In this document: in pieces, positions 1 through 64,000 of the stretch
Layout of the letters: every line of letters starts with the position of its first letter
Numbering within the stretch: the stretch's first letter is position 1
Source: Acidobacteriota bacterium
Lineage (GTDB): Bacteria; Acidobacteriota; Blastocatellia; HR10
NCBI GenBank assembly: GCA_030550025.1
Contig: JAUQQC010000003.1
Location: forward strand, 163,464-227,463
Length of the DNA stretch: 64,000 nt
Reading direction: 5' to 3'
Program-made: the position numbers and the translations under genes
Notes under the pieces: generated by a model
Database searches by the model: none
What the model saw: only the letters and a program-made list of their open reading frames with translations
What the model was told of the DNA's origin: nothing

Positions 1-498
1 CCCATGTAAGAGCGCCCTCCAATACCGCCATCGGCGGCCGAAGGCGGTCGTGACTTGAGCGTTCGCGAGCCGATTGACCTCGGCGCTTAAGCCCACGCTC
101 GCCACGGACGCGAAGAACCGATCGCCGATGCATGCCAAGTCGAGCACTCGCGTCCGCCCCCGAGCGAGAACGTTACAGGCAGCCCCATAGTCGCACGGGA
201 TACCAAGGCCGCGCGCCAAATCGTTTCCGCTCCCCAACGGGATGATACCGAGCGTCACCGAACTGCCGAAAACCGACGGTAGAAGATAGTGCACCGTACC
301 ATCTCCCCCACATCCGATGAGCAGGTCATATCCGGCACGCACGGCCTCCGAAGCCAGCGCCGTCACGTGCTGGGCGCTCTGGCTGAGTGCCATTTCCAGA
401 TCACGAAACGTCTGTCGCAAAAGCGTCCACACGCGCATGGCGAATCGGCCCGCTCGCCCTCGCCCAGCTTGTGGATTGACTACCAGACAGACGCGCAT
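1..498 (-). CDS. Diacylglycerol kinase family lipid kinase (partial, C-terminus off the left edge)
   Basis: Translating the minus strand from the ATG at 498 gives 166 open codons running out of the left edge. The N-terminus has the beta strand and Asn of the family (CLVVNPQAGRGR, residues 4-15), then the nucleotide-binding GGDGT motif (about 64-68) and the PLGSGNDLARGL block (about 88-99). These are the signatures of the DAGK catalytic domain of DgkB, YegS and sphingosine kinases, which phosphorylate diacylglycerol or related lipids at the inner membrane face. The C-terminal beta-sandwich is missing only because of the window edge. GGAGG lies just upstream of the ATG. The lipid substrate cannot be told from this fragment. 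Confidence 0.9.
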   Translation of the reverse strand, partial: MRVCLVVNPQAGRGRAGRFAMRVWTLLRQTFRDLEMALSQSAQHVTALASEAVRAGYDLLIGCGGDGTVHYLLPSVFGSSVTLGIIPLGSGNDLARGLGIPCDYGAACNVLARGRTRVLDLACIGDRFFASVASVGLSAEVNRLANAQVTTAFGRRWRYWRALLHG

Positions 499-721
499 GG
501 GCCTCCAAAATACCAAAAAGTGAATCCCCCTGACAATCCCGATCAGATAGACGGAGATCTTCGCCCCCGCCCAGCTAAAGAGACGGAAGGGGAAAGCATC
601 GCGGACTATATCGCGGACTTCTCCCTGGGACGCCTATCGCAAAGCGTCGTTTCGCGGATGCGCGCTACGCGCGGTAGACGCCGAAGGTGATCCTTTGCTT
701 TGGATCGCAGCGATCGCAATC

Positions 722-853
722 TCATCGGCGCGAAGGCTTGGGCCTTTGCCGTTGCATGCGCGCCCGCCCGCAGCGGGGACAGATCCACTTCCGCTGCTTG
801 TGAAAGCTCCGCTTTTGTTCGACCATCTTAATCCGACACCGCCGGCAGATCAT
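722..853 (-). CDS. Putative 43-residue zinc-ribbon protein
   Basis: A short minus-strand reading frame begins at ATG 853 with an ICRRCR motif and has a second knuckle, ICPRCG, about 22 residues later. This gives CxxC-x(21)-CxxC, the spacing of a zinc ribbon, in a very basic protein rich in Arg and Lys. The frame can be extended upstream to a GTG at 922, but that extension looks non-coding. No good ribosome-binding site precedes either start. It sits alone between the lipid kinase and the metal island. A tiny nucleic-acid-binding zinc-ribbon protein is the best guess; a chance frame remains possible. Confidence 0.4.
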   Translation of the reverse strand: MICRRCRIKMVEQKRSFHKQRKWICPRCGRARMQRQRPKPSRR

Positions 854-938
854 ACGCGGCAGAATGAGCGGGCCGCCGATCGCTCTATAAAGCCCCCCAT
901 GCAGCGACGGCTTCGAACCCACAGCTAAGCGCAGATGC

Positions 939-1424
939 CTAGCCAGCGCTCTGGCCCCCCGCCTTTGAGCGTATGGTCGCGAACACCACGTGCATCACCA
1001 TGCCCAGACAGCAGCGGCCCGAAGGGTTTTTGATCTCGCAGGCGCAGCGGCCGGCTTTCACCTGCGCTTTAATGAAATCGGGGATGGTCGTTCGTCCTGT
1101 CGCCCCGATCTCTTCGAGCACCATTTGCTTGGTGATGCCGAAGCAGTAGCAAAGTGGCACCGGATCCTCGGTCTCTTTGATCCCGACGCGGACTTTCACC
1201 TCGCCCTTGTGAAAGTATGAATCGGCCTCGTTCGAGAAATACACGACCGGACACGTGGGCGTCGGGCAGAAGAAATAGGCGGCGTTCATCAGGCGCGCGA
1301 GGGCCGGTTCAGTGAGCAAGTGTTCCATCGTCACTCGCTTCACCGTCTGCCCTTCCTGTCCGCAAATGCGACAACGGGATCGCGCCTTCCGCGGCAGGAC
1401 CGCTCCCGAGCAACATTCGGACAT
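939..1424 (-). CDS. CopZ-like [2Fe-2S]/zinc metallochaperone
   Basis: A 161-residue protein starting at ATG 1424, directly behind a GGAGG. It has a Cys pair at 4-5, a CxxC at 18-21, C53 and C58 around FFCPTPTCPVVYF, then C92-Y-C94, C127-A-C129 and C138-C139. This cysteine pattern matches the N-terminal iron-sulfur and zinc-binding domain of Archaeoglobus-type CopZ, with the second half resembling a BFD-type [2Fe-2S] domain. The HMA domain that normally follows in CopZ is absent here and is instead carried by the neighbour 8 bases upstream. It probably relays a soft metal (Hg, Cu) or supplies electrons in the cytoplasm. The longer frame running upstream to 1967 is a shadow of that neighbour. 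Confidence 0.8.
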   Translation of the reverse strand: MSECCSGAVLPRKARSRCRICGQEGQTVKRVTMEHLLTEPALARLMNAAYFFCPTPTCPVVYFSNEADSYFHKGEVKVRVGIKETEDPVPLCYCFGITKQMVLEEIGATGRTTIPDFIKAQVKAGRCACEIKNPSGRCCLGMVMHVVFATIRSKAGGQSAG

Positions 1425-1432
1425 GCCTCCTC

Positions 1433-2233
1433 TCACAGCTTGGCCTTGAATCCGATTTGGTTGATGGCTTCGATCAACTGCCCGAGAGTGACTTTCGCCG
1501 GATCGAAGGTCAGGACGACCTGCCTCTCCTGGAAGCGCACCTCGACCGCCTTCATCCCATCGAGCCGAGCGAGCGTCTGCCGAACCGATTCGGCACAGCC
1601 TGCGCACGTCATCCCCTCGATGAGGATTGTCGCCGTCATGGTTTTGACGTTGAACCCGGCCTTCCGGATCGCTTCGACTAACTGATCCATCTTCACTCGC
1701 GTCGGATCGTACTCGACAGCGGCTTCGCCTTTTTCGTAGCTCACTATCGCAGACCGCACGCCGGGGATCTCTTTGAATGCAACCTCCACGCGCGCCGCGC
1801 ACCTGTCGCAAGTCATTCCGCTGAGGGCCATCCGTACCCTGGCGAACCGTTCGGCCACCGCTTGCGCGCTTGACGCAGAATGCTCGCTCGCGTGGAGTGC
1901 CGCCCATAGCCGCGCGGAATAATATGGGAATGCCGCAAAGGCCACGATCGCGACTGTGGCGATCCACAGCACGAGCTTACTCCATCGCGAGCCCTCGGGC
2001 ACCGTGCACGCCTCGTCAGCACAAGCGACTCCCCGCTTGCGATAGGTGAGATAAAACGCCACAACGAGCAACGTCACGGTGACACCGAGCCCATACGGTC
2101 GCCACGCTTCGAATACGGCGACTGCACCGAAACTGCCCAGGCCAAGCAGCACAGCCGCAAGTGGCCAAAGACAACAAAGCGATGCCGTGACCGCGGCGAC
2201 GAGTGATGCCCCCAGTGCGAGTTTCTCCTTCAT
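1433..2233 (-). CDS. MerT-type metal transporter fused to two HMA domains
   Basis: A 266-residue protein. Residues 1-110 form a three-helix MerT-like membrane domain with the paired cysteines C20-C21 in helix 1 and a cytosolic pair C71/C76. Two heavy-metal-associated domains follow, each with GMTCxxC (C142/C145 and C210/C213). MerT normally takes Hg(II) from a separate periplasmic MerP; here two MerP-like domains are built in. After helix 3 both should lie on one side of the membrane. AGGAGG sits 8 bases before the ATG, and a MerR-type promoter lies just upstream. The CopZ-like gene follows directly, so the two probably form one operon. No mercuric reductase is in the window, so other soft metals are possible. 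Confidence 0.85.
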   Translation of the reverse strand: MKEKLALGASLVAAVTASLCCLWPLAAVLLGLGSFGAVAVFEAWRPYGLGVTVTLLVVAFYLTYRKRGVACADEACTVPEGSRWSKLVLWIATVAIVAFAAFPYYSARLWAALHASEHSASSAQAVAERFARVRMALSGMTCDRCAARVEVAFKEIPGVRSAIVSYEKGEAAVEYDPTRVKMDQLVEAIRKAGFNVKTMTATILIEGMTCAGCAESVRQTLARLDGMKAVEVRFQERQVVLTFDPAKVTLGQLIEAINQIGFKAKL

Positions 2234-2269
2234 CGTTCCAGCCTCCTTTCATTATACTCCACAAGCGAG

Positions 2270-2301
2270 AGTGTACTCCCTGAAGTTGCCTCCAGAGTCA
2301 G
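2270..2301 (-). promoter_or_regulatory. MerR-family promoter/operator for the metal-transport operon
   Basis: On the minus strand a -35 CTGACT (2301-2296) and a -10 TACACT (2275-2270) are separated by 20 bases. The spacer holds an imperfect dyad, CTGGAG...CTTCAG. The 20-base spacer and a left half resembling TTGACTCTGGAG are the known signature of MerR/CueR/ZntR-activated promoters, where the regulator untwists overlong DNA. It lies 37 bases upstream of the MerT-HMA start, so it very likely controls that gene and the metallochaperone. Confidence 0.75.
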
Positions 2302-2382
2302 GCTCCCTCTTTTTTCCGGCAACGCGCAAGGCTCCGCCCTCGACCGGCAGAAATCGTCCATCCGCGTATACCCAGTGGACGA

Positions 2383-2529
2383 TCATATCCGCTCCACGAC
2401 GCGCTCCTCATAGAGCCGGTAGCCACTCTGCGTTCGGGCCGGCTTTGGCACAAGTCCAAGCCGTTCGTAGTAGCGAAGGGTATCAACACTGACGCTGCTG
2501 CGAGCGGCCACATGCCCGATTCGCAGCAT
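2383..2529 (-). pseudogene. Truncated MerR-family regulator (DNA-binding part only)
   Basis: From ATG 2529, behind AGGAGGGAGAG, the frame encodes 48 residues that closely fit a MerR helix-turn-helix: IGHVAARSSVSVDTLRYYERLGLV, then the wing SGYRLYEE. It stops with TGA after VVERI, exactly where a MerR protein would continue into its second HTH helices and the long dimerisation helix. None of the three downstream frames restores MerR sequence before the operon promoter, so this is a deletion rather than a simple frameshift. It lies directly upstream of a MerR-type operator and was probably its original regulator. A functional mini-protein cannot be excluded. Confidence 0.7.
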
Positions 2530-2591
2530 TGTTCTCTCCCTCCTGCTGGACTCCACTTCCCTTATCGCGAACGTAACGGCAACTGATGAAA

Positions 2592-2613
2592 GGAGCGCCC
2601 TCGCGGGCGCTCC
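2592..2613 (-). terminator. Hairpin, probable terminator after the Cys-rich peptide gene
   Basis: A perfect 9-base inverted repeat (GGAGCGCCC/GGGCGCTCC) with a TCGC loop lies 22 bases past the stop of the small Cys-rich gene on the minus strand. It is followed by TTTCATCAGTT, a weak T tract. It separates the MerR/Cys-peptide pair from the MerR fragment and mer-like operon. Confidence 0.55.
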
Positions 2614-2635
2614 CCAGACCAGTCGCCTCACCGTC

Positions 2636-2812
2636 TTATTTCGTTATCGGGCACGCGTCCCGACAGATAAGCTTCCCTGTGAGCGGGCAAACGATCCGCC
2701 CAGGACAGCTCGATGGGTTCCCTGAGGCTTTGAACCCATAGAGCACACCCGTCCCGAGCGCCGCGCTCAAGAAAACCAGAAGCATGAGCCGTCGTATGCG
2801 TGACATCGCCAT
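2636..2812 (-). CDS. Small exported Cys-rich protein coupled to MerR (58 aa)
   Basis: The frame starts at ATG 2812 inside the TAATG overlap with the MerR stop, with AAAGGAGGGG just upstream, so translation is probably coupled. The protein has a basic start (MAMSRIRRL), a hydrophobic helix (LMLLVFLSAALGTGVLY, about 9-25) and a compact tail with four cysteines at 36, 42, 50 and 54, in the pattern CPGRIVCPLTGKLICRDACP. It would be exported or membrane-anchored, with the cysteine cluster outside. A small metal-capture peptide is the obvious idea given its neighbours, but no experimentally known family is recognised with confidence. The overlapping longer frame from 2840 is rejected because it lacks these features. 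Confidence 0.75.
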   Translation of the reverse strand: MAMSRIRRLMLLVFLSAALGTGVLYGFKASGNPSSCPGRIVCPLTGKLICRDACPITK

Positions 2813-3258
2813 TATCCCCTCCTTTGATGAAAGTGATCAAGTCGAGCCAGCGTCATGATCAGCGAGCAGACCGCTTCGGAGGAATCCGCCTGATCGGGCA
2901 ACGCCTCCAGAGCGCGAACGGCAGCAGCCAGCTCGCGGCGAAAGGCTCGCAGCTCGGTGATCCGTTGATCGAGCAGCTGGAGTTTCTTTCGAAATAGCTC
3001 CCGCACCCGCGCGCATGGAGATCGCCCCGCCCGACTGAGGGCGATCAGCTCCCGAATCTCCCCAAGCGAGAATCCCAAGCCTTGCGCCGCTCGAATGAAC
3101 CGCAGTCGCCCTAGCGCATCGTCCCCGTAGAGCCGATAGCCCGAGGGCGTGCGGGGTGGTCGTTCCAACAACCCCTCCCGCTCATAGTACCGAATCGTCT
3201 GGGGCGTCACCCCGACGGCCCGCGCCAACTCGCCAATATAGAACCGCTCGCCCGACAT
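2812..3258 (-). CDS. MerR-family heavy-metal-responsive regulator
   Basis: A 148-residue protein with the full MerR layout. An HTH covers residues 7-31 (IGELARAVGVTPQTIRYYER), a wing with SGYRLY lies at 39-44, the second HTH has RLRFIRAAQGLGFSLGEI, and a long dimerisation helix spans about 84-120. C82 is at the position of the first mercury ligand of MerR. There is no Cys at 117, but C131 and the C-terminal His pair H142/H144 could complete a site, so the metal is not certain. It shares a TAATG overlap with the Cys-rich peptide gene, and its own promoter carries a dyad it probably binds. Confidence 0.85.
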   Translation of the reverse strand: MSGERFYIGELARAVGVTPQTIRYYEREGLLERPPRTPSGYRLYGDDALGRLRFIRAAQGLGFSLGEIRELIALSRAGRSPCARVRELFRKKLQLLDQRITELRAFRRELAAAVRALEALPDQADSSEAVCSLIMTLARLDHFHQRRG

Positions 3259-3280
3259 CTCTTACCTCCAACCGTTGGCC

Positions 3281-3312
3281 ATTATAAACCTTGCAGCGAA
3301 CTGCAAAGTCAA
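3281..3312 (-). promoter_or_regulatory. Promoter with 20-base spacer and perfect dyad upstream of merR
   Basis: Minus strand -35 TTGACT (3312-3307) and -10 TATAAT (3286-3281) flank a 20-base spacer. Within it is a perfect palindrome, TTGCAG-TTCG-CTGCAA (3306-3291). Overlong spacing plus a centred dyad is typical of a MerR-regulated promoter, so MerR probably activates itself and the Cys-rich peptide. The dyad differs from the one at 2276-2295. Confidence 0.75.
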
Positions 3313-3430
3313 GTCCTCTTCCGAAAGAGATGGGGCGTCCGGAGATGTTCCCCGTGAGGAAGAAACGCCCGGTCATGCCTCATTCGCAAAAGGAAACGTT
3401 ATGGGGAAGGCCCGCAGGTGCACGGGGACT

Positions 3431-4447
3431 TCACCGATTTGGCGGGGGGACTGATGAGAGAGCTTCCGCCGCCTGGGCCTTTACATATTGCGCATGGACC
3501 TGTTCGGCTTCCGCTACGCGCCCGCTCAAGCGCAAGGCCGATTCCAAATGGGCGAGCGCGCGCAGCGAATTCGGCCGCAATCGAACGGCCTCTCGCAAAT
3601 GAGCGATGGCCTTCTCCAGTTCGCCCTCGCGGAGCAAAAGGTACCCCACGTTGCTGTGCGCGATGGCCGCTCCATGCGCGCGAGCGAAATATTCGAACGC
3701 CAGATCGTATTGGCGCCGCCGCGCGGCAATGAGCGCCAGATTATTATTCGTCTGCGGATTGGTCGGATCTAACTCCCACGCTTTCTTGAGGTGCTTCAAC
3801 GCCCTTTCGACATCACCCTCATACAAGTAAGAGACGCCAAGATTGTTGTAGATGTCCGGATCCTTCGGACGCAAGCGCAGCGCGTGTTGATACGCGCGCC
3901 GGGCCCGTTCGTAGAATCCCCGTTGATCCCAACAGATGCCCAGTTCGATGAAGGCCTCCACATAGTTCGGATCGAGAACGGTCGCCGCCCTCAGCTTCGC
4001 GATCGCCAGATCGTACTGCCCTTTCAGGCGCAGCGCCCGTCCGAGCAACAGGAACCCCTCCGCTTGCCTCGGATCCAGAGATGTCGCCATGTCCAGCTCG
4101 AAGATCGCTTGATCGAGCAACCCGCGCTCCAGATAAGCCCTTCCCAGGTGAAACCGTACTAGCGGGTCCTCAGGTCGAAGCACGACCAGCTTTTGATAGA
4201 CCGAGAGCTCCTCGTCTTCGCCGCCTTTCTCCCCGGGCTCGGAAGGCACGCCGTTCCGCACCTCTGCGCGCGGACGCACAGGGATCTCAGTCGCGTAGCG
4301 GCGCGCCGTTTCTTGCTTCGGCTTCACTTCGACGACCAAGAGCTTTCGCAAGCTCGTTCGCAAGCTCATGCATCCCGATCCGAGAAAGGCCAAGGAGGCC
4401 ATTAGGCCGAGCACCGCCAGCGCATTCCATCCTCGGGCGTCCTTCAT
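3431..4447 (-). CDS. tadD: TPR-repeat lipoprotein, TadD-like
   Basis: A 338-residue protein. The N-terminus is a signal peptide ending near a Cys (LGSGC, C26), so it is probably a lipoprotein, although the lipobox is not ideal. After a charged linker, from about residue 82 come at least six tetratricopeptide repeats, recognisable by phrases such as FHLGRAYLERGLLDQAI, AFIELGICWDQRGFYERA and IYNNLGVSYLYEGD. It is the last gene of the pilus locus. TadD-type TPR lipoproteins help assemble the Tad secretin at the outer membrane. An AAGGGAGGTG site precedes the ATG. Confidence 0.8.
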   Translation of the reverse strand: MKDARGWNALAVLGLMASLAFLGSGCMSLRTSLRKLLVVEVKPKQETARRYATEIPVRPRAEVRNGVPSEPGEKGGEDEELSVYQKLVVLRPEDPLVRFHLGRAYLERGLLDQAIFELDMATSLDPRQAEGFLLLGRALRLKGQYDLAIAKLRAATVLDPNYVEAFIELGICWDQRGFYERARRAYQHALRLRPKDPDIYNNLGVSYLYEGDVERALKHLKKAWELDPTNPQTNNNLALIAARRRQYDLAFEYFARAHGAAIAHSNVGYLLLREGELEKAIAHLREAVRLRPNSLRALAHLESALRLSGRVAEAEQVHAQYVKAQAAEALSSVPPPNR

Positions 4448-4494
4448 CCTTCACCTCCCTTGTAATCTTTTAGATCGTCGAGCGCGCACCTCAC

Positions 4495-4839
4495 TCAATC
4501 GAACAAGTGCAACTGATCGCCCACGCGCGTGCGCGTTCGCCGAATCGTCCCCGCCGGGAGTTCGAGGACGGCGACGGCGTGCCAGACCGGGAAGACGACG
4601 CGAAACGGCCGAAGCGATTCGATCGCTTTGACGACTCGGGCATCTTGATCCACAAAGACGACATCGATGGGAAAACGCATCCCTATGGTGTGAATCGAGT
4701 CACACCGCGTGATCAGCAAGCCATGCTCGGGAGGCAGCGACTTTCGCCCGAGCAACCCCACGAGCCGCCGGACGAACCGATCCGCCACCTCAACCTGCGA
4801 GGCCAGCCAGATCTCTCGCGTCGCGTTCCAGACCTTCAT
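4495..4839 (-). CDS. DUF192 family protein
   Basis: A 114-residue protein that looks like the DUF192 family: a start of the type WLASQVEVADRFVRRLVGLLGR, then GLLITRCDSIHTIGMRFPIDVVFVD and the closing AVLELPAGT. Family members are small beta-rich proteins of unknown biochemical role, often exported. This copy shows no signal peptide. It sits between the pilus inner-membrane genes and the TadD-like gene, so a role linked to pilus assembly is possible but inferred only from position. Confidence 0.85.
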   Translation of the reverse strand: MKVWNATREIWLASQVEVADRFVRRLVGLLGRKSLPPEHGLLITRCDSIHTIGMRFPIDVVFVDQDARVVKAIESLRPFRVVFPVWHAVAVLELPAGTIRRTRTRVGDQLHLFD

Positions 4840-4920
4840 GCAACCCGATGTGTGATCCTCTCGTGGGTCTTTCCCCCGAGAACCGATGCTGAGCGCGAGA
4901 GCCGCTGGCCGGTCAACTGC

Positions 4921-5064
4921 TCACTCTCGCGCTCGCCGCTTCCTCACGACCACCACCAGGAGGATCGCTGCGATGACGATCAGCACGGCGAGGACGATCA
5001 AATTGGTCGTCGGCACTCCCTGCTCCGCTTGCTCTTGCAGCACCATCGCCAAGTTGAACATCAT
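4921..5064 (-). CDS. 47-residue single-span membrane protein in the Tad locus
   Basis: The frame starts at ATG 5064, directly after TAAGGAGGGGG, 23 bases downstream of tadC. It encodes a short polar N-terminus (MMFNLAMVLQEQAEQGVPTT), a long aliphatic helix (residues 21-40, ending LLVVVV) and a basic tail, RKRRARE. The basic tail predicts a cytoplasmic C-terminus. The strong ribosome site and operon position make it a likely real gene. Its function is unknown; a small assembly or stabilising factor for the TadB/TadC platform is a guess. Confidence 0.65.
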   Translation of the reverse strand: MMFNLAMVLQEQAEQGVPTTNLIVLAVLIVIAAILLVVVVRKRRARE

Positions 5065-5087
5065 CCCCCTCCTTAGTTTGATCTCCC

Positions 5088-6029
5088 TCACTTCTTCACC
5101 GCCAACGTCCCCAGCGTCTCCATGATTCGGATCAAGCCGGGACCCAACAGCACAACCAGAATAGCAGGGAAGATGAAAAAGACCAATGGGAAAATCAACT
5201 TGATCGTCGTCTTCGCGGCCGCCTCCTCGGCGCGCTGCCGCCGTTTCGTCCGCAGCGAATCGGCGAACACGCGCAACGCACGGGCGATGCTCGTGCCGAA
5301 TCGTTCGGTTTGAATGAGCATGGCCACAAGCGCCTTCATATCTCTCACACCCGTGCGCTCGCCCAGCGCGCGAAATGCCTCATCGCGCGGTTTTCCAGCG
5401 CGAATCTCCAGAGCGCACAATTGCAGCTCCTGTGCGATGTCCGGGTGAGCCGCTTTCAACTCCTGGGCCACCCGCAAGATCGCCGCATTGATGCTCAATC
5501 CGGCTTCGACACAGGCGACCATCAGGTCCACGGCGTCGGCCAAGCTTCGCTGAATGCGCTCCCGTCGTCGCACGATCATCGAGTCCAACACGAGCGAAGG
5601 GGCCAAGAGTCCCGTCAGCGCCAGGATCGGCAGCGCGAACATCAAGCCGACGATCGGGATGTGCAGCAGCGTCAGGATGACGGTGAACACAAGCGGCAAG
5701 CCGACGGCCAAGGCCAAGCGAATCCCGTTGTAGTTAGCGACGGCCATCTCGCCGTAAAATCCGGCGCGCATGAGCCGTTTCCGCAACGCCTCATTAGATC
5801 GTTCCGCCGAGCTGAATCGTTGGCCGACCGATTGAATGAACCGACGCGCCCACTGCCCCCAAGGCGCCTTCCGCTCCACTGCGTTCGAGACCACGCGAAC
5901 CGCTCGCTGCTCCTTCAACTGCTCCAGCCGTTCCACCACCGGAGGCGCCTGCGGCGCGAGCGCGTAGTACACGGCTAAGACCAAGAACGTGACCGTCAGA
6001 AAGGTCAGGAAGGCAATCGCCGTCGCCAT
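5088..6029 (-). CDS. tadC: Tad pilus inner-membrane platform protein TadC
   Basis: A 313-residue protein of the type II secretion F (GspF) family. There is an N-terminal helix (residues 5-25), two further helices around 105-155, the conserved cytoplasmic block with DAVDLMVACVEAGLSINAAI and a C-terminal helix (FPLVFFIFPAILVVLLGPG). TadC forms with TadB the inner-membrane base that the TadA motor acts on to assemble Flp pili. It follows tadB after only 10 bases. The order tadA-tadB-tadC is the usual one for these loci. Confidence 0.92.
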   Translation of the reverse strand: MATAIAFLTFLTVTFLVLAVYYALAPQAPPVVERLEQLKEQRAVRVVSNAVERKAPWGQWARRFIQSVGQRFSSAERSNEALRKRLMRAGFYGEMAVANYNGIRLALAVGLPLVFTVILTLLHIPIVGLMFALPILALTGLLAPSLVLDSMIVRRRERIQRSLADAVDLMVACVEAGLSINAAILRVAQELKAAHPDIAQELQLCALEIRAGKPRDEAFRALGERTGVRDMKALVAMLIQTERFGTSIARALRVFADSLRTKRRQRAEEAAAKTTIKLIFPLVFFIFPAILVVLLGPGLIRIMETLGTLAVKK

Positions 6030-6039
6030 CGTCCTCCTC

Positions 6040-7008
6040 TCACACCGTGATGTTCACGATCCGGCGAATCATGAGCACGCCTAGCCCTTCGAACACCAAC
6101 GCCATGAGCGCCATGGCTCTCCCCACCGGATGGGTGAAGAGCAGCTCGATGTAGTCCGGGCTGACCAGATAGATGTAAAACGCCAACGCGAACGGGATCA
6201 GGCCGATGATCCATCCCGTCATCCGCCCTTGCGCCGTGTAGACGCGCACCTGCCCGAGAATGCGAAACCGATCCCGAATGACCATGGCGATATTCTCCAA
6301 GATCTCGGCTAGGTTCCCTCCGGTCTCCTTCTGGATGAGAATGGCCGTCACGCAGAGCCGAAGGTCGAGAAGCGGCACGCGCTCGATCAAATGCTCCAGG
6401 GCCACCTTCAGACTCATCCCGAGGTTCTGTTCCTCGAACGTGCGGCGAAACTCCTTGGCGATCGGGTCGGGCATCTCAGTGGCCACCGTATTGAGCGCGC
6501 TGCCGAATGCGTGACCGGCACGCAGGGCGCGCGTCATGAGATCGAGCGCGTCCGGGAGCTGCTCCAAGAATTGATTCAATCGGCGTCGTCGCACGCGCAC
6601 GAGGTAGATGATCGGCGCTGCCCCAGCGAGCGCGCCCGTGACCGCCGTCACTAGCAGCGATCCTCGAACGAGCCACATGAAAGCCCCTACGCCCACGGCC
6701 AAGCCGAGGACCAGCATCAGCAGCTGATGCGGACGAATGTTGACGTCCGCTTGTTCGATCAATCGAAATAACTCGTTGCCCAACCGAAAGCGTAGGGCGA
6801 GCCGCTGCAACCACGGGAGCTGGCCCTCGATCTCCGCACGCAGGATCTGAATCGCCTCCTCGGTCGTCCTCCCGGCCGTCTCCGATCGCAGCAGACTCTC
6901 CAGTCGCTTGTACATGACGCGCTGGTACTCCTCCTGCCCTCGCACCAGGAGCAAATAGAGCCCGAAGGCGAAGAGGCTGAATGTCACAAGAATGAAGAGG
7001 ACGAGCAT
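6040..7008 (-). CDS. tadB: Tad pilus inner-membrane platform protein TadB
   Basis: A 322-residue GspF-family protein with an N-terminal helix (LFILVTFSLFAFGLYLLL), a central pair of helices, and the family phrases QLPDALDLMTRALRAGHAF and KETGGNLAEIL. Two C-terminal helices close it. It is the second GspF-like subunit of the Tad apparatus and pairs with TadC. It lies 16 bases after tadA in the operon. Confidence 0.92.
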   Translation of the reverse strand: MLVLFILVTFSLFAFGLYLLLVRGQEEYQRVMYKRLESLLRSETAGRTTEEAIQILRAEIEGQLPWLQRLALRFRLGNELFRLIEQADVNIRPHQLLMLVLGLAVGVGAFMWLVRGSLLVTAVTGALAGAAPIIYLVRVRRRRLNQFLEQLPDALDLMTRALRAGHAFGSALNTVATEMPDPIAKEFRRTFEEQNLGMSLKVALEHLIERVPLLDLRLCVTAILIQKETGGNLAEILENIAMVIRDRFRILGQVRVYTAQGRMTGWIIGLIPFALAFYIYLVSPDYIELLFTHPVGRAMALMALVFEGLGVLMIRRIVNITV

Positions 7009-7024
7009 GGGCCCCCCTCCATCC

Positions 7025-8572
7025 TCACCGCGCGCCGTAATGCTCGAACCACACGGATTCGCCCGTCCCCAACTCCACCGCGTCGTCGAAGAGGGTGCTG
7101 GGGAGTCGGAAGCCCGAGCGCTCGAGTTTATCCGCGAACTTCGGGCGAATGCCCGTGGCGCGGAACCGACCGATCACGCGGCCGTCCTCAGCCACGCCCA
7201 ACCGCTCGAAGAAGAAGATCTCCTGCATAGCGATCACGTCCCCCTCCATCCCGGTGATCTCGCAGATGGAGACGATCTTGCGCGAGCCATCGCTCAGGCG
7301 CGCCGCCTGGATGATCAGGTTGATCGCCGAGGCGATCTGTTGCCGAATGGCGCGATCCGAAAGGTTCAGCCCGGCCATCGAGACCATCGTCTCCAAGCGC
7401 GAGAGCGCGTCGCGCGGGGAATTGGCGTGAATCGTCGTCAGACTCCCATCGTGCCCCGTGTTCATCGCCTGGAGCATATCAATGGCCTCGGGACCGCGCA
7501 CCTCACCGACGACGATGCGATCCGGACGCATGCGCAAGCTATTGCGCACCAGATCGCGCTGCGTCACCTCGCCCTTCCCCTCGATGTTCGGCGGTCGCGT
7601 TTCCAGCCGCACGACGTGTTCCTGCTGCAACTGCAATTCCGCCGAATCTTCGATCGTGATGATCCGCTCGTCGTTCGGGATGAAGGAGGAGAGGACATTG
7701 AGCAGCGTCGTCTTGCCGGCCCCGGTGCCGCCGGAGATGATGATGTTCAACCGGCACCTCACGCATCCTTCGAGCAGGTAGGCGATCTCCGGCGTCAACG
7801 TTCCCCGTCGGATCAACTCGTCAATGGTCGGACGGATCGTCCCGAATCGCCGAATGGAGAGGATCGGCCCATCAATAGCCAAGGGCGGGATGATCGCATT
7901 CACGCGCGAGCCATCCGGCAGTCGCGCGTCCACCATGGGCGAGGCCTCATCAATGCGCCGACCAACGCGCGAGACGATCCGATCAATGATCTGCATGAGA
8001 TGATCATTGTCTTTGAACTGCACGTCGGTGAGATAGAGCTTGCCGAAGCGCTCCACGTAGACTTGCCGATACGTGTTGACCAGGATATCTGAGATCGTCG
8101 GATCGTTCAGAAGCGGTTCCAGAGGACCGAGTCCGAACAGCTCATCGCGAATCTCGGCGATCAATCGCTCCCGCTCGGCCATACTGAGCGGCGTCGCCTC
8201 CGCCTCCAGCATGCGCTCGACGATCTGCGCGATTTGAGCTTGCAGGAGGCTCGGCTCGATCTTCTCCAACCGCGTCAGATCCAGCCGGTTGATCAGGTCC
8301 CGATGAATCTTCGTCTTCAGCGCCTGATATTCTTCCAGGCGCGCGGGCGCTGGCCGTCGCGTCCCCACCGGAGCATATCGAGGCTCCTCACTCCCCGAAG
8401 GTCCACGCTCGCGCGAGAACGCGGCCGATTCCTTCGACGGCTCGAAGGGGGCCACGCGCTCCACCTCCGAGGCCCGTCCCTCGCCCGATTCGCGCGCGTG
8501 ACCATTGGCCCCATTCCCCTCGGGCTCCATCGCCGGAGCGAACCGTCTTAAGCGATTCTTCAACACGCTCAT
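7025..8572 (-). CDS. tadA: Tad pilus assembly ATPase TadA/CpaF
   Basis: A 515-residue cytoplasmic secretion ATPase. The first 80 residues are polar and poorly conserved. The N-terminal domain follows, and then Walker A (GGTGAGKTT, 281-289), the Asp box with TIEDS (306-310), Walker B (RIVVGEVRG, 352-360) and the His box [11 protein letters not shown] (374-384). This order is diagnostic of CpaF-type ATPases, which power extension and often retraction of Flp pili. Its start overlaps the stop of tadZ by 4 bases, so translation is likely coupled. Confidence 0.95.
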
Positions 8573-9759
8573 CGTCCCCCTCCAAAGAGCGCACTGAAGA
8601 ACCTCCGTCCTGACTCCCCAGAAGAGGCCGATGCTGCTTCCATCGGTGCGACGAGCTTCGCCAACTCAATGAACTGCCGCACAAGCGGCGATTTCGATTC
8701 CGAAAGCACGACCGGCTTTCCCACGTTGATCGCCTCCCACGTCGCGCGCGCATCCTCGGCGAGGGTGAAGGCGATCTTCTGCCCCAAGACTTCCTCGATC
8801 TTCCCCAACGGCACCTCCTTGTTCTTGTAGCGGTTCAAGAGGAGTCGAATCTTCTCGGCCTCATAACCCATGCGCCGGAAGACCTCCAACCCCCGCTTCG
8901 TCGTGTAGAGCGAGACCAGATCCCCCAACGTCACCAGCAGAATCAAATCCGCGTGGTCCAATGCCGCGATCGTATGCGGATCCAGGATGTGCGGCGTATC
9001 CAGGACTATGTGGGCGAATTGCGTGCGCAGCAGCCCAAACGCCATCTCCAGATGCGCGGGGAAGATGTCATCGGCCTCCTCCGGTTTGAGCGGAGCGGCC
9101 AGATAATAGAACCCATCGGCGACCTTCGTCAGGAAGCTGCGCAAGAGCTGAATATCCAATCGCGCTTCGTTATGCGCGACGTCGGTCAGGGAATACGTCG
9201 GCTCGACCCCGAAGAAGACCGGCAGGCATCCGTACTGAAGATTAAGGTCCACAAGGACCGTCTCCTGATGCATGCGGCGTGCCAACGCGGCCGCCACGTT
9301 GACGGCGATCGTCGTCGTCCCGCTCCCCCCTCGGCTGCTATAGACGGCGATGACGCGCCCGGTGCGCGACCCCTGTCCTTCCCCCAAGAGCGCTTCCAAC
9401 CGTTCCAATACTTCCCGCAACTCCTGCGGATCGGGCGGCTGCATGAGGAACTCATGCGCGCCCGCGCGATAGGCGCGCACGATGGTCTCGCCTGCGCAGT
9501 GCTGACCCGTACAGAGGATCGCCGTATGCGGATACGCGCGACCGATCTCCCGCACCAGCTTGAGCGCCGCCGCCTCCTCCCCATCCACGATGATGACGGC
9601 TCCCTGCGGCTGCAACTGCTCGATCAATTCCACTGCCCGCTGATAATCCGCACTCTCGGCGATGACGTGTACGCGCCCAGTCGCCGCCAAATACGCGCGC
9701 GTCTCGCTCCGCACCTGCGCGTCTTTCCCGACCACGATGACGGAGATCGGGACAGGCAT
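8569..9759 (-). CDS. tadZ: TadZ/CpaE-like pilus localisation ATPase
   Basis: A 396-residue protein with two domains. The first 120 or so residues resemble a degenerate response-regulator receiver ([12 protein letters not shown], later [15 protein letters not shown]). The rest is a MinD/ParA-type ATPase with the deviant Walker [17 protein letters not shown] (Thr replaces the usual Lys), and a later switch region [10 protein letters not shown]. CpaE/TadZ proteins place the Tad machine, often at a pole. Loss of the signature Lys is common in TadZ proteins and suggests weak or absent ATP hydrolysis. Confidence 0.88.
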
Positions 9760-9771
9760 CCCCTCCCCCTC

Positions 9772-11223
9772 CTATTTGTTCTTCTCCTCCTTGCGCACGG
9801 CCGGAGGGCGATGACCGAAGAACCCCTCGAGCCCCTGAAGCTCCCACCCGTTCTGCCCCGGCAGCGGTGGCAGCTGCTCCGGGCTCACGGGCTTGACGAT
9901 GTGCGCCGTGCAGATGAAGACCAGCTCGGTCTCATTGTTCACGTACCGCTGGCTGCGAAACAGATAGCCGAGGACCGGCAAAAACGAGAGCCCCGGAATC
10001 GGGCTTGCGATGCGCGTGACTTCGTTCGAGAGCAATCCGGCCAGTGCGAAGCTCTGCCCATCCTCCAGCTCGACGGTCGTCTTCGCCTTTCGATTCACCA
10101 AGCCGGGAATGCGCGTCCCGGCGATCGTGACGCCGCTGGTGAAATCCAGGGCGCTCACTTCCGGCTCCAGCTCCAAGCGAATGCGATCCCCTTCGACGAT
10201 CGTCGGCGTGAAGTTCAAGCGCACGCCAAATTCGCGAAATTGGATGGTGATGGCAATATTGCTCCCCGTCCCTTGCACGACCGGATAGGGGAATTCCCCC
10301 CCTGCCAAAAAACTCGCCTTCTGCCCGTTCAAGGCGATGATGTTCGGCTCCGCGAGCGTGCGAATGGCATTGCGCGATTGAAGCGCTCGGATGAAGGCGC
10401 CGGCCCCGCTGCTTCGCTGAAAGAGCGCGAGATTGACCATGTCGCTGAAGGTCATGTTGGCGACCCCGCCGACTAAACTGCCGAGCGGCGTGTGAAACAT
10501 GTTCGTCCCGATGAAGGCCGGCACGGCCTGCTGTGCGATCGTGTAATTGGCCCCCAATTCCTGCAGCGCGCGCCGATTCACCTCGGCGACGCGAACCTGT
10601 AAGAGAACCTGCTTGGTCGAAGCCGGCGCTGGCGCCAGGAGATTCACGACCTTCAAGCCCGTCCCCTCGAAGAGCTGCGCCACGCGCTCGGCGACTTTCT
10701 CCGAGGAGACCGTGCCGGAGAGGATCAGGCGATCCTCTACCGGTTCGATCGTGATCTGCTCCGAAGGGAGGAGTGCTCGCACGCGTCGGATCAACGGTTC
10801 GAGGTCCGCGCCGACCGTCACTTGAAAAAAGCCCGGCCGATCGGGATCTACATTGCTCCAGACGATGAGTGTGCAATGGCCGAGGCTCTTGGCGTTCACG
10901 AGCACTTGCGTGGGCGTCACGATCACCGCCTCGGCGATCTTCGGCTCGGAGATCGCCACTCGCTGCAATGTCTCGTCAAATTGCAGGAGCACGGAGCGAT
11001 TTGTGTAGAGGAGCATCTGAGCGGCCTGCTGCCGAATGTCGGCGAAACGCACGCGCAGCCCAGGCCCCTGTGCCAGAGCCGAAGCTTGGCCAAAGAGAAG
11101 GCTCGCGCTCACCAGGACCCCACACATCAGCCCGTGCAGAGCGCGACTCGACCGGAGGCTCCGAGCGATCCACCGATCGGTCATCCCCTCAAGAGACACA
11201 TGGCAGGTGAGTCGTCCCCTCAT
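9772..11223 (-). CDS. cpaC: Tad outer-membrane secretin RcpA/CpaC
   Basis: A 483-residue protein if started at ATG 11223, which has GGGGAGG 2 bases upstream; a GTG at 11256 is less likely. It has a signal peptide (SASLLFGQASALAQ), an N-terminal domain with VLLQFDETLQRVAISEP, BON-like and secretin N domains, and the secretin core with LAEPNIIALNGQKASFLAGGE and VEGDRIRLELEPEVS. It forms the outer-membrane channel through which the Flp pilus leaves the cell. It lies between cpaB and tadZ as in typical loci. Confidence 0.92.
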   Translation of the reverse strand: MRGRLTCHVSLEGMTDRWIARSLRSSRALHGLMCGVLVSASLLFGQASALAQGPGLRVRFADIRQQAAQMLLYTNRSVLLQFDETLQRVAISEPKIAEAVIVTPTQVLVNAKSLGHCTLIVWSNVDPDRPGFFQVTVGADLEPLIRRVRALLPSEQITIEPVEDRLILSGTVSSEKVAERVAQLFEGTGLKVVNLLAPAPASTKQVLLQVRVAEVNRRALQELGANYTIAQQAVPAFIGTNMFHTPLGSLVGGVANMTFSDMVNLALFQRSSGAGAFIRALQSRNAIRTLAEPNIIALNGQKASFLAGGEFPYPVVQGTGSNIAITIQFREFGVRLNFTPTIVEGDRIRLELEPEVSALDFTSGVTIAGTRIPGLVNRKAKTTVELEDGQSFALAGLLSNEVTRIASPIPGLSFLPVLGYLFRSQRYVNNETELVFICTAHIVKPVSPEQLPPLPGQNGWELQGLEGFFGHRPPAVRKEEKNK

Positions 11224-11277
11224 AGCCTCCCCTTCTCCGATGAAACGAGCCCCCACAGCCCGATCTTCGGCGCCTTC

Positions 11278-12147
11278 TCACTGAAACGTGATCGTCGTGC
11301 GCTCGCTTCCGCGAATCAATTCAATGATCGTGGCTTTGCTGAGCGTCTCCGGGCTCGGCGCTGTCTCCGTCTTCTTCTTGGTCGAGCGAGCGGTAGCTTG
11401 CGAGCTCCCCACCGTCATAGCTCTCGATCCCGCTTCCGCGCCCGCCCCGCGAAAGAGTGTCGCTTCGTCCACCCCTTTGGTCTGAACCATCTCGCGATCT
11501 ACCGTATTGCGCATGACCAGTTGCAACTTCCCGGCGTTGCTCGCGAGCGCGAGGATCTCCGCTTCTTCTGGCGTCACCTGCAGCGTGACCGTTTTCACCT
11601 CGATGGCCTGACCATCCTTCTGCGTCTCCATGCGTTGACCGCTGGCCAGGACCTTGACGTTTTGCAAGATCACGCGCGAGACGGCGTTCTGCCCCGCCCC
11701 TTCGACGACCGTCCCGACGACATCCACATAGGTGCCCGGAGCGACGAATCCCGCTACACCGATGACCTCATCCACTTTCACCGTCATCGCCCGCATGCCC
11801 GGGGGGATAATGGCCGGAAGCCCTGCTGCGGAGCCTTCGGGGGCTAAGCGGGTCTCGAGGATAGGTTCACCGGGGAAGATCTCGGCGATGGTGACTCGGC
11901 CGACGAGCTTCTCCACCTCAGTAAAGGTGCCCCGGGGAAGCAGAGATTCCGGCCACTCCGCGAGGTTCAGGTGTTCTGCCTTGATCTGCGTCCCCAAGCC
12001 GAGCTTCACGGCTGCGACGACAACCGGCTTCGTCTTTTGGCCCGCCTGCGCCGACGAACTGCCTTTCAGCGTACGGTGCACGAGCACAGCCGTGAGGAGG
12101 CCGAAGATCGCGGCAAGGCTTAAGACGATGAGAGCTTTTTTATGCAT
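11278..12147 (-). CDS. cpaB: Flp pilus assembly protein CpaB/RcpC (SAF domain)
   Basis: A 289-residue protein with one N-terminal membrane helix (residues 4-27). A SAF-type domain follows, with VVVAAVKLGLGTQIKAEHL and IFPGEPILETRLAP, then the RcpC-like part with IPPGMRAMTVKVDEVIGVAGFVAPGTYVDVV and VTPEEAEILALASNAGKLQLVMRN. CpaB proteins act in the periplasm beside the secretin. The C-terminal 60 residues are a low-complexity Ser/Thr/Lys tail. It begins 9 bases after the second TadE-like gene. Confidence 0.9.
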   Translation of the reverse strand: MHKKALIVLSLAAIFGLLTAVLVHRTLKGSSSAQAGQKTKPVVVAAVKLGLGTQIKAEHLNLAEWPESLLPRGTFTEVEKLVGRVTIAEIFPGEPILETRLAPEGSAAGLPAIIPPGMRAMTVKVDEVIGVAGFVAPGTYVDVVGTVVEGAGQNAVSRVILQNVKVLASGQRMETQKDGQAIEVKTVTLQVTPEEAEILALASNAGKLQLVMRNTVDREMVQTKGVDEATLFRGAGAEAGSRAMTVGSSQATARSTKKKTETAPSPETLSKATIIELIRGSERTTITFQ

Positions 12148-12156
12148 GCGCGCCTC

Positions 12157-12561
12157 CTATTCATGCAACATCGTCGAGACCCCGCGCACGGTGACCGCCC
12201 CGCTTCGTCCGATCATTCGGAACAGCGCGGAATCGAAGGGATAACGCACATCCACGGTCGTGGGCTCGCCCGTGCTCGCTCGAAGTCCGCTGACGGAGAT
12301 TTGCGCCCGCGCCGGATCGAGACTCCCATTCCGCAGCCATTCCCTCACGACGGCTTCCACCTCCGACTGAAAGCGCGTCGTCGGCAAGATCGCCATGCGC
12401 GCTCCCTCCCGCGCCGCCGTGACCACCACCTGTCGAACCATGAGGAACCGACCGAATTCCAGAGCGCCGACGACAAGCAGCATCGCCACCGGGAGCACGA
12501 GGGCGAATTCGGCCAATCCTTGCCCGCGCTCGCACCTCAGAGCTGCATTCGGCCCGCTCAC
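12157..12561 (-). CDS. TadE-like pseudopilin
   Basis: Start chosen at GTG 12561, which has AGGGAGG 6 bases upstream; the frame continues further upstream but that part overlaps the other TadE gene in another frame. The 134-residue protein has the prepilin-like motif RGQGLAEFALVLP followed by a hydrophobic helix, with the conserved downstream VTAAREGARMAI. TadE-type pseudopilins are processed by the prepilin peptidase and sit in the periplasmic part of the Tad machine. Confidence 0.85.
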   Translation of the reverse strand: MSGPNAALRCERGQGLAEFALVLPVAMLLVVGALEFGRFLMVRQVVVTAAREGARMAILPTTRFQSEVEAVVREWLRNGSLDPARAQISVSGLRASTGEPTTVDVRYPFDSALFRMIGRSGAVTVRGVSTMLHE

Positions 12562-12578
12562 CGTCGACCTCCCTCGCT

Positions 12579-12968
12579 TCAATATTTCATCACGCACTGC
12601 GCCCGCACGATCACCCCCTGCCCGCCGAAGAGGTGGCCGAAGAGGGTATCGAACGGGGAGTGGAATGCGTAGCTCACGGTAACGGTGCTCGGCACGTTCG
12701 GAGCGCCCGGCGTGGCCTCGACCGTGACGTCCGCCGTATTCAATCCGGCATCCTGACAAATGTCGAGGACGACGGCGCGCATCGCGGCCGCCGTCGCTCC
12801 AGCCCGCGTGCCGACCCGAGCTCCTTCCCGCGCGGCATTGGTGAGGACCTGATGGACATTGAGCGCCCACCCCAGGTGAACAAGCCCGACGACGACAAAC
12901 ACCAAAAGCGGCGCAAGAAGCGCCAGCTCCAAGACCGCCTGTCCTCGCATGCGGAATGCGCTCGCCAT
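12579..12968 (-). CDS. TadE-like pseudopilin
   Basis: A 129-residue protein starting MASAFRMRGQAVLELALLAPLL, where RGQAVLELAL is the prepilin-like cleavage and helix motif, followed by VLTNAAREGARVG, the conserved TadE block. The C-terminal part is a Thr/Val-rich beta region. It is similar in layout to the next gene downstream, so the locus has two TadE-type pseudopilins and no recognisable TadF or TadG. Confidence 0.85.
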   Translation of the reverse strand: MASAFRMRGQAVLELALLAPLLVFVVVGLVHLGWALNVHQVLTNAAREGARVGTRAGATAAAMRAVVLDICQDAGLNTADVTVEATPGAPNVPSTVTVSYAFHSPFDTLFGHLFGGQGVIVRAQCVMKY

Positions 12969-13001
12969 TTCTCCCCTCCGGCGGCCACTCGACGAGAGAG
13001 C

Positions 13002-13029
13002 ATGGGGCCCATCTCACGATGAGCCCCAT
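13002..13029 (-). repeat. Inverted repeat between flp and the first tadE gene
   Basis: Perfect 7-base arms (ATGGGGC at 13002-13008, GCCCCAT at 13023-13029) around a 14-base loop, 33 bases upstream of the TadE start. It has no T tract. It could form an RNA hairpin that reduces read-through from the pilin gene or protects the pilin mRNA 3' end. Nothing else is clear in 12969-13216 except this repeat. Confidence 0.35.
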
Positions 13030-13216
13030 TAACCGAATCGCATAGGACCTTCACCATCTCAACCAGGCGCACTAAAGGAGGAAGAGGCCATATGCACACT
13101 CAAAGAACATCCCGTAGGGGACGGGGACCATTGGCCGCGATCTTCCCCTCTCCCTCCTCCTTCGCGCCTGACAGCCGAACGCACGATGTCTTCTAGCCGC
13201 CCGCTGCGAACCGAAT

Positions 13217-13375
13217 TCAGAGTGTGGCGACGATTTGGTCGAACACACCCTCGATGCTATGGCCAAGGGACGTCAGCGCGGCGATGGCCGCGATGCTGAC
13301 GAGCACGAGGATCAGAGCGTATTCGGCCATGCCCTGCCCTTTCTCGTTCCGAATACGATTGAGCAACTCGATCAT
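13217..13375 (-). CDS. flp: Flp-type major pilin
   Basis: A 52-residue prepilin starting at ATG 13375, 6 bases after AAGGAGG; another ATG two codons earlier abuts the ribosome site and is less likely. It has a short basic leader (MIELLNRIRNEKG), the Flp cleavage motif G/QGMAEY, and a hydrophobic helix ALILVLVSIAAIAALTSLG. Cleaved Flp is the subunit of the Tad pilus, used for surface attachment and biofilm formation. It heads the minus-strand pilus operon and has its own promoter candidate upstream. Confidence 0.93.
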   Translation of the reverse strand: MIELLNRIRNEKGQGMAEYALILVLVSIAAIAALTSLGHSIEGVFDQIVATL

Positions 13376-13421
13376 ATCCATCCTCCTTCCCCAAAAGTTT
13401 TCGCGATCATCTCGCGCCCTC

Positions 13422-13449
13422 ATCTTAGCATCCCTTCACGGGGAATCAA
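13422..13449 (-). promoter_or_regulatory. Candidate sigma70-like promoter for flp
   Basis: Minus strand -35 TTGATT (13449-13444) and -10 TAAGAT (13427-13422) are spaced by 16 bases and lie 46 bases before the pilin ATG. The match is fair for a vegetative promoter. A second possible -35, TTGACG, lies further upstream near 13500 without an equally good -10. Confidence 0.4.
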
Positions 13450-13687
13450 TCGGATGAAGGGAGTAGATCGCCCGCGCGTGTAGCGTATTTTTCATGACCG
13501 TCAACCTGAGCACGCATCGTTCGCGAGTGCGCGAAGCGAGCGAAAAGCGAGAGGCGAGTGAATCCCCATTCCGCAAGCCCGTGCGCGCGGGCTCTCCAAT
13601 GCCTCTCACCGAGATGCGCGGGAGCCACGATTCGTGGTATTCTTTCCCTCTGCAGAAAGGACCAGAAACAGAAAGGGATCATCGCCG

Positions 13688-14902
13688 ATGCCATGGATCG
13701 TGAGAATGCTGCTATTGTTGTGCGCGAGCTTGCTGATCCTCTACGGATACGCGATCTGGCGGCTCGCCTGGGCGCTCGCACAATGGACCGGACAACCGGC
13801 TCGAAGATGGCAGAAGCGCCTGTGGCTTGTAGCCGCTCTGCTGAACCTCTATCCCATCGTCGCCATTGTGGGCTATGCGCTCGACGCTTCGTTCTGGCGA
13901 ATGGCGCTTCGCGGAGGGCATCCGATCGTGGATGCCTTCTTGACCTATCCCTTCTGGGTCGGACTGCTGGTGGCGGTTCAACTCTTCTTGAGCTTTCTGC
14001 TCCTGGACTTCGCTCGCGCACTCTCCCGCCTTTGGCGGCGGAACTGCGACGGATGGGTGGCCCGTCTGATGCTCGGCCTCAGTGTCATCGCTCTCATTTA
14101 CACGCCGATTCGCGCTTACCTGGATACGCGGCAGATTCGTGTGCGAGAGCAGGTGATCGTTTCGGAGAAGCTTCCCCCCGAGGCCGTCGAACTACGCATC
14201 GTTCATCTCTCCGACCTTCAACTGGACGCCCGGACGGACGCCTCTTTGGTGAAGCGTTACATCGAGAGGGCGAATGCCCTGCAACCGGACCTGGTCTTCT
14301 TCACGGGTGATCTGGTGACGTCTGGCACCGAATACATCGAACCGGCCGCCGCCTGGCTCGGTGCCGTGCGGGCTCGATACGGAGTCTACGCCTGTTTGGG
14401 CGATCACGACTATTGGGCCGATGCGCGCCGCATCCCGGAGAGCTTGAGTCGTCGTGGCGTCATCCTTCTCGATGATGCGTCGCGCTCGATACAAGCCGGA
14501 GCTGCAGCGGTACATCTCACCGGTGTGACGAACATCTATCGGCGGCGGCCTTCGCCGGAGACGCTCGCGCGCTTGGCCGCGGAGAAACCCGCCAGCCGCT
14601 TTTCGATCCTCATCGCGCATCAGCCCTCTCCGCCCCTGGTTCAGTGGGCGAAGGCGCAAGACTATGATCTGTTCCTGGCTGGGCACACCCATGGGGGGCA
14701 AGTCGCGCTCCCGTTCTTTGGATTTCGTCTGGCACTGGCTCGATTGGAGACGCCCTTCGTTTCCGGCACCTATGATGTGGGCACACTCTGGGTGAATGTG
14801 ACCAATGGCCTGGGTCTCACTTTCGCCCCGCTGCGATTTCATGCACCGGCGGAGATCGTCCTGCTTCGAATCGTCCCGCTGAGGGCAGGAAGCGCGAAGT
14901 GA
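13688..14902 (+). CDS. Membrane-anchored metallophosphoesterase
   Basis: A 404-residue protein starting MPWIVRM at 13688, after AAAGGGA. The first 150 residues hold four hydrophobic segments. Then a calcineurin-like phosphoesterase domain carries LRIVHLSDLQLD (metal site I; His is followed by LSDLQ rather than a second His), PDLVFFTGDLV, GVYACLGDHDYW (GDHD in place of the usual GNHD) and the final AGHTHGGQV. This is the layout of YkuE/YaeI-like membrane phosphoesterases. Substrate unknown: YaeI-type relatives act on UDP-diacylglucosamine or phosphodiester lipids, but this cannot be assigned here. It stands alone, transcribed away from the pilus locus. Confidence 0.85.
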   Translation: MPWIVRMLLLLCASLLILYGYAIWRLAWALAQWTGQPARRWQKRLWLVAALLNLYPIVAIVGYALDASFWRMALRGGHPIVDAFLTYPFWVGLLVAVQLFLSFLLLDFARALSRLWRRNCDGWVARLMLGLSVIALIYTPIRAYLDTRQIRVREQVIVSEKLPPEAVELRIVHLSDLQLDARTDASLVKRYIERANALQPDLVFFTGDLVTSGTEYIEPAAAWLGAVRARYGVYACLGDHDYWADARRIPESLSRRGVILLDDASRSIQAGAAAVHLTGVTNIYRRRPSPETLARLAAEKPASRFSILIAHQPSPPLVQWAKAQDYDLFLAGHTHGGQVALPFFGFRLALARLETPFVSGTYDVGTLWVNVTNGLGLTFAPLRFHAPAEIVLLRIVPLRAGSAK

Positions 14903-14978
14903 TGCGGTCCGAATGGAGACCGCGCGGCATTCTCCCACAATTCCCCTCCAAGTCCGTGTGAGTAGGTGGCCATCGCAT

Positions 14979-15002
14979 CTCTCCCCCAAAACCGAGGGAG
15001 AG
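14979..15002. repeat. Hairpin-forming inverted repeat after the phosphoesterase gene
   Basis: CTCTCCC at 14979-14985 and GGGAGAG at 14996-15002 form a 7-base stem with a 10-base loop, in the 262-base gap between the phosphoesterase and the amidohydrolase. There is no T tract, so terminator function is uncertain. The rest of the gap shows only the promoter candidate listed next. Confidence 0.3.
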
Positions 15003-15093
15003 GACCACATGGGTGTGTCCACTTCTTTGCCCAAAGCGATACGCGATCGCTCGCTCGGCGGGCCCAAGACGCGAGCGAGGACGGGTGGTTCTC

Positions 15094-15121
15094 TTGACTT
15101 GCTCGGGCCTCGTCATAAAAT
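15094..15121 (+). promoter_or_regulatory. Candidate promoter for the amidohydrolase operon
   Basis: TTGACT (15094-15099) and TAAAAT (15116-15121) are separated by 16 bases and lie 43 bases upstream of the amidohydrolase start. This is a good vegetative-type match. Confidence 0.5.
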
Positions 15122-15164
15122 CCTTCCTCCTGTGTCCATGGAAGCGAACAGAGGAGGGAGTCGC

Positions 15165-16526
15165 ATGATGAGATCGAAAGCTCTTGCGCTCACGTTTGTG
15201 GTCGGTTGCTCCACATGGAGTCTCGCCGGATCGCCCATGGAGTTGGGCGCGATGGTGCGTGCTTCGGGGGGTCAACCCCGCCCGATCGCTGTGCGGGCTG
15301 GCCGGCTGATTGACGTGAAGAACGGGCAAGTGCTGGAGAACGTCGTGATCTTGATCCGCGGCGAGCGGATCGAAGTTGTCGGGCGTGATGTCGCGATCCC
15401 GGCCGATGCGGAAGTGATCGACCTCAGTCGCCATACGGTGCTGCCCGGACTCATGGACATGCACACACATTTGACGGGCGATCCGAGCTTCGGCTATTCC
15501 GATCATCGGTTGCACGAATGGCCCGGGTACGCGGCGCTCATCGGGGCGAAGAATGCACGGCGAACGCTTCTGGCCGGATTCACGACCGTGCGCAACGTCG
15601 GCGCCGATGAATGGGCGGACGTCGCCCTGCGCGACGCGATCCGCAATGGGATCGTTCCCGGACCGCGGATGTACGTCTCGGCGCACGCCATCGGGATCAC
15701 TGGCGGGCACTGCGACACGAACGGCTACCGCCCGGATGCTTGGCCTGAGCCGGGGATCGAGCGTGGCATCGCCAACGGCGTGGATGAGGCGATCAAAGCC
15801 GTGCGGTATCAGATCAAGTACGGTGCCGATGTGATCAAGATCTGCGCGACTGGAGGGGTACTCTCGGCCGGCGACGCCGTGGGCGTTCCGCAGCTCACGT
15901 TCGAGGAGATTCGCGCCATCGTTCAAACGGCGGCGATGGCCGAGCGCCGCGTGGCTGCTCACGCGCATGGGACCGAAGGGATTAAGACGGCCATTCGCGC
16001 AGGCGTAGCTTCGATTGAGCACGGCTCGATGCTCGACGAAGAAGCCATTCGCTTGATGAAAGAACATGGGACCTATCTGGTGCCCACGCTCATGGCGTTC
16101 GAATCGGTTGTCGCCGGAGCGAGAAGTGGAAAGCTCGCCCCATGGTCGGCGAAGAAGGCGTTGGAGATCGAGCCGCATGCGCGCCGTTCGATTCAGATGG
16201 CCATTCGCGCGGGCGTCAACATCGCCTTTGGGACGGACGCCGGCGTCTTCCCACACGGAGAGAATGCGGATGAATTTCGGCTCCTCGTTCAGGCGGGCAT
16301 GACGCCGATCGAGGCCATCCAGAGCGCGACCGTGCACGCGGCGCGATTGCTCGGCGTGGAGAACGAACTGGGGACGATCGAGCCGGGGAAGCTCGCCGAC
16401 CTCATTGCCGTGCGAGGCGATCCACGGCAAGACATCACGCGGCTCAAGCAGGTGGACTTCGTCATGAAAGGCGGCATCGTCTATAAGCGCGACGGCGTGG
16501 AAGTCCCCTTCGTCCCGATGCGATGA
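15165..16526 (+). CDS. Exported metal-dependent amidohydrolase (imidazolonepropionase/Xaa-Pro dipeptidase-like)
   Basis: A 453-residue protein; start ATG 15165 (or 15168) follows GAGGAGGG, and the coding frame upstream of it is not protein-like. A signal peptide (LALTFVVGCSTWSLAG) leads to the amidohydrolase barrel. The metal site is LPGLMDMHTHL, the probable carboxylated Lys lies in GADVIKICATGG, further His ligands are in VAAHAHG and SIEHGS, and the catalytic Asp is in AFGTDAG. Family members hydrolyse dipeptides or cyclic amides in the periplasm. Substrate not identifiable. The SDR gene follows after 17 bases and may be co-transcribed. Confidence 0.88.
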   Translation: MMRSKALALTFVVGCSTWSLAGSPMELGAMVRASGGQPRPIAVRAGRLIDVKNGQVLENVVILIRGERIEVVGRDVAIPADAEVIDLSRHTVLPGLMDMHTHLTGDPSFGYSDHRLHEWPGYAALIGAKNARRTLLAGFTTVRNVGADEWADVALRDAIRNGIVPGPRMYVSAHAIGITGGHCDTNGYRPDAWPEPGIERGIANGVDEAIKAVRYQIKYGADVIKICATGGVLSAGDAVGVPQLTFEEIRAIVQTAAMAERRVAAHAHGTEGIKTAIRAGVASIEHGSMLDEEAIRLMKEHGTYLVPTLMAFESVVAGARSGKLAPWSAKKALEIEPHARRSIQMAIRAGVNIAFGTDAGVFPHGENADEFRLLVQAGMTPIEAIQSATVHAARLLGVENELGTIEPGKLADLIAVRGDPRQDITRLKQVDFVMKGGIVYKRDGVEVPFVPMR

Positions 16527-16543
16527 GGGAAGGAGAGCGTACG

Positions 16544-17308
16544 ATGAGACTTGAGATGAAGGGCAAGCGCGTGCTCGTCACGGGCGCATCGAGCGGCATC
16601 GGCCAGGCGACGGCCGAGCGCTTCTTAGAGGCAGGTGCCGAAGTCGCACTGGTCGGGCGTCGGGAGGCGGCACTCGCCGAGATCGCCGTCCGTCATCCCG
16701 GCCGCGCGCACGTCATCGTGGCCGATCTCGCCGATGAACGTCAATGCGAAATCTGCATCGAGCGCGCCGTCGAATGGATGGGCGGCTTGGATGTGCTCGT
16801 CAACGCGGCCGGCATCCTCAAGAGCGGAAGCCTGGAGACGACATCTCTGGAGTTGTGGGATGAGACGATGCGGATCAATCTCCGCTCGATCTTCTACCTG
16901 ATGAAGCTCGCCGTCCCACATCTGGAGAAGACGCGCGGCTCGATCGTGAACGTCTCCAGCGTCACGGGACTACGCTCGTTTCCGGGCGTGCTCGCCTATT
17001 GCGTGAGCAAGGCGGCGCTCGATCACCTCACGCGATGCGCGGCTTTGGAACTGGCGGCGAAGGGGATTCGGGTGAACGCCGTCAATCCCGGCGTCGTGCG
17101 GACGAATCTACACCGGGCCGGGGGGATGAGCGAGCAGGAGTACGCAGCCTTCCTGGAACGGAGCAAGACGACGCATCCGCTCGGGCGCGTGGGGGAACCG
17201 CACGAAGTCGCCGACCTCATCCTCTTTCTGGCGAGCGATCGCGCGAGTTGGATCACGGGCGCGACCGTCAGCATTGACGGCGGGCGCGCGCTCACCTGCG
17301 CTCGGTAG
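16544..17308 (+). CDS. Short-chain dehydrogenase/reductase
   Basis: A 254-residue classical SDR starting MRLEMKGKRVLV at 16544, behind GGAAGGAG. The cofactor motif TGASSGIGQ, the structural LVNAAG and the catalytic Ser (NVSSVTG) with YCVSK (YxxxK) are all present, and the C-terminus [14 protein letters not shown] is typical. It reduces or oxidises a carbonyl/alcohol with NAD(P). It probably shares an operon with the amidohydrolase. Its last 17 bases overlap the convergent DUF309 gene. Confidence 0.9.
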   Translation: MRLEMKGKRVLVTGASSGIGQATAERFLEAGAEVALVGRREAALAEIAVRHPGRAHVIVADLADERQCEICIERAVEWMGGLDVLVNAAGILKSGSLETTSLELWDETMRINLRSIFYLMKLAVPHLEKTRGSIVNVSSVTGLRSFPGVLAYCVSKAALDHLTRCAALELAAKGIRVNAVNPGVVRTNLHRAGGMSEQEYAAFLERSKTTHPLGRVGEPHEVADLILFLASDRASWITGATVSIDGGRALTCAR

Positions 17309-17663
17309 CCTCCGGTCGTCCGAGGAGGATCCGCGGAACGGGCGCTTGCTCCGGACGCTCGAAGAATCGGCGAAGTTGTTCGGCGAAGTCGGCGACGTCG
17401 AGCCCACGAAAGGGCGTGGGCACTTCGGCCAGATGCGTCAGGGCGCGCTCGGCCAGGCGGTGAGCCGCTCGCCGATGGCCCCGGTGAAAGTGATGAAGCG
17501 CGACGGCCGCTTGAATCAGCCCGTGATAGAAGTGTCGCTCCGTCCCCACCGAACGACGCCACAGGATCTCCAGCCACTCGTGCGCGGCGAAATACTCGCC
17601 CGCGTTAAAGCAAGCGATCGCTTGCAGATATTCGGGTGAAGTCGCAGGTGCCTCCCGACTCAT
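17292..17663 (-). CDS. DUF309 family protein
   Basis: A 123-residue protein with the DUF309 signature: [19 protein letters not shown] near the start, then [24 protein letters not shown]. The conserved His and Glu residues in FxAHExLE are kept. The fold is a small helical bundle of unknown biochemical role. Its start overlaps the stop of gyrA by 4 bases, so it is translationally coupled to it. Confidence 0.88.
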
Positions 17664-20116
17664 GCGCCGGTTGTCGCTTCCTCCTCTTCCTCGCGACCGA
17701 CGAGCGAGGCCGAGGCGACTAGGTCATCGGCGGCGAGTTTGATCAAGCGGACGCCTTGCGTGCCACGTCCGGTCTCGCGAATCTCAGAGACCTCCAAGCG
17801 GAGGATCTTCCCTTGCGTCGTGATGAGCATGACCTCATCGTCTTCGCGCACGGGCATGACGGCGACGACCCGGCCGTTGCGCTCGGTCGTGCGGACGTTG
17901 ATCACCCCCTTGCCACCGCGCGCCTGGACGCGATATGCCTCCAGCGACGTCTTCTTACCGAAGCCCTTCTCGGTGATCGTGAGCATCTGTTCGTCTCCGC
18001 GAACGGCCGCGACGCTCACCACGTAATCCCCCTCCCGCAGGTCAATTCCACGCACGCCACGCGCTTGCCGCCCCATCGGTCGCACATCGCTCTCATCGAA
18101 GCAGATGGCCATCCCTTGGCGCGTCGCGAGGAAGATCTTCTTCCGCCCATCGGTCAGCTCCACCGCGATCAGCTCATCGCCTTCGTCCACCGTCATCGCG
18201 ATCAAGCCGCTCGCTCGCAGCGAATCGAACTCCGAGAGCGCCGTCTTCTTGATCACCCCATTGCGCGTGACCATGACGACGTATCGATCCGGGACGAACT
18301 GCCGGACAGCGACGATGCCCGCGACTTTCTCCTCGCTTGACATGTAGACGAGATTCGTGATGGCGCGCCCGCGGCTGGCCGCTTGAGCTTCGGGAATCTC
18401 ATGGGCCTTGATGTTATAGACCTTTCCCCGATCGGAGAAGACCATGACGGTGCTGTGCGTGGAGGCGACGAAGACTTTGGTGACGAAATCCTCGCCGCGC
18501 GTCAGCATCCCCGAGCGGCCGCGCGTGCCGCGCCCTTGCTGTCGGAAGGCCAAAAGGGGAGTGCGCTTGATGAATCCGCTATGGCTCACCGTGATGACGA
18601 CTTCCTCATCGGGGATGAGGTCCTCCAGCTTGAACTCTGCCTCCTCATCCACGATTTGCGTCCGCCGGGCATCGCCGAACTCCTTCTGGATCGCCCGCAG
18701 CTCGTGGATGATCACGTTGCGCAGAGTGCGCTCGCTACTCAGGATCTCCTTCAGCTCAGCGATCTTCTTGATGATCCCCTCGTACTCCTCGATGAGCTTC
18801 TGCCGCTCCAGATTCGTCAGGCGTTCGAGCTTCATGTCGAGAATGGCCTGCGCCTGTGCCTCGGAGAAGCGAAATTGTCGGATGAGCGCCTCGCGCGCCT
18901 CCTTACCCGATTTCGAGCGGCGGATGAGGGTGATGATGGCGTCTATGCGATCGAGCGCGCGCTTGAGGCCTTCCAGGAGGTGCGCCCGAGCTTCCGCCCG
19001 CTGCAACTCGTATTGCGTGCGTCGTCGCACGACCTCGCGCCGGAAGGCGATGAACTCCTGAAGCGTCTCCAAAAGATTGAGGACCTTCGGTTGCCCATTG
19101 ACGATCGCCAGATTGATGACGCCGAAGGTCTCCTGCATGGGCGTGAGCTTGTAGAGCTTGTTCAGGACGACCTGCGGCACGGCCTCGCGCTTCAACTCGA
19201 TGACGATGCGTATGCCCTCGCGATCCGATTCGTCGCGCAGATCGGCGATCCCCTCGATGCGTCGCTCGGCAACTAACTCGGCGATCTTCTCGATCAGCTT
19301 CGCCTTGCTCACCTGATACGGGATCTCGGTGACGACGATCGCCTCCCGCTGCGAGGATCCGCGCCCGACGCGATCAATGGCCGCGCGAGCGCGCATGATG
19401 ATCATCCCCCGGCCCGTCAGATAGGCTTGCCGAATCCCTTCGCGTCCGTAGATGTAGCCCCCGGTCGGGAAATCCGGCCCTGGGATGAAGCGCATCAGGT
19501 CTTCGACGGTCGCCTCCGGATTTTGCAAGAGGTAGATCGTCGCTTCGATCACCTCGCTCAGATTGTGGGGAGGGATGTTCGTCGCCATCCCCACGGCGAT
19601 GCCGGAGCTGCCGTTGACCAGAAGCTGCGGGAACCGCACGGGGAGCAGCGTCGGCTCCTTCAACGACTCGTCGTAATTCGGTTGAAAGTCCACCGTGTTC
19701 TTCTCAATATCGGCCAGGACCTCCTCAGCGATCTTCGCGAGCCGGACCTCGGTGTAGCGCATGGCCGCCGGCTCATCGCCATCAAGGCTCCCGAAATTCC
19801 CCTGCCCCTCGATGAGGGGGTAACGCATGGAGAAGGGTTGTACCAAGCGCACGATCGTCTCGTAGACCGCCGCATCCCCATGCGGATGGTATTTTCCGAT
19901 GACGTCGCCGACGACGCGCGCGCTCTTTTTGAAGGGTTTGTCGTGCGTGTTCCCCATCTCATACATCGCCCAGAGGACGCGCCGATGCACGGGCTTGAAT
20001 CCATCGCGCACGTCCGGCAAGGCGCGACCGATGATGACCGACATGGCATAGTCGAGATAGCTGCGCTTCATCTCCTCGTCGAGCTTGACCTGTAGCTTCT
20101 GTTGCGCCTCCATCAT
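17660..20116 (-). CDS. gyrA: DNA gyrase subunit A
   Basis: An 818-residue protein, normal GyrA length. The winged-helix domain has [14 protein letters not shown], the resistance-determining region [13 protein letters not shown] (77-89) and the catalytic Tyr Y121 in [11 protein letters not shown]. The C-terminal beta-pinwheel carries a GyrA box (QARGGKG) that distinguishes it from ParC. Together with GyrB it introduces negative supercoils. The residue matching E. coli Ser83 is Ala (A82), and the Asp87 position is Glu (E86). gyrB is not next to it in this window. Confidence 0.97.
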
Positions 20117-20207
20117 CGTCGTCCTCTCCTCCTCAGGGAATCTTCAGGAGCCGTCGTCGAAGCGCCTTTGCGCATGCCGGGCCGCTCCTTCGACCGGCAG
20201 ACCTCAT

Positions 20208-21443
20208 TCAGCGGATCGCCGCCCAGTGTAGAACGAGGGCCGGTCCTTCCTCTTCGTCCAGTCGACGCTCGCGCACCGAGAAATACCAGAGCGTCGAGAG
20301 CACGGCGCCGAGAAACAAAAGCAGTAGAAGGACAAGCAGCGCACGCGCGACCGTGCGCGACGCAACGCCGCGCTCCTCACCCGACGGGTCTTCGGCGATC
20401 TCATGCGGATCGTTAGGGGACTCCGACGCGCTCGCCGCGGTGCGGAGAGCCTGCAAAGCATCAGCAACCGATGCGGAGACCGTGGGGACGAAGCGAACGA
20501 GTTCATCCCACAGCTCCGGGTCCACGACGTCCGGGAGCCGATCATCCCGCTCTACATGGAGGAGGATGAGGTCTTCCCCCTCCTGCGCGTCCGGTAAAGC
20601 CTCACCGCCGAATGTGGCGAGCAACACGGTGATATTGTCGTCTCCCCCGCGCTCCTTGGCCAGGCGCACGAGCGCTTCAGCCGCTTCGGCCACATCCGAC
20701 GCGCCGAGGATGATCTCTTGCATCTCCGAAGCCGCGACCTTGCCGGAGAGGCCGTCGCTGCAGAGCAGCACACGATCCCCTCGCCGCAGCTGCAGGCGAT
20801 CCATGACGATCACCGTGTGCGGATGTGCTCCGAGGGCTTGCAGGATCACGTTCCGATAGATGTGCCGCTCGGCCTGCTCCTCGGTGAGGAATCCCGCCTC
20901 GACCAAACGATGCACGAGCGATTGATCCTTCGTGAGCTGACGGATTCGTCCGGCGCGAATTAGGTATGCGCGGCTGTCCCCCACCTGCCCGAGATAGAGC
21001 CATCCGCGATGATACGCCGCCGTGGTGAAGGTCGCCCCCATGCCCGCGAGCTCCGGATGCTCTTGGCTCTTCTCGTAGATGAGGCGATTCGCTTGCTCCA
21101 GAGCCAGACGCAGGCGCTCGGAGAACGGGAGCTGCACATACGGGGGTCTCGTGTCAAAGCGATGCATCAAGCGAGCGACCGTCGCGACGGCCAGATGGCT
21201 GGCCACCTCCCCGGCCAAGGCTCCTCCCATGCCGTCAGATACGGCGAGCACTAGACCGGATGCGCCGACCTCGAAGCGCCCGACGTGCTCGGGCACGCGC
21301 GCCCCATCAGCCGCCGTCCAGTACGCCCCTTTTCCCACATCGAGAATGAGGAAATTGTCCTCGTTGTTCGGTCGCACGAGCCCGACATCCGTCAAGGCAT
21401 GCCATTCGACGACCACCCGCGGCTCATCCCTCATACGGGACAT
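20208..21443 (-). CDS. PP2C-type Ser/Thr phosphatase with C-terminal membrane anchor
   Basis: A 411-residue protein. The PP2C domain (about 15-255) shows VGLVRPNNEDN, the metal-binding VSDGMGG, ATFTTAAYHRGWLYLGQVGDSRAYLIR, LLCSDGLSG and the late Asp in RGGDDNITVLLA. An acidic linker and a single hydrophobic helix (LLVLLLLLFLGAVLSTLWYF) close to the C-terminus anchor the catalytic domain to the inner membrane. Such phosphatases reverse Hanks-type kinase phosphorylation (Stp/PrpC), but no kinase is nearby. Either ATG 21443 or ATG 21434 could be the start; the promoter position favours 21434. Confidence 0.9.
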   Translation of the reverse strand: MSRMRDEPRVVVEWHALTDVGLVRPNNEDNFLILDVGKGAYWTAADGARVPEHVGRFEVGASGLVLAVSDGMGGALAGEVASHLAVATVARLMHRFDTRPPYVQLPFSERLRLALEQANRLIYEKSQEHPELAGMGATFTTAAYHRGWLYLGQVGDSRAYLIRAGRIRQLTKDQSLVHRLVEAGFLTEEQAERHIYRNVILQALGAHPHTVIVMDRLQLRRGDRVLLCSDGLSGKVAASEMQEIILGASDVAEAAEALVRLAKERGGDDNITVLLATFGGEALPDAQEGEDLILLHVERDDRLPDVVDPELWDELVRFVPTVSASVADALQALRTAASASESPNDPHEIAEDPSGEERGVASRTVARALLVLLLLLFLGAVLSTLWYFSVRERRLDEEEGPALVLHWAAIR

Positions 21444-21470
21444 TATACGGCTTCCATTCCGCGATTTCGA
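21442..21470 (-). promoter_or_regulatory. Promoter overlapping the PP2C start, predicting a leaderless mRNA
   Basis: Minus strand TCGAAA (21470-21465), 17-base spacer, perfect TATAAT (21447-21442). Transcription would begin near 21435, at the second in-frame ATG of the PP2C gene (21434). No Shine-Dalgarno sequence lies in front of either ATG. Confidence 0.45.
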
Positions 21471-21488
21471 GCCGTCGCGCGCAGGTCA

Positions 21489-22631
21489 TCAGAGGCGCGC
21501 GAGCGCTTGATCGAGATCGGCGAGGATATCTTCGACATCTTCGCATCCGACCGAGATCCGAATCAAGCCTTCCGTGATGCCCAGGCGTTGGCGCTCTTCG
21601 GGCGGCACACTGGCATGCGTCATCGTCGCCGGATGCGAGATGAGCGTCTCGACGCCCCCCAGACTCTCAGCCAAAGCGCAGAGGCGCACGTTCTCCAACA
21701 CCGTGCGCGCTTTCTCCAGCGAACCGACGTCGAAGGCGACCATGCCGCCGAATCCCGACATCTGGCGTCGCGCCAACTCATACTGCGGATGCGACGGCAG
21801 CCCGGGATAGTAGACGCGCTCGACGCGCGGATGTTCGGCCAAGAAGCGGGCCACTGCCCGTCCGTTCTCATCGTGCTGCCGCATTCGCAGCGGCAAGGTC
21901 TTGATCCCCCGCAGCACGAGCCAGGCGTCCAGCGGTGAGAGGATCGCCCCAGCGGCGTTCTGCACGAACTTGATCCGTTCGGCATCTTCCGCATCCCGCA
22001 CGACGAGCGCGCCGCCGACGCTGTCGCTGTGGCCGTTCAAATACTTCGTCGTCGAATGCACGACCACATCGGCCCCCAGCTCCAGAGGTCGCTGAAAGTA
22101 TGGGCTCATGAACGTATTATCCACGACCACGCGAATGCCCCGCGGACGCGCCAACTCCGAGATGGCGCGAATGTCGGCCAAGATCATCAGGGGATTGGTC
22201 GGCGTCTCCAAGAAAACCATCCGCGTCTCCGGCCGGATCGCTTGCTCCACCCGCGTCACGTCGCGCGTATCCACGTAACTGAATTCCACGCCGTACTTCC
22301 GCCATACGCGTTCGAACAGCCGAAACGTCCCGCCGTAGACGTTCTCCGAGACGATCACGTGATCGCCCGCGCGCAAGAAGGCCTCCACGAGCGCATTGAT
22401 GGCCGCCATGCCCGAAGCGAACGCGAAGGCCGCCGTTCCCCCCTCCAACGCGGCCAGGCATCGCTCCAGAGCAAAGCGCGTCGGATTCTGCGTGCGCGCA
22501 TATTCATAGCCCTTGTGCTTCCCCAACCCCTCCTGCGCATACGTTGAGGTCTGGTAGATGGGGACGCTCACGGCCCCCGTCGTCGGGTCCGGCTCGCTCC
22601 CGATGTGGATCGCTTTCGTCGCGAATTTCAT
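21489..22631 (-). CDS. Cystathionine gamma-synthase/lyase family PLP enzyme
   Basis: A 380-residue fold-type I PLP enzyme. It has KAIHIGSEPDPTTGAVSVPIY at the N-terminus, YxRTQNPTR, ASGMAA for cofactor binding, VVDNTFMSPY and the Schiff-base Lys in HSTTKYLNGHSD, with a C-terminal LIRISVGCED. This is the Cys/Met-metabolism family (MetB, cystathionine gamma-lyase, methionine gamma-lyase, MetZ); sequence alone does not decide between them. Its ATG overlaps the stop of the selenocysteine peroxiredoxin by 4 bases (ATGA), so the two are co-translated. Confidence 0.92.
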   Translation of the reverse strand: MKFATKAIHIGSEPDPTTGAVSVPIYQTSTYAQEGLGKHKGYEYARTQNPTRFALERCLAALEGGTAAFAFASGMAAINALVEAFLRAGDHVIVSENVYGGTFRLFERVWRKYGVEFSYVDTRDVTRVEQAIRPETRMVFLETPTNPLMILADIRAISELARPRGIRVVVDNTFMSPYFQRPLELGADVVVHSTTKYLNGHSDSVGGALVVRDAEDAERIKFVQNAAGAILSPLDAWLVLRGIKTLPLRMRQHDENGRAVARFLAEHPRVERVYYPGLPSHPQYELARRQMSGFGGMVAFDVGSLEKARTVLENVRLCALAESLGGVETLISHPATMTHASVPPEERQRLGITEGLIRISVGCEDVEDILADLDQALARL

Positions 22632-23200
22632 CGTTTCTCCTTCCCACTCAGGATTTGGCAGGCTTGGCGCGCGCCCGAGGGATCAATGGCCGAGGCACCT
22701 TGTTCAATATAGCGAATGATCCCCTCCCGATCAATGACGAAGGTCGTGCGACGGGCCACGCCGCGTTCTTCATCTAAGACGCCGTAGAGCCGAGAGACCT
22801 TTCGTTGGAAGTCGCTGAGCAGCGGATAGGTGATGCCTAAGTCCTCGGCGAAGCGCTTATTGGCGAAGGGGCTGTCCACGCTGATGCCCAAGATCTGCGT
22901 CTCCATCGCTTCGAATTTGGCCACATCATCCTGATAGGCCTTCAGCTCGCGCGCTCAGCCGCCGGTGAAGGCGAGGACATAGAAGGCGAGCACAACATTC
23001 TTCTTCCCCCGAAAGTCCGAGAGGCGCACGGGACGATTCTCCTGATCCGGCAGCGTGAAATCGGGGGCCGGATCCCCTACCTTCAGAGGGGTTGAAGGGG
23101 CCGCGCGCTCCTGCACGAGCACGAGCGGCGACCGCACCCCCGACAGCAGGAACAGGAAGACGCCCAGGCACACCGCGTATCGAAAAACGTTTCTCCCCAT
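22628..23200 (-). CDS. Peroxiredoxin-like selenoprotein (in-frame TGA read as Sec), exported
   Basis: One frame runs from ATG 23200 to TGA 22630-22628, interrupted only by a TGA at 22957-22955 (codon 82). Read through, it is a complete 190-residue AhpC/TSA peroxiredoxin: a signal or anchor helix (AVCLGVFLFLLSG), VGDPAPDFTLPDQENRPVRLSDF, VVLAFYVLAFTGG-U-ARELKAYQDD, ILGISVDSPFANKRFAEDLGITYPLLSD and TFVIDREGIIRYI. The TGA is exactly where the peroxidatic Cys (FTGGC in Cys homologues) belongs, and coding similarity continues on both sides, so it is not a random stop. AAGGAGG precedes the ATG. It should reduce peroxides in the periplasm or at the membrane. The downstream PLP enzyme overlaps it by 4 bases. 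Confidence 0.88.
22913..22943 (-). promoter_or_regulatory. Candidate bacterial SECIS hairpin downstream of the Sec codon
   Basis: Counting from the base after the TGA, 15-18 (GGCC) pair with 33-36 (GGCC), and 20-22 (AUC) pair with 28-30 (GAU), leaving an apical loop AGGAU at 23-27 and a bulged U at 19. GAA (12-14) can extend the stem with UUC (40-42) across an AAA bulge. An apical loop with GG and a bulged U about 17 bases after the codon are the features SelB recognises in known bacterial SECIS elements. Folded by eye only. Confidence 0.6.
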
Positions 23201-23270
23201 TGGCGTTCCTCCTTGCGAGATGATCTCCCTCCCTTTTCTCCCGAAGCCCGCGCACGGAGTGGCGCTTCGG

Positions 23271-23852
23271 TCACGTCCCCGGCTTCCGCACTTCGCGCAC
23301 CCGTTCGAGATATCTCCCCGTCTCCACCTCGATGCGCACGATCTCCCCCTCCTTGATGAACTGCGGGACGAGCACCTCCATGCCGTTCTCCAGAATCACG
23401 GTCTTATAGGTGCTCGTCTCATGCTCGCGCAATCCGGGTGGGGCCGAGACGACTTTCAACTCCACGACCTCCGGGAAGACGACGTTCACCGGCACGCCGT
23501 CGTACATCTCGACGGGGATGCGCATGTTCGGCTGCAGGAATCGCTCGCGATGCCCGATCGCCTCGCGCGGGAGACTGATCTGCTCAAACGTCTCCGGATT
23601 CATGAAGTAGAAGTCCTCGCCATCGGTGTAGAGATACTCCATCTCCTGGCGCTCGAGCATCACGTCTTCGAGTTTCTCATCGGGATGGAAGCGCCACTCC
23701 TTGATGTGGTGGGTCCGAAGGTTCCGCGCCTTGGCGAACATCATCCCGCCGAATTGTCCGCCACCGGCGTGGTATTCGGCCTCGATGATGCGATATAACT
23801 CGCCCTCGATCTTAATCACCATGCCCGCTCTGAGGTCGGCTGCCGTGATCAT
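23271..23852 (-). CDS. efp: Elongation factor P, atypical loop tip
   Basis: A 193-residue protein starting at ATG 23852 (MITAADLRAGMVIKIEGELY). It has the three-domain EF-P layout: KOW-like domain I, then RFLQPNMRIPVEMYDGVPVNVVFPEVVELKVV (domain II) and a C-terminal ILENGMEVLVPQFIKEGEIVRIEVETGRYLERV block. EF-P rescues ribosomes stalled at polyproline. Domain I has HAGGGQFGGMM (residues 28-38) where Lys- or Arg-type EF-P has HxKPGKG or similar, so neither modified Lys nor Arg is at the tip. A longer frame upstream is a shadow of the divergent permease gene. Confidence 0.9.
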   Translation of the reverse strand: MITAADLRAGMVIKIEGELYRIIEAEYHAGGGQFGGMMFAKARNLRTHHIKEWRFHPDEKLEDVMLERQEMEYLYTDGEDFYFMNPETFEQISLPREAIGHRERFLQPNMRIPVEMYDGVPVNVVFPEVVELKVVSAPPGLREHETSTYKTVILENGMEVLVPQFIKEGEIVRIEVETGRYLERVREVRKPGT

Positions 23853-24005
23853 ACCCCGCTCCTCCGTCCTCGGCGTGGCCTTCTTGTCGTCATTAATGTA
23901 CGCCGTCCTCCTGCCGAAGGCAAGGGCTCGCCTTTTCCCGCGCGACGGCCCTCGCGTATACTTGAGGCATGAGAGGCGCGCGGAGGCGAACGGGTCGAGG
24001 CAACG

Positions 24006-25130
24006 ATGGTCTCGCTGGCGAGAAAGAATCTGTTTCACGATCGCGTTCGATTTGTGGTCGCCCTGCTTGGCATTCAGTTCGCCGTCGTGCTCATGACCCT
24101 GCAGATCGGGTTCTTCCTGAAATTCATGACCAATGCCTCCGTCCTCATTGATCATATTGAAGCCGATATCTGGATCACGGCGAAGAACCTGAAGAATTTC
24201 GATTTCGGCCTCCCCTTCTCCGAACAGAAGCTCTACGAAGCGCGGCGTGTCCCGGGTGTCCTCTGGGCGGAGAGGTTTCTCATGGGCTTCAGTTACTGGA
24301 AGATGCCCGACGGCGGACAAGAGACCATCCAGGTCATCGGCTTCAATCCGGAGACGCGGATCGGAGCGCCGTGGGACATCGTCGAAGGGAATCTCGATGA
24401 TGTGAAGTACTTCACACAAATCTTCATTGACGAGGCGGATCGGGAGCGCTTGGGCTTCCCGCGCGTAGGCGATGAGGTGGAGATCATCGGGCAAAGGGCG
24501 CGCATCGCGGGGATCACGCGCGGGGCGAAATCCTTCGTCGGCAGCCCCTTCGTCTTCACTTCGTTCAAGAACGCGCTCAAACTCTCGTTCATCCCCCCGG
24601 GGCAAACGGTCTACATCCTGGTGAAGGTCGCCCCGGGCTTTTCGATCGAGGAAGTGAAGGAGCATCTGGCGCGGACGCTCACAGGCGTGGACGTCTATAC
24701 CAAGCGCGAATTCAGTTGGAAGTCGCGGCGATATTGGCTGCTCGTGACGGGGGCTGGGATCGCGCTGTTGAGCACGGCTCTGTTGGGTCTATTAGTCGGA
24801 ACGGTCATCGTGGGGCAGACGATTTATGCCTCCACTATGGAGCATCTCAAAGAGTTCGGCACGCTCAAGGCCATCGGGGCATCCAACGCCGATCTCTATC
24901 GCATCATCATCGCGCAAGCTCTTATCATGGCCACCGTCGGCTATGCGACGGGCATGTTGCTGGCGCGTGCGTTTCTGAATGTGGCGCGGCGGGCGGGATT
25001 GGAGGCCTATCTCCCCCTCGAAGTCCTCGCAGGGATTTTCGGGCTCACGCTCCTCATGTGCATCGGCGCTTCGATCCTCTCGATCTACAAGGTCACGAAG
25101 CTCGATCCAGCACTCGTCTTCCGGAGTTGA
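24006..25130 (+). CDS. ABC exporter permease, DevC/FtsX-like
   Basis: A 374-residue permease starting MVSLARKNLFHDRVRFVVALLGIQFAVVLM, the N-terminal signature of the DevC family. One N-terminal helix is followed by an extracytoplasmic domain of about 200 residues, then three C-terminal helices with the FtsX-type KEFGTLKAIGASNADLYRII block. With the next two genes it forms a complete DevCAB-type exporter: permease, ATPase and membrane fusion protein. DevBCA exports glycolipids in heterocysts; the substrate here is unknown. GAGG lies 5 bases before the ATG. Confidence 0.88.
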   Translation: MVSLARKNLFHDRVRFVVALLGIQFAVVLMTLQIGFFLKFMTNASVLIDHIEADIWITAKNLKNFDFGLPFSEQKLYEARRVPGVLWAERFLMGFSYWKMPDGGQETIQVIGFNPETRIGAPWDIVEGNLDDVKYFTQIFIDEADRERLGFPRVGDEVEIIGQRARIAGITRGAKSFVGSPFVFTSFKNALKLSFIPPGQTVYILVKVAPGFSIEEVKEHLARTLTGVDVYTKREFSWKSRRYWLLVTGAGIALLSTALLGLLVGTVIVGQTIYASTMEHLKEFGTLKAIGASNADLYRIIIAQALIMATVGYATGMLLARAFLNVARRAGLEAYLPLEVLAGIFGLTLLMCIGASILSIYKVTKLDPALVFRS

Positions 25131-25135
25131 ATCAT

Positions 25136-25864
25136 ATGAGCGCGCCGTGGCTCGTTCTCGATCGGGTCAGCAAGGTGTACGGCGATGGCACCTCAGCCGT
25201 GGTCGCCGTGCGCGAGGTGAGCTTGGAGTTACAAGGAGGGCGCTTCGTCCTCCTGATGGGCCCCTCCGGCAGTGGCAAGACGACGTTGCTCATGCTCATG
25301 GGTTGTTTGCTGAAGCCGACGCAGGGACGCCTTTTCCTCTTCGAGCGCGAAATCTCGGCCTTGGATGAACGGACGTTGCCGCCTCTGCGACGGCGCTACA
25401 TCGGCTTCGTCTTTCAAACGTTCAACCTCTTTCCGGCGCTGACGGCCGTGGAGAACGTCGAGTTGGCACTGAACTTGAAGGGAATCAACGGGCGGGAGGC
25501 GCGGCGGCGTGCTCTCACCTTGCTCGCCCGCGTGGGCCTCAGCGAGCGTCTCCATTTCCTCCCCCGGGATTTGAGCGGCGGGGAGAAGCAGCGCGTCGCC
25601 CTGGCGCGCGCCCTCGCCGGAGATCCACCGATCATTCTGGCCGATGAGCCGACGGGCATGCTCGACTCCCGGACGGGCCGACAGATCGTGGAGCTTCTCG
25701 CCGATCTGGCGCACACCGAAGGACGACTCGTCTTCATGGTCACGCATGATCCGCGCGTGCGAGACCTCGCCGATGACGTCCTCTTCATGGAAGATGGGAG
25801 TATCGTCGCTCGCGAGAGCACTGGCGACCTTCGGGAAGTCGTCTCTGGCAAAGAGGGAAGATGA
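25136..25864 (+). CDS. ABC exporter ATPase, DevA/LolD/MacB-like
   Basis: A 242-residue nucleotide-binding subunit starting at ATG 25136, 5 bases after the permease stop. Walker A is GPSGSGKTT, the Q-loop VFQTFNLFPALTAVENVELAL, the signature LSGGEKQRVALARAL, Walker B IILADEPTGMLD and the switch His in MVTHDPRV. The sequence type is that of LolD/MacB/DevA ATPases that drive extracytoplasmic mechanotransmission rather than import. The frame upstream of 25136 is non-coding. Its stop overlaps the next start by 4 bases. Confidence 0.92.
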   Translation: MSAPWLVLDRVSKVYGDGTSAVVAVREVSLELQGGRFVLLMGPSGSGKTTLLMLMGCLLKPTQGRLFLFEREISALDERTLPPLRRRYIGFVFQTFNLFPALTAVENVELALNLKGINGREARRRALTLLARVGLSERLHFLPRDLSGGEKQRVALARALAGDPPIILADEPTGMLDSRTGRQIVELLADLAHTEGRLVFMVTHDPRVRDLADDVLFMEDGSIVARESTGDLREVVSGKEGR

Positions 25865-27087
25865 TCACGCGAACGCGACTCGGCGGAATGCTTCTGCTGC
25901 TAACGCTTCTGGCTTCCCTGGGCATGTATCTCATTCGGAACCAGCGGGACCCCTTGCCGACGGCGAGTGTGCGCCGCGGACGGATTCACTGGCGCATCGC
26001 CGCCAATGGGCGCGTGGAGGGTGCCTCTGAAGAGATTCTGCTGAGCTTCAAAGTCCCGGGCCGCATTCGGGCCATCTTCGTTGAAGAAGGCGAGCGCGTC
26101 CGTCAAGGGCAAGTCCTCGCCGAGTTGGAGAACGCGGAGCAATGGGCGCGTCTGGAGGCCGAACGCGCTTTTCTGGCTAAGGCCGAAGCGCAACTGGCCC
26201 TTTTGCGGGCTGGAGCCCGCGCCGAGGAGAAGGAGCAGGCGCGTGCGGCGGTCGAAGAAGCGCGCGCCATCGCCGCGCACGCCGATGCTGCCTATCAACG
26301 CGCTCAGCGGCTTCACGAGCGCGGCATTCTCTCCCGCGAGGAGCTGGAGCTGGCCGAACGAGAGTGGCGAACGGCTCACGCCCGCTGGGAAGCCGCGCGA
26401 CAGCACTACGAGCGCGTCCTCGCCGGAAGCCGCCCTGAAGAGATCGCCGCTGCCGAAGCCGAAGTTCGCTTGGCGCGAGCGCGCGTGCGCGAAGCCGAGG
26501 CGCACTATGAGAGCACACGCCTTCGTGCCCCTTGCGAGGGGCTCATCCTTCGGCGTTTCATGCGCCCGGGCGAGATCGTGCGCCCGGAGATGCTCGGGCA
26601 GCCGGTCCTCTCCATGGCCGACGATTCCCGACTCCGCGTCCGCGCTGAGATCGACGAGACTGACGTCGCAAAGATTCGCCTCGGCGCTCCGGCCTTTATC
26701 ACTGCTGATGCCTACCGCGGTGAGGTCTTCACCGGACGTGTCGTGAAGATCGGCGCAGCCGTGGGTCGAAAGACGCTCTTGGGCGATGATCCCGCCGAGA
26801 AGCGCGATCGCGAGGTCCTGGAGACATGGATCGAACTCGATCCGGCCGCGCGCGGACGGCTCGTCATCGGTTTGCGCGTGGACGTCCTCATCGAGCTGGC
26901 CAAGAGGGAGAATGTCCTCACCATTCCCACAAGTGCCGTCATCACGCGCGAAGGCCGCACGTTCGTGAAGGTGAGGCAAAAGGATCGGTGGATCGAACGC
27001 CCGGTGCGCCTCGGCGCGCGCGACGAAATGCACGTGGAAGTCCTCGATGGCCTTGCCGAAGGCGAAGTGATCCTCAAGACGCCTTAA
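25861..27087 (+). CDS. HlyD/DevB-like membrane fusion protein
   Basis: A 408-residue periplasmic adaptor. It has an N-terminal membrane helix, a barrel-sandwich hybrid with KVPGRIRAIFVEEGERVRQGQVLAELEN, a long coiled-coil hairpin (about 90-210, rich in Ala, Glu and Arg), the return half LRAPCEGLILRRFMRPGEIVRPE, and beta-barrel and membrane-proximal domains ending TIPTSAVITREGRTFVKV. It links the inner-membrane ABC pair to an outer-membrane channel. No TolC homologue is in the window. ATGA overlap with the ATPase gene. Confidence 0.9.
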   Translation: MITRTRLGGMLLLLTLLASLGMYLIRNQRDPLPTASVRRGRIHWRIAANGRVEGASEEILLSFKVPGRIRAIFVEEGERVRQGQVLAELENAEQWARLEAERAFLAKAEAQLALLRAGARAEEKEQARAAVEEARAIAAHADAAYQRAQRLHERGILSREELELAEREWRTAHARWEAARQHYERVLAGSRPEEIAAAEAEVRLARARVREAEAHYESTRLRAPCEGLILRRFMRPGEIVRPEMLGQPVLSMADDSRLRVRAEIDETDVAKIRLGAPAFITADAYRGEVFTGRVVKIGAAVGRKTLLGDDPAEKRDREVLETWIELDPAARGRLVIGLRVDVLIELAKRENVLTIPTSAVITREGRTFVKVRQKDRWIERPVRLGARDEMHVEVLDGLAEGEVILKTP

Positions 27088-27124
27088 CAGAAGCACTCGC
27101 CTCGCTGTGCACGAGCGGGAAGAA

Positions 27125-27153
27125 TTGTCCCTCGCCCGATCTCTTGTTATGCT
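27125..27153 (+). promoter_or_regulatory. Candidate promoter upstream of the TauE-like gene
   Basis: TTGTCC (27125-27130) and TATGCT (27148-27153) with a 17-base spacer, 35 bases before the gene start. It would make this gene independent of the exporter operon. Confidence 0.4.
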
Positions 27154-27188
27154 CTAGGTCCAAGACCTTCGCGGGGAGGATGGCGCTT

Positions 27189-27548
27189 ATGAAGCATCTT
27201 CTCGTGCTGGTGCTCGGCGTCGGAGCGGGTTTGCTCTCGGGGATGTTCGGCGTTGGAGGGGGAATCCTCATCGTCCCGATCTTGATGTATGGCCTCAGGC
27301 TCTCCCCCCACGAGGCCGTGGGGACGAGTCTCGCCGCCTTGCTGTTGCCCGTTGGATTCCTCGGGGCGCTCCAGTACTACCGCGATGGATACATTCACAT
27401 CGGATATGCCGCTCTCCTAGCCGCTGGGCTGTTCATCGGCGCATACTGGGGAGCCCGCCTCTCCATCTCCCTTCAGGGCACGACCCTCGAGCGGTTGTTC
27501 GGTGGAGTGCTCATCGCGGCTGGGCTCTGGATGATCCTCCGCCGATGA
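27189..27548 (+). CDS. Half-size TauE/SafE (TSUP) family transporter
   Basis: A 119-residue membrane protein; ATG 27189 is preferred because the GGGGAGG at 27173-27179 abuts the alternative ATG at 27180. It has the TSUP motif GLLSGMFGVGGGILIVPILMY, then GTSLAALLLPVGFLGALQYYRDG and GAYWGARLS. It has about four hydrophobic segments, half of the usual eight or nine, so it probably works as a dimer. TSUP proteins export sulfite, sulfonates or similar anions; the substrate here is not known. Confidence 0.82.
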   Translation: MKHLLVLVLGVGAGLLSGMFGVGGGILIVPILMYGLRLSPHEAVGTSLAALLLPVGFLGALQYYRDGYIHIGYAALLAAGLFIGAYWGARLSISLQGTTLERLFGGVLIAAGLWMILRR

Positions 27549-27722
27549 GAGAAGAGCGTCGGAGCCATTCGCGCAGCTTTTGAACGTGCGCTCCCCGCTG
27601 GGTTTCAAATGAACACGCCCCCTCTTGGAGCCGGGGTGCCTGTTTTTCTCGCCCGATGTGGCTAGAGGCGAGAAGAGCGAGTATATTTTTTTCCTCCCAA
27701 CTCCACACTGAGGAGGTGAGCG

Positions 27723-29318
27723 ATGCGAAGGCGAACATGGGCGCTGTGGATTTTGAGCGCGATCATCCTCTGGTCGGCCGCGCGGGCGGCGGCTCCGGCC
27801 TACGATCTGGTGATCAAAAACGGACGCATCGTGGACGGGACAGGGAATCCGTGGTTCATCGCCGACATCGGGATTCGCGAAGGGCGGATCGCGGCGATCG
27901 GACGGATTCAACCGGAGGAAGCGGCACGCGTCCTCGACGCGCAGGGGCTCATTGTCGCTCCCGGTTTCATTGATGTGCACACGCATGTGGAAGGGGGGAT
28001 TTTGCGCCGACCGACAGCCGAGAACTTCCTGCACATGGGCGTGACGACCGTCGTGACGGGGAATTGCGGAGGCTCCTGGCTCCCTATCGGAGACGCCTTC
28101 CGCCGCTTGCAGGAGCAGGGCCTTTCGATCAACCTGGCGACGCTCATCGGACACAACTCGATCCGTCGCGCTGTGATGGGCGAGGACGCGCGGCAACCGA
28201 CTCCCGAAGAGCTGGAGCGGATGAAGCAGCTCGTCGAGCAGGCGATGCGAGAGGGCGCCGTTGGCCTTTCGACCGGACTCATTTACATCCCCGGGACCTA
28301 TGCCCAGACGGACGAGATCCTCGAACTCACCCGCGTCGTCGCTCGGTACGGAGGCATTTACGCCAGCCATATTCGCGATGAGGGCAATGGCGTCCTGGAG
28401 GCGATCCAAGAGGCGATCGCTATCGGCGAACGCGCGGGCGTGCCCGTGCAAATCTCCCACTTCAAGGTATCGAGCAAGAAGCTCTGGGGAGAGAGCCGCC
28501 GGACGGTCCAGCTCGTCCAGGAGGCGCGCGCCCGGGGGCTTCCGGTGACCGTTGACCAATATGTGTACCCGGCCTCCAGCACAGGCCTGGAGACGCTCTT
28601 GCCAAGCTGGGTGCACGACGGCGGCCGGGCAAAGGCCGTCGAACGGCTCCGCGATCCGAAATTGCGCGAGCGCATCAAGCGAGAGATGATTCGCGCCATC
28701 CGCGATCAGGGGTTCAAGGACTACGCCTACGCCTATGTCGCCCAATATCGCCCTGACCCGAGCTTCAACGGCAAGAATATCGCCGAAATCACGCGGCTCG
28801 CCCGGCGAAAAGCGAGCGTCGAGGAACAGGCCGAACAGATCATCGAGATGTTCCTGGCCAGCGAAGCGCGCGTGCAGATGGTCTATCACAAGATGAACGA
28901 GCGCGACGTCGAGCACATCCTACGGCAACCGTTCACCATGATCGCATCCGATGCGGGCATCCTGGAGCCGGGGCAAGGCGTGCCGCACCCTCGGGGCTAT
29001 GGGAACAACGCCCGTGTTCTCGGCCGATACGTACGAGAGAAGAGGCTCCTCTCTTTGGAGGAAGCTATCCGCAAGATGACGAGCCTTCCGGCACAGGCCT
29101 TTGGCTTTTGGGATCGCGGCGTGATTCGACCGGGGCTGGCAGCGGACCTGGTCATCTTCGACCCCGAACGGATCGCGGATCGCGCGACGTTCGAGAACCC
29201 GCACCAGTACGCCGAGGGAATTCGCCACGTGCTCGTCAACGGCGTCCTCGTCATCCAGGATGGGCAGCATACGGGGGCTCGTCCGGGACGGATCCTCTAC
29301 GGGCCGGGAAAGAGATAA
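27723..29318 (+). CDS. Exported N-acyl-D-amino-acid deacylase (D-aminoacylase)
   Basis: A 531-residue protein behind GAGGAGGTGAGCG. A signal peptide (LSAIILWSAARA) precedes a D-aminoacylase-type amidohydrolase: IKNGRIVDGTGNPWFIADIGI, VAPGFIDVHTHVEGG (metal His pair), VVTGNCGGS (the Cys metal ligand of the family), GLSTGLIYIPGTYA, YASHIRDEG, VQISHFK and IASDAGILEPGQGVPHPRGYG. It removes acyl groups from N-acyl-D-amino acids, or cuts D-amino-acid dipeptides, in the periplasm. The 174-base gap before it holds a short hairpin (TCTCGCC/GGCGAGA near 27650-27675) and a T-rich stretch of unclear role. Confidence 0.9.
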   Translation: MRRRTWALWILSAIILWSAARAAAPAYDLVIKNGRIVDGTGNPWFIADIGIREGRIAAIGRIQPEEAARVLDAQGLIVAPGFIDVHTHVEGGILRRPTAENFLHMGVTTVVTGNCGGSWLPIGDAFRRLQEQGLSINLATLIGHNSIRRAVMGEDARQPTPEELERMKQLVEQAMREGAVGLSTGLIYIPGTYAQTDEILELTRVVARYGGIYASHIRDEGNGVLEAIQEAIAIGERAGVPVQISHFKVSSKKLWGESRRTVQLVQEARARGLPVTVDQYVYPASSTGLETLLPSWVHDGGRAKAVERLRDPKLRERIKREMIRAIRDQGFKDYAYAYVAQYRPDPSFNGKNIAEITRLARRKASVEEQAEQIIEMFLASEARVQMVYHKMNERDVEHILRQPFTMIASDAGILEPGQGVPHPRGYGNNARVLGRYVREKRLLSLEEAIRKMTSLPAQAFGFWDRGVIRPGLAADLVIFDPERIADRATFENPHQYAEGIRHVLVNGVLVIQDGQHTGARPGRILYGPGKR

Positions 29319-29519
29319 AGCGTGATCGCGCCTTCTCCTCAACGGCCGCCTCGGGTGGGGAAAGCGCGGGCGCGACTTGGTCCGGGCCGTTGCGAAATAA
29401 GACTGGCACAGGATCGCTCGCGGGCGCTTCTTTTCCGGTCCTTGCTGCCTCGAAAATCCGGCGAACGCCGTATTGTCCCTGCCGATCGCCCTGCCGAAAA
29501 TAGTGAGGGTTCGCCAAAG

Positions 29520-29533
29520 CCCTCGCGAGAGGG
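29520..29533 (+). repeat. Short hairpin upstream of the substrate-binding protein gene
   Basis: CCCTC-GCGA-GAGGG forms a 5-base stem with a stable GNRA loop, 62 bases before the likely start. The 276-base gap 29319-29594 was read for a riboswitch because the gene product resembles THI5 proteins; no TPP-box sequence is present, and nothing else stands out. Confidence 0.3.
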
Positions 29534-29594
29534 GCGTATATGACTTTGTGTGGGTGGATGCTTGGTGCTCGGGAGGTGGGGTGTCGAATTCGAT

Positions 29595-30581
29595 GTGTGG
29601 AGGGGAATATCTCAAAGGCTCTTTGGTCACGGGCTCAAGGCGGGCCTTTTCGCACTCGCGCTTTTTGGCGGCAGTTGCCGGGAGCCTGCACCGAGTCCGA
29701 TCCGTATCGGATATAGCCCCTTCCCCGGACACATCTTTTTCGAGGTGGCCGAAAGGCAAGAGTTCTTTCAAAAGGAAGGCGTAGTGGTGGAGCTCAGAGA
29801 ATTCAGCTCCTTTTCAGCAGCCGTTCAAGCCTACGAAGCCGGTCGGCTCGATGCGTTGGCCAGCAGTTTCAGTGGCCTGCTGCAACTGGCGCAGCGGATG
29901 AAAAGCGTGAGGGCCATCGCTCTACTCGCATACTCCGAAGGCGCCGAAGGCCTCATCGCGCAGCCGGAGATCCGAACGATTGGCGAGCTGCGCGGCAAAA
30001 GCGTGGGCATCAGCCAGTGGGGCGTCGGAGGCTATCTCTGGGCGCGCCTGCGCGAACGCCTGGGGCTGAAGGAGGGCGAGGTCCGCCTTGTGAACCTCTC
30101 CCCCGCTGACGGCCAACGCGCGTTCCTCCAGCGCGAGATCGACGCCCTATTGACTTTCGAGCCATGGCTGACGCCCACGGTTCGCCAAACGCGGGCGAAC
30201 GTCCTCTTCACGAGTCGCGAGCTGCCTGGGGAGATCGTGGATGTCCTTTCGATTCAGGAGCGCCTGCTTCGGGAACGGCGCGAGGAGTGTCGGCGGCTGC
30301 TGCGCGCTTATTTTCGCGCTGTGGGATACGGTCGCGAGCATCCAGAAGAGATCGCGCGCCTCTTCGCCGAGCGCTGGTCGGTCTCAGAAGAGGACGCGAG
30401 GGCGATGCTGAGAAGCGTTCGCTTCCTCGATTGGGAGGAGAACTTTCGCGCACTCGGCACTCCTGCCGCATTGGCGACGTGGCGGCAGCTCGCCGAAAAT
30501 CACCGTCGCTTGAACGTCATTCGTGAGGTCGGGGACGTCACGCGTCTCTTCGATCTCACGCTCATTCGAGAACGCCCATGA
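29595..30581 (+). CDS. NMT1/THI5-like (NrtA-type) substrate-binding lipoprotein
   Basis: Start uncertain: GTG 29595 gives a signal peptide (LKAGLFALALFGGS) ending at a Cys, suggesting a lipoprotein of 328 residues; a GTG at 29550 is possible. The mature part is a periplasmic binding protein of the NMT1/THI5/SsuA class: IRIGYSPFPGHIFFEVAERQEFFQKEGVVVELREF, GRLDALASSFSG, IRTIGELRGKSVGISQWGVGGYL and REIDALLTFEPW. Relatives bind pyrimidine precursors, nitrate, sulfonates or taurine. No permease or ATPase follows. Its stop overlaps the start of a hybrid kinase by 4 bases, suggesting it feeds a signal to that kinase. Confidence 0.82.
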   Translation: MWRGISQRLFGHGLKAGLFALALFGGSCREPAPSPIRIGYSPFPGHIFFEVAERQEFFQKEGVVVELREFSSFSAAVQAYEAGRLDALASSFSGLLQLAQRMKSVRAIALLAYSEGAEGLIAQPEIRTIGELRGKSVGISQWGVGGYLWARLRERLGLKEGEVRLVNLSPADGQRAFLQREIDALLTFEPWLTPTVRQTRANVLFTSRELPGEIVDVLSIQERLLRERREECRRLLRAYFRAVGYGREHPEEIARLFAERWSVSEEDARAMLRSVRFLDWEENFRALGTPAALATWRQLAENHRRLNVIREVGDVTRLFDLTLIRERP

Positions 30582-33316
30582 GGGAAGGAGCACGAAGCCG
30601 ATTTGCCCCTTCGCTCTCGGTGACGTTGGCGTTCATCACGTTCGCCGGCGTCTTCCTGTTAGCAGGGATGCTATTGTTGCTGGACTATCACACGCAGGAG
30701 CGCATGGCGCGAGAACGAGTACACGCGGATGCGTATGCTCTGGCGAGCAGCTTGCGCCATCCGATCCAAGTGTTCCTCGCCCGCAAAGATTACGGGACGT
30801 TGCGCGCGATGATCGAGAGCGTGGCCAGCGATCGCCGCGTGAAACACGCCGTTCTCCTCGACGAACGACAACGCGTCTTGGCAGCCTATCGCTCCGATTT
30901 GCTCGGGAAGGAGATCCGCGCTATTCTTCCGGACGCGTTCCCCGTGGTGAGGCGGGCCCTGGAGGAGCAGCGCGTCCTCTGTCAACCGCTCTCCAATGAC
31001 GTCCTCTATCTCGCCGTCGCGCCGATTTCGACGACGGCGGAGCAATATTTCACGGCGGGAGCGACCGCCGCCCTCGTGCTCGCTTTCGATCTGGCGCCCA
31101 TTGAAGCGAGCTTGAAGACGCACCTGAGCGTCAGCCTCCTCATCCATGCCTTCAACGGCGCGGTCTTCGCCCTCCTGATCTTCCTGATCTTGGATCAGGC
31201 GGTGACCATTCCGATCCGCCGCCTAGCGATGGCCTTACGGCAAATTCAGCACGGAGACTTGAGCGCGCGCGTTCGCATCCCGCGCCTCGTCGAATTGGGC
31301 GAGCTGGCCCGCGCTTTCAACGATATGATCCTTCGACTCCGCGCGTATCACGAGGCGCTCCGACGCCGACACCATGAGTTGGAAGAGCTGCATCAAGCGA
31401 CCCATCGGATGAAGGAGCAATACCGCCGGCTTGTGGAACTCGCTCAAGAAGGGATCCTCATCGTGGATGCGGAGGAGATCATTCGGTATGTGAATCCGGC
31501 CTTCGCGCGCTCGCTGGGATATGCGGAGGAGGAGTTGATCGGGCGCTCGATTCTCTCTCTGATCCCGGAAGAGGACCATCCCATTGTCATCACCGAGACG
31601 GAGAGGCGCCGAAGAGGCGAAAGCTCCCGTTATGAGGTGAGGATGCGAACGAAAGGAGGGGAGACGAAGGCGTTCCTCATCGCCGTCAGTCCCCTCCGGG
31701 ATGAGGCGGGAGCTTTCATGGGCGCTCTGGCGGTGACCGTGGACATCACTGAGTTGAAGCAGAAAGAAGAAGCGCTTCGCCGATCGGAGGAGCGATACAG
31801 CGATCTCTACAATAATGCGCCCGATGGGTATCACACGCTTGCGCCCGATGGCACGTTCCTGGAGATCAACGAGACAGAGCTACGATGGCTCGGCTATCAA
31901 CGAGAGGAGATCATTGGACGGCTCACCATTTTCGATGTGACGGATGAGCGCGGACGCCGCGTGCTTGAGCATGTGCTCCCTCGGCTTGCGCAGGAGAGGA
32001 CGATTCACGAACTGGAGCTGGAGATGATCCGGCGCGATGGGACGCGCCTTCCCGTGCGCATGAACATCGTGGCGGAATTCGATGAACAGGGGAGCTATCG
32101 CGGGTGTCGGGCGACGGTGCGCGACATCACTGAGCAGAAGACTCTGGAGCGACAACTTCTGCAGGCGCAGAAGCTTGAAGCTGTGGGCGCATTGGCCGGC
32201 GGGATCGCCCACGACTTCAACAACCTCCTGACGGGAATGTTGGGCTTCACCGAATTAGCGTTGCGCGAACTGGGGCCGAAAGATCCACGCACCGAGCTCC
32301 TGCGGAACGTGCTCACTCTGGGTCAACGCGGTGCGCGGTTGGTGCGCCAGCTCTTGAGCTTCAGCCGACGCATGGAAGCCCACCGCACTGTCCTCGACCC
32401 GCGAGAATTCCTCACCGAGATGGTCGGCTTGCTTCGGCACATCCTCCCAGAGACGATCGCGATTCGCTTGGACGTCTCCGAACGAGTGGGGAACCTGGAG
32501 GCCGATCCCGTGCAACTGCAGCAGGTCATCATGAACCTGGCGGTGAATGCCCGCGATGCCATGCCCGAAGGGGGGACGCTCACGATCTCGTGCGCGTCTG
32601 TGACGCTCGCGCAGCCGGGCACGCCGCCTCTTCCCCCCGATGCGCCTCCGGGCCGATACCTGCGCCTCTCAGTTGCTGACACGGGCATAGGGATGTCCCC
32701 CGAAGTGCAGGCCCGCATCTTCGAGCCGTTCTTCACGACGAAGGAAGTGGGGAAGGGATCGGGTCTTGGCCTCTCGGTCGTCTACGGGATCGTGCGCGCG
32801 CACGGCGGATTCCTCACTGTGCAGAGCGCGCTCGGCCAAGGGAGTCGCTTCGACATCTACCTGCCGATCACCGAACGTTCAGCAAGCCGAGAGGAAGAAG
32901 CGATGGTGCGCCCACCTCGGGGCACAAATCAGCTCATCTTGCTCGCCGACGATGAGCCCGTTCTGCTCGATCTGGAAGAAAAAGTCCTGCGCACTCACGG
33001 CTACCGCGTCCTGAAGGCGCGCAACGGGAGAGAAGCCTTGAAGCTCTACGAAGAACATCGGTCGGAGGTCGCTCTCATCGTCCTGGATGCCTTGATGCCG
33101 GAGGTCACGGGCATCGAGGCCGCTCGTTGCATTTTGGAACGAGATGCGACGGCGCGCATCCTTCTCGTCACCGGATATAACCCCGAGGAGGGCGGCTTAA
33201 AGGGCATTCATCTGACGAACACGCACTTCTTGCAGAAGCCGTATACCCCACGGCAGCTCCTAGAGACCATCGGGCGCATCCTGTCGGAGCCATGCGTCGA
33301 ACCTGTGCGGAAGTGA
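30578..33316 (+). CDS. Membrane hybrid histidine kinase (HAMP-PAS-PAS-HisKA-HATPase-REC)
   Basis: A 912-residue protein. Helices at about 14-36 and 185-206 enclose a periplasmic sensor of about 150 residues. Then come HAMP (207-260), PAS1 (about 283-395), PAS2 (about 403-520), HisKA with the phosphorylatable H545 in GGIAHDFNN, HATPase_c with N-box MNLAVNARDAM, DTGIG and GKGSGLGLSVV, and a C-terminal receiver with acidic pair D791/D792, phospho-acceptor D837 and K887. The histidine region GxxAHDFNNLL is the type seen in NtrB-like hybrid kinases. It is co-translated with the upstream binding protein. Confidence 0.95.
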   Translation: MREGARSRFAPSLSVTLAFITFAGVFLLAGMLLLLDYHTQERMARERVHADAYALASSLRHPIQVFLARKDYGTLRAMIESVASDRRVKHAVLLDERQRVLAAYRSDLLGKEIRAILPDAFPVVRRALEEQRVLCQPLSNDVLYLAVAPISTTAEQYFTAGATAALVLAFDLAPIEASLKTHLSVSLLIHAFNGAVFALLIFLILDQAVTIPIRRLAMALRQIQHGDLSARVRIPRLVELGELARAFNDMILRLRAYHEALRRRHHELEELHQATHRMKEQYRRLVELAQEGILIVDAEEIIRYVNPAFARSLGYAEEELIGRSILSLIPEEDHPIVITETERRRRGESSRYEVRMRTKGGETKAFLIAVSPLRDEAGAFMGALAVTVDITELKQKEEALRRSEERYSDLYNNAPDGYHTLAPDGTFLEINETELRWLGYQREEIIGRLTIFDVTDERGRRVLEHVLPRLAQERTIHELELEMIRRDGTRLPVRMNIVAEFDEQGSYRGCRATVRDITEQKTLERQLLQAQKLEAVGALAGGIAHDFNNLLTGMLGFTELALRELGPKDPRTELLRNVLTLGQRGARLVRQLLSFSRRMEAHRTVLDPREFLTEMVGLLRHILPETIAIRLDVSERVGNLEADPVQLQQVIMNLAVNARDAMPEGGTLTISCASVTLAQPGTPPLPPDAPPGRYLRLSVADTGIGMSPEVQARIFEPFFTTKEVGKGSGLGLSVVYGIVRAHGGFLTVQSALGQGSRFDIYLPITERSASREEEAMVRPPRGTNQLILLADDEPVLLDLEEKVLRTHGYRVLKARNGREALKLYEEHRSEVALIVLDALMPEVTGIEAARCILERDATARILLVTGYNPEEGGLKGIHLTNTHFLQKPYTPRQLLETIGRILSEPCVEPVRK

Positions 33317-33382
33317 GCCGCGCGATCTTCAAGCCGTTCCCAGGCAAAGGGTCATGAGGAGGATGACGGAGAAGGAGGAGAC

Positions 33383-35458
33383 ATGACGAAACGCATTCTT
33401 GTCGTAGACGATTCGCCGATCGAGCTGAAGCTCACGGCGAGGATCCTCGGCCAAGCCGGCTATGAAGTCATCGCGGCGACCAACGGCGCGCAGGCGCTCA
33501 CCCTCGCTCGTGAGAGCCGACCGGATCTCGTGCTGCTGGACTTGAACATGCCGGAGATGGACGGCTACGAGGTCTGCCGGCGTTTGAAAGAAGACGAAGC
33601 GACGCGCGCCATTCCCGTCGTCCTCTACAGCGTGCGCGATCAAATCGTGGACGTACTGCGGGGATTGGAGGTGGGCGCTGAGGATTTCATCGTCAAGGGA
33701 TTAAGGCGAGATGACCTGCTCGCACGTCTTTCCCGCGTCCTCTCCGGCTCCTCAGCCCACGAGATCCCGCCCCTGGATCTCTCCCGGCTCGATGAAGCCC
33801 TCGCTTTCCCGGAGGAGGCCGAACCGATCGCTCGTCTGTTGGAGGAAGCTTTTCGACATCACGTGCGCCCGTGCTTGAGTCTGCTCTTTGGCGTCCATCC
33901 GACGTTCCTTTTGGTCGAGCGCGCCTTGCGACAGGCGGCCGAACGATCTCCACTCCTCGCATCTCCAGAACAAGGAAAACCGGACGGTGCTCTCTTTGAT
34001 CTTCAACGCGTGCGCGGCGCTTCAACGGCTGGGGTCATCGAAGCCTTCAAGATCTTCGCCACCGAACTCTTGCGCGTCACTGCCAGGCTTGCGAATACGC
34101 GCATCTACGGATTGCGGGAGATGGACGAACTCGCCCGGGCATTCAAACGCTTGCTTCATGTGTTCCCCTCGCAACTGCGCGCGCTTCACCGCGCGCACTC
34201 CGCCCATGGCCAGTCAAAACTCCCGCGCCCGATTCCGACTACGACGGCGGACACCCCGCTTTCGAAAGAGATGCCATTGGCCTTCACCTTTTTCCTCGAT
34301 GCCGAAGGCATCCTGCGGAGTCTCGACGAGAAAATGACCGAAGCCCTAGGCTATGGGAAAGCCGAACTGCTCGGAACTCCCCTGGCGGCGCTCGTGCCGG
34401 AATCCGCGCGCGAATCGCTCTCGACTCTCTTGCAAAAGGTGAGGACCCAAGGGGTGACCGAAGGAAAGCTCACGCTACGACGATCGGACGGGACGCTCAT
34501 CCCCGTCGCGCTCTCCTCGCACGCGTTGTTCGACCGACAGGGGAACTTCGTCCTCTCGCAACATCGGGCCGAACGGCTCTCTGAAGACCTGGATGCGAGA
34601 GAACGGCTCTACCTTCTGGAACGCGAGCGCGAACGGCTCGCAGCGGAACTCCAGCGCGCGCGTCAGGCGCTTCGGCACGCTCAGGACGAGCAGGAACTGT
34701 TCCTGTATGTCGTCTCTCACGATCTCCGACAGCCACTTCAAATCATCGTGAACGCGGTGCAGCTCCTCGAAGAAGAATCCGGCGCTCGGTTGGACGAATC
34801 CGCCGGCGAATATCTCGCCGTGATCAAAAGTTCGGCCTTGCGCCTGAGCGAGATGATCGGCGATCTCGTGAAACTCTCGCGCATCACGACCAACGCGCTA
34901 CATCGGGAGCTGACCGACGTGAGACAACTCCTTGAGGAGATTCGCGAAGCGCTCGAGCCAATCCTGGAGCGACGAAGTGCACACCTGACTCTTACCGGCC
35001 ATTGGCCCACCGTCCGAGCTGATCCCGCCCATCTGCGCCTGGTCTTCTTTCACCTCATCGAGAACGCGATCACGTTCAATGACAAGCCACACCCGTTGAT
35101 CGAGATCGGGTGCCTCCCCCCCGCCGAAGGCATGCATACGTTTTACGTGCGCGACAACGGCATCGGCATCGCAGCGAAAGACCGGGAGCGCATCTTCCAC
35201 GTCTTCCAAAGGCTTTATCCCGAGGGAGAATTCCCCGGACGCGGCATGGGATTGGCATTCTGCAAGCGCATCGTCGAGGCGCACGGCGGGCGCATCTGGG
35301 TCGAATCTGAGCCGGGCACAGGCAGCACGTTCTATTTCACGCTCCCGAGCGACCCCTTCCCCCAAGAAGATTCGGCAGCGCTCTTGAAGGAGGAGCCAGA
35401 GGAGCGATCCCTGCATGCCCCCGTTGAGGGAATTCGCGAAGCACTCCCTTCCTGCTGA
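33383..35458 (+). CDS. Cytoplasmic REC-PAS-histidine kinase
   Basis: A 691-residue protein with no membrane helix. An N-terminal receiver (RILVVDDSP, D53, K105) is followed by about 170 residues (130-295) without a recognised domain, a PAS domain (about 297-400), a coiled-coil linker, HisKA with H446 in VVSHDLRQPLQII, and HATPase_c (N561, DNGIGI 591-596, GRGMGLAFCKRIVEAHGG). Such bacteriophytochrome-like or Hik-type arrangements let a receiver control kinase activity. It is 66 bases behind the hybrid kinase, which could phosphorylate its receiver. No DNA-binding output gene is adjacent. Confidence 0.93.
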   Translation: MTKRILVVDDSPIELKLTARILGQAGYEVIAATNGAQALTLARESRPDLVLLDLNMPEMDGYEVCRRLKEDEATRAIPVVLYSVRDQIVDVLRGLEVGAEDFIVKGLRRDDLLARLSRVLSGSSAHEIPPLDLSRLDEALAFPEEAEPIARLLEEAFRHHVRPCLSLLFGVHPTFLLVERALRQAAERSPLLASPEQGKPDGALFDLQRVRGASTAGVIEAFKIFATELLRVTARLANTRIYGLREMDELARAFKRLLHVFPSQLRALHRAHSAHGQSKLPRPIPTTTADTPLSKEMPLAFTFFLDAEGILRSLDEKMTEALGYGKAELLGTPLAALVPESARESLSTLLQKVRTQGVTEGKLTLRRSDGTLIPVALSSHALFDRQGNFVLSQHRAERLSEDLDARERLYLLERERERLAAELQRARQALRHAQDEQELFLYVVSHDLRQPLQIIVNAVQLLEEESGARLDESAGEYLAVIKSSALRLSEMIGDLVKLSRITTNALHRELTDVRQLLEEIREALEPILERRSAHLTLTGHWPTVRADPAHLRLVFFHLIENAITFNDKPHPLIEIGCLPPAEGMHTFYVRDNGIGIAAKDRERIFHVFQRLYPEGEFPGRGMGLAFCKRIVEAHGGRIWVESEPGTGSTFYFTLPSDPFPQEDSAALLKEEPEERSLHAPVEGIREALPSC

Positions 35459-35467
35459 GAGATGCGG

Positions 35468-36397
35468 TCAGGTTTCTTCCTCGATCTCCGACCGCGAGAC
35501 GGTACGCCCAGTCGTGTCCACATCCAGGATCAGGGTTTCGGCGGACACACCGTTTCGTTCGAAGCAGGCGCTCAGCTCCTCGGCGATCTTCTGGAAATTG
35601 CTCGACGCGAGGGCGATGACCGTCGGGCCCGCGCCGCTCAACGCCACGCCCACCAGACCGTCAACGTCGCGAAGCTGCAAGACCTCAGTCAGGCCAGGGA
35701 CCAAACTCTGCCGATACGGTTGATGTACGCGATCGCGCATGGCCTCCCGCACCAACTCGAACCGACGATGCACGAGGGCCGGCCAAAAGAGCGCCGCGCG
35801 TTGGAGATTGAAGACCACGTCCTGAAGCGGAATCCGTTCAGGCAAGATACTCCGCGCCGCCGCTGTGGCCAGCGGGACGTTCGGGACGACTGCGACGATT
35901 TTCAATTCTCGAGGCCACTCGGCCTGAAGGTATCGCACCTTTCCGTCCTCAGTCTGACATGTCAGAACAAGCGATCCGACGACCGAAGGCGTCACATTGT
36001 CGGCATGGCCTTCGAGCGCATACGCATACGCCAGGAGCTTCTCCTCGCCGAGCACGCGCCCGGTCATCGCCTCGAAGGCCGTGAGCCCGGCGACGATGGC
36101 GGCGCCGCTCCCCCCAAGCCCCCGAGCGACCGGGATGTGATTTTCGATCCAGAGGCGCACCTTCGGGACGGCGATGCCCTCGCGCTCCCCCGCAAAGTGC
36201 ATCGCCCGCACGATGAGATTACTCTCATCCGAAGGGATGAGCGACGCATCCACGCCCTCCACCGTCACCTGATGCGCCGTCGCGCTGGCATTCAGCTTCT
36301 CCACGCGAACCTTCAGATACACGCGAAGCGCGAGCCCAAGCGTATCGAATCCAGCTCCGAGATTGGACGTCGAACCCGGTACCCTGATCTCAATCAT
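35468..36397 (-). CDS. thrB: Homoserine kinase
   Basis: A 309-residue GHMP kinase starting at ATG 36397 (a GTG at 36409 is possible). It shows VPGSTSNLGAGFDTLGLAL, the ATP-binding PVARGLGGSGAAIVAGL and the C-terminal GVALSGAGPTVIAL. Homologue motifs point to homoserine kinase, which phosphorylates homoserine in threonine synthesis. It follows the AroDE gene after 31 bases and is convergent with the kinase gene on its other side, 9 bases away. No other threonine genes are present. Confidence 0.92.
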   Translation of the reverse strand: MIEIRVPGSTSNLGAGFDTLGLALRVYLKVRVEKLNASATAHQVTVEGVDASLIPSDESNLIVRAMHFAGEREGIAVPKVRLWIENHIPVARGLGGSGAAIVAGLTAFEAMTGRVLGEEKLLAYAYALEGHADNVTPSVVGSLVLTCQTEDGKVRYLQAEWPRELKIVAVVPNVPLATAAARSILPERIPLQDVVFNLQRAALFWPALVHRRFELVREAMRDRVHQPYRQSLVPGLTEVLQLRDVDGLVGVALSGAGPTVIALASSNFQKIAEELSACFERNGVSAETLILDVDTTGRTVSRSEIEEET

Positions 36398-36428
36398 CGC
36401 CGCATGCACCTCTTACAGCTTCCGAAGT

Positions 36429-37994
36429 TCAACTCAAGGCAGTATACACGCGCGCACGCATGGCATCAAGCGGCGGCTCCGCGCCCGTCCAGAGCCGAAA
36501 TTGCTCGGCCGCTTGGCGAAGGAACATCTCGACACCGGAAAGAATCGGGCAGTTCATGCGCTTGGCGCGGTGCAGCAGCGACGTCTCTTTGGGATTGTAG
36601 ACGAGGTCATAGACCAAAGGCCGATGGCGCAAGGCCGCTTCCGGAATCAACTCTTGCTCCGGGTATCCGGCCATCCCCACCGGCGTCGCGTTGATCAACA
36701 CCTCGAACGCACAGGCCGCCAACTCATCGAGCGGGTGAGCATCCGCGCCGACTTCTGCTGCCAATTCGCGAACGCGCTCCCAGCGTCGTCCGAAGAGCAA
36801 GACGCGAGCGCCGCGCTCGCGCACACCGTAGGCCAATGCGCGAGCGGCACCACCGGTCCCTACAATCGCCACGCGCGCACCTTCAAGAGCGATGCGCTCG
36901 GCGAGTGGCTCCACTCCCCCGGTGACATCGGTGTTATACCCGCGCAGTCGCTCGCCCTCGATGACGAGCGTATTCACGGCCCCGACGCGCCGCGCCAGTG
37001 GATCCACCTCATCCACGAACTCCATCACCGCGACCTTATGCGGGATTGTGACGCTCAGGCCGCGCAAGGGCCAGGAGAGTTGCCGCGTCTCCGGCCGCAC
37101 GAACTCGCGCATAAAGCGATCGAGTGCCGCGACCTCAAGTGGCACATAGACGAAATCGAGTCCGAGCGCTTGGAAACCCGTATTGTGCACAAGCGGCGAG
37201 AGCGAATGGCCGATGGGATGACCGATCACCCCGACGATCGCCGTCTGGCGTCCGATCTCCGCCACCCGATAGAGCGTGCGCAAATCCGAGACGGGGATCT
37301 GTCCGGGAGCGGCTTCGCGTCCGGCAACCGCTGCCCCATAGGTGAACGCACTTCCGTAGGCCACGCCCAAAACGCGCGTGAGGAGCCCGGCCATTCCCAT
37401 GGCGATGCCCACGAGCGCTCGCCCCTGTTGCCGGGCGCGTTCGAGAAGGCGAAAGATCACCAGAGAGTCGCCAATGTCGTGGGCGAAGATGGCGAGCTTC
37501 AGGACGCGCGCCGGCAGCGCGCTCAGGCGCACGTATATCGCCTCGACCACCTCAGGCCGCGCTTCATCCCAATGATGTGAGGCGATCACCCGCTCCCAAG
37601 GGAGCACCGGCCCGGTGCGCGCTCGTGTGAGCTGCGCCGCATGAAGGAACGCTTCGGCTAGATCCGCTTCCCAATCGTAGAAGAGGCGCGCGCGCACATC
37701 CACCCGACGCTCCGTCCACGCGAGCACCCTCGACCAGAACGACAACCGCTCGGAGAGCGACGCGTCAACCTCCCCTCCTTCATCGCGTGGCCGATAGGTC
37801 AGGATGACCGGCTTCGACGTCGCGCCAATCGCCGAGGCGAGCACCGAAGTCGGATCTTCAGCCGGAGGGATCCCAAGCGCGTCCAGGCGCAGCTCAATCC
37901 CATCCGCGACGGCATCGACCTGCTCCATGAGCGCTAGCGCGCGCTCCGGCGTCGGCTCCATCACCGAGGCGACGATCTTCATCGGCAGCGTCAT
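36429..37994 (-). CDS. aroDE: Bifunctional 3-dehydroquinate dehydratase / shikimate dehydrogenase
   Basis: A 521-residue fusion; ATG 37994 is preferred over the TTG at 38024. Residues 1-225 are a type I dehydroquinate dehydratase with DGIELRLDAL (catalytic Glu), VIASHHWD (general base His) and RVLKLAIFAHD (Schiff-base Lys). From about 250 comes shikimate dehydrogenase: VGVIGHPIGHSLSPLVHN, LSVTIPHKVAVMEF (Lys), GAVNTL, GYNTDVTG and the NADP motif IVGTGGAARAL. The two catalyse consecutive steps of the shikimate pathway. The same order of fusion is known from plants and some bacteria. Confidence 0.95.
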   Translation of the reverse strand: MTLPMKIVASVMEPTPERALALMEQVDAVADGIELRLDALGIPPAEDPTSVLASAIGATSKPVILTYRPRDEGGEVDASLSERLSFWSRVLAWTERRVDVRARLFYDWEADLAEAFLHAAQLTRARTGPVLPWERVIASHHWDEARPEVVEAIYVRLSALPARVLKLAIFAHDIGDSLVIFRLLERARQQGRALVGIAMGMAGLLTRVLGVAYGSAFTYGAAVAGREAAPGQIPVSDLRTLYRVAEIGRQTAIVGVIGHPIGHSLSPLVHNTGFQALGLDFVYVPLEVAALDRFMREFVRPETRQLSWPLRGLSVTIPHKVAVMEFVDEVDPLARRVGAVNTLVIEGERLRGYNTDVTGGVEPLAERIALEGARVAIVGTGGAARALAYGVRERGARVLLFGRRWERVRELAAEVGADAHPLDELAACAFEVLINATPVGMAGYPEQELIPEAALRHRPLVYDLVYNPKETSLLHRAKRMNCPILSGVEMFLRQAAEQFRLWTGAEPPLDAMRARVYTALS

Positions 37995-38067
37995 AACGTC
38001 GGCACTATACCAAATCCCCTCCAAGCGCGGAACCTTGTGCTATACTTCGAGCAAGGAGGAATCGAAC

Positions 38068-38880
38068 GTGCGGGCATCGCAGATCACGAGACGACGACGA
38101 CGATGGAACCTCGCGGCAGCGCTCCTGCTGCTATCGGGAGGCCAGAGCGTCTTCGCCCAAGAACCTCAGACGCTGCCGACGGCTGACATTCGGATCAAGC
38201 CCGCGCCCATTCGTGTGGATGCGAGCGCGGGCGAGGACAAGATGGTCAAAGAGCTGGTCGCCCGCTATGGGGAACGTCTTCGCGCGGAGATGCGTACCGT
38301 CATCGGGCGAGCGGATCAGGACCTCATCAAGGGCCTCGGCGGAGGATCGCTCGGCGCCCTCGTGGCCGACGTGATCCGGCGTACGGCGGAGCAGATCACC
38401 GGTGAACCCGTTCATGTCGCCTTGCAAAACTCCGGTGGCCTGCGCCGTCCGATCGCGCGCGGGAAGATCACCCTGGGAACGATCTACGAAGTCATGCCAT
38501 TCGAGAACCAGATCGTCGTCCTGGAGATCTCCGGTGAGACGCTTCTGGCCATCATTCGCCATCTGGTCGCCCGCGGCAACGAGCGGATCACTGACGCTCT
38601 CTCCGGCGTTCAGATCGTCGCGTGTCGAGGAGAGTTGAAAAGCGCCCTGGTGAATGGCCGCTCGATCGAGCCGCATGCGATTTATCGGCTTGCGACGTCC
38701 GACTACCTGCACCAAGGGGGGAGTGGATATACGATGCTCGCAGCGGCTCGAACCGCCATTCCAACCGGAGTGACGATTCGCGATGCTTTGCTCACCTTCA
38801 TCCGCCGCGAGGCGGCTGCCGGTCGAGCGATCGTCGCCCCCACTGATGAGCGATTCCGCATCGAATGTCCGGAGCGCTGA
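38068..38880 (+). CDS. Exported 5'-nucleotidase C-terminal domain protein
   Basis: A 270-residue protein from GTG 38068, which follows GCAAGGAGG; a longer frame upstream overlaps aroDE and is a shadow. A signal peptide (LAAALLLLSGGQSVFA) precedes the 5_nucleotid_C domain: GGGSLGALVADVIRR, VALQNSGGLRRPIARGKITLGTIYEVMPFENQIVVLEISG and ATSDYLHQGGSGYTML. In UshA-type enzymes this domain binds the nucleotide, while the metallophosphoesterase domain holds the catalytic metals; here that domain is missing. It may bind nucleosides, or need a partner. A -10-like TATACT lies at 38041-38046. Confidence 0.85.
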   Translation: MRASQITRRRRRWNLAAALLLLSGGQSVFAQEPQTLPTADIRIKPAPIRVDASAGEDKMVKELVARYGERLRAEMRTVIGRADQDLIKGLGGGSLGALVADVIRRTAEQITGEPVHVALQNSGGLRRPIARGKITLGTIYEVMPFENQIVVLEISGETLLAIIRHLVARGNERITDALSGVQIVACRGELKSALVNGRSIEPHAIYRLATSDYLHQGGSGYTMLAAARTAIPTGVTIRDALLTFIRREAAAGRAIVAPTDERFRIECPER

Positions 38881-38884
38881 TCCC

Positions 38885-39097
38885 TCACTTCACGACGAAG
38901 CCCAGGGGTTTCTCCTTCTCGCGAACTTCCCAGAAGGCATGAATCTTATCGAGCGCGACATAGAAGATCGTTCCCTCTTCGTCCTTCAATCGCGCGACGC
39001 CATCTACGATCGTCTCCAACGTCCCCCGGACGGCGGAAGGTCCCCCGTAGTGAATTTCGATCGTCTTCCCGAGGTACTCGGCTAAGACCTGCCTCAC
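38885..39097 (-). CDS. Small beta-barrel-like conserved protein (70 aa)
   Basis: A 70-residue protein from GTG 39097, behind a strong GGAGGAGGTGA. The sequence (LGKTIEIHYGGPSAVRGTLETIVDGVARLKDEEGTIFYVALDKIHAFWEV) alternates short strands as in Sm-like or SH3-like barrels, and resembles small MM0924-type proteins. Function unknown. It is the last gene of a minus-strand run after the aminotransferase. Confidence 0.7.
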   Translation of the reverse strand: MRQVLAEYLGKTIEIHYGGPSAVRGTLETIVDGVARLKDEEGTIFYVALDKIHAFWEVREKEKPLGFVVK

Positions 39098-39134
39098 CGC
39101 GACTCACCTCCTCCGGGTTTTCCAGCCGCCGGCC

Positions 39135-40310
39135 TCACGCGACGGCCCGCGCCTTTGCCATCGCGCGCGCGATGCGCTCAAGCGCGCGCTCGATGTTCTC
39201 CAGGGAATTGGCGTAGGAGAAGCGAAGGTATCCCTCTCCATATTGCCCAAAGGCCGTCCCCGCCAAACACGCGACGCCCGCTTCTTCGAGCAAGTAGTCG
39301 GCCAGCGCCTTCGACGTCCAACCCGTCCGCGTGATGTTAGGGAAGACATAAAACGCGCCTCTCGGCATCCGGCACGAAAAGCCCTCGATGGCGTTCAATC
39401 CCGCGACGATCCGATCCCGTCGGCGTCGGAATTCGGCAACCATCTCCGCGACGGGCGTTTGATCCCCTCGCAGGGCTTCGATCCCCGCGATCTGCACAAA
39501 CGAGGCCGTACAGGAGGTCGAATTCGTCTGCAACTTCGCGATCTGCGCCGCCAGATCCGCCCGCATGACCCCATAGCCCAATCGCCACCCCGTCATCGCG
39601 TAGGTTTTGGAGAAGCCATCGAGGATGATCGTCTTCTCCAACATCCCCGGAAACTGCGCGATGCTCACGTGCTCCCCTTCGAAGATGATGCGACTGTAGA
39701 TCTCATCCGACAGGATCATCAGGTCTCGATCCACGACGGCTTCCGCGATCGCCTTCAGGTCGTCGTATCCGAGCACGCCTCCGGTCGGATTATGGGGAGA
39801 GTTCAGGATGATCATCCGAGTCCGTGGCGTGATCTTGCTGATCAACTCCTCCACATCGAGAGCGAAATCGCGCTCCTCTCGAAGAGGGATCGGCACGGGC
39901 ACCCCCCCCACATAGGCGATCATGGATTCGTAGATCGGGAATCCGGGATTCGGATAGATCACCTCATCGCCTTCATCTATGAGGGCGAGGATCGAGAAGA
40001 AGAGGATCGGTTTCGCTCCCGGCGTGACGACGACCTGATCCGGGGTGACGGGGATGCCACGCCGTCGCGAGACCTCTTCCGCGATGGCCTCACGCAACTG
40101 TGGCAGCCCCGCCGAGGGACCGTACTTCGTCCAACCATCCTTCAAGGCGCGGTAAGCCGCCTCGATGATAGGCGCCGGCGTGAGGAAATCCGGTTCGCCC
40201 AACTCCAGATGAATGACCTCTCGCCCCTGCCGCTCCAGCTCGCGAGCGCGAACCAGGACGTCGAAAGCCGTCTCCGTCCCCAAACGCGCCATGCGTGTTG
40301 CCAGTCGCAT
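39135..40310 (-). CDS. Class I/II PLP aminotransferase
   Basis: A 391-residue enzyme started at ATG 40310, with AAGGAGGAGG 4 bases upstream; the 20 extra codons of the longer frame are rejected. Signature parts are HLELGEPDFLTPAPI, KYGPSAGLPQLREAIA, ILNSPHNPTGG, ILSDEIYSRI and the PLP Lys in DGFSKTYAMTGWRLGY. It belongs to the aspartate aminotransferase family I-gamma. The amino acid it handles is not clear; aspartate, aromatic or alanine are all possible. Confidence 0.9.
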   Translation of the reverse strand: MRLATRMARLGTETAFDVLVRARELERQGREVIHLELGEPDFLTPAPIIEAAYRALKDGWTKYGPSAGLPQLREAIAEEVSRRRGIPVTPDQVVVTPGAKPILFFSILALIDEGDEVIYPNPGFPIYESMIAYVGGVPVPIPLREERDFALDVEELISKITPRTRMIILNSPHNPTGGVLGYDDLKAIAEAVVDRDLMILSDEIYSRIIFEGEHVSIAQFPGMLEKTIILDGFSKTYAMTGWRLGYGVMRADLAAQIAKLQTNSTSCTASFVQIAGIEALRGDQTPVAEMVAEFRRRRDRIVAGLNAIEGFSCRMPRGAFYVFPNITRTGWTSKALADYLLEEAGVACLAGTAFGQYGEGYLRFSYANSLENIERALERIARAMAKARAVA

Positions 40311-40371
40311 ACGCCTCCTCCTTGTCCGAAGAACCGATGGCCCATCAACGCCCAGCCATCGGATCGCCAAA

Positions 40372-42624
40372 TCACCCTCCGGCGACTCGGCTCGGTCCGG
40401 CTTCTTCGAGCGCCCGAATCACCAATCCGGGCGTCAGAAGCTCCGGCAACGTGATCGGTTCGGTCAATCGGCCGGCCGGGAAGATGACGTAGAAAGGCAC
40501 TCCGGAGCGGCCGAATTTATTGAGCATCTGCGTGATCTCCGGATTTCGATTCGTCCAATCAGCCCGAATGGCCGTCACGCGCAACTCGCGCATCTTTCGG
40601 CGAACGGCCTCCGACTGCAGGACCGCTCGTTCATTCACCTTGCAGTTCCAGCACCAGTCAGCGGTGAAGTCAATGAAGACCGTCTCCCCGCGCTGCACGC
40701 GTCGCTCGATGTCCGCCAGTGAGAAGGGCTTCCACTCGATCTCGTCGGCGGATGGGGTGGCCGACTGCTCGGACGCCAGCGCGCGTGCCTCTCGCCACCG
40801 CAGCTCTTTCTCGAAGGCCCAGAGATAACCGCCAATGACGAGCACCGCCGCGATGCCCCACGTTCCCCATCGTCGCCACGATGAGGTGTGCGGCTCCAGT
40901 TGCCCAATCATCCACGCGGCGATGGCCACAAAGAGAAGGAAAACGCCCGTCCAGATGACGGCTTCCACCCCCAGCTGACTCCCCAACACATCCAGGAGCC
41001 AGAGCAACGCCCCCAGCAGCAGAAAGCCCATCGCTTGCTTGAACCGCACCATCCATGCTCCGGGTCGGGGAACGAATCGAAGCCACTGCGGATGCCACGA
41101 GAGCACGACATAGGGGAGCGCCAACCCCACTGCGATCGCCGTGAAGACGAGCCAGATGATGCGCCCCGGCTGCGCGAAAGCGAAGCCCACCGCCGTCCCC
41201 AAAAAGGGCGCCGTACAGGGCGTCGCCAACGTCGTCGCCAGGACACCGTTGAAGAACGCGCCGACTAGACCCGGCTGCTCCAACCACCGAGAGCGTACGC
41301 TCGGACTCCGAAACTCGAAGACGCCCAGGAGACTAAGCGCGAAGACGAAGACCACCGTGCTGATGACGACGACGAACGTCGGAGACTGAAACTGAAAGCC
41401 CCACCCGACCTGCTCACCCGTTGCTCGAAGGGCGATCACGATGAGCGCTAACGCCCACAGCGAGACGAGCACGCCCGCGGCGAAGCTCATGCCCATCATA
41501 CGCACACGCCGGTGGTCTTCCCCCGCTTGATGCACGAAGCCCAAAATCTTGATCGAAAGGACAGGTAACACACAAGGCGTGATATTGAGGATGATCCCGC
41601 CAAGTAGTGCCAACAGCAAAATCATCACCAGCGAGTGCGAACGCTCCTGTGGCCCCCTCACACGGAACGACAGATTCAACCAATTCGCTCCACCTGCAGC
41701 GCTTCCCTCCGGCACGGTCTCGAGCTCATTCCTCTCCTCGCGCGCCTCGCTTTCAGCAGGAGCGGGCTTGGCGGACTCGACGCCTTCGGAAGCGACCGGA
41801 GCGAACGCAGAGCCGAGCGTCGCGCGCAGTTCATACGCTCCCCGCTCCGTCACCACGATGCCGCTCACTGTATCGCCGATCGTCTCCCGAGCGTCCAGCT
41901 CCACGGGGATGAGGATTGAACGCCCGGAGACCTTCACCCCCCCATGCTGAATCGCCGCGCCTTTCATGCGTCGCGGGAAGAACTCTTGCACCGCAACGCG
42001 TCCCGCGAGTTCAAGGCGCAGCGTTCCTCGACGCGCCTCTTGCGGCGTCCACTCTACTTTAACGACGCGAATCGAACTCCGACTCATCGGCTGCGGGACG
42101 GCGCGCGCAAAGCGCGCGATCAGCTCCGCCTCAGGACCCGGCTCCGTCCGCCCGATGGGCAACGTGAGCTGAAGCTTCGCCGCACCAGGGAGACACACTT
42201 CCTTACATACGAGCCAATTCGCCGCCGCTTCCAGCACGACCGATTCGCCCGAAAGCGACGCCGGCGGGATCACCGTCGCCAGTACCATCGCTTCATCCTG
42301 ATAACCGAACGCTGTCATCCCTCCCGATTCCGTATAGCGCCGAGGCGTCGGCCATCGAAGCGGCGAGACGCGGAACCCTTCGGGAAGGGTCCAGGTGACG
42401 CGAATTGGCAGCCCGGCATCTCCCGGATTCTCCCAGTAGATGTGCCATCCAGGCTCGATCTGAAAATACACGCCGACAGTGAACGCCCGCCCGGGCTGCA
42501 CGGCAGCGACATCCGTCACAAGGCGCGGCGTCACGATGCGACGCCCTTGATGTATCTGCGCCGAGGCGACGAGCACCAACGCCGCCAGCAGCAGGCTGAG
42601 GCCGAAGATCAATCGCCCTTTCAT
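40372..42624 (-). CDS. DsbD-family thiol:disulfide interchange protein
   Basis: A 750-residue protein from ATG 42624. A signal peptide precedes a periplasmic DsbD-alpha-like domain with the Cys pair of VCKEVCLPG, then the transmembrane core of about eight helices with NITPCVLPVLSIKILG and TTLATPCTAPFLG (the two redox-active Cys), and a C-terminal thioredoxin domain with FIDFTADWCWNCKVNERAV. Electrons pass from cytoplasmic thioredoxin across the membrane to periplasmic thiol proteins. In this genome it could also feed the exported selenocysteine peroxiredoxin. The aminotransferase follows after 61 bases. Confidence 0.92.
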   Translation of the reverse strand: MKGRLIFGLSLLLAALVLVASAQIHQGRRIVTPRLVTDVAAVQPGRAFTVGVYFQIEPGWHIYWENPGDAGLPIRVTWTLPEGFRVSPLRWPTPRRYTESGGMTAFGYQDEAMVLATVIPPASLSGESVVLEAAANWLVCKEVCLPGAAKLQLTLPIGRTEPGPEAELIARFARAVPQPMSRSSIRVVKVEWTPQEARRGTLRLELAGRVAVQEFFPRRMKGAAIQHGGVKVSGRSILIPVELDARETIGDTVSGIVVTERGAYELRATLGSAFAPVASEGVESAKPAPAESEAREERNELETVPEGSAAGGANWLNLSFRVRGPQERSHSLVMILLLALLGGIILNITPCVLPVLSIKILGFVHQAGEDHRRVRMMGMSFAAGVLVSLWALALIVIALRATGEQVGWGFQFQSPTFVVVISTVVFVFALSLLGVFEFRSPSVRSRWLEQPGLVGAFFNGVLATTLATPCTAPFLGTAVGFAFAQPGRIIWLVFTAIAVGLALPYVVLSWHPQWLRFVPRPGAWMVRFKQAMGFLLLGALLWLLDVLGSQLGVEAVIWTGVFLLFVAIAAWMIGQLEPHTSSWRRWGTWGIAAVLVIGGYLWAFEKELRWREARALASEQSATPSADEIEWKPFSLADIERRVQRGETVFIDFTADWCWNCKVNERAVLQSEAVRRKMRELRVTAIRADWTNRNPEITQMLNKFGRSGVPFYVIFPAGRLTEPITLPELLTPGLVIRALEEAGPSRVAGG

Positions 42625-42676
42625 CACGGAGATGCCCCCTTTGACGATATTCACATGACTCCCCTTCGGAAACTCC

Positions 42677-43432
42677 TCACGATGCCGGCTTCGCAAACTT
42701 GCCCCCCTCGATCGGGACATTGTGCTTCACCTCTTCCGTCCTGAGGATCAAGGAGAACACGGGAGAGACCTGTCGCACCGTGAAAGGCAACCGCAAGCCA
42801 TCCACCTCGCGGTAATCCTCTAAGTATACTTCCAACGGGATCTTCCCCTGCGGCCCTTCGCGCTCCACGTCCACTCGTTTGAGCAACCCGGTTGTGACAT
42901 CGAAATACCATCGTTCGGCACTCCCCTCCGCTGGTGTAGCCTCCAACACATAAACCTCGCTTCCGCCCACCGTCTCTCTCCCCTTCAGCGTGATCTTCGG
43001 ATACAGCTCCGTCAATCGGAGCGGCTTGTAGAAATCGGCATCCAACCGCGTCGCCGAAAGCTCCCGCCCGCTCTTCTCCCGAACACCCGTGAACGGATCT
43101 TTCACCCACGCCACGGCGCCATCGAAACCTTCCTGAATTGTCCCCAACCCCGGCAATTCGATGGTGACCGCGACCTTGTTAGGGGCCTGGGCGTAGGACT
43201 CGAATGTGCCCCGCACACCGGCGGCGGGGATCTCCACCGTCCCGCGAGAAATCCGACTCGTCACTCTCCCCAATGCTTCTTTCCCTCCGCACGCTTGAAT
43301 ATATCGCTGAAGCACCTGTTCCACCGTCACCTCAACGGGCGTGACGGCCTGCGATGGTCTCTCCTGCCCAGCCCACCCCCACGAGGACAGGACACCCCAC
43401 AGCATGAGGATTCCGATCCATCGGTGTTTCAT
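42677..43432 (-). CDS. Exported LolA-like lipoprotein-sorting-type protein
   Basis: A 251-residue protein with a clear signal peptide (IGILMLWGVLSSWGWAG). The mature part, with VEQVLQRYIQACGGKEAL, GFDGAVAWVKDP, YPKITLKGRETVGGSEVYVLEATPAEGSAERWYFDVTTGLLKRVDVE and DYREVDGLRLPF, fits the half-barrel of outer-membrane lipoprotein-sorting-like proteins. These are abundant in Acidobacteriota and their ligands are unknown. It is 4 bases behind an S41 peptidase and 52 bases before DsbD, suggesting a secreted-protein quality operon. Confidence 0.75.
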   Translation of the reverse strand: MKHRWIGILMLWGVLSSWGWAGQERPSQAVTPVEVTVEQVLQRYIQACGGKEALGRVTSRISRGTVEIPAAGVRGTFESYAQAPNKVAVTIELPGLGTIQEGFDGAVAWVKDPFTGVREKSGRELSATRLDADFYKPLRLTELYPKITLKGRETVGGSEVYVLEATPAEGSAERWYFDVTTGLLKRVDVEREGPQGKIPLEVYLEDYREVDGLRLPFTVRQVSPVFSLILRTEEVKHNVPIEGGKFAKPAS

Positions 43433-43436
43433 CGGT

Positions 43437-44837
43437 TCAGCCTCCTTTCTCGATCTCCTTCACAGCGAGGCGACGCGCGATCTCGCTAAGAGCCGCCTCA
43501 AGCTGAGGATCTCTTCCTTCAAGCAATGCTCGCCGCGTGAGCCAGACCTCGATGTCCGGGATCACGCCACGCCCTTCGATCAAAACTCCCTTCGGCGTTT
43601 GAAAATCGGCGATGGCGTACTGAAAGAGCGCGCCCGTCGGCAATCGTTCGAAAAGCGATGGCAGCGCCGCACCGGCGCTCCGCTCGCCCACGACGATGGC
43701 GCGCCCGAGTTCTTGAAGTCCGGCGGCGAAGATCTCCGCCGTCGAGCCGGTATGCGCATCAATCAAAATGACGACGATCCCCGTGTAGGGATTCGACTGA
43801 GGGAAGACCGCGAGATTCAAATGCCCGGAGCGCATCTTCATCGTCCCCAAGCTCGTTTGTTGATTACAAAGCATCCCGGCCACGCCCGCCGCCATCCCTC
43901 CCATCCCTCCGGGATTGCCCCGCAGATCGAAGATGAGCGCCGGTGCCGAGGATAATTCCCGAATCGCCGCGCGGATTCGCTCCATCAAACCGACGACGAA
44001 GATGTTGAAGCGAATATACCCGACGTCCCCTAGGCGCTTTACCTCGAACTCGACCGGCATTGGCGGAAAATTCCCAAAGCGCTCGGACCACTCCCCAGCG
44101 ATCCGCTCGCGCTGCAGGCGCGTTTCGCGAACCCGATTACGTGCATCCCAATATCGCACGCGCACCCACGTCCCTGGCTCCCCATCCAAGGCTGCGAGCA
44201 CGGCTCGAGCGACTCGCATCCGCCGCCGCGATTGAGGTTCCCACCCCACCGAGAGCGATCGCAACAGCCAATCCACCTCGCGATCGCCGATCCGTCGAAG
44301 GACGAACCCCGGCCGCATCCCGGCTCGCTCGGCCCAGGATCCCGCGCGCACGCTCGTGATGACGACCTGATGCCCGAGAACCCGCACATCGAGACCTACA
44401 CTCCCCTGCTTCTCCAATGAATCGCCCTCTTCGACGAACGTCCCGGGAGGATAAATGTGAAAGTGCGAGCGCCGCAGCTCTCCGAGCATCTGCTGTAATA
44501 GCTCATAGAGTCCCGATTCCGTGCGGATCACTCCGAGTCGGGCTCGATATCGCTGCCCGACGGCGTCCCAATCCACTCCTCCGAAGGTCGGGTCGTAATA
44601 TGTTTCCTTCACCCGACTCCAGACGATCTCAAACGTCCGCCGATACAGCTCCGGAGTGTCGCGATCCCATATCGCCTCACTCCTCCTCCCCTCGAGAAGC
44701 CCTGTAACAAGCCTCCGTCCCCCTGCCTCAGCGGCAGTGCCAACCGCTTCTCGGGAAAACGAAAGGCTTTCCGTCGCCGGCCGTATCGGGATGAACAGAA
44801 GCGCAACGATGAATCCCCACACGATGCTCCGCCTCAT
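43437..44837 (-). CDS. S41-family peptidase, no Lys at the Ctp dyad position
   Basis: A 466-residue exported protein from ATG 44837, after GAGGAAGAGG. It has an N-terminal helix, an IRBP-like tri-helical region (FEIVWSRVKETYYDP), a PDZ domain (VVITSVRAGSWAERAGMRPGFVLRRIGDREV) and the protease core with FDLRGNPGGMGG and the nucleophile Ser in DAHTGSTAEIF. At the place of the Ctp-type catalytic Lys (GKxxVQ) it has GERSAGAALPS. It therefore belongs to the tricorn/IRBP-type S41 branch, where another residue activates the Ser, or it is weakly active. Confidence 0.85.
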   Translation of the reverse strand: MRRSIVWGFIVALLFIPIRPATESLSFSREAVGTAAEAGGRRLVTGLLEGRRSEAIWDRDTPELYRRTFEIVWSRVKETYYDPTFGGVDWDAVGQRYRARLGVIRTESGLYELLQQMLGELRRSHFHIYPPGTFVEEGDSLEKQGSVGLDVRVLGHQVVITSVRAGSWAERAGMRPGFVLRRIGDREVDWLLRSLSVGWEPQSRRRMRVARAVLAALDGEPGTWVRVRYWDARNRVRETRLQRERIAGEWSERFGNFPPMPVEFEVKRLGDVGYIRFNIFVVGLMERIRAAIRELSSAPALIFDLRGNPGGMGGMAAGVAGMLCNQQTSLGTMKMRSGHLNLAVFPQSNPYTGIVVILIDAHTGSTAEIFAAGLQELGRAIVVGERSAGAALPSLFERLPTGALFQYAIADFQTPKGVLIEGRGVIPDIEVWLTRRALLEGRDPQLEAALSEIARRLAVKEIEKGG

Positions 44838-44991
44838 CGCTTCCTCTTCCTCGGCCTCCATCACACCGTACTCCCTGCGCGCTGCGCCTTCTATTTTCAT
44901 CTAGAGACTCCCGTTCGGGCAAGGGGTTCCAGAGGGAAGAGTCGTTTGCTCCGGCAATGCGTCCCGCGCTTCCTCTCGCCGATCAGCCACA

Positions 44992-45903
44992 TCAAGCCAA
45001 GGTATGAGATGGCAACACGACTTCCGAATATCCGTAGCGCTCCATCCACGCGTTCGTGCGCACACTGTGGAAAAACTCCACGAGCACCGGATCAGAAACG
45101 AAGGCATAAGCTCGTCGAGCCTCCACCTCGCGCGCTGCCTCCTCGATATCCCACCGACGAACGCTCCGAAGCTCGCAAAAATCGGCAAGGGCGCGAAGAA
45201 GTGGGATCGGCTCGCGCACGAAGTCCTCGTATCGAATGACTATTCGCTCGTTAGTGATGTACGTGAGCCACTTCTCGGCGTGAGCGAGATAAGTCGCCCA
45301 TAAAGCGAACGCGCCTTCGAGCGTCAGGCAGCGCGTCGAGCCCCGAAAGCCCACGCGCTCCACGTGCGTCCGAAGACTGGGGCGGTGAAATCGCTCGCTG
45401 AATCGGACTCGCTGCCAATGTAGATACCGTTGTTCCCGTACGACTAAGCTTTGTGCCACGTCCACCCCATGGCGCACGATGTAGACGACCTTCGCTCCTG
45501 GGAAGAGCTCCACCCATAACGGAAGAGTGAGAACGTTGCGCGGATCTTTCCACCCCCAAGGCCGATCGAAGCGCGCGAGGGAGCGATAGCGGAGAAAATT
45601 CCGCCATCCCAGATAGCGTGCACTTCGCCACGAGAGGAGATCGCCTTCCAAGCAACGGAGCGTCATCTGCACGATCTCTCGATGCTGTAAAAAATCACAG
45701 ATGGGATCCGGGCGGTCCCACGACGCCCGGGCTTGCCTCAGGATGACTTCGTTCAGGTGCAAGAAGAAGAGAGCCTCGTGATGACTCTCCATGAGGTGAC
45801 CGAGAAAGAGGCCAAGCCGATTCAAGAGACGCGCCAAAAGGGTCGTCCCCGACCGATGCATCCCCATGATGATCACCGGTTGAACGCGAAAAGGACGGCT
45901 CAT
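44992..45903 (-). CDS. Sulfotransferase family protein
   Basis: A 303-residue protein. The 5' phosphosulfate-binding loop GMHRSGTTLLARLL lies at the N-terminus and the 3' phosphate motif VVYIVRHGVDVAQSL (Arg and Ser) lies about 135 residues further on. WGWKDPRN and IRYEDFVREP are also typical of bacterial sulfotransferases that use PAPS. It may sulfate a lipid, glycan or small molecule. It is in the cytoplasm with no membrane helix. No sulfate-activation genes are in the window. Confidence 0.88.
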   Translation of the reverse strand: MSRPFRVQPVIIMGMHRSGTTLLARLLNRLGLFLGHLMESHHEALFFLHLNEVILRQARASWDRPDPICDFLQHREIVQMTLRCLEGDLLSWRSARYLGWRNFLRYRSLARFDRPWGWKDPRNVLTLPLWVELFPGAKVVYIVRHGVDVAQSLVVREQRYLHWQRVRFSERFHRPSLRTHVERVGFRGSTRCLTLEGAFALWATYLAHAEKWLTYITNERIVIRYEDFVREPIPLLRALADFCELRSVRRWDIEEAAREVEARRAYAFVSDPVLVEFFHSVRTNAWMERYGYSEVVLPSHTLA

Positions 45904-45954
45904 CCCCAGAAGAAGGAAAGGCGGGGGATGAGCTGAGGGTACTCGCTATGCCAC

Positions 45955-45984
45955 TATAGCGGCCTCTCCCCAAAACCCGCTATA
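45955..45984. repeat. Inverted repeat, TATAGCGG / CCGCTATA
   Basis: Perfect 8-base arms at 45955-45962 and 45977-45984 around a 14-base spacer, 52 bases upstream of the sulfotransferase start and within a 562-base gap. It could be a regulator site for that gene or part of a larger structured element with the repeat just to its right. Confidence 0.45.
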
Positions 45985-46001
45985 ATAGCTGCGCCTTACC
46001 C

Positions 46002-46050
46002 TTGGCCGGTCTGCGACCTCCGTTGGGCTCACCTCTTTCAGACCGGCCAA
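46002..46050. repeat. 12-base inverted repeat with 25-base loop
   Basis: TTGGCCGGTCTG (46002-46013) is perfectly complementary to CAGACCGGCCAA (46039-46050). No T tract follows on either strand. In the surrounding gap 45904-46465 a plus frame from 46051 to 46340 is open but not recognisably protein; a phrase near 46230 (ENFVPLDHIVR) recalls the start of some transposases, so a decayed insertion sequence is possible. A short palindrome (CCTCCTCAAGAGGAGG) lies near 46345-46370. Confidence 0.5.
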
Positions 46051-46465
46051 TGCTCTCCCCCAAAGAACGCCTTCATGTGCCGCTTCTCCACGGCGGAGGC
46101 CCCCCGCAAAACCCTCTAGCGGGAAACCCGCCGCCACTTCGCTTCCTTCGCAACACGCCCACAGACTCCACATCGCGCCGGCTTCAGTCCGAGCACTACG
46201 CCCGTTCCCTTAAGACGACTTCCTTGACCGAAGAGCCTGAAAACTTTGTGCCTCTCGACCATATCGTCCGCCCTCACCGTTTCTTTAACACGTTCCCGGA
46301 CCGCGCGTCGGTTACACTTTGTTTGGACGCACGGAGATGAGCATTGGAGAAGTTGCCTCCTCAAGAGGAGGAGCACCTCTTCCCGTGCGCACTGACTCTT
46401 GGCACTTCTGGGGAGAAGCCGTAAAATGAAGAGCTGTCCTTCAAATCCGGATGCGAGGTCATACG

Positions 46466-49195
46466 ATGAGATGTCTGAAGCGCACTTGGGCAACGATCTT
46501 CCTCCTTGGGATGCTCGTGCTGAGCGCAGCGCCGGATCGCGTGCGTGCTGAGTCGCGGGGGCAAATCCGAGGCGTCGTGATGGATGCCACCGGGGCCCGC
46601 ATCTCCGGCGCGCACATCCTCTTGCGACAGGCGCAGCGCACGATGGCGAGCGCCATGTCGAGTGAAGCCGGTGAGTTCGTATTCACCGATCTGCCGCGCG
46701 GAGTTTACGAGCTGATCGTCCGCGCGCAGGGGTTCGCCGAACGCCGCCTCCCCGTTCGATTCGTGACTGCTGATGAAGTCTATCTTCAGGTGACGCTCGA
46801 GATCGCGCCCGTTACGGAAGAGGTGACCGTGACGGGAGAAGGTGGACTCATCGAGGAGACATCCCGTGCTGTTCAATCCGTGAGCGTCATCACGTCGGAC
46901 CAGATACTCGCTCGTGCGAAGGCTGTCTTAGCACAGGCGGTGAATGAGGAAGTGGGCGTTCACCTGCAACGAACGAGTCCCACGATCGCGGGCGTTTTCA
47001 TTCGAGGGCTTGGCGGCGATAAGGTCAACGTCTACGTGGACGGGATCCGTTACTCGACCTCTGCCATGCGCTCAGGCATTCACACGTTCCTCAGCTTGCT
47101 CGATCCGACCCACGTGGAAACCATCGAAGTCCTTCGTGGACCGCGCAGCGCCGACTATGGAAGCGACGCGCTCGGTGGGAGCTTTCAACTCCTGACCTGG
47201 CCGCCGCCTCTGGCTCCTGACAAGGTCGAATGGCATGGCAGCTGGGCGATGGCCATGAACACGGCGGATTGGAGCATGGGATCGAACCTTCGCGCGAGCA
47301 TCGGAACACGAACGCTCGGCCTTGTGGTCAATGCTGTAGGGCGGCGCGTGAACACGCTGCGCCCCGGGCGCGGGGTGGATTCCCATTCAGCGGTGACGCG
47401 CTTTTTGGGACTCCCCTCGAGCGTACTCTACGGCCCTCGCTTGCCGGACACAGGCTTCACACAGTATGGGGGGAGTACGAGCCTGTTGTGGACGCTATCC
47501 CCCAGACAGGCTCTCCGGTTCCACTTTCAGCGCGGACAGCAGGACGGGGGGAGACGCTTCGACCAACTCCTCGGTGGCGATGGCAATCTCATCGCCGATC
47601 TGAGGAACCTCATGCTTGACTTCTTCTACATCCGCTATGATCGCCAAGCGTGGGCGGGCTTCGATCACTTCTCCCTCTCGTACTCTTTCAACGCGCAGCG
47701 TGAGGAGCGCGTGAACCAAGGCGGCGCCGGAAACCCGCGCGCGGCCGTTATCCACGAATACGAGAAGATGCGTGTTCACGGGCTACAGGCCCGAGCTGAG
47801 CGGACCTGGCGCGGACACTACCTTCGCTTAGGCGGTGAAGCCTATCATGAGCGCATGCGCGCGCCCGCCTTCGCTGTCGACCCGGTCACATCGCGCGTGA
47901 CCCTGCGGCGTCCTCGCGTGCCGGACCGCGCGCGGTATCGGAATTGGGGGATTTATGTCCTCGATATCTTTGAGCCCTGGCAAGGATCCGTGAAGCTGAT
48001 CGGCGGCCTGCGGTACAGCGGCGCCGACTACCGTTCTCGTGCGGAAGACGCCCCGCTTGTCGGCGGACGCCCTCTCTGGCCAAGCGATGCCCTTCGCGTT
48101 TCCAACGTGAGTGGACGGCTCGGCCTCCTTCTTCCTCTGGGTGATCGCCTCAATCTCTCCTTTCACTTCAGTCGTGGCTTCCGGGCGCCTAGTATGACTA
48201 ATCTCGGCACGCTCGGCCTCACGGGCTCCGGCTTCGAAGTCTCCGCTCGCGATATCGCGGCGCTCGGAGGATTCGTTGGCTCAACGGCTGATCGAACGGC
48301 CGTTTCGACAGGACGTGCGGTCGCACCCCTCAAGCCCGAACTCAGCTCCAGCTACGAGATCGGCATGCGCTACCGGTATGCTCGATTGCGTGGCGAACTC
48401 ACGTTCTTCCTGAACGACATCTCGAACCTGATCGCCAAACACGCTTTGATTCTTCCGCCGGGAGCAGTCGGCCTCTCGCTGGGTGGCGAACCCATCGTCG
48501 CGCAGCTTCCGAATGGCGTGGTCTTCGTCGCAACCTCTTCGGCCCCTGTGCTTGTGCGCGCCAATTTCGGCAGCGCGCGTTTCTGGGGAGTCGAACAGAG
48601 GTGGAGCGTCGAGCTCTCTGAGCGTTGGTCTCTGGAGTTCATACATACGCATATTGCTGCGAAAGATCGGCGCACCGGCCAACCGCCAAACATCGAAGGA
48701 GGTTTCCCGGCCCCTGACGGGTGGCTCCGGCTCCGATACGTGCCCACGCGCCGCTTCTGGATCGAACCGTACCTCCACGCCGCCGCTCGCCACACGCGGC
48801 TTTCGACGCTCGCCCTTGAAGACCGGCGCACGGGTGCAATGCGCTCGCGCACGAGTATCGCCAGTTTCTTCCGCAACGGCGCGACGGTGCGCGGACTCGT
48901 CGGTCCGGGACCGGATGGCCGCCTGGGGACAGAAGACGATATTTTGATCCCTACTGGAGAGACGCTCGCACAAGTTCAAAACCGCGTGCTCGGCCCGAGC
49001 GTCGAAAGTGCACCGCTGTTTCGCGCCATCCCCGGCTATGTCGTCCTCAACGTCCGTTCCGGGTTCCAGCTGGGTGAGAACCATCAGTTCATCGTCGAAG
49101 TGGAGAATCTCACGGATCGCAACTACCGTGGGATCAGCTGGGGTTTAGATGCCCCCGGGCGCAGCCTCTTCCTTCGCTACCAATACACCTTTTGA
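46466..49195 (+). CDS. TonB-dependent receptor with N-terminal CarboxypepD_reg-like domain
   Basis: A 909-residue outer-membrane receptor from ATG 46466. After a signal peptide (IFLLGMLVLSAAPDRVRA) comes a carboxypeptidase-regulatory-like domain (RGQIRGVVMDATGARISGAHILLRQ, residues 30-115), the plug (QSVSVITSDQILARA, GVFIRGLGGDKVNVYVDGIRY, IEVLRGPRSADYGSDALGGSFQL) and the 22-strand barrel, closing with VENLTDRNYRGISWGLDAPGRSLFLRYQYTF. The C-terminal Phe is normal for the BAM machinery. It imports a siderophore, vitamin B12-like compound, metal or glycan, or exports nothing known. A secreted protein gene follows after 10 bases. Confidence 0.93.
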   Translation: MRCLKRTWATIFLLGMLVLSAAPDRVRAESRGQIRGVVMDATGARISGAHILLRQAQRTMASAMSSEAGEFVFTDLPRGVYELIVRAQGFAERRLPVRFVTADEVYLQVTLEIAPVTEEVTVTGEGGLIEETSRAVQSVSVITSDQILARAKAVLAQAVNEEVGVHLQRTSPTIAGVFIRGLGGDKVNVYVDGIRYSTSAMRSGIHTFLSLLDPTHVETIEVLRGPRSADYGSDALGGSFQLLTWPPPLAPDKVEWHGSWAMAMNTADWSMGSNLRASIGTRTLGLVVNAVGRRVNTLRPGRGVDSHSAVTRFLGLPSSVLYGPRLPDTGFTQYGGSTSLLWTLSPRQALRFHFQRGQQDGGRRFDQLLGGDGNLIADLRNLMLDFFYIRYDRQAWAGFDHFSLSYSFNAQREERVNQGGAGNPRAAVIHEYEKMRVHGLQARAERTWRGHYLRLGGEAYHERMRAPAFAVDPVTSRVTLRRPRVPDRARYRNWGIYVLDIFEPWQGSVKLIGGLRYSGADYRSRAEDAPLVGGRPLWPSDALRVSNVSGRLGLLLPLGDRLNLSFHFSRGFRAPSMTNLGTLGLTGSGFEVSARDIAALGGFVGSTADRTAVSTGRAVAPLKPELSSSYEIGMRYRYARLRGELTFFLNDISNLIAKHALILPPGAVGLSLGGEPIVAQLPNGVVFVATSSAPVLVRANFGSARFWGVEQRWSVELSERWSLEFIHTHIAAKDRRTGQPPNIEGGFPAPDGWLRLRYVPTRRFWIEPYLHAAARHTRLSTLALEDRRTGAMRSRTSIASFFRNGATVRGLVGPGPDGRLGTEDDILIPTGETLAQVQNRVLGPSVESAPLFRAIPGYVVLNVRSGFQLGENHQFIVEVENLTDRNYRGISWGLDAPGRSLFLRYQYTF

Positions 49196-49205
49196 TGGAG
49201 GAATC

Positions 49206-49673
49206 ATGATGCTCCGATCTAGGAAAGTTCGGCCATCGCTCAAGCTCGTCCTCTCCCTCCCCCTCGCTTTTGGCCTCCTTGCCACCCTTCACGCTGCGGC
49301 GCAAAAGCCGACAGAACAACCCTACGCCGTCGCCTACTATTACAAGGTCAAGTGGGGACACTACGATGAGTTCCTACAACTGTTCAGGAAGAACCATTGG
49401 CCGCTTCTCAAAGCTGAGCAAGAGCGAGGACGCATCCTGCGCGTCGAAGCCTATCAACCGACGTTTCACGGTGAGGGACGAGCGGATTGGCACTTCATGA
49501 CCGTGATCGTGTACAGGAACTGGAATGCCGTCATTGATCAATCGGGACGCGAGGAGTTGTTGCGCCGCCTCTTCCCGGATCAAGAGCGGTTCCAAGCCGA
49601 AGAACGTCGGCGCTTCGAGCTGCTGGAAGCGCATTGGGATGTCCCACTGACGCCCGTTCCTTTAGATCGCTAA
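49206..49673 (+). CDS. Exported protein with a dimeric alpha/beta-barrel-like fold (155 aa)
   Basis: The gene starts at ATG 49206 behind TGGAGG. A signal peptide (LVLSLPLAFGLLATLHAAAQ) precedes a domain of about 120 residues with YAVAYYYKVKWGHYDEFLQLFRKNHWPLLKAEQERGRILRVEAYQP and later WHFMTVIVYRNWNAVID. The strand-helix pattern resembles dimeric alpha/beta-barrel (ABM/NIPSNAP-like) domains. Its position 10 bases after the receptor suggests it acts on, or binds, the same substrate in the periplasm. Function not identified. Confidence 0.75.
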   Translation: MMLRSRKVRPSLKLVLSLPLAFGLLATLHAAAQKPTEQPYAVAYYYKVKWGHYDEFLQLFRKNHWPLLKAEQERGRILRVEAYQPTFHGEGRADWHFMTVIVYRNWNAVIDQSGREELLRRLFPDQERFQAEERRRFELLEAHWDVPLTPVPLDR

Positions 49674-49708
49674 GCGGCCAGCGCGCTTCCGCCGCCCGCT
49701 GAGCGGAT

Positions 49709-51064
49709 TTACCCCGCTGCGATGGACGCGAACCTCTCAAGCGGATAGAGGACAAGCCCGGAGAGGAGCTTCGGATAAAAATCCGTGGACTTCTGCGGCA
49801 TAAGGCGCCCAGAGAGCGCCATCTCGTAAACCTGATCCACGCGCGTCGGATTCAAGAAGAAACCCAGTTGCGCACGCCCTTCCCAAACGGCTCGCACGCC
49901 CTCTTCGAATTCCCGGACGTACACAATATATCGCTCGCTCTGAATCGCCTCCTCGCTCACACCAAGCCCCCGCTCGATGAGCACGCGATGCAACACGGCC
50001 GTATCCAGCGTCCGCTCAAGTGACGTCATCCCTTCGTAGTACGCCTCCGTCTCCGCCGTCGGTCGAAATCCAAGGAGATAAAACGCCGCGCTTCCGGCGA
50101 GCATCAGACCGAAAGTAATTCGCCGCTTCCCTTCTTCCGCTAGGCGCGCTCTCACACGGGCGAGCGCCTCCGCCGAGAAGTCTTCCAAAGGCACTCTCGT
50201 CACCTCAAAATGGCGCACGACGAAATCGAGGAATTTTCCCGGATCGAAAGCTTCCACATCGAAGATCAGCCGATGCGTCGGCAAGATCGCCAGCCCTTCA
50301 TCCCGCAGGTTGAAAAAGGCCATGAGCATGCGTTCGTAAGGCTGTTGCTCATCCACTCGTCCCGCCCGAGCGCGTTGCTCATCGCGATAGATCAAGGCTG
50401 TCTCATACCGATGATGACCATCGGCGATCACTAACGGCCGTGGCGCCATCAGATGTTGAACCGCCTCAATAGCTCCGTGAGCATACACCGGCCACAACCG
50501 ATGCTCGACGCCATACTCGTCCGTGACCTCGATCTCCGGCGGTTCCGCGATATACTGATCCAAGACGGCTTGAACTTCAAACACCGGATCATCATAGAGC
50601 ATGAAGATCGGCTCGAGATGGGCGCGCACGGCGCGAAGTAAGCGCAAGCGATCCTCTTTCGGTCCCCGCAACGTGCGCTCATGTGGGAAGATGACACCTC
50701 GTCCGAAATCCTCAAGCTGCCCAAGCGCCAAAAATCCCTTCCTCACTCTCACCGACCCATCCAGTGGAACACGATACCGTTGGACATACACGTAGATCGC
50801 CGGAGCACGATCCTCAACGAGAATTCCTTCGCGTACCCATCGAAGTAGTTCTTCGCGCGCTCGCGTGTAGACATTGTTCGCTTCGGTGTCTTCGGGAAAT
50901 CTCTTCCCAAGGATCAACCGGACGAAATTATACGGGCTCCGCTCATAATATCGCTCCTGCATCGCAGGGGTGATCTTATCATACGGCTGCGTCACGACGG
51001 CAGCGAGATCGCCAACTTTCCCCCGATTATATCGCCATCCCCGAAACGGATAGATCTTCGCCAT
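49709..51064 (-). CDS. DUF1015 family protein
   Basis: A 451-residue protein with the DUF1015 hallmarks: IYPFRGWRYN at the start, VVTQPYDKITP, SPYNFVRLILGKR, GVIFPHERTLRGPKEDRLRLLRAVRAHLEPIFMLYDDP, and VIADGHHRYETALIYRDE. The family is broadly conserved and sometimes adjacent to serine biosynthesis genes, but its activity is not established. It is complete and cytoplasmic. Convergent with the secreted protein gene to its left. Confidence 0.9.
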   Translation of the reverse strand: MAKIYPFRGWRYNRGKVGDLAAVVTQPYDKITPAMQERYYERSPYNFVRLILGKRFPEDTEANNVYTRAREELLRWVREGILVEDRAPAIYVYVQRYRVPLDGSVRVRKGFLALGQLEDFGRGVIFPHERTLRGPKEDRLRLLRAVRAHLEPIFMLYDDPVFEVQAVLDQYIAEPPEIEVTDEYGVEHRLWPVYAHGAIEAVQHLMAPRPLVIADGHHRYETALIYRDEQRARAGRVDEQQPYERMLMAFFNLRDEGLAILPTHRLIFDVEAFDPGKFLDFVVRHFEVTRVPLEDFSAEALARVRARLAEEGKRRITFGLMLAGSAAFYLLGFRPTAETEAYYEGMTSLERTLDTAVLHRVLIERGLGVSEEAIQSERYIVYVREFEEGVRAVWEGRAQLGFFLNPTRVDQVYEMALSGRLMPQKSTDFYPKLLSGLVLYPLERFASIAAG

Positions 51065-51216
51065 AAGCAGGCAGTAACTTTGTCACAGGAACTCAGGACT
51101 TGTCCAGGGAATAAGGCGTGGCTAACTCACGATATATTTTTTCAACCTGCGTCCGTGAGCGGCTCAATTTGGACGCCTTCTCCCACACCAACGGACGGAG
51201 CAAGAAGATCAGCCAA

Positions 51217-51627
51217 TCATGCGGCCGCCGCTCCCTCTCTATACAAATACCCGGCCACCAATCCAGCGAGGACGTAAGCAACTAGATTCGTCACGATCCC
51301 AATGGCCATCAACCGCGCCCCCCAGTGAAGCAGCGGCCAGAATCCGATCCACACCAAAAGCCCCGCCACGATCCAGAGATAAAGACCGGCCAGGATCGCC
51401 GTCTTCGGCCCCGCCCCATACCGAGGCCGGAGCGCCGCATATAACCACGCCAGCAAGATGCCAAAGATCAAGCCGATGATCCACAGCTGAATAGCCCCCG
51501 ACATCGTCAGGGGCTCCCGGCCAAGCTTCTCATAGGACCTGAAGAGAAATCGGTGGACGACTGTTTCGATGACATTAACGACCACGCCAGCGACAAGACC
51601 ACCAAGCACAATTCGTACTTTATTCAT
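51217..51627 (-). CDS. Conserved four-helix integral membrane protein (136 aa)
   Basis: A 136-residue protein with four hydrophobic helices (IVLGGLVAGVVVNVIETVVH, IQLWIIGLIFGILLAWLYAAL, TAILAGLYLWIVAGLLVWIGFW, AIGIVTNLVAYVLAGLVAGYLY), a Gly-rich pattern and one conserved His-containing first helix. Similar proteins occur in several soil bacteria, function unknown. A GGAGGGGGG stretch precedes the ATG. The 152-base gap to the DUF1015 gene contains no clear feature. Confidence 0.75.
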   Translation of the reverse strand: MNKVRIVLGGLVAGVVVNVIETVVHRFLFRSYEKLGREPLTMSGAIQLWIIGLIFGILLAWLYAALRPRYGAGPKTAILAGLYLWIVAGLLVWIGFWPLLHWGARLMAIGIVTNLVAYVLAGLVAGYLYREGAAAA

Positions 51628-51698
51628 TGCCCCCCCTCCTTAGTTTGAGCTGTGACTACTTTACGTTACTCCACTTCCGCCAATTCGTCAATGAGTTT

Positions 51699-52811
51699 CT
51701 ACAGGCGCCCTGAGGAGGAAATGACGATAGCGCCCAATCGCTTGGCGACTTCCTTGGCCAAGGGATGGATGACGAATCCGAACAGGACCACAATTGGCGC
51801 TCCGATCAACTGGGCCTTCAGCTCCTGTGCCCGTCGCACCGCCGCCTCCACATCCCGCCCATGAATCCGACTTCGCACTTCCCCGATCACCACGACAGGT
51901 TCTCCCTCCCGCCACCCCTCTCCGTACAAATCGACCTCTACCTCTTCCCCATCCAGTGTGAAGAATCGCCGCTCCAACTCTCCCACCTGAATCCCATAAT
52001 GCTGCGCCAAATACGCGGGCGTCACTTCTCGCGCCAAATCCTCCAATGTAAAGCCCACTGCCTCGCTCAATCTTCCGACTTGCTGTGCCAAGGCCCGGAC
52101 AGCCTCCTGCATAGAGATCTGCGCCTTAGCGAGCTCCTCTACACGAGCTTCCGTTCGCGCTTGGGCTTCAGCCAGTTGCGCTACCACTTCCTCTAACCTC
52201 CCAACTCGCTCTTCCATCCGCGCCTGTGCTTCCACGAGCTGCGCAACAGCCTCCTCTAACCGCCCCACTCGCTCCCCCGTCCGCGCCTGCGCCTCAGCCA
52301 GCTGCGCTACCGCTTCCTCCAACCTCCCGACTCGCTCTTCCATCCGCGCCTGGGCCTCCACAAGCTGCGCAACGACTTCCTCCAACCGTCCCACTCGCTC
52401 CTCCGTCCGCGCCTGCGCCTCAGCCAACCGCGCCATCGCCTCCTCCAACCGCCCAACCCGCTCCTCCAACCGCCCCACTCGCTCCTCCGTCCGCGCCTGC
52501 GCCTCAGCCAACCGCGCCATCGCCTCCTCCAACCGCCCAACCCGCTCCTCCAACCGTCCCACTCGCTCCTCCGTCCGCGCCTGCGCCTCAGCCAACCGCG
52601 CCATCGCCTCCTCTAACCGCCCAACCCGCTCCTCTAACCGCACTTGTGCATCGGCGAGCCTTCGCAACAGGGTCACCGCTTCCCCCACTACTACCATCAA
52701 CCGCCCAAACTCTACCGGAAGCGCCAATAATTCCTCCGTCAGAACATATCGGCGCACTTCATCTCGAAACGCCTGGTCCGTCCGCAAAAGTTCTAAGAAC
52801 TCTTCCCGCAT
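51699..52811 (-). CDS. Coiled-coil repeat protein with PD-(D/E)xK nuclease-like C-terminus
   Basis: A 370-residue protein from ATG 52811, behind AAGGAGGT. Residues 61-221 are seven units of 21 residues of the type ERVGRLEEAMARLAEAQARTE, with two extra ERVGRLE heptads, forming a continuous coiled coil. The C-terminal part (about 245-370) resembles the DUF3782/PD-(D/E)xK nuclease-like domain: YLAQHYGIQVGELERRFFTLDGEEVEVDLYG (D294) and VVVIGEVRSRI (E311, R313 where Lys is usual). Many thermophile-associated paralogues share this plan. Whether it cuts DNA is doubtful because of the Lys to Arg change. Confidence 0.8.
   Translation of the reverse strand: MREEFLELLRTDQAFRDEVRRYVLTEELLALPVEFGRLMVVVGEAVTLLRRLADAQVRLEERVGRLEEAMARLAEAQARTEERVGRLEERVGRLEEAMARLAEAQARTEERVGRLEERVGRLEEAMARLAEAQARTEERVGRLEEVVAQLVEAQARMEERVGRLEEAVAQLAEAQARTGERVGRLEEAVAQLVEAQARMEERVGRLEEVVAQLAEAQARTEARVEELAKAQISMQEAVRALAQQVGRLSEAVGFTLEDLAREVTPAYLAQHYGIQVGELERRFFTLDGEEVEVDLYGEGWREGEPVVVIGEVRSRIHGRDVEAAVRRAQELKAQLIGAPIVVLFGFVIHPLAKEVAKRLGAIVISSSGRL
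52149..52631 (-). repeat. In-gene 63-base tandem repeats encoding the coiled coil
   Basis: The DNA for residues 61-221 of the coiled-coil protein repeats with a 63-base period, with two insertions of 21 bases. The first three units (near 52420-52630) are almost identical at the nucleotide level; the last four (52149-52400) have diverged. Recent slippage or unequal exchange is the likely source, and copy number may vary between strains. Confidence 0.8.
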
Positions 52812-52981
52812 CGTGGAGACCTCCTTCAAGAACCCCGATCAATTATGGCATTGCGTTCGTACACGAGGCAATCCTATACATCTGACTGGCTCCAATAACC
52901 GGGCGCGTCTTAGCGAGAGGAGTGATCACGGGCGAGGGACTGAACGATCCTGCCACGAAGATATCTGGCAGATTACGCCTC

Positions 52982-54586
52982 TTACCTTTTCGCTATCCGC
53001 TGCCGATATCCCTCGGCCAACTCCACCGCCTTCGGCATGACTTCGATCGCCTTGAGCAGCTGCACATCGATCTCGTTGAGCACTTGTGCAGCCGTTTCGA
53101 TTCCGTAGGCCGCCGTGACGACTTCATAGCGGATATAGTTTCGCACGAACTCGCGGTTCTCATCCACCGTCTTAGGACTCAAGCGGAATTCGCTCCTATG
53201 CTCTTGCAGGTATTTCTTGAACGCTTCGATCACCTCGTCGGTGATGCGATACTCTCCCGGCTTGAGGACATGGCGGAACGTGATCCCAGGAACGCGATAC
53301 CGTTCGAGCCCGGGAATGAGTCCGGCTACCAGCTCACGCGCGAAGGCGAAGATCGGCCCCAAGAGAGCCGATTGCTCGCGCGTGAGCGTCACCGCTGGCA
53401 CGATGACATCGGGAGTGATTCCCCCGCCGCCATAGACCTCTCGGCCAGTATCTGTACGAAATCCCGGTCCTTGAGGTTGAGCCGGCATCTCAGTATCACG
53501 ACGTTGCGCGTAATAGCTGTGGTACGAGAGCCCCAGATAACTGCGCTGAATGAACCGTCCGCTCGGCAACAGATACTTGGCCGTGCTGAGCGTCAATCCC
53601 GTTCCAAACGGCAAAGGGATGATCGTCTGCACCAAGGCCTTGCCGAAGGTGGGCTCCCCGACGATCAGTCCGCGATCATGCTCTTGGATCGCCCCGGCCA
53701 CAATCTCCGAAGCCGACGCCGTCCCCCGATTCACCAAGATCACCAGAGGCATGAGATTGGGATTCCCATTCTGCGCATGGTATTGACGCTCGGCCTGGCG
53801 ACGACCGGTCCGACTTTTCTGCGTGAGGATCAACTGACCAGCCGCCAGAAAGCGATCCGCCACGCGCACGGCTTGCTCCAGAAAGCCTCCGGGATTGCTC
53901 CGCAGATCGAGGATGAGGCGAGTCACCCCTTGCGCTTGCAGCTCAGCAAGCGCGCTCTGCAACTCCTCATCCGTCGTGGTATTGAATCCGCGCGAGAGGG
54001 CGATATAACCCATCCCAGGGCGAATCACGTATGCATTGACGATGCTCGGCAACGGAATGGCGTCGCGCACGATGCGAACCGTGCGCGGTTCCCGCTCCCC
54101 AGCGCGCAGAATGCGCACTTCGACCGCCGTCCCGCGCGGCCCGCGCAAGCGTTCGGAGACCTGAGTCGATGGCCACCCCTCGGTGGACTCCCCATTGATG
54201 GCGACGATCTGATCTCCGTAGCGTAATCCGGCCCGATGCGCCGGTGTGTTCTCAAACGGCGCCAGGATATACACCTTGCCATTGCGCGCGCCGATGGTCG
54301 CCCCAATGCCATAATACTGACTCGTCTGTTCGATCCGAAACCGCGCGAATTCTCGCTTGTCGTAGAAATTCGAGTGCGGGTCGAGCGTATGCAGCATCCC
54401 TAAGATCGCCGCTTTCACCACACTCTCGTAGTCGATCTTCTCGACATAGTTCTCATCAATGATCGTGAGCGCCTCGGCGAAATCGGCCAAGATCGTCTGC
54501 TCGTCCGGCGAGCGCTCCGCCGGCCGACGCGGCGCGAGGGGGACAAGGAAGAACAAGGCGATCGCGATCCCCAGCGTTCGTCTCAC
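52982..54586 (-). CDS. C-terminal processing peptidase CtpA (S41)
   Basis: A 534-residue exported protease from GTG 54586, behind AAGGAG. It has a hydrophobic signal segment (LGIAIALFFLVPLAP), a helical N-domain (FAEALTIIDENYVEKIDYESVVKAAILGMLHTLDPHS), a PDZ domain (PFENTPAHRAGLRYGDQIVAINGES) and the core RLILDLRSNPGGFLEQAV, with nucleophile Ser in NRGTASASEIVAGA and the base Lys in GEPTFGKALVQT. The Ser-Lys dyad is intact, unlike the S41 protein at 43437-44837. It processes or degrades periplasmic proteins. The 170-base gap before it (52812-52981) holds nothing clear. Confidence 0.93.
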   Translation of the reverse strand: MRRTLGIAIALFFLVPLAPRRPAERSPDEQTILADFAEALTIIDENYVEKIDYESVVKAAILGMLHTLDPHSNFYDKREFARFRIEQTSQYYGIGATIGARNGKVYILAPFENTPAHRAGLRYGDQIVAINGESTEGWPSTQVSERLRGPRGTAVEVRILRAGEREPRTVRIVRDAIPLPSIVNAYVIRPGMGYIALSRGFNTTTDEELQSALAELQAQGVTRLILDLRSNPGGFLEQAVRVADRFLAAGQLILTQKSRTGRRQAERQYHAQNGNPNLMPLVILVNRGTASASEIVAGAIQEHDRGLIVGEPTFGKALVQTIIPLPFGTGLTLSTAKYLLPSGRFIQRSYLGLSYHSYYAQRRDTEMPAQPQGPGFRTDTGREVYGGGGITPDVIVPAVTLTREQSALLGPIFAFARELVAGLIPGLERYRVPGITFRHVLKPGEYRITDEVIEAFKKYLQEHRSEFRLSPKTVDENREFVRNYIRYEVVTAAYGIETAAQVLNEIDVQLLKAIEVMPKAVELAEGYRQRIAKR

Positions 54587-54704
54587 GGCGCGCTCTCCTT
54601 TCGTGCGTTCTCTCACCACGTCGAAAGCGTAGCACATTCCCCCTTTCCTCGTACAGAGCCAACGAGCGACGCCCTCAGGCGCCTCACCCCACGTGCGATC
54701 GCAT

Positions 54705-57700
54705 TCAAAAACTCACGCGAAGGGCGAATTGAATGACGCGAGGCGAATTGACTTGCGCGCTGATGCGTCCGAAGCTCGGCGACTGGATGTTGAGGTCGGG
54801 GCCACCAAAGTTGACGATGTTGAAGAGATTGAAGAACTCGGCTCGAAATTCGACGATCCAACGTTCGGCCACGCGCGTACGCTTGAGGAGACTGCCGTCA
54901 AAGTAGACTTGGCCGGGATCGGTGAACGTCCCGGCACCGAGTGTGCCTGCCGTCCCCGGCTCGGGCGTGAGAAGAATCGTCCGGCCCGCTTTGTCCACGA
55001 CCCTGCGATTGAACCCGAAGGGGTCCTGGAAAGGATTGGTCACACCGGGCAAGAACGTGACCCCATCGGGCAAGCGCGTGACCGTCCCGGAGAAGTTGCG
55101 AATCTCGAATCCCGGAGCCGGATTGGGCGGCACGACGTTGAGCCCCCCGGCACCAAAGAGCGTGAAGCGGCCGGCGCTGAACGTGCGCGGCGCTCCGGAA
55201 TAGACGAGGAAGATGCCGGCTACTTGCCACCCCTCAAGGAGCTTACCGAACCACCCGCGCGAGCGCGCCCAGAATCTCCGCCCGGGTCCCACCGGCAGCT
55301 CGTAAATGGCATTGGCCTTGAACACGTGCTCTCGATCGAAGACCAGGCGCCGCTTCTCGATCCGCCGATTCCGATTCGTGCGGAAGTTTGAGGCGAAGGC
55401 GAACTGATTCATGCCATCATCGGTACCATCGCCCAGCGCGCGGCTGAAGGTGTAATTCGCTTGAAATTGCAATCCGCGCGCGAAGCGGCGGCGCACCTCG
55501 ACCTGGGCCGCATGATAGGTCGAGTTGGAGAAGTTCGACATGTAAAGGACACTGGCAAATTGCGGATTAGCGCTGATGAAGTTCACCGGAAGGCCGGCCA
55601 CAGCGAGCCATCCGCCCTGCGCGCCCTGGAAGACCTGACGATCGATGTTGAAGGCGATGAGGACGTAATTCCCTAACAGCAGATCGTTTCGCGCGCCGAA
55701 GACGTTGAGGAATCGGCCGGGCGTGCGAAAGATGCGCGCCAACGGGCCCGTCGGATTCGGAAAGCGCAATGGGGTAAAGCCCAAAGGATCACCGCTTCGA
55801 AGCAACTCCTCGCGCAGCGCGTGGAAATCGTCGCGCAATCCGTTCTCGATGATGTTGATCTCGTTGAGATTAGCCGTACGCACGAGTTTCGTCCCTTTGG
55901 TGCCGACGTAGCGAAGTTCCAAGAGCGTATCACGGTCCAGCTCGCGCTGCCAGGAGAGGTTCCACGTCTGAACGTAGGGCGAGCGCAAGTGTTCATCTAT
56001 GAAAAAGCCGCTATCGCGCCGCTGGAAATCCGGCGGTCGCAGTGCGCGCGTGTCGGCCAGAGGAACAGGCAGCGTGATGCCTACCGGATTATCCAATCGG
56101 CTGATGGCCTCGGCCGTCGCCGCCGGGACGAGAAGGGCCGTGGTCGAGATGCCAGGATTGAAGCGGCTGAATTGAGCGAAGAGCACCAGCGGGAAGGCTT
56201 CATATCCGATGTAATATCCGCCGCGGAGCACGCTCTGCGTCTCGCGCCCGAGCAGATGGCGTAGGCCCCAGAGCCGCGCGCGCGGACTCCAAGAAATCCC
56301 AAACGCCGGAGCAACATTATTCCGATCATCGCGAAAGAGCGGATTCGAGCGTCCCGGCCCCACCAGCTCGAATCCAACAGGACCGATGGCTCGAGGATCG
56401 GTCACCGATGCCGAAGGTTGAAAGAGATCGGCCCATGTGCCCGTGCGATGGGAGATGCCGAGCGCTGCCGCAAAGCGCGTGCGCCCCGGCCCGAGCGTCG
56501 GTTGCACAAGCAACCCATTCACCTCAAATGGCACGGTGTTATACTCGTATCGCACCCCATAGATGAGCGTCAGCGTGCGCCGCGGCCGCCATGAATCGCC
56601 GAAGAAGAGATTCACCTGCCGATGACGGAAGCCGAACGTCTCGGCTTGAAAGGGAACGAGCGTGCGTCCGTCCGGCGTGCGATACTGCTGTTCGACGCGC
56701 GCGATCGAGCCAGTGAGGTCATACAGAATGGCGCGCGCTAAAGTAGCGTTGTTCGGATTCACATCCCGTGGCAAAGGAGCTTGACTGGCCGGCGCCTCCC
56801 CCAGAGTCACCGTGGGACGAACGCCTGCCGTATCGCGCGAGTTCGCCTGAATGAAGCGCACTTCGACGCCGCCACGAAACTCATGGGTACCACGAATCCA
56901 GGTCACCGTGTCGGTGTACTGATAGACGGGAGAGACGCGTTGCTGCAGCTCGAAGTTATTGATCGGATTGCTGAAGGATCCGAATTCGAGGGAGACGGGG
57001 ACGCCCTGTAAGGTGGGCAAGCGCACGCCCCGAGCGGCCAATCCTCCCTCTTCAGGCGGCACGAAGCGAACAGGGGTGCGTTGGAATCCCGCGCGGAATT
57101 CATGGATGAAGGTCGGCGTGAAGGTCGAAACGAGCGTTCCCGAGAAGCTCTGCGCACGGAACGTCTGCCCGCCCACGCCCAACCCCGGAAATGTCTGCAA
57201 GCCTTCGCCCGGCGCGATCAGGCCGCGAATGGCGAAGTCCTGGAAACGGTAGACGCCATACAGGCGATGCCGATCCGTGAATACATGATCCAAGCGAAGC
57301 GTGAATTGATCGGAGATCGTACGAATCGGCGCGAAGAAGGTGTAACCAGCTGTGTTCAACCCATCGCCGACGGTGAAGTCGTTGGGCGGCGGGATCACCT
57401 CCAGCAGTCGGCGAATCAGCCCCGTTTGATCCGGCTGCGCGCGACGCGCATCCAGCGAGAAAAGATCGAGCGTGCGCAAATCGGCGAGCGTCATTCCGGC
57501 TGGCGGTCGTGGATTCCCCTGAAAATCCACCGTCGGATTCGCGCTCGCCGCGTGCCCATTGGGGACATTGGAGAAGTATCGAAAGAGGCCGCGCCGCGCC
57601 GGTTCAGTCAGGACCAGGCGCGTCACCGTCGTCCCCGTGCTCTCTCGTAACCCTTCGTACGCACTGAAGAAGAAGGTGCGATCCCGGCGAATCGGTCCAC

Positions 57701-58547
57701 CCAGACGAAGTCCGAATTGATGGCGCAGCAAGATGTCGCGCGGAGCGACTTCGGAGCCGTCGGTGCGGCGCGGGATAGCGTTATTGAAGAAGCTGTTGGC
57801 GTTCAGCACCGTATTGCGGTGGAACTCAAAGAGGCTGCCGTGAAGCTCGTTCGTCCCCGAAGGCGTGACGACATCCACCTGCGCTCCAGCCCCGCGCCCG
57901 TATTCCACGTCCACTGGCGATATCGTCACGCGGAATTCGGCGACATCATCCACCGAGAGCGGGATCATGGCGACGTTGATCGGCTCCTGGATGAAATTGT
58001 CCTGTGCTTGAACTCCATCTACGCGAATGTTGTTCGAGGTCGTGCGCGTCCCGGAGACGTTGCTGCCGACGACTCCCGCTTGGAGCTGGATGAGATCGAG
58101 CGGATTCCGCCCGTTCAACGGGAGATCGAGCAATCGGCGCGCATCCACGACATCTCCAAGAGATGGCCCCTTGCCGATCTCCACGACGGGTTGACTCGCA
58201 GCCGTGACCGTGACCTCTTCGGTGATCCCACCCGGCTCGAGCACGATATCGCGCACGACCACACCGCCCACCTCGATGAGGATATCGCTCACGCTCACCT
58301 TCTTGAATCCCAGCGCTTCAACCACGAGCGTGTATCGGCCGGGAATCAGGCTGGTGAACGTGTAACGTCCCGCCTCATTCGTGTATGTCAGGATCGGCTC
58401 GGCATTGGCTCGCACGGCGATGACCGCAGCGCCTGGGATGACGCCTCCCCGCGAATCGGTGACCACCCCCGAGAGGCGCCCACTACTCATTTGCGCCGCG
58501 CCAAAAGCCGAAACGGTGAGGAGAAGCCCCAATAGGAACCCTCTCAT
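54705..58547 (-). CDS. Large Oar-like TonB-dependent outer-membrane receptor
   Basis: A 1280-residue protein from ATG 58547, behind GGAGAGGG. After a signal peptide comes a CarboxypepD_reg domain (GRLSGVVTDSRGGVIPGAAVIAVRANAEPILTYTNEAGRYTFTSLIPG), then a plug with LPLNGRNPLDLIQLQAGV, IRVDGVQAQDNFI and VDVEYGRGAGAQVDVVTPSGTNELHGSLFEFHRN, and a very long barrel of about 1000 residues ending QFALRVSF. This is the Oar/SusC-like plan typical of Acidobacteriota. Such receptors probably take up oligosaccharides, peptides or other polymers. No SusD partner is adjacent. Confidence 0.93.
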   Translation of the reverse strand: MRGFLLGLLLTVSAFGAAQMSSGRLSGVVTDSRGGVIPGAAVIAVRANAEPILTYTNEAGRYTFTSLIPGRYTLVVEALGFKKVSVSDILIEVGGVVVRDIVLEPGGITEEVTVTAASQPVVEIGKGPSLGDVVDARRLLDLPLNGRNPLDLIQLQAGVVGSNVSGTRTTSNNIRVDGVQAQDNFIQEPINVAMIPLSVDDVAEFRVTISPVDVEYGRGAGAQVDVVTPSGTNELHGSLFEFHRNTVLNANSFFNNAIPRRTDGSEVAPRDILLRHQFGLRLGGPIRRDRTFFFSAYEGLRESTGTTVTRLVLTEPARRGLFRYFSNVPNGHAASANPTVDFQGNPRPPAGMTLADLRTLDLFSLDARRAQPDQTGLIRRLLEVIPPPNDFTVGDGLNTAGYTFFAPIRTISDQFTLRLDHVFTDRHRLYGVYRFQDFAIRGLIAPGEGLQTFPGLGVGGQTFRAQSFSGTLVSTFTPTFIHEFRAGFQRTPVRFVPPEEGGLAARGVRLPTLQGVPVSLEFGSFSNPINNFELQQRVSPVYQYTDTVTWIRGTHEFRGGVEVRFIQANSRDTAGVRPTVTLGEAPASQAPLPRDVNPNNATLARAILYDLTGSIARVEQQYRTPDGRTLVPFQAETFGFRHRQVNLFFGDSWRPRRTLTLIYGVRYEYNTVPFEVNGLLVQPTLGPGRTRFAAALGISHRTGTWADLFQPSASVTDPRAIGPVGFELVGPGRSNPLFRDDRNNVAPAFGISWSPRARLWGLRHLLGRETQSVLRGGYYIGYEAFPLVLFAQFSRFNPGISTTALLVPAATAEAISRLDNPVGITLPVPLADTRALRPPDFQRRDSGFFIDEHLRSPYVQTWNLSWQRELDRDTLLELRYVGTKGTKLVRTANLNEINIIENGLRDDFHALREELLRSGDPLGFTPLRFPNPTGPLARIFRTPGRFLNVFGARNDLLLGNYVLIAFNIDRQVFQGAQGGWLAVAGLPVNFISANPQFASVLYMSNFSNSTYHAAQVEVRRRFARGLQFQANYTFSRALGDGTDDGMNQFAFASNFRTNRNRRIEKRRLVFDREHVFKANAIYELPVGPGRRFWARSRGWFGKLLEGWQVAGIFLVYSGAPRTFSAGRFTLFGAGGLNVVPPNPAPGFEIRNFSGTVTRLPDGVTFLPGVTNPFQDPFGFNRRVVDKAGRTILLTPEPGTAGTLGAGTFTDPGQVYFDGSLLKRTRVAERWIVEFRAEFFNLFNIVNFGGPDLNIQSPSFGRISAQVNSPRVIQFALRVSF

Positions 58548-58745
58548 CGCCCTCTCCAAACCGCTTGATCCTCGCGCTAAGTGTAGGTCGGTCCGAAGAG
58601 TGGGTCAAGCGCGCGGCGCGCAAATCCGACGGTCGCCCCCTGCGGCGAGAGCTCGCGCAAGAGAAGGGCGAAGGAATTGCTCGTCCGACTTTGCGCGACG
58701 CCCAATTCTGTGTTACTCATATACGGCGCCTGATTGAGAGGGGAT

Positions 58746-59192
58746 ATGCGGGTCAACGATCCGGAAGCGATTCGGCGAATTCTTCAGCAGGCGCGCACGA
58801 TCGCTATCGTCGGCCTCTCCTCGAAGCCCACACGGCCAAGCCACGGGGTCGCTCAATATCTCCAATCGGAGGGGTATCGGATCGTCCCCGTCAACCCGAA
58901 CGAGGTGAACGTGCTTGGTGAGCGCGCCTACGCTCGACTTTCCGACGTGCCCGAGCGCGTGGATGTGGTCACCATCTTTCGTCGTTCAGAAGCCGTCCTC
59001 CCGATCGTGGAGGAAGCGATTCGGATCGGCGCCTGGGCCGTGTGGATGCAAGAGGGGGTCGTCAATGAGGAGGCGGCGCGCCGCGCTCGAGCGGCCGGCT
59101 TGCTGGTCGTCATGAATCGGTGCATGCTGAAGGAGCATCGAAAGCTCAAAGCGTTGAACCGCGAAGATGCGGCGATCCACCCTTATGCTTGA
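58746..59192 (+). CDS. CoA-binding protein, YccU family
   Basis: A 148-residue Rossmann-fold protein from ATG 58746, after GAGAGGGG; the four codons before it (TTG start) are unlikely. It has IRRILQQARTIAIVGLSSKPTRPSHGVAQYLQSEGYRIVPVNPN, then VDVVTIFRRSEAVLPIVEEAIRIGAWAVWMQEGVVNEEAARRARAAGLLVVMNRCMLKEH. The final RCM(L)KEH motif is typical of the family, which resembles succinyl-CoA synthetase alpha and binds CoA; activity unknown. It overlaps the oxidoreductase gene by 8 bases. Confidence 0.9.
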   Translation: MRVNDPEAIRRILQQARTIAIVGLSSKPTRPSHGVAQYLQSEGYRIVPVNPNEVNVLGERAYARLSDVPERVDVVTIFRRSEAVLPIVEEAIRIGAWAVWMQEGVVNEEAARRARAAGLLVVMNRCMLKEHRKLKALNREDAAIHPYA

Positions 59193-60786
59193 CCGCTGGG
59201 ATGCCGTGATCGTCGGTGCTGGCCACAATGGCCTGGTGGCCGCAGCCTATCTGGCGCGTGCGGGATTACGCGTGCTGGTTCTGGAACGCCGATCGCGCGT
59301 CGGCGGGGCCAGCGCGACGGAAGAAGTCTTCCCCGGCTTCCGCGTCTCGACGGCCGCCTATTTGTGCAGCCTTTTCCCAGAACGCCTTATTCGCGAGTTG
59401 GATCTGCCGCGCTACGGGTACCACGTCTACGCCAAAGACCCAGCTTTCTTCACCCCTTTCCCCGACGGGCGCTTCCTTCTCTTCTGGCAAGATCAGAAGC
59501 GGACGTGTGGGGAGATCGCGAAGTTCTCCCGCCGGGATGCTGAAACTTACCCGGCTTATGAGGCGCATCTGGAACAGCTCGCGCAATGGGTCGAGCAAAT
59601 CCTCTGGCGCCCTCCGCCTAATCTCGCGCGGATGCGCGCGCGCGATCTTTGGGAGTTCGGCGAGCTGGGATGGGCCATCCTTCGATTGGAAGAGCCGGCG
59701 CGGGTGAGCTTGTTGAAGCTTCTCGCGCAGAGCGCGGCCGACTTCCTCGAGTCCTGGTTTGAGTCTGAAGAGGTGAAGGTCACGCTGGCGACGGACGGCG
59801 TCATCGGGACGGCTGGCGGCCCGAGGACCCCGGGAACAGCTTATGTGCTGCTGCACCACGTCATGGGGAAGGTCAACGGACATCGCGGACTATGGGGATT
59901 CGTGCGCGGAGGGATGGGAGCGCTTTCGGAAGCGATCGCCGCGGCCGCGCGCGCGGCCGGAGTAAGGATTCGAACCGAAACCGAGGTGCAGCGTATCCTT
60001 GTGCGCGATGGACGCGTCCTCGGCGTCGGGCTGGCCAATGGTGAAGAGATTCGCGCTCGCTGCGTCCTCTCCAATGCCGATCCCAAACGGACATTTCTCA
60101 CGCTCGTGGGTGAATCCGAGCTGGATCCGGAGTTCGTGCATCAGGTGAAGGCGATTCGCATGAGTGGGTATGCGATGAAGATCAACCTGGCGCTCGATGG
60201 CTTGCCGAGCTTCAAGGCGCAGCCGGGAACGCACCTCATGCCGCACCACAGGACGACAATTCACATCTGCCCGGACATGGATTACATCGAGCGCGCGTGG
60301 GATGAAGCAAAATACGGACGTCCTTCCTCCTTCCCAATGCTGGAGATCACCATCCCCACGACCTACGACGATTCGCTCGCACCGCCCGGGAAGCACATCA
60401 TGGGTATCTTCCTCCAATATGCGCCCTATCGTCTTCGGGAAGGCGATTGGCGCGCGATGAAGGAGGCCTATGCCGATCGCGTGATGGACCTCATTGAGGA
60501 ATATGCGCCGGGCTTCAAGGATCGTATCCTGGACCGGCACGTACTCTCGCCGCAGGATCTCGAAGAGGAGTTCGGGCTCACAGGAGGGAACATCTTTCAT
60601 GGGGACATGAGTGCGGATCAACTCTTCGCCTTTCGTCCTGTACCCGGATGGGCGCGTTATCGCACGCCCATTCGCGGCCTTTACCTGTGCGGCGCTGGGA
60701 CACACCCGGGCGGCGGCGTCATGGGCTTGCCCGGATACCATGCGGCGCGAGAAGTCTTGCGCGATTGGCGACGGCGACGAGTCTGA
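59185..60786 (+). CDS. FAD-dependent oxidoreductase, PYROXD2/phytoene-desaturase-like
   Basis: A 533-residue protein from ATG 59185, whose start overlaps the CoA-binding gene. The dinucleotide-binding DAVIVGAGHNGLVAAAYLARAGLRVLVLERRSRVGGAS is at the N-terminus, a FAD-contact block GGMGALSEAIAAAARAAGVRI in the middle, and the C-terminal GLYLCGAGTHPGGGVMGLPGYHAAREVL is typical of CrtI-like oxidoreductases. Best fit is the PYROXD2 subgroup rather than carotenoid enzymes. Substrate unknown. The permease start overlaps its stop (TGATG). Confidence 0.9.
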   Translation: MLDRWDAVIVGAGHNGLVAAAYLARAGLRVLVLERRSRVGGASATEEVFPGFRVSTAAYLCSLFPERLIRELDLPRYGYHVYAKDPAFFTPFPDGRFLLFWQDQKRTCGEIAKFSRRDAETYPAYEAHLEQLAQWVEQILWRPPPNLARMRARDLWEFGELGWAILRLEEPARVSLLKLLAQSAADFLESWFESEEVKVTLATDGVIGTAGGPRTPGTAYVLLHHVMGKVNGHRGLWGFVRGGMGALSEAIAAAARAAGVRIRTETEVQRILVRDGRVLGVGLANGEEIRARCVLSNADPKRTFLTLVGESELDPEFVHQVKAIRMSGYAMKINLALDGLPSFKAQPGTHLMPHHRTTIHICPDMDYIERAWDEAKYGRPSSFPMLEITIPTTYDDSLAPPGKHIMGIFLQYAPYRLREGDWRAMKEAYADRVMDLIEEYAPGFKDRILDRHVLSPQDLEEEFGLTGGNIFHGDMSADQLFAFRPVPGWARYRTPIRGLYLCGAGTHPGGGVMGLPGYHAAREVLRDWRRRRV

Positions 60787-62090
60787 TGAGCGAGCGGTCG
60801 GACACCCCACTTCTACGAGCGATCGGCCGATGGAGCCTCGCGGCGCTCGTCCTCAATTCCATCATCGGGAGTGGGATCTTTGGCCTCCCTTCGATCGTCG
60901 CCGGACTGGTCGGAACCTGGAGTCCTTTCGCCTACCTCCTCACGGCGATGGGGATGGGCCTGATCATGGCCTGTTTCGCCGAGGTCGCTTCGCGTTTCAC
61001 AGCGGCCGGAGGCCCGTACCTGTACGCGCGAGAGGCCTTCGGCCCGTTCATCGGCATGCAGATCGGGTGGCTCACGTGGTTGGTCCGAATCACGGCCGCT
61101 GCGGCCAACGCCAATCTCTTCGTCATCTACCTAGCGGAATTCTGGCCACCGGCCGACGACCCGTTCCCGCGCGCGCTTCTTCTGACGCTGCTCATCGGCG
61201 GACTCGCTGCTGTGAATTATCGCGGAGTGCGCACCGGCGCTCAAGTGAGCAACGTCTTCGCCGTTTTGAAGCTCGTCCCACTGCTGCTCTTCATCGGTCT
61301 GGGGCTCCTCTTCATGAGACCGATCGAGGCTCGTCCCGTGACGCTCTCGGTCGAGGCGTGGTTGCACGCCGTGCTCGTGCTCGTGTACGCCTATGGAGGC
61401 TTTGAGGCCGCGCTCTTGCCAATGGCGGAAGCGAGGAATCCCCAGCGAGACGCCCCCTTTGCGCTCTTCGTCGCACTGGTGATGGTCACGACGATCTTCA
61501 CACTCATTCAAGTGGTCGTCATGAGCGCTCTGCCAGACGCCGCGCGCACGGAGCGCCCGCTCGCTGCCGCAGCGCGCGCGTTCTCAGGCGCATGGGGGGC
61601 CGGGATGATCAGTGCGGGCGCGCTCATCTCGGTCTATGGGTACCTCAGCTCGATGATGCTGAACGCGCCACGGTTGACGTTCGCCCTGGCCGAACGTGGT
61701 GACTTCCCGGACGTTTTCGCCGCCGTTCACCCCCGATTTCGCACGCCACATATCTCGATCGTGGTCTTCGCGCTCCTGACATGGGGATTAGCATTGGCCG
61801 GCACTTTCGCCTGGAATGTCATGCTCTCAGCCGTCGCGCGCCTTTTCACGTACGCCTCGACATGCCTGGCGCTCATCGTTCTGAGACGGAAGGGGCGCGA
61901 AGAGCCCGCATTTCGACTCCCGCACGGACCGCTTCTCGCCATCCTCGCGCTCGCTTTCTCCACGGTCCTAGTGACCCGCATGGGGCGCGGAGAAGTGATC
62001 GTATTGATCCTGACCTCTCTGCTCGCTCTAGCGAATTGGTTCTGGCGCACTCAGCGCGAGCGGCGGCAGGCACGCGTTCTCTCCCCATAA
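60786..62090 (+). CDS. APC-superfamily amino-acid/polyamine permease
   Basis: A 434-residue membrane transporter from ATG 60786 in the TGATG overlap; the upstream frame is a shadow. It has about 12 helices; helix 1 carries the APC substrate-site signature LAALVLNSIIGSGIFGLPS and helix 3 the sequence AGGPYLYAREAFGPFIGMQIGWLTWL. It imports or exchanges amino acids or amines by proton or substrate antiport. Co-translation with the oxidoreductase suggests that amino-acid or amine uptake and its oxidation may be linked. Convergent with argS, 3 bases away. Confidence 0.9.
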   Translation: MSERSDTPLLRAIGRWSLAALVLNSIIGSGIFGLPSIVAGLVGTWSPFAYLLTAMGMGLIMACFAEVASRFTAAGGPYLYAREAFGPFIGMQIGWLTWLVRITAAAANANLFVIYLAEFWPPADDPFPRALLLTLLIGGLAAVNYRGVRTGAQVSNVFAVLKLVPLLLFIGLGLLFMRPIEARPVTLSVEAWLHAVLVLVYAYGGFEAALLPMAEARNPQRDAPFALFVALVMVTTIFTLIQVVVMSALPDAARTERPLAAAARAFSGAWGAGMISAGALISVYGYLSSMMLNAPRLTFALAERGDFPDVFAAVHPRFRTPHISIVVFALLTWGLALAGTFAWNVMLSAVARLFTYASTCLALIVLRRKGREEPAFRLPHGPLLAILALAFSTVLVTRMGRGEVIVLILTSLLALANWFWRTQRERRQARVLSP

Positions 62091-62093
62091 GGC

Positions 62094-64000
62094 TCACATG
62101 CGCTCAGGGACCTCGATGCCCAAAAGATCCAGCGCGCGCACCAAGCGCTCGCACACGGCCTCGGTGATGGCGAGATAGACCTCGCGCTTGAGCGGATCGC
62201 CCTCGCTCAGGATGTGATAACCATGATAGAAGTTATTAAAGCGCTGAGCGAGCTGGAAAGCATATTTCGCGAGGATCGCCGGTTCATATCCCTCGCATGC
62301 CTGACGGACGAACTCCTCAAACCGCGCGGCGAAGTAAAGCAACGTCCATAGGTCATCGCGCGCGTTCAAGAGACGATTGATCTCGGCCACGTGCTCCGGC
62401 CCCAATGGACGTCGCTCTATTTCCGCTTCCTGAAGCTTCCGAAAGATGCTGCGCGCGCGCACGACAGCATATTGGATGTAGGGGCCGGTCTCCCCTTCAA
62501 AGGAGAGCGCTTCAGCGAAATCGAAAGCGATGGCCGTCGTCCGCGTGTACTTGAGCAGGAAATAGCGCAACGCGCCGACGGCGATCTGATGAGCCAGGTG
62601 CCGCGCTTCGGCGTCGGAGAGTTCGGGATGCCGAGCGCGCACTTCCAAAAGCGCTTTCTCCTCGAGCTTCGCGATGAGATCATCGGCCTTCACCCCAAGA
62701 CCGCGCCGCCCCGACATGCTGATCTGCTGTCGTTCCAATTCTTCCGGCGACAGCTCGATCCCAAGCTCCAAACACGCCCGAGGGGTCAGGGTCACCTTCT
62801 CGTAGGCGATATGCGCGCTTCGTTCGACGCGTGGATCAGGAACTAAGGCGCGAACGGCCTCCTTCACGAACTTCTGCAAGTACGTCTGCTCCGACCCGAT
62901 CACGCTCAGATAGGCCGATCCGTGTCCGAATTCCGGATGCGCTTCCTCCGTAGGCTCGGTCGTCGTGATCCACGTCGTGTGCCCATTCGAATATCGGCGA
63001 AAAGGCCGATAGCTGAAGTCCACATCCAATCGTCCGAGCTTCCAGAGATGATACGCGATATCCTTCGCCGTGTAGACGACCGTCCCGTCGGAGCGAACGA
63101 GCACCTTTCCGTCTTCCTCCGGCGCACTATTCTCGCCTTCCGAGGGCAAGCGCATCACCCAACACCCCCGATTCTTCCCCTCAGTCTCGTAGGTGACCAA
63201 TCCGGCAGACTTGAGCAGTTCGAAGGCCCGATCCCAAAATTTCAGATGAAGGATCTCGCTCTCGCGGGGAAGCACATCGTAGTAGATGCCGAGGCGCTCG
63301 ACCGTATCCAACTGGGCGTTGAGCACACGCATGGAAACATACTCGGCCAGCTCAGCCGTCGGATTGCCGCCCTCTTCGATCTCACTGAGCGTTTGGCGCC
63401 GAAGCGCCAAAGCCGTCGGGTCTTCGTCGTACCATGCCGTCACCCGCGCGTACAAATCCCAGCAATAGTGATCGAATTTTCCCGGGATCGCTTCGATCTC
63501 CGCTCGGCCTTTCTTCTCCAAATACTTGAAGCCGACAATGACATCAGCCACCTGAACGCCAGTGTTGTCAATGTAGTTGTGGACCTCAACGCGCGCTCCA
63601 CTGTGGCGCAACAATCGAACCAAGGCATCACCGAGAACTGCATTCCGCAGATGTCCGATATGCGCCGCCTTATTGGGATTGATGCTCGTGTGCTCGACGA
63701 TGATCTTCTCCCCGGACGGCTCCGGGGGAGGCTCCGGCTGCCGAAGTCCCAATAGCAGGCGTGCCCGGTCGAGGAAGACGTTGATATACCCCGCCCCGGC
63801 GACCTCGACACGAGCGATCTCCTCCGTCGGCGGCAGAGAAGCAGCAATCGCCTCAGCCAACGCTCGTGGATTCGGCCTCGGTCCAGTACGTTCCCTAAGC
63901 TTCCGCGCGAGTTGAAATGCAACGGGAAAGGCCAAATCCCCGTACTCAACCTGCGGCGGGACTTCGATGGGGATCTCTCCCAACGCGAGATCGAACCGCT
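62094..64000 (-). CDS. argS: Arginyl-tRNA synthetase (N-terminus off the right edge)
   Basis: The open minus-strand frame runs through the right edge, so the gene is partial: codons RFDLALGEIPIEVPPQVEYGDLA cross the internal TTG at 63983 and match the Add1/tRNA-recognition N-domain. The class I motif PNKAAHIGHLRNAVLGD (HIGH), the KMSKS-like MSGRRGLGVKADDLI and the C-terminal DALR domain (YAFQLAQRFNNFYHGYHIL) are present. Charges tRNA-Arg with arginine. Ends PERM at 62094, 3 bases from the permease stop. Confidence 0.95.
   Translation of the reverse strand, partial: RFDLALGEIPIEVPPQVEYGDLAFPVAFQLARKLRERTGPRPNPRALAEAIAASLPPTEEIARVEVAGAGYINVFLDRARLLLGLRQPEPPPEPSGEKIIVEHTSINPNKAAHIGHLRNAVLGDALVRLLRHSGARVEVHNYIDNTGVQVADVIVGFKYLEKKGRAEIEAIPGKFDHYCWDLYARVTAWYDEDPTALALRRQTLSEIEEGGNPTAELAEYVSMRVLNAQLDTVERLGIYYDVLPRESEILHLKFWDRAFELLKSAGLVTYETEGKNRGCWVMRLPSEGENSAPEEDGKVLVRSDGTVVYTAKDIAYHLWKLGRLDVDFSYRPFRRYSNGHTTWITTTEPTEEAHPEFGHGSAYLSVIGSEQTYLQKFVKEAVRALVPDPRVERSAHIAYEKVTLTPRACLELGIELSPEELERQQISMSGRRGLGVKADDLIAKLEEKALLEVRARHPELSDAEARHLAHQIAVGALRYFLLKYTRTTAIAFDFAEALSFEGETGPYIQYAVVRARSIFRKLQEAEIERRPLGPEHVAEINRLLNARDDLWTLLYFAARFEEFVRQACEGYEPAILAKYAFQLAQRFNNFYHGYHILSEGDPLKREVYLAITEAVCERLVRALDLLGIEVPERM

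Follow-up and report, generated by a model that had tools for sequence, protein, structure and literature searches.

A 58-residue, Cys-rich peptide encoded directly behind a merR gene in the window (the whole 64,000-nucleotide stretch of Acidobacteriota DNA analysed here) is a real gene, and we read its product, with a probability of about 0.6, as a small exported peptide that binds metal through Cys thiolates and serves a mer-type operon under MerR control, where it would buffer a soft metal (probably Hg(II)) or hand it to the transporter MerT. Beyond the peptide and regulator named in a preliminary description of this DNA, we find that the gene is part of a larger mer-type operon with a MerT-HMA-HMA fusion and a CopZ-like chaperone, and that it has relatives with a duplicated motif as well as relatives of a second type. 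The operon is laid out in the following order:

3281..3312, minus strand: MerR-family promoter/operator, TTGACT-N20-TATAAT with the dyad TTGCAG-TTCG-CTGCAA in its spacer (from sequence; the 20-bp spacer and dyad recur in relatives)
2812..3258, minus strand: merR1, MerR-family metal regulator of 148 aa ending in TAA (Pfam MerR_1, 4.8e-21)
2818..2825, minus strand: strong Shine-Dalgarno sequence AAAGGAGG of the peptide gene, within the 3' end of merR1 and 5 nt upstream of the ATG (read from the sequence)
2636..2812, minus strand: putatively exported Cys-rich peptide of 58 aa, C-x5-C-x7-C-x3-C (ORF, alignment, substitution pattern, homologues)
2592..2613, minus strand: perfect 9-bp GC hairpin, GGAGCGCCC-GCGA-GGGCGCTCC, after the peptide gene, followed by only a short T run (read from the sequence)
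2383..2529, minus strand: merR2 remnant of 48 aa (Pfam MerR, 6.7e-17; intact, at 163 aa, at the same place in L003, 6193-6684)
1433..2233, minus strand: MerT-HMA-HMA fusion of 266 aa, mercuric-type transport protein (NF033556 MerTP_fusion, 186.8 bits against a cut-off of 180; Pfam MerT, 3.8e-13; two HMA stretches)
939..1424, minus strand: CopZ N-terminal-type [2Fe-2S]/zinc metallochaperone of 161 aa (NF047645, 151.5 bits against a cut-off of 100; Pfam zf_CopZ, 1.2e-19)

The marks by which we recognise a mer-type operon are all found here: a promoter with a 19-20 bp spacer and a dyad, a MerR-family regulator, and a MerT-family transporter that scores above the cut-off of its model. The congener L003 has the same gene order with merR2 intact, and because the intact gene sits at the same place, the 48-aa copy in the window reads as one that decayed recently. 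The hairpin is possibly a weak terminator or attenuator between the merR1-peptide pair and the transport genes.

The peptide ORF (2812..2636, minus strand; MAMSRIRRLMLLVFLSAALGTGVLYGFKASGNPSSCPGRIVCPLTGKLICRDACPITK) starts, as had been described, inside the merR1 stop codon: the A of its ATG is the last base of the TAA (TAATG). Because of this overlap, and because AAAGGAGG lies 5 nt upstream inside merR1, translational coupling of the two genes is likely, and the co-translation proposed earlier is further supported by conservation and synteny in two phyla. The Cys spacing previously given is exact (C36-x5-C42-x7-C50-x3-C54), and the longer shadow frame said to cover the gene does exist (2840..2628, 70 aa, TTG start). 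Four of the five genomes sampled from the genus carry the gene (it is absent from G323), and the congeneric homologues are 68-90% identical. Comparing the window with these relatives, pN is 0.09-0.13 and pS 0.33-0.59 in the peptide frame, with a sharper difference over the Cys core (pN 0.03-0.07, pS 0.42-0.66), and in both shadow frames pN exceeds pS. Because purifying selection acts in the peptide frame and not in the shadow frames, we reject a spurious shadow ORF and conclude that this is a real gene.

A contig search with the peptide returned seven relatives, three from Acidobacteriota (L001-L003, same-genus genomes as judged by matching positions) and four from Planctomycetota MAGs (L004-L007). 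Aligned together, the eight sequences share 15 invariant residues, the run CPGRIVCPLTG followed by C50, D52, C54 and P55; this invariance holds for these eight, with some positions relaxed on wider sampling, and more distant Planctomycetota homologues retain the Cys core. Across 23 loci, what we call type A has the core CPGxIxCPxTGxxxCxDxCP, single or duplicated and with few deviations; the window peptide carries this core behind a hydrophobic N terminus and beside merR. Many Planctomycetota members have the motif twice (8 core Cys) and end in CC. Type B (13 loci) has CPLTGEELPCPxCCPLN or CPLTGEQIPxCCCP and was recognised through the same kind of locus; the common CPLTG...CP motif and the synteny suggest that it is homologous to type A. 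Profile searches, which sampled two phyla, place the family in 15 of 392 Planctomycetota and, of 396 Acidobacteriota, convincingly in G005 besides the genome of the window (weak hits in G099, G224 and G287 looked like chance when the sequences were read).

The peptide had been called new-looking, and the searches bear this out. Even at an E-value limit of 1 its sequence matches nothing in Pfam or NCBIfam, none of their models matches the family above its cut-off (a weak EGF match to one relative, at 0.0034 and below the cut-off, was ignored), no PDB relative is convincing (best E 0.08), and the published literature searched yielded nothing relevant on either the motif or a peptide of this kind. 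The CPLTG peptide family thus appears to be undescribed in the libraries and literature searched. We also considered mobile cargo: tblastn with three family members gave no match in 72,556 plasmid records, and the viral contigs held no relative of the peptide, so both plasmid and phage cargo were rejected.

All 26 peptides analysed have a Lys/Arg n-region and an N-terminal hydrophobic stretch of about 17 residues, without a lipobox, and in all but one of them every Cys lies past this stretch; in the window peptide it spans 17 residues with a Kyte-Doolittle mean of 2.1. We infer from these features that the peptide is exported, in keeping with the preliminary description and with the conservation and synteny across two phyla. 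The same description called it signal-anchored; the signal-like N terminus stands, and it may be either a cleaved signal or an anchor. The AlphaFold model (pLDDT 64, low confidence) has a helix followed by strands at 39-41 and 48-50, which hints at a hairpin; at this pLDDT the model is too weak for a fold search, and identification by fold was given up.

The preliminary description implied that homologues with a conserved Cys pattern should occur beside merR elsewhere, and they do so in quantity, in both phyla. By our reading of the gene and domain tables (23 type-A and 13 type-B loci), merR is the direct neighbour of the peptide at 22 of the 23 type-A loci (in L007 as a partial gene at the contig edge), and at the remaining one, L068, the frameshifted end of a merR lies beside it. 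A MerT or MerC transporter lies nearby at 18 of 23 (MerC in L006 and L071), and the usual Planctomycetota order is merR, peptide, CopZ-MerT-HMA fusion. The 20-bp spacer and dyad recur upstream of merR or of the peptide in L001, L002, L004, L059, L063-L066 and L073, standing immediately before the peptide in L004, L059 (Acidobacteriota), L063-L066 and L073. Type-B loci are mostly the same kind of operon: merR adjoins the peptide in 7 of 13 (overlapping by 4 nt at the merR stop in L191 and L192) and lies farther off within the same locus in 3; in 2 the neighbour is a CsoR-family repressor (PF02583), and the last is a short contig with CopZ and no regulator. In L002 the gene after the peptide resembles an outer-membrane barrel (PF13557, 9.3e-8); L004, L062 and L063 have similar ORFs, which lack a Pfam match.

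Several of these loci hold further genes that we record here. In L068 the merR fragment and the peptide are separated by a predicted lipoprotein (6644-7171) that weakly matches the YHS domain (28.1 bits, cut-off 30.3). The type-B locus L076 (6250-8654) contains a fusion of HMA and MerC, a Cys-rich protein resembling a helical bundle, and a barrel-like ORF. An uncharacterised protein of about 130 aa (L002 7341-7733, L001 7939-8331) belongs to the mer island of HRbin08/HRbin10 and resembles, by eye, an ORF of L062 (10858-11283).

Turning the question around, we asked how often CopZ-type loci carry the peptide. It is found in 19 of 40 Planctomycetota CopZ-MerT loci against 0 of 12 with stand-alone CopZ (Fisher p 0.0017, a guide only, as the loci are related by descent and some were reached by way of genomes that carry the peptide); the MerT domain is detected in 38 of the 40, and in L075 and L093 it is truncated or escapes detection. 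Among the 30 Acidobacteriota CopZ loci scanned, only the window has it. Since about half of the Planctomycetota CopZ-MerT loci and nearly all of the Acidobacteriota ones lack the peptide, it is an accessory that goes with operons of the transport type.

What argues for a metal binder is the invariant Cys core, kept in two phyla under purifying selection; the recurrent linkage with merR, MerT or MerC and CopZ, with the operator directly before the peptide in some relatives; the lipobox-free hydrophobic N terminus of 26 of 26 peptides, with the Cys beyond it in all but one; and the barrel-like gene of L002 with its counterparts in L004, L062 and L063. Against it stand the two type-B peptides that adjoin CsoR-family repressors and not merR, the low AlphaFold pLDDT, the distance between merR1-peptide and MerT in HRbin10 and HRbin08 (where the pair lies 2-5 kb from merR2-MerT), and the hairpin before the transporter in the window. 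From this balance we infer metal binding by the peptide and, one step further, transfer of the metal to MerT. The preliminary description proposed extracytoplasmic metal capture or sensing; Cys conservation and synteny in two phyla favour capture. Sensing finds no support: MerR binds its metal in the cytoplasm, and the company that the peptide keeps, MerT/MerC transporters and CopZ-like chaperones, suggests handling or transport.

As a mechanism, entry of a soft divalent metal (probably Hg(II)) into the cell would lead MerR1 to activate the N20-spaced promoter upstream of merR1, and the merR1-peptide transcript would be translated as a coupled pair. The N-terminal hydrophobic signal would then take the peptide over the inner membrane so that the CPGRIVCPLTGKLICRDACP segment faces the periplasm, where four Cys around the CPxTG turn could ligate the metal. 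The captured metal may be buffered there or passed to the HMA and Cys sites of MerT-HMA-HMA, after which the CopZ-like chaperone would take it in the cytoplasm.

The last steps are where the strongest competing account departs: the peptide may be a sacrificial sponge that sequesters metal outside the inner membrane and protects the cell with no hand-over to MerT. We hold this to be a real possibility, clearly behind the reading given at the outset. The motif duplication in many Planctomycetota (8 core Cys and the C-terminal CC) and the solitary regulator-peptide pairs, with no MerT nearby in L189-L192, favour it, as do the separation from the transporter in HRbin10 and HRbin08 and the hairpin behind the peptide in the window. 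Operon order, on the other hand, favours transfer to MerT: in Planctomycetota the gene that follows the peptide is usually the CopZ-MerT fusion, and the operator often lies just ahead of the peptide. The type-B peptides of L189 (3899-4165) and L190 (3988-4176) are the two that adjoin CsoR/RcnR-family repressors (PF02583) in place of merR.

A second question is which metal is bound. Hg(II) is likely, because the transporters are of the MerT and MerC families, because MerR partners in many Planctomycetota have the Cys spacing C...C-x8-C, like the Hg triad (whose numbering we take to be C82, C117 and C126), and because a true MerA occurs at some loci. One is L136, where a type-B peptide is found with two merR, CopZ-MerT, HMA and MerA (500.1 bits, cut-off 454.45); in HRbin10 and HRbin08 a true merA lies about 20 kb from the peptide on the same contig. 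We did not count the GR/MerA-like flavoproteins next to L065 and of HRbin10 (L129 305-1672, between MerT-HMA and a CopZ-like gene), as they score under the MerA cut-off. The assignment is held back by the host itself. In a family search of its genome for MerA the best TIGR02053 match reaches 297.8 bits, short of the cut-off of 454.45, so that the MerA of a classical Hg(II)-reducing system is found in the relatives L136, HRbin10 and HRbin08 and not here; in alignments MerR1 keeps the C82 equivalent and one C-terminal Cys and lacks the C117 equivalent, and its TIGR02051 score of 103.6 bits is under the cut-off of 150.85, so that neither triad nor equivalog score marks it as an Hg(II)-specific MerR. 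Import of Hg without reduction would be harmful to the cell.

These same facts leave some room for a different soft metal, Cu(I), Zn(II), Cd(II) or Pb(II), which the operon would acquire or export and the peptide would bind in the periplasm. Zn-responsive and MerR models give MerR1 about the same score, under both cut-offs; copper proteins are common among CopZ-type chaperones and HMA domains; and type B also adjoins CsoR-family repressors. We nevertheless consider another metal unlikely, given that the MerT and MerC families are annotated as mercury transporters, that L136 has a true MerA, and that the Planctomycetota MerR partners have the Hg-type spacing.

It is improbable that the Cys pairs serve thiol-disulfide chemistry, keeping the Cys of MerT or HMA reduced, in place of metal ligation. 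The partners in L070 and L071 invite the thought, as thioredoxin-like DF-family (seleno)protein domains adjoining the peptide are fused to MerT-HMA (L070 9200-10201) and to MerC (L071 178-1140). However, the type-A core has no CxxC active-site motif, its four invariant Cys around the CPxTG turn, of which three precede a Pro, resemble a metal knuckle, and the variation in repeat number fits binding capacity. Finally, high-GC DNA is rich in shadow ORFs and the 70-aa frame does overlap the peptide, but selection limited to the peptide frame and homologues in two phyla make a chance ORF with fortuitous Cys codons hardly credible.

The putative metal-binding peptide has partial counterparts among known systems. 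Like MerP (the periplasmic mercuric ion-binding protein; TIGR02052, HMA fold), it is a short, apparently exported protein with Cys residues whose gene accompanies MerT under the control of MerR; unlike MerP, it has no HMA domain or GMTCxxC, carries four Cys in a core of about 20 residues, and matches no family model. The MerTP fusion and MerT_CopZ_Se transporters (NF033556, NF045683) occur in the same operons, and the window's own transporter passes NF033556, but these are membrane proteins, whereas the peptide is a separate, unmodelled gene present in part of such operons. The CopZ N-terminal [2Fe-2S] metallochaperone (NF047645, zf_CopZ) shares its operon and Cys-rich metal handling, yet is larger, lacks an export signal and has no sequence relationship to the peptide. 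Small, Cys-dense metal binders, sometimes near metal regulators, also occur among the bacterial metallothioneins and the Csp copper-storage proteins; we would set these apart by their other Cys pattern, the peptide having a signal-like N terminus and no helical-bundle sequence.

MerR-controlled MerT transport is a known type of system, and the peptide is probably a part of it that catches metal and has been overlooked. In Planctomycetes, Christakis et al. list MerA in one genome only (PMC8261052), and most CopZ-MerT operons for this reason probably work without it. More tentatively, and with the odds somewhat against so broad a claim, the CPLTG peptides of types A and B could form a widespread, undescribed class of exported metal binders. 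In Planctomycetota and some Acidobacteriota they would then act as an alternative first component when metal is taken up or detoxified in the mer manner, and might receive it from a barrel in the outer membrane and pass it on to CopZ-MerT fusions; as these organisms mostly lack MerA, their operons would do something other than classical Hg reduction.

Mer operons are a textbook system, and here is a conserved, apparently exported component that has no Pfam or NCBIfam model, is absent from the literature searched, and is short enough for gene callers to miss. Its naturally repeated 20-residue, four-Cys module would offer a practical metal-binding scaffold. If the peptide binds Hg(II), it would add a periplasmic binder other than MerP to mercury handling, and the function of the MerA-less MerT-CopZ operons would become a testable question.

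Follow-up and report, generated by a model that had tools for sequence, protein, structure and literature searches.

A putative exported AhpE-like selenocysteine peroxiredoxin with a conserved late cysteine in Acidobacteriota

Peroxiredoxins that carry selenocysteine (Sec) in a TxxU active site, such as that of Eubacterium acidaminophilum, are an established family in the accessible text of two reviews (PMC9312934, PMC13188914), as the initial annotation of the present locus had assumed when it called peroxiredoxin-like selenoproteins a known class. The motif PxxxTxxU is described as highly conserved among them in the accessible part of the 2026 review (PMC13188914). As far as their accessible text goes, a 2006 survey counted 12 Sec peroxiredoxins and assigned four selenoproteins in three families to the Acidobacteria (PMC1794560), and a 2025 tool paper lists three known selenoproteins in one acidobacterium (PMC12013277). 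Neither export nor a late cysteine appears in the available portions of the review accounts of Sec peroxiredoxins (PMC9312934, PMC13188914). A full-text literature search, covering the readable main texts and a minority of subscription papers, found no account in which a Sec peroxiredoxin is exported. One of the closest described proteins of known structure is AhpE of Mycobacterium tuberculosis, a 1-Cys peroxiredoxin (PDB 1xvw, 4x0x and 5id2).

The window, the whole 64,000-nucleotide stretch of Acidobacteriota DNA analyzed here, comes from an assembly of 3.17 Mb that is 98.7% complete. Its minus strand from 23200 to 22628 forms a single frame composed of 81 codons, a TGA (22957-22955), 108 further codons and the stop TGA (22630-22628), which reads through as M...AFTGG-TGA-ARELKAY...EKR-TGA (Table 1). 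Residues 41-165 of the read-through protein match the entire Pfam AhpC-TSA model with 143.3 bits (E 4.7e-42; gathering score 26). The structure model has a mean pLDDT of 91.4 and a pTM of 0.80, and places Sec82 in a helix of residues 80-91 and Cys181 in a helix of residues 175-189. Structural similarity search revealed two equally close solved structures, M. tuberculosis AhpE (PDB 5id2, chain A; 45% identity; Z 26.0, 150 residues superposed with an RMSD of 1.3 Å) and Bcp1 (Z 26.1). The TGA at codon 82 falls on the peroxidatic site of an AhpE-like peroxiredoxin, in agreement with the annotated catalytic position.

Table 1. Coordinates of the selenoprotein gene, its elements and related genes within the window
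Feature	Position	Strand	Remark
AhpE-like peroxiredoxin with Sec and N-terminal export segment	22628..23200	-	190 aa, frame read through the TGA
Predicted Shine-Dalgarno-like AAGGAGG	23208..23214	-	7 nt 5' of the ATG; read from the sequence
Predicted hydrophobic segment for export at the N-terminus, residues 1 to about 31	23108..23200	-	such a segment precedes the domain in 96/96 homologues
TGA, selenocysteine 82, peroxidatic position (TGG-U)	22955..22957	-	frame, homologue alignment
SECIS-like mRNA hairpin	22919..22940	-	covariation and null tests
Arg151	22748..22750	-	invariant across 61 aligned homologues
Cys181, candidate resolving Cys, C-terminal helix 175-189	22658..22660	-	sole Cys past Sec
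Cys/Met metabolism PLP enzyme (cystathionine gamma-synthase/lyase type)	21489..22631	-	start overlaps the peroxiredoxin stop
Elongation factor P, upstream gene	23271..23852	-	name presumed
DsbD (DsbD_N, DsbD_TM, thioredoxin-like domain)	40372..42720	-	candidate electron route to the periplasm

The window protein and AhpE are alike in sequence (phmmer E 1e-32), fold, the TxxC/U site and the active-site Arg, where Arg151 aligns with the AhpE residue mutated in the R116A structure, which we take to be Arg116 in AhpE numbering. However, AhpE has a Cys together with a Pro in its active site (FFPLAFTGIC) and its solved chains begin at the domain, whereas the window protein has Sec, a Val in place of the Pro, an export segment and Cys181. 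As a 1-Cys enzyme, AhpE is defined by the lack of a second redox Cys, and each of the 96 homologues collected here has a late Cys; the window protein is therefore named AhpE-like rather than AhpE. With the Sec peroxiredoxins it shares Sec in the TxxU site of an AhpC/TSA protein, but it has a Val at the Pro position of the PxxxTxxU motif given as highly conserved in the accessible review text (PMC13188914). Despite this motif variant, domain score and fold place it in the Pfam family, and both a Thr or Ser at position -3 and the active-site Arg, as expected of a peroxiredoxin, are in place.

Homologues were collected at two levels. A class search over 162 genomes (E up to 1e-25) gave some match in 108 of them; each of the 73 best rows, which come from 72 genomes and score at least 131 bits, holds one TGA or more, and rows free of TGA begin at 113.5 bits. 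The TGA sits at the same codon in all 70 of these 73 rows that were fetched (G099, G058 and G084 being left out). In a phylum search over 396 genomes drawn evenly (at most 8 candidates scored per genome, E up to 1e-30), 76 genomes gave a match, with TGA-bearing rows on top; the first TGA-free row (G418) scores 136 bits, and below it rows with and without TGA are mixed, a part of all rows having been fetched. The resulting comparison set of 96 distinct Acidobacteriota proteins includes 69 from the class, three from named Acidobacteria (L057-L059) and 24 from phylum loci, after 11 repeats were dropped from 107 and one further TGA-bearing locus (L053) was left out by a filter. Because this set was picked from TGA rows, TGA in 96/96 is a given; independent tests come from the 73 class rows and from the tree.

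In a tree of 126 rows, comprising the 96 proteins, 24 Cys homologues and six other Sec peroxiredoxins, the 96 fall on one side of a single branch with support 98/96, the separating branch being present in 98% of the bootstrap trees. The two top TGA-free hits of the phylum search, G418 and G185, are Cys rows that lie outside this clade, and no Cys form was seen inside it among the fetched rows, 24 Cys homologues being in the tree. A pattern-based scan of named genomes (52 loci), which reaches close relatives, found this form in six only (L054-L059), with records of Blastocatellia, HRbin08/HRbin10 and Acidobacteria. Judged from these sequences, an exported Sec peroxiredoxin of the same kind appears to occur in many Acidobacteriota genomes. 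Around the active site, position -3 is Thr in 94 and Ser in two of the 96 proteins, and position -7 is Val in 80, including the window protein, Pro in 10, Ile in four, Phe in one and Ser in one. By sequence, then, replacement of the Pro is the rule in the clade (86/96) without being universal.

A 13-residue stretch with a mean Kyte-Doolittle hydropathy of at least 1.6 precedes the domain in 96/96 homologues, in a region untrimmed at the start codon. This threshold is a loose one, since 7 of the 17 Cys rows that could be scored also exceed it, seven more having been too short. Those above it include the BCP-type L066, L189 and L190, possibly exported proteins in their own right. Inspected by eye, most N-termini of the clade look like signal peptides, with Lys/Arg at the start and an A-Q-like ending; some homologues, such as L034 and L041, have a lipobox-like Cys, and for L171 and L177 no Met start was found. 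The window protein may stay anchored, since its cleavage site is not obvious. Export, and with it the envelope location previously assigned through a signal or anchor helix, is a prediction from sequence.

The source genome contains the machinery for Sec insertion. A search for selA, selB, selD and a tRNA-Sec with UCA anticodon, proposed with the initial annotation, found all four above curated cut-offs: selA with 584.3 bits (cut-off 268), selB with 373.9 bits (242), selD with 361.6 bits (125) and one in-frame TGA, and tRNA-Sec with 75.9 bits (gathering score 47; next best place 44.4) on a contig other than that of the window, its anticodon given as tca by ARAGORN. Among 14 control genomes, two exceeded the cut-off for selB, one for selA, two for selD and five for tRNA-Sec. 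Searched over the window and the selB locus, Rfam gave no match and ARAGORN no tRNA. In the class, selA is above cut-off in 145/162 genomes, namely in 70 of 72 with an orthologue of the window protein versus 75 of 90 without one (Fisher p 0.004, phylogeny ignored); the two orthologue-bearing genomes without it are G110, at 62% completeness, and G020, at 94% completeness in about 480 contigs. The SelD gene of the source genome (L018, G000:C23:106146-107066) has its TGA at HGAG-TGA-ACK, and SelD is probably a selenoprotein itself.

Selection on the coding sequence is similar on either side of the TGA. Against seven relatives, dN/dS is 0.05-0.12 over the 44 codons before it and 0.04-0.14 over the 101 codons after it, with dS above 1.3 and near saturation for L029-L031, indicating purifying selection on both parts. 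Together with the whole-model AhpC-TSA match, these low ratios confirm that homology continues unbroken on both sides. In the alignment with Cys peroxiredoxins, including AhpE, the TGA position corresponds to Cys. The sequence FTGGC that the initial annotation had ascribed to Cys homologues was found in none of the 24 collected, which read for example FTGVC, FTPVC and FSPVC, compared with FTGIC in AhpE.

Downstream of the TGA, the mRNA could form a hairpin that starts 14 nt past it, with nine base pairs, a GGA loop and a single U bulged out of the 3' arm. With alignment columns numbered from the TGA, 18-26 pair with 30-39 around a three-base loop starting with G. Such a loop at this distance from the UGA is in keeping with bacterial SECIS elements. 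Over the 72 closest rows, of which 58 are distinct, the share of paired cells is 93.9% versus 87.5% in shuffles, 26 cells are doubly changed versus 5.3, and the covariation score is 0.172 versus 0.068, each value being reached in 0/500 shuffles. Two of five covariation measures are ordinary for these 72 rows, namely three pairs with a double change (33/500 shuffles) and seven further pair types (131/500). In a codon-preserving null, where synonymous codons were redrawn per column and amino acid, the observed pairing was reached in 0/5000 draws (mean 88.1%, maximum 92.0%). The pair 21-36 occurs in all four Watson-Crick forms (GC 31, AU 7, CG 7, UA 3, besides GU 3 and other 7), and positions 24-32 form a UA pair in 50 of the 58 distinct rows and a CG pair in the other eight, the C-G form accompanying a change of Asp to Gly. 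Sliding the partner by one column lowers the pairing to 33% or 13%, and sliding it by -3 still leaves 60%.

By folding energy the signal is weak or absent. The window hairpin folded alone is no better than its shuffles (z 0.35), and RNAalifold gives a weak 6-pair hairpin of -2.4 kcal/mol on the 72 closest rows and no pairs on all 96. The 24 distant rows fit this structure less well, with 82.2% of the cells paired over all 96, and may therefore use other hairpins. For the closest rows, the covariation and the codon-preserving null point to a SECIS-type hairpin just 3' of the UGA. Clear covariation would mark the SECIS element of this locus, where one change of a base pair accompanies an amino-acid change.

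As the TGA is conserved in relatives, the hairpin covaries and purifying selection acts on both sides, there is strong sequence evidence that the TGA encodes selenocysteine. If it were instead a true stop, the gene would be a pseudogene, contain a sequencing error or encode two short proteins with a restart at GTG 22924, from which a 98-residue open reading frame does run in the list of frames. Such a stop would hardly recur in all 73 best class rows, be flanked by low dN/dS on both sides and be followed by a compensated hairpin; we regard this reading as barely credible and reject pseudogene, error and stop on the grounds of conservation, selection and hairpin.

The late Cys bears on the mechanism. 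Exactly one Cys follows the Sec in 96/96 proteins, at +86 to +105, and the 40 residues preceding the Sec contain none. Across the 61-row protein alignment Cys181 does not vary, and a Cys at +86 to +105 was found in 0/30 other peroxiredoxin rows. We propose, with good though not full confidence, that the product of the gene is an exported AhpE-like peroxiredoxin with Sec82 in place of the peroxidatic Cys, that decoding is aided by the hairpin, that Cys181 acts as resolving residue and that reduction is fed by DsbD. The UGA would be decoded by SelA, SelB, SelD and tRNA-Sec with the help of the hairpin, and the N-terminal hydrophobic segment would direct the protein to the envelope. There, peroxide would oxidize Sec82 to a selenenic acid, which Cys181, as the sole other redox residue of the mature domain, would most likely resolve as a Sec-Cys bond. 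A periplasmic thioredoxin-like protein fed by DsbD could then reduce this bond. The DsbD encoded in the window is the only DsbD_TM match of the genome, and with its N-terminal and thioredoxin-like domains electrons can reach the periplasm; the peroxidase is perhaps re-reduced by this route.

Two other accounts of an exported selenoprotein compete with this proposal. The enzyme might work as a 1-Cys Sec peroxiredoxin in which, as in AhpE, an external thiol or protein acts directly on the oxidized Sec to reduce it, with Cys181 serving a structural or intersubunit role; the nearest structures are indeed those of AhpE, titled 1-Cys peroxiredoxin, but the invariance of Cys181, the late Cys throughout the clade and its absence from the other peroxiredoxin rows make this fairly unlikely. 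We consider it improbable that the protein is no peroxide scavenger at all and has turned the peroxiredoxin fold into an exported thiol:disulfide selenoprotein for protein folding or signaling. The replaced active-site Pro would suit such a role, as would the fact that no NCBIfam peroxiredoxin model exceeds its cut-off for the window protein (PrxU, NF040737, 88 versus 270 bits); the Thr or Ser at -3 in every homologue and the invariant Arg151 are, however, peroxidase features, and the window protein has no CxxC or UxxC motif.

Beyond the single gene, we tentatively suggest an old exported Sec-Cys subfamily of Acidobacteriota, with no Cys counterpart found here, that would serve as a peroxide sink of the envelope, its Sec82-Cys181 pair receiving electrons from DsbD, and in which selenium chemistry would have let most members shed the active-site Pro. 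The export segment, the late Cys and the loss of the Pro in 86/96 set the clade apart from the known TxxU Sec peroxiredoxins, as these are described in the accessible literature. Under the standard code the gene ends at codon 81, and an apparent envelope antioxidant enzyme of many Acidobacteriota could be missed or taken for a fragment. With Sec in every clade homologue found and no Cys form seen, the clade is naturally suited to testing why peroxide defense outside the cytoplasm retains Sec, how a Sec protein is exported, and whether the peroxiredoxin Pro is dispensable once Se replaces S.

Other Sec proteins on this fold differ from the clade in several respects. A second Sec peroxiredoxin of the same class (L194, L195 and L197) is likewise AhpE-like with a TGA at the peroxidatic codon, but it keeps the Pro (FYPLAWTPV-U), shows no hydrophobic segment, has a Cys at +31 only and forms a separate clade. 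In Planctomycetota, the AhpC/TSA-type proteins L093 and L105 resemble the window protein in having an in-frame TGA and a hydrophobic N-terminal segment, so that the clade is not alone in suggesting a Sec protein of the envelope built on this fold; they differ in the Sec site (GHW-U) and share 36% and 29% identity with the window protein, respectively.

The gene neighborhood varies across the clade. The peroxiredoxin stop overlaps the start of the Cys/Met PLP enzyme (ATGA), which makes the co-translation of the two genes, as initially annotated, plausible at this locus. As a general link it does not hold: the enzyme lies beside the gene in 5/96 loci, all in genus g1 (L024-L028), where it overlaps or abuts in four and is about 376 nt off in L026, and a general functional link with this enzyme was accordingly rejected. 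The order of the upstream gene, which we take to be elongation factor P, then the Sec peroxiredoxin and the Cys/Met PLP enzyme is found at all five g1 loci and not at the other 91, as counted within fetched flanks of mostly 1.5 kb, some ended by contig ends. Inspection by eye of the flanking reading frames at 15 representative loci found no neighbor common across families. Sec also occurs to all appearance in another peroxiredoxin subfamily of the phylum: the BCP-type proteins L072 and L077 from Acidobacteria have a TGA at TSG-TGA and TPG-TGA.
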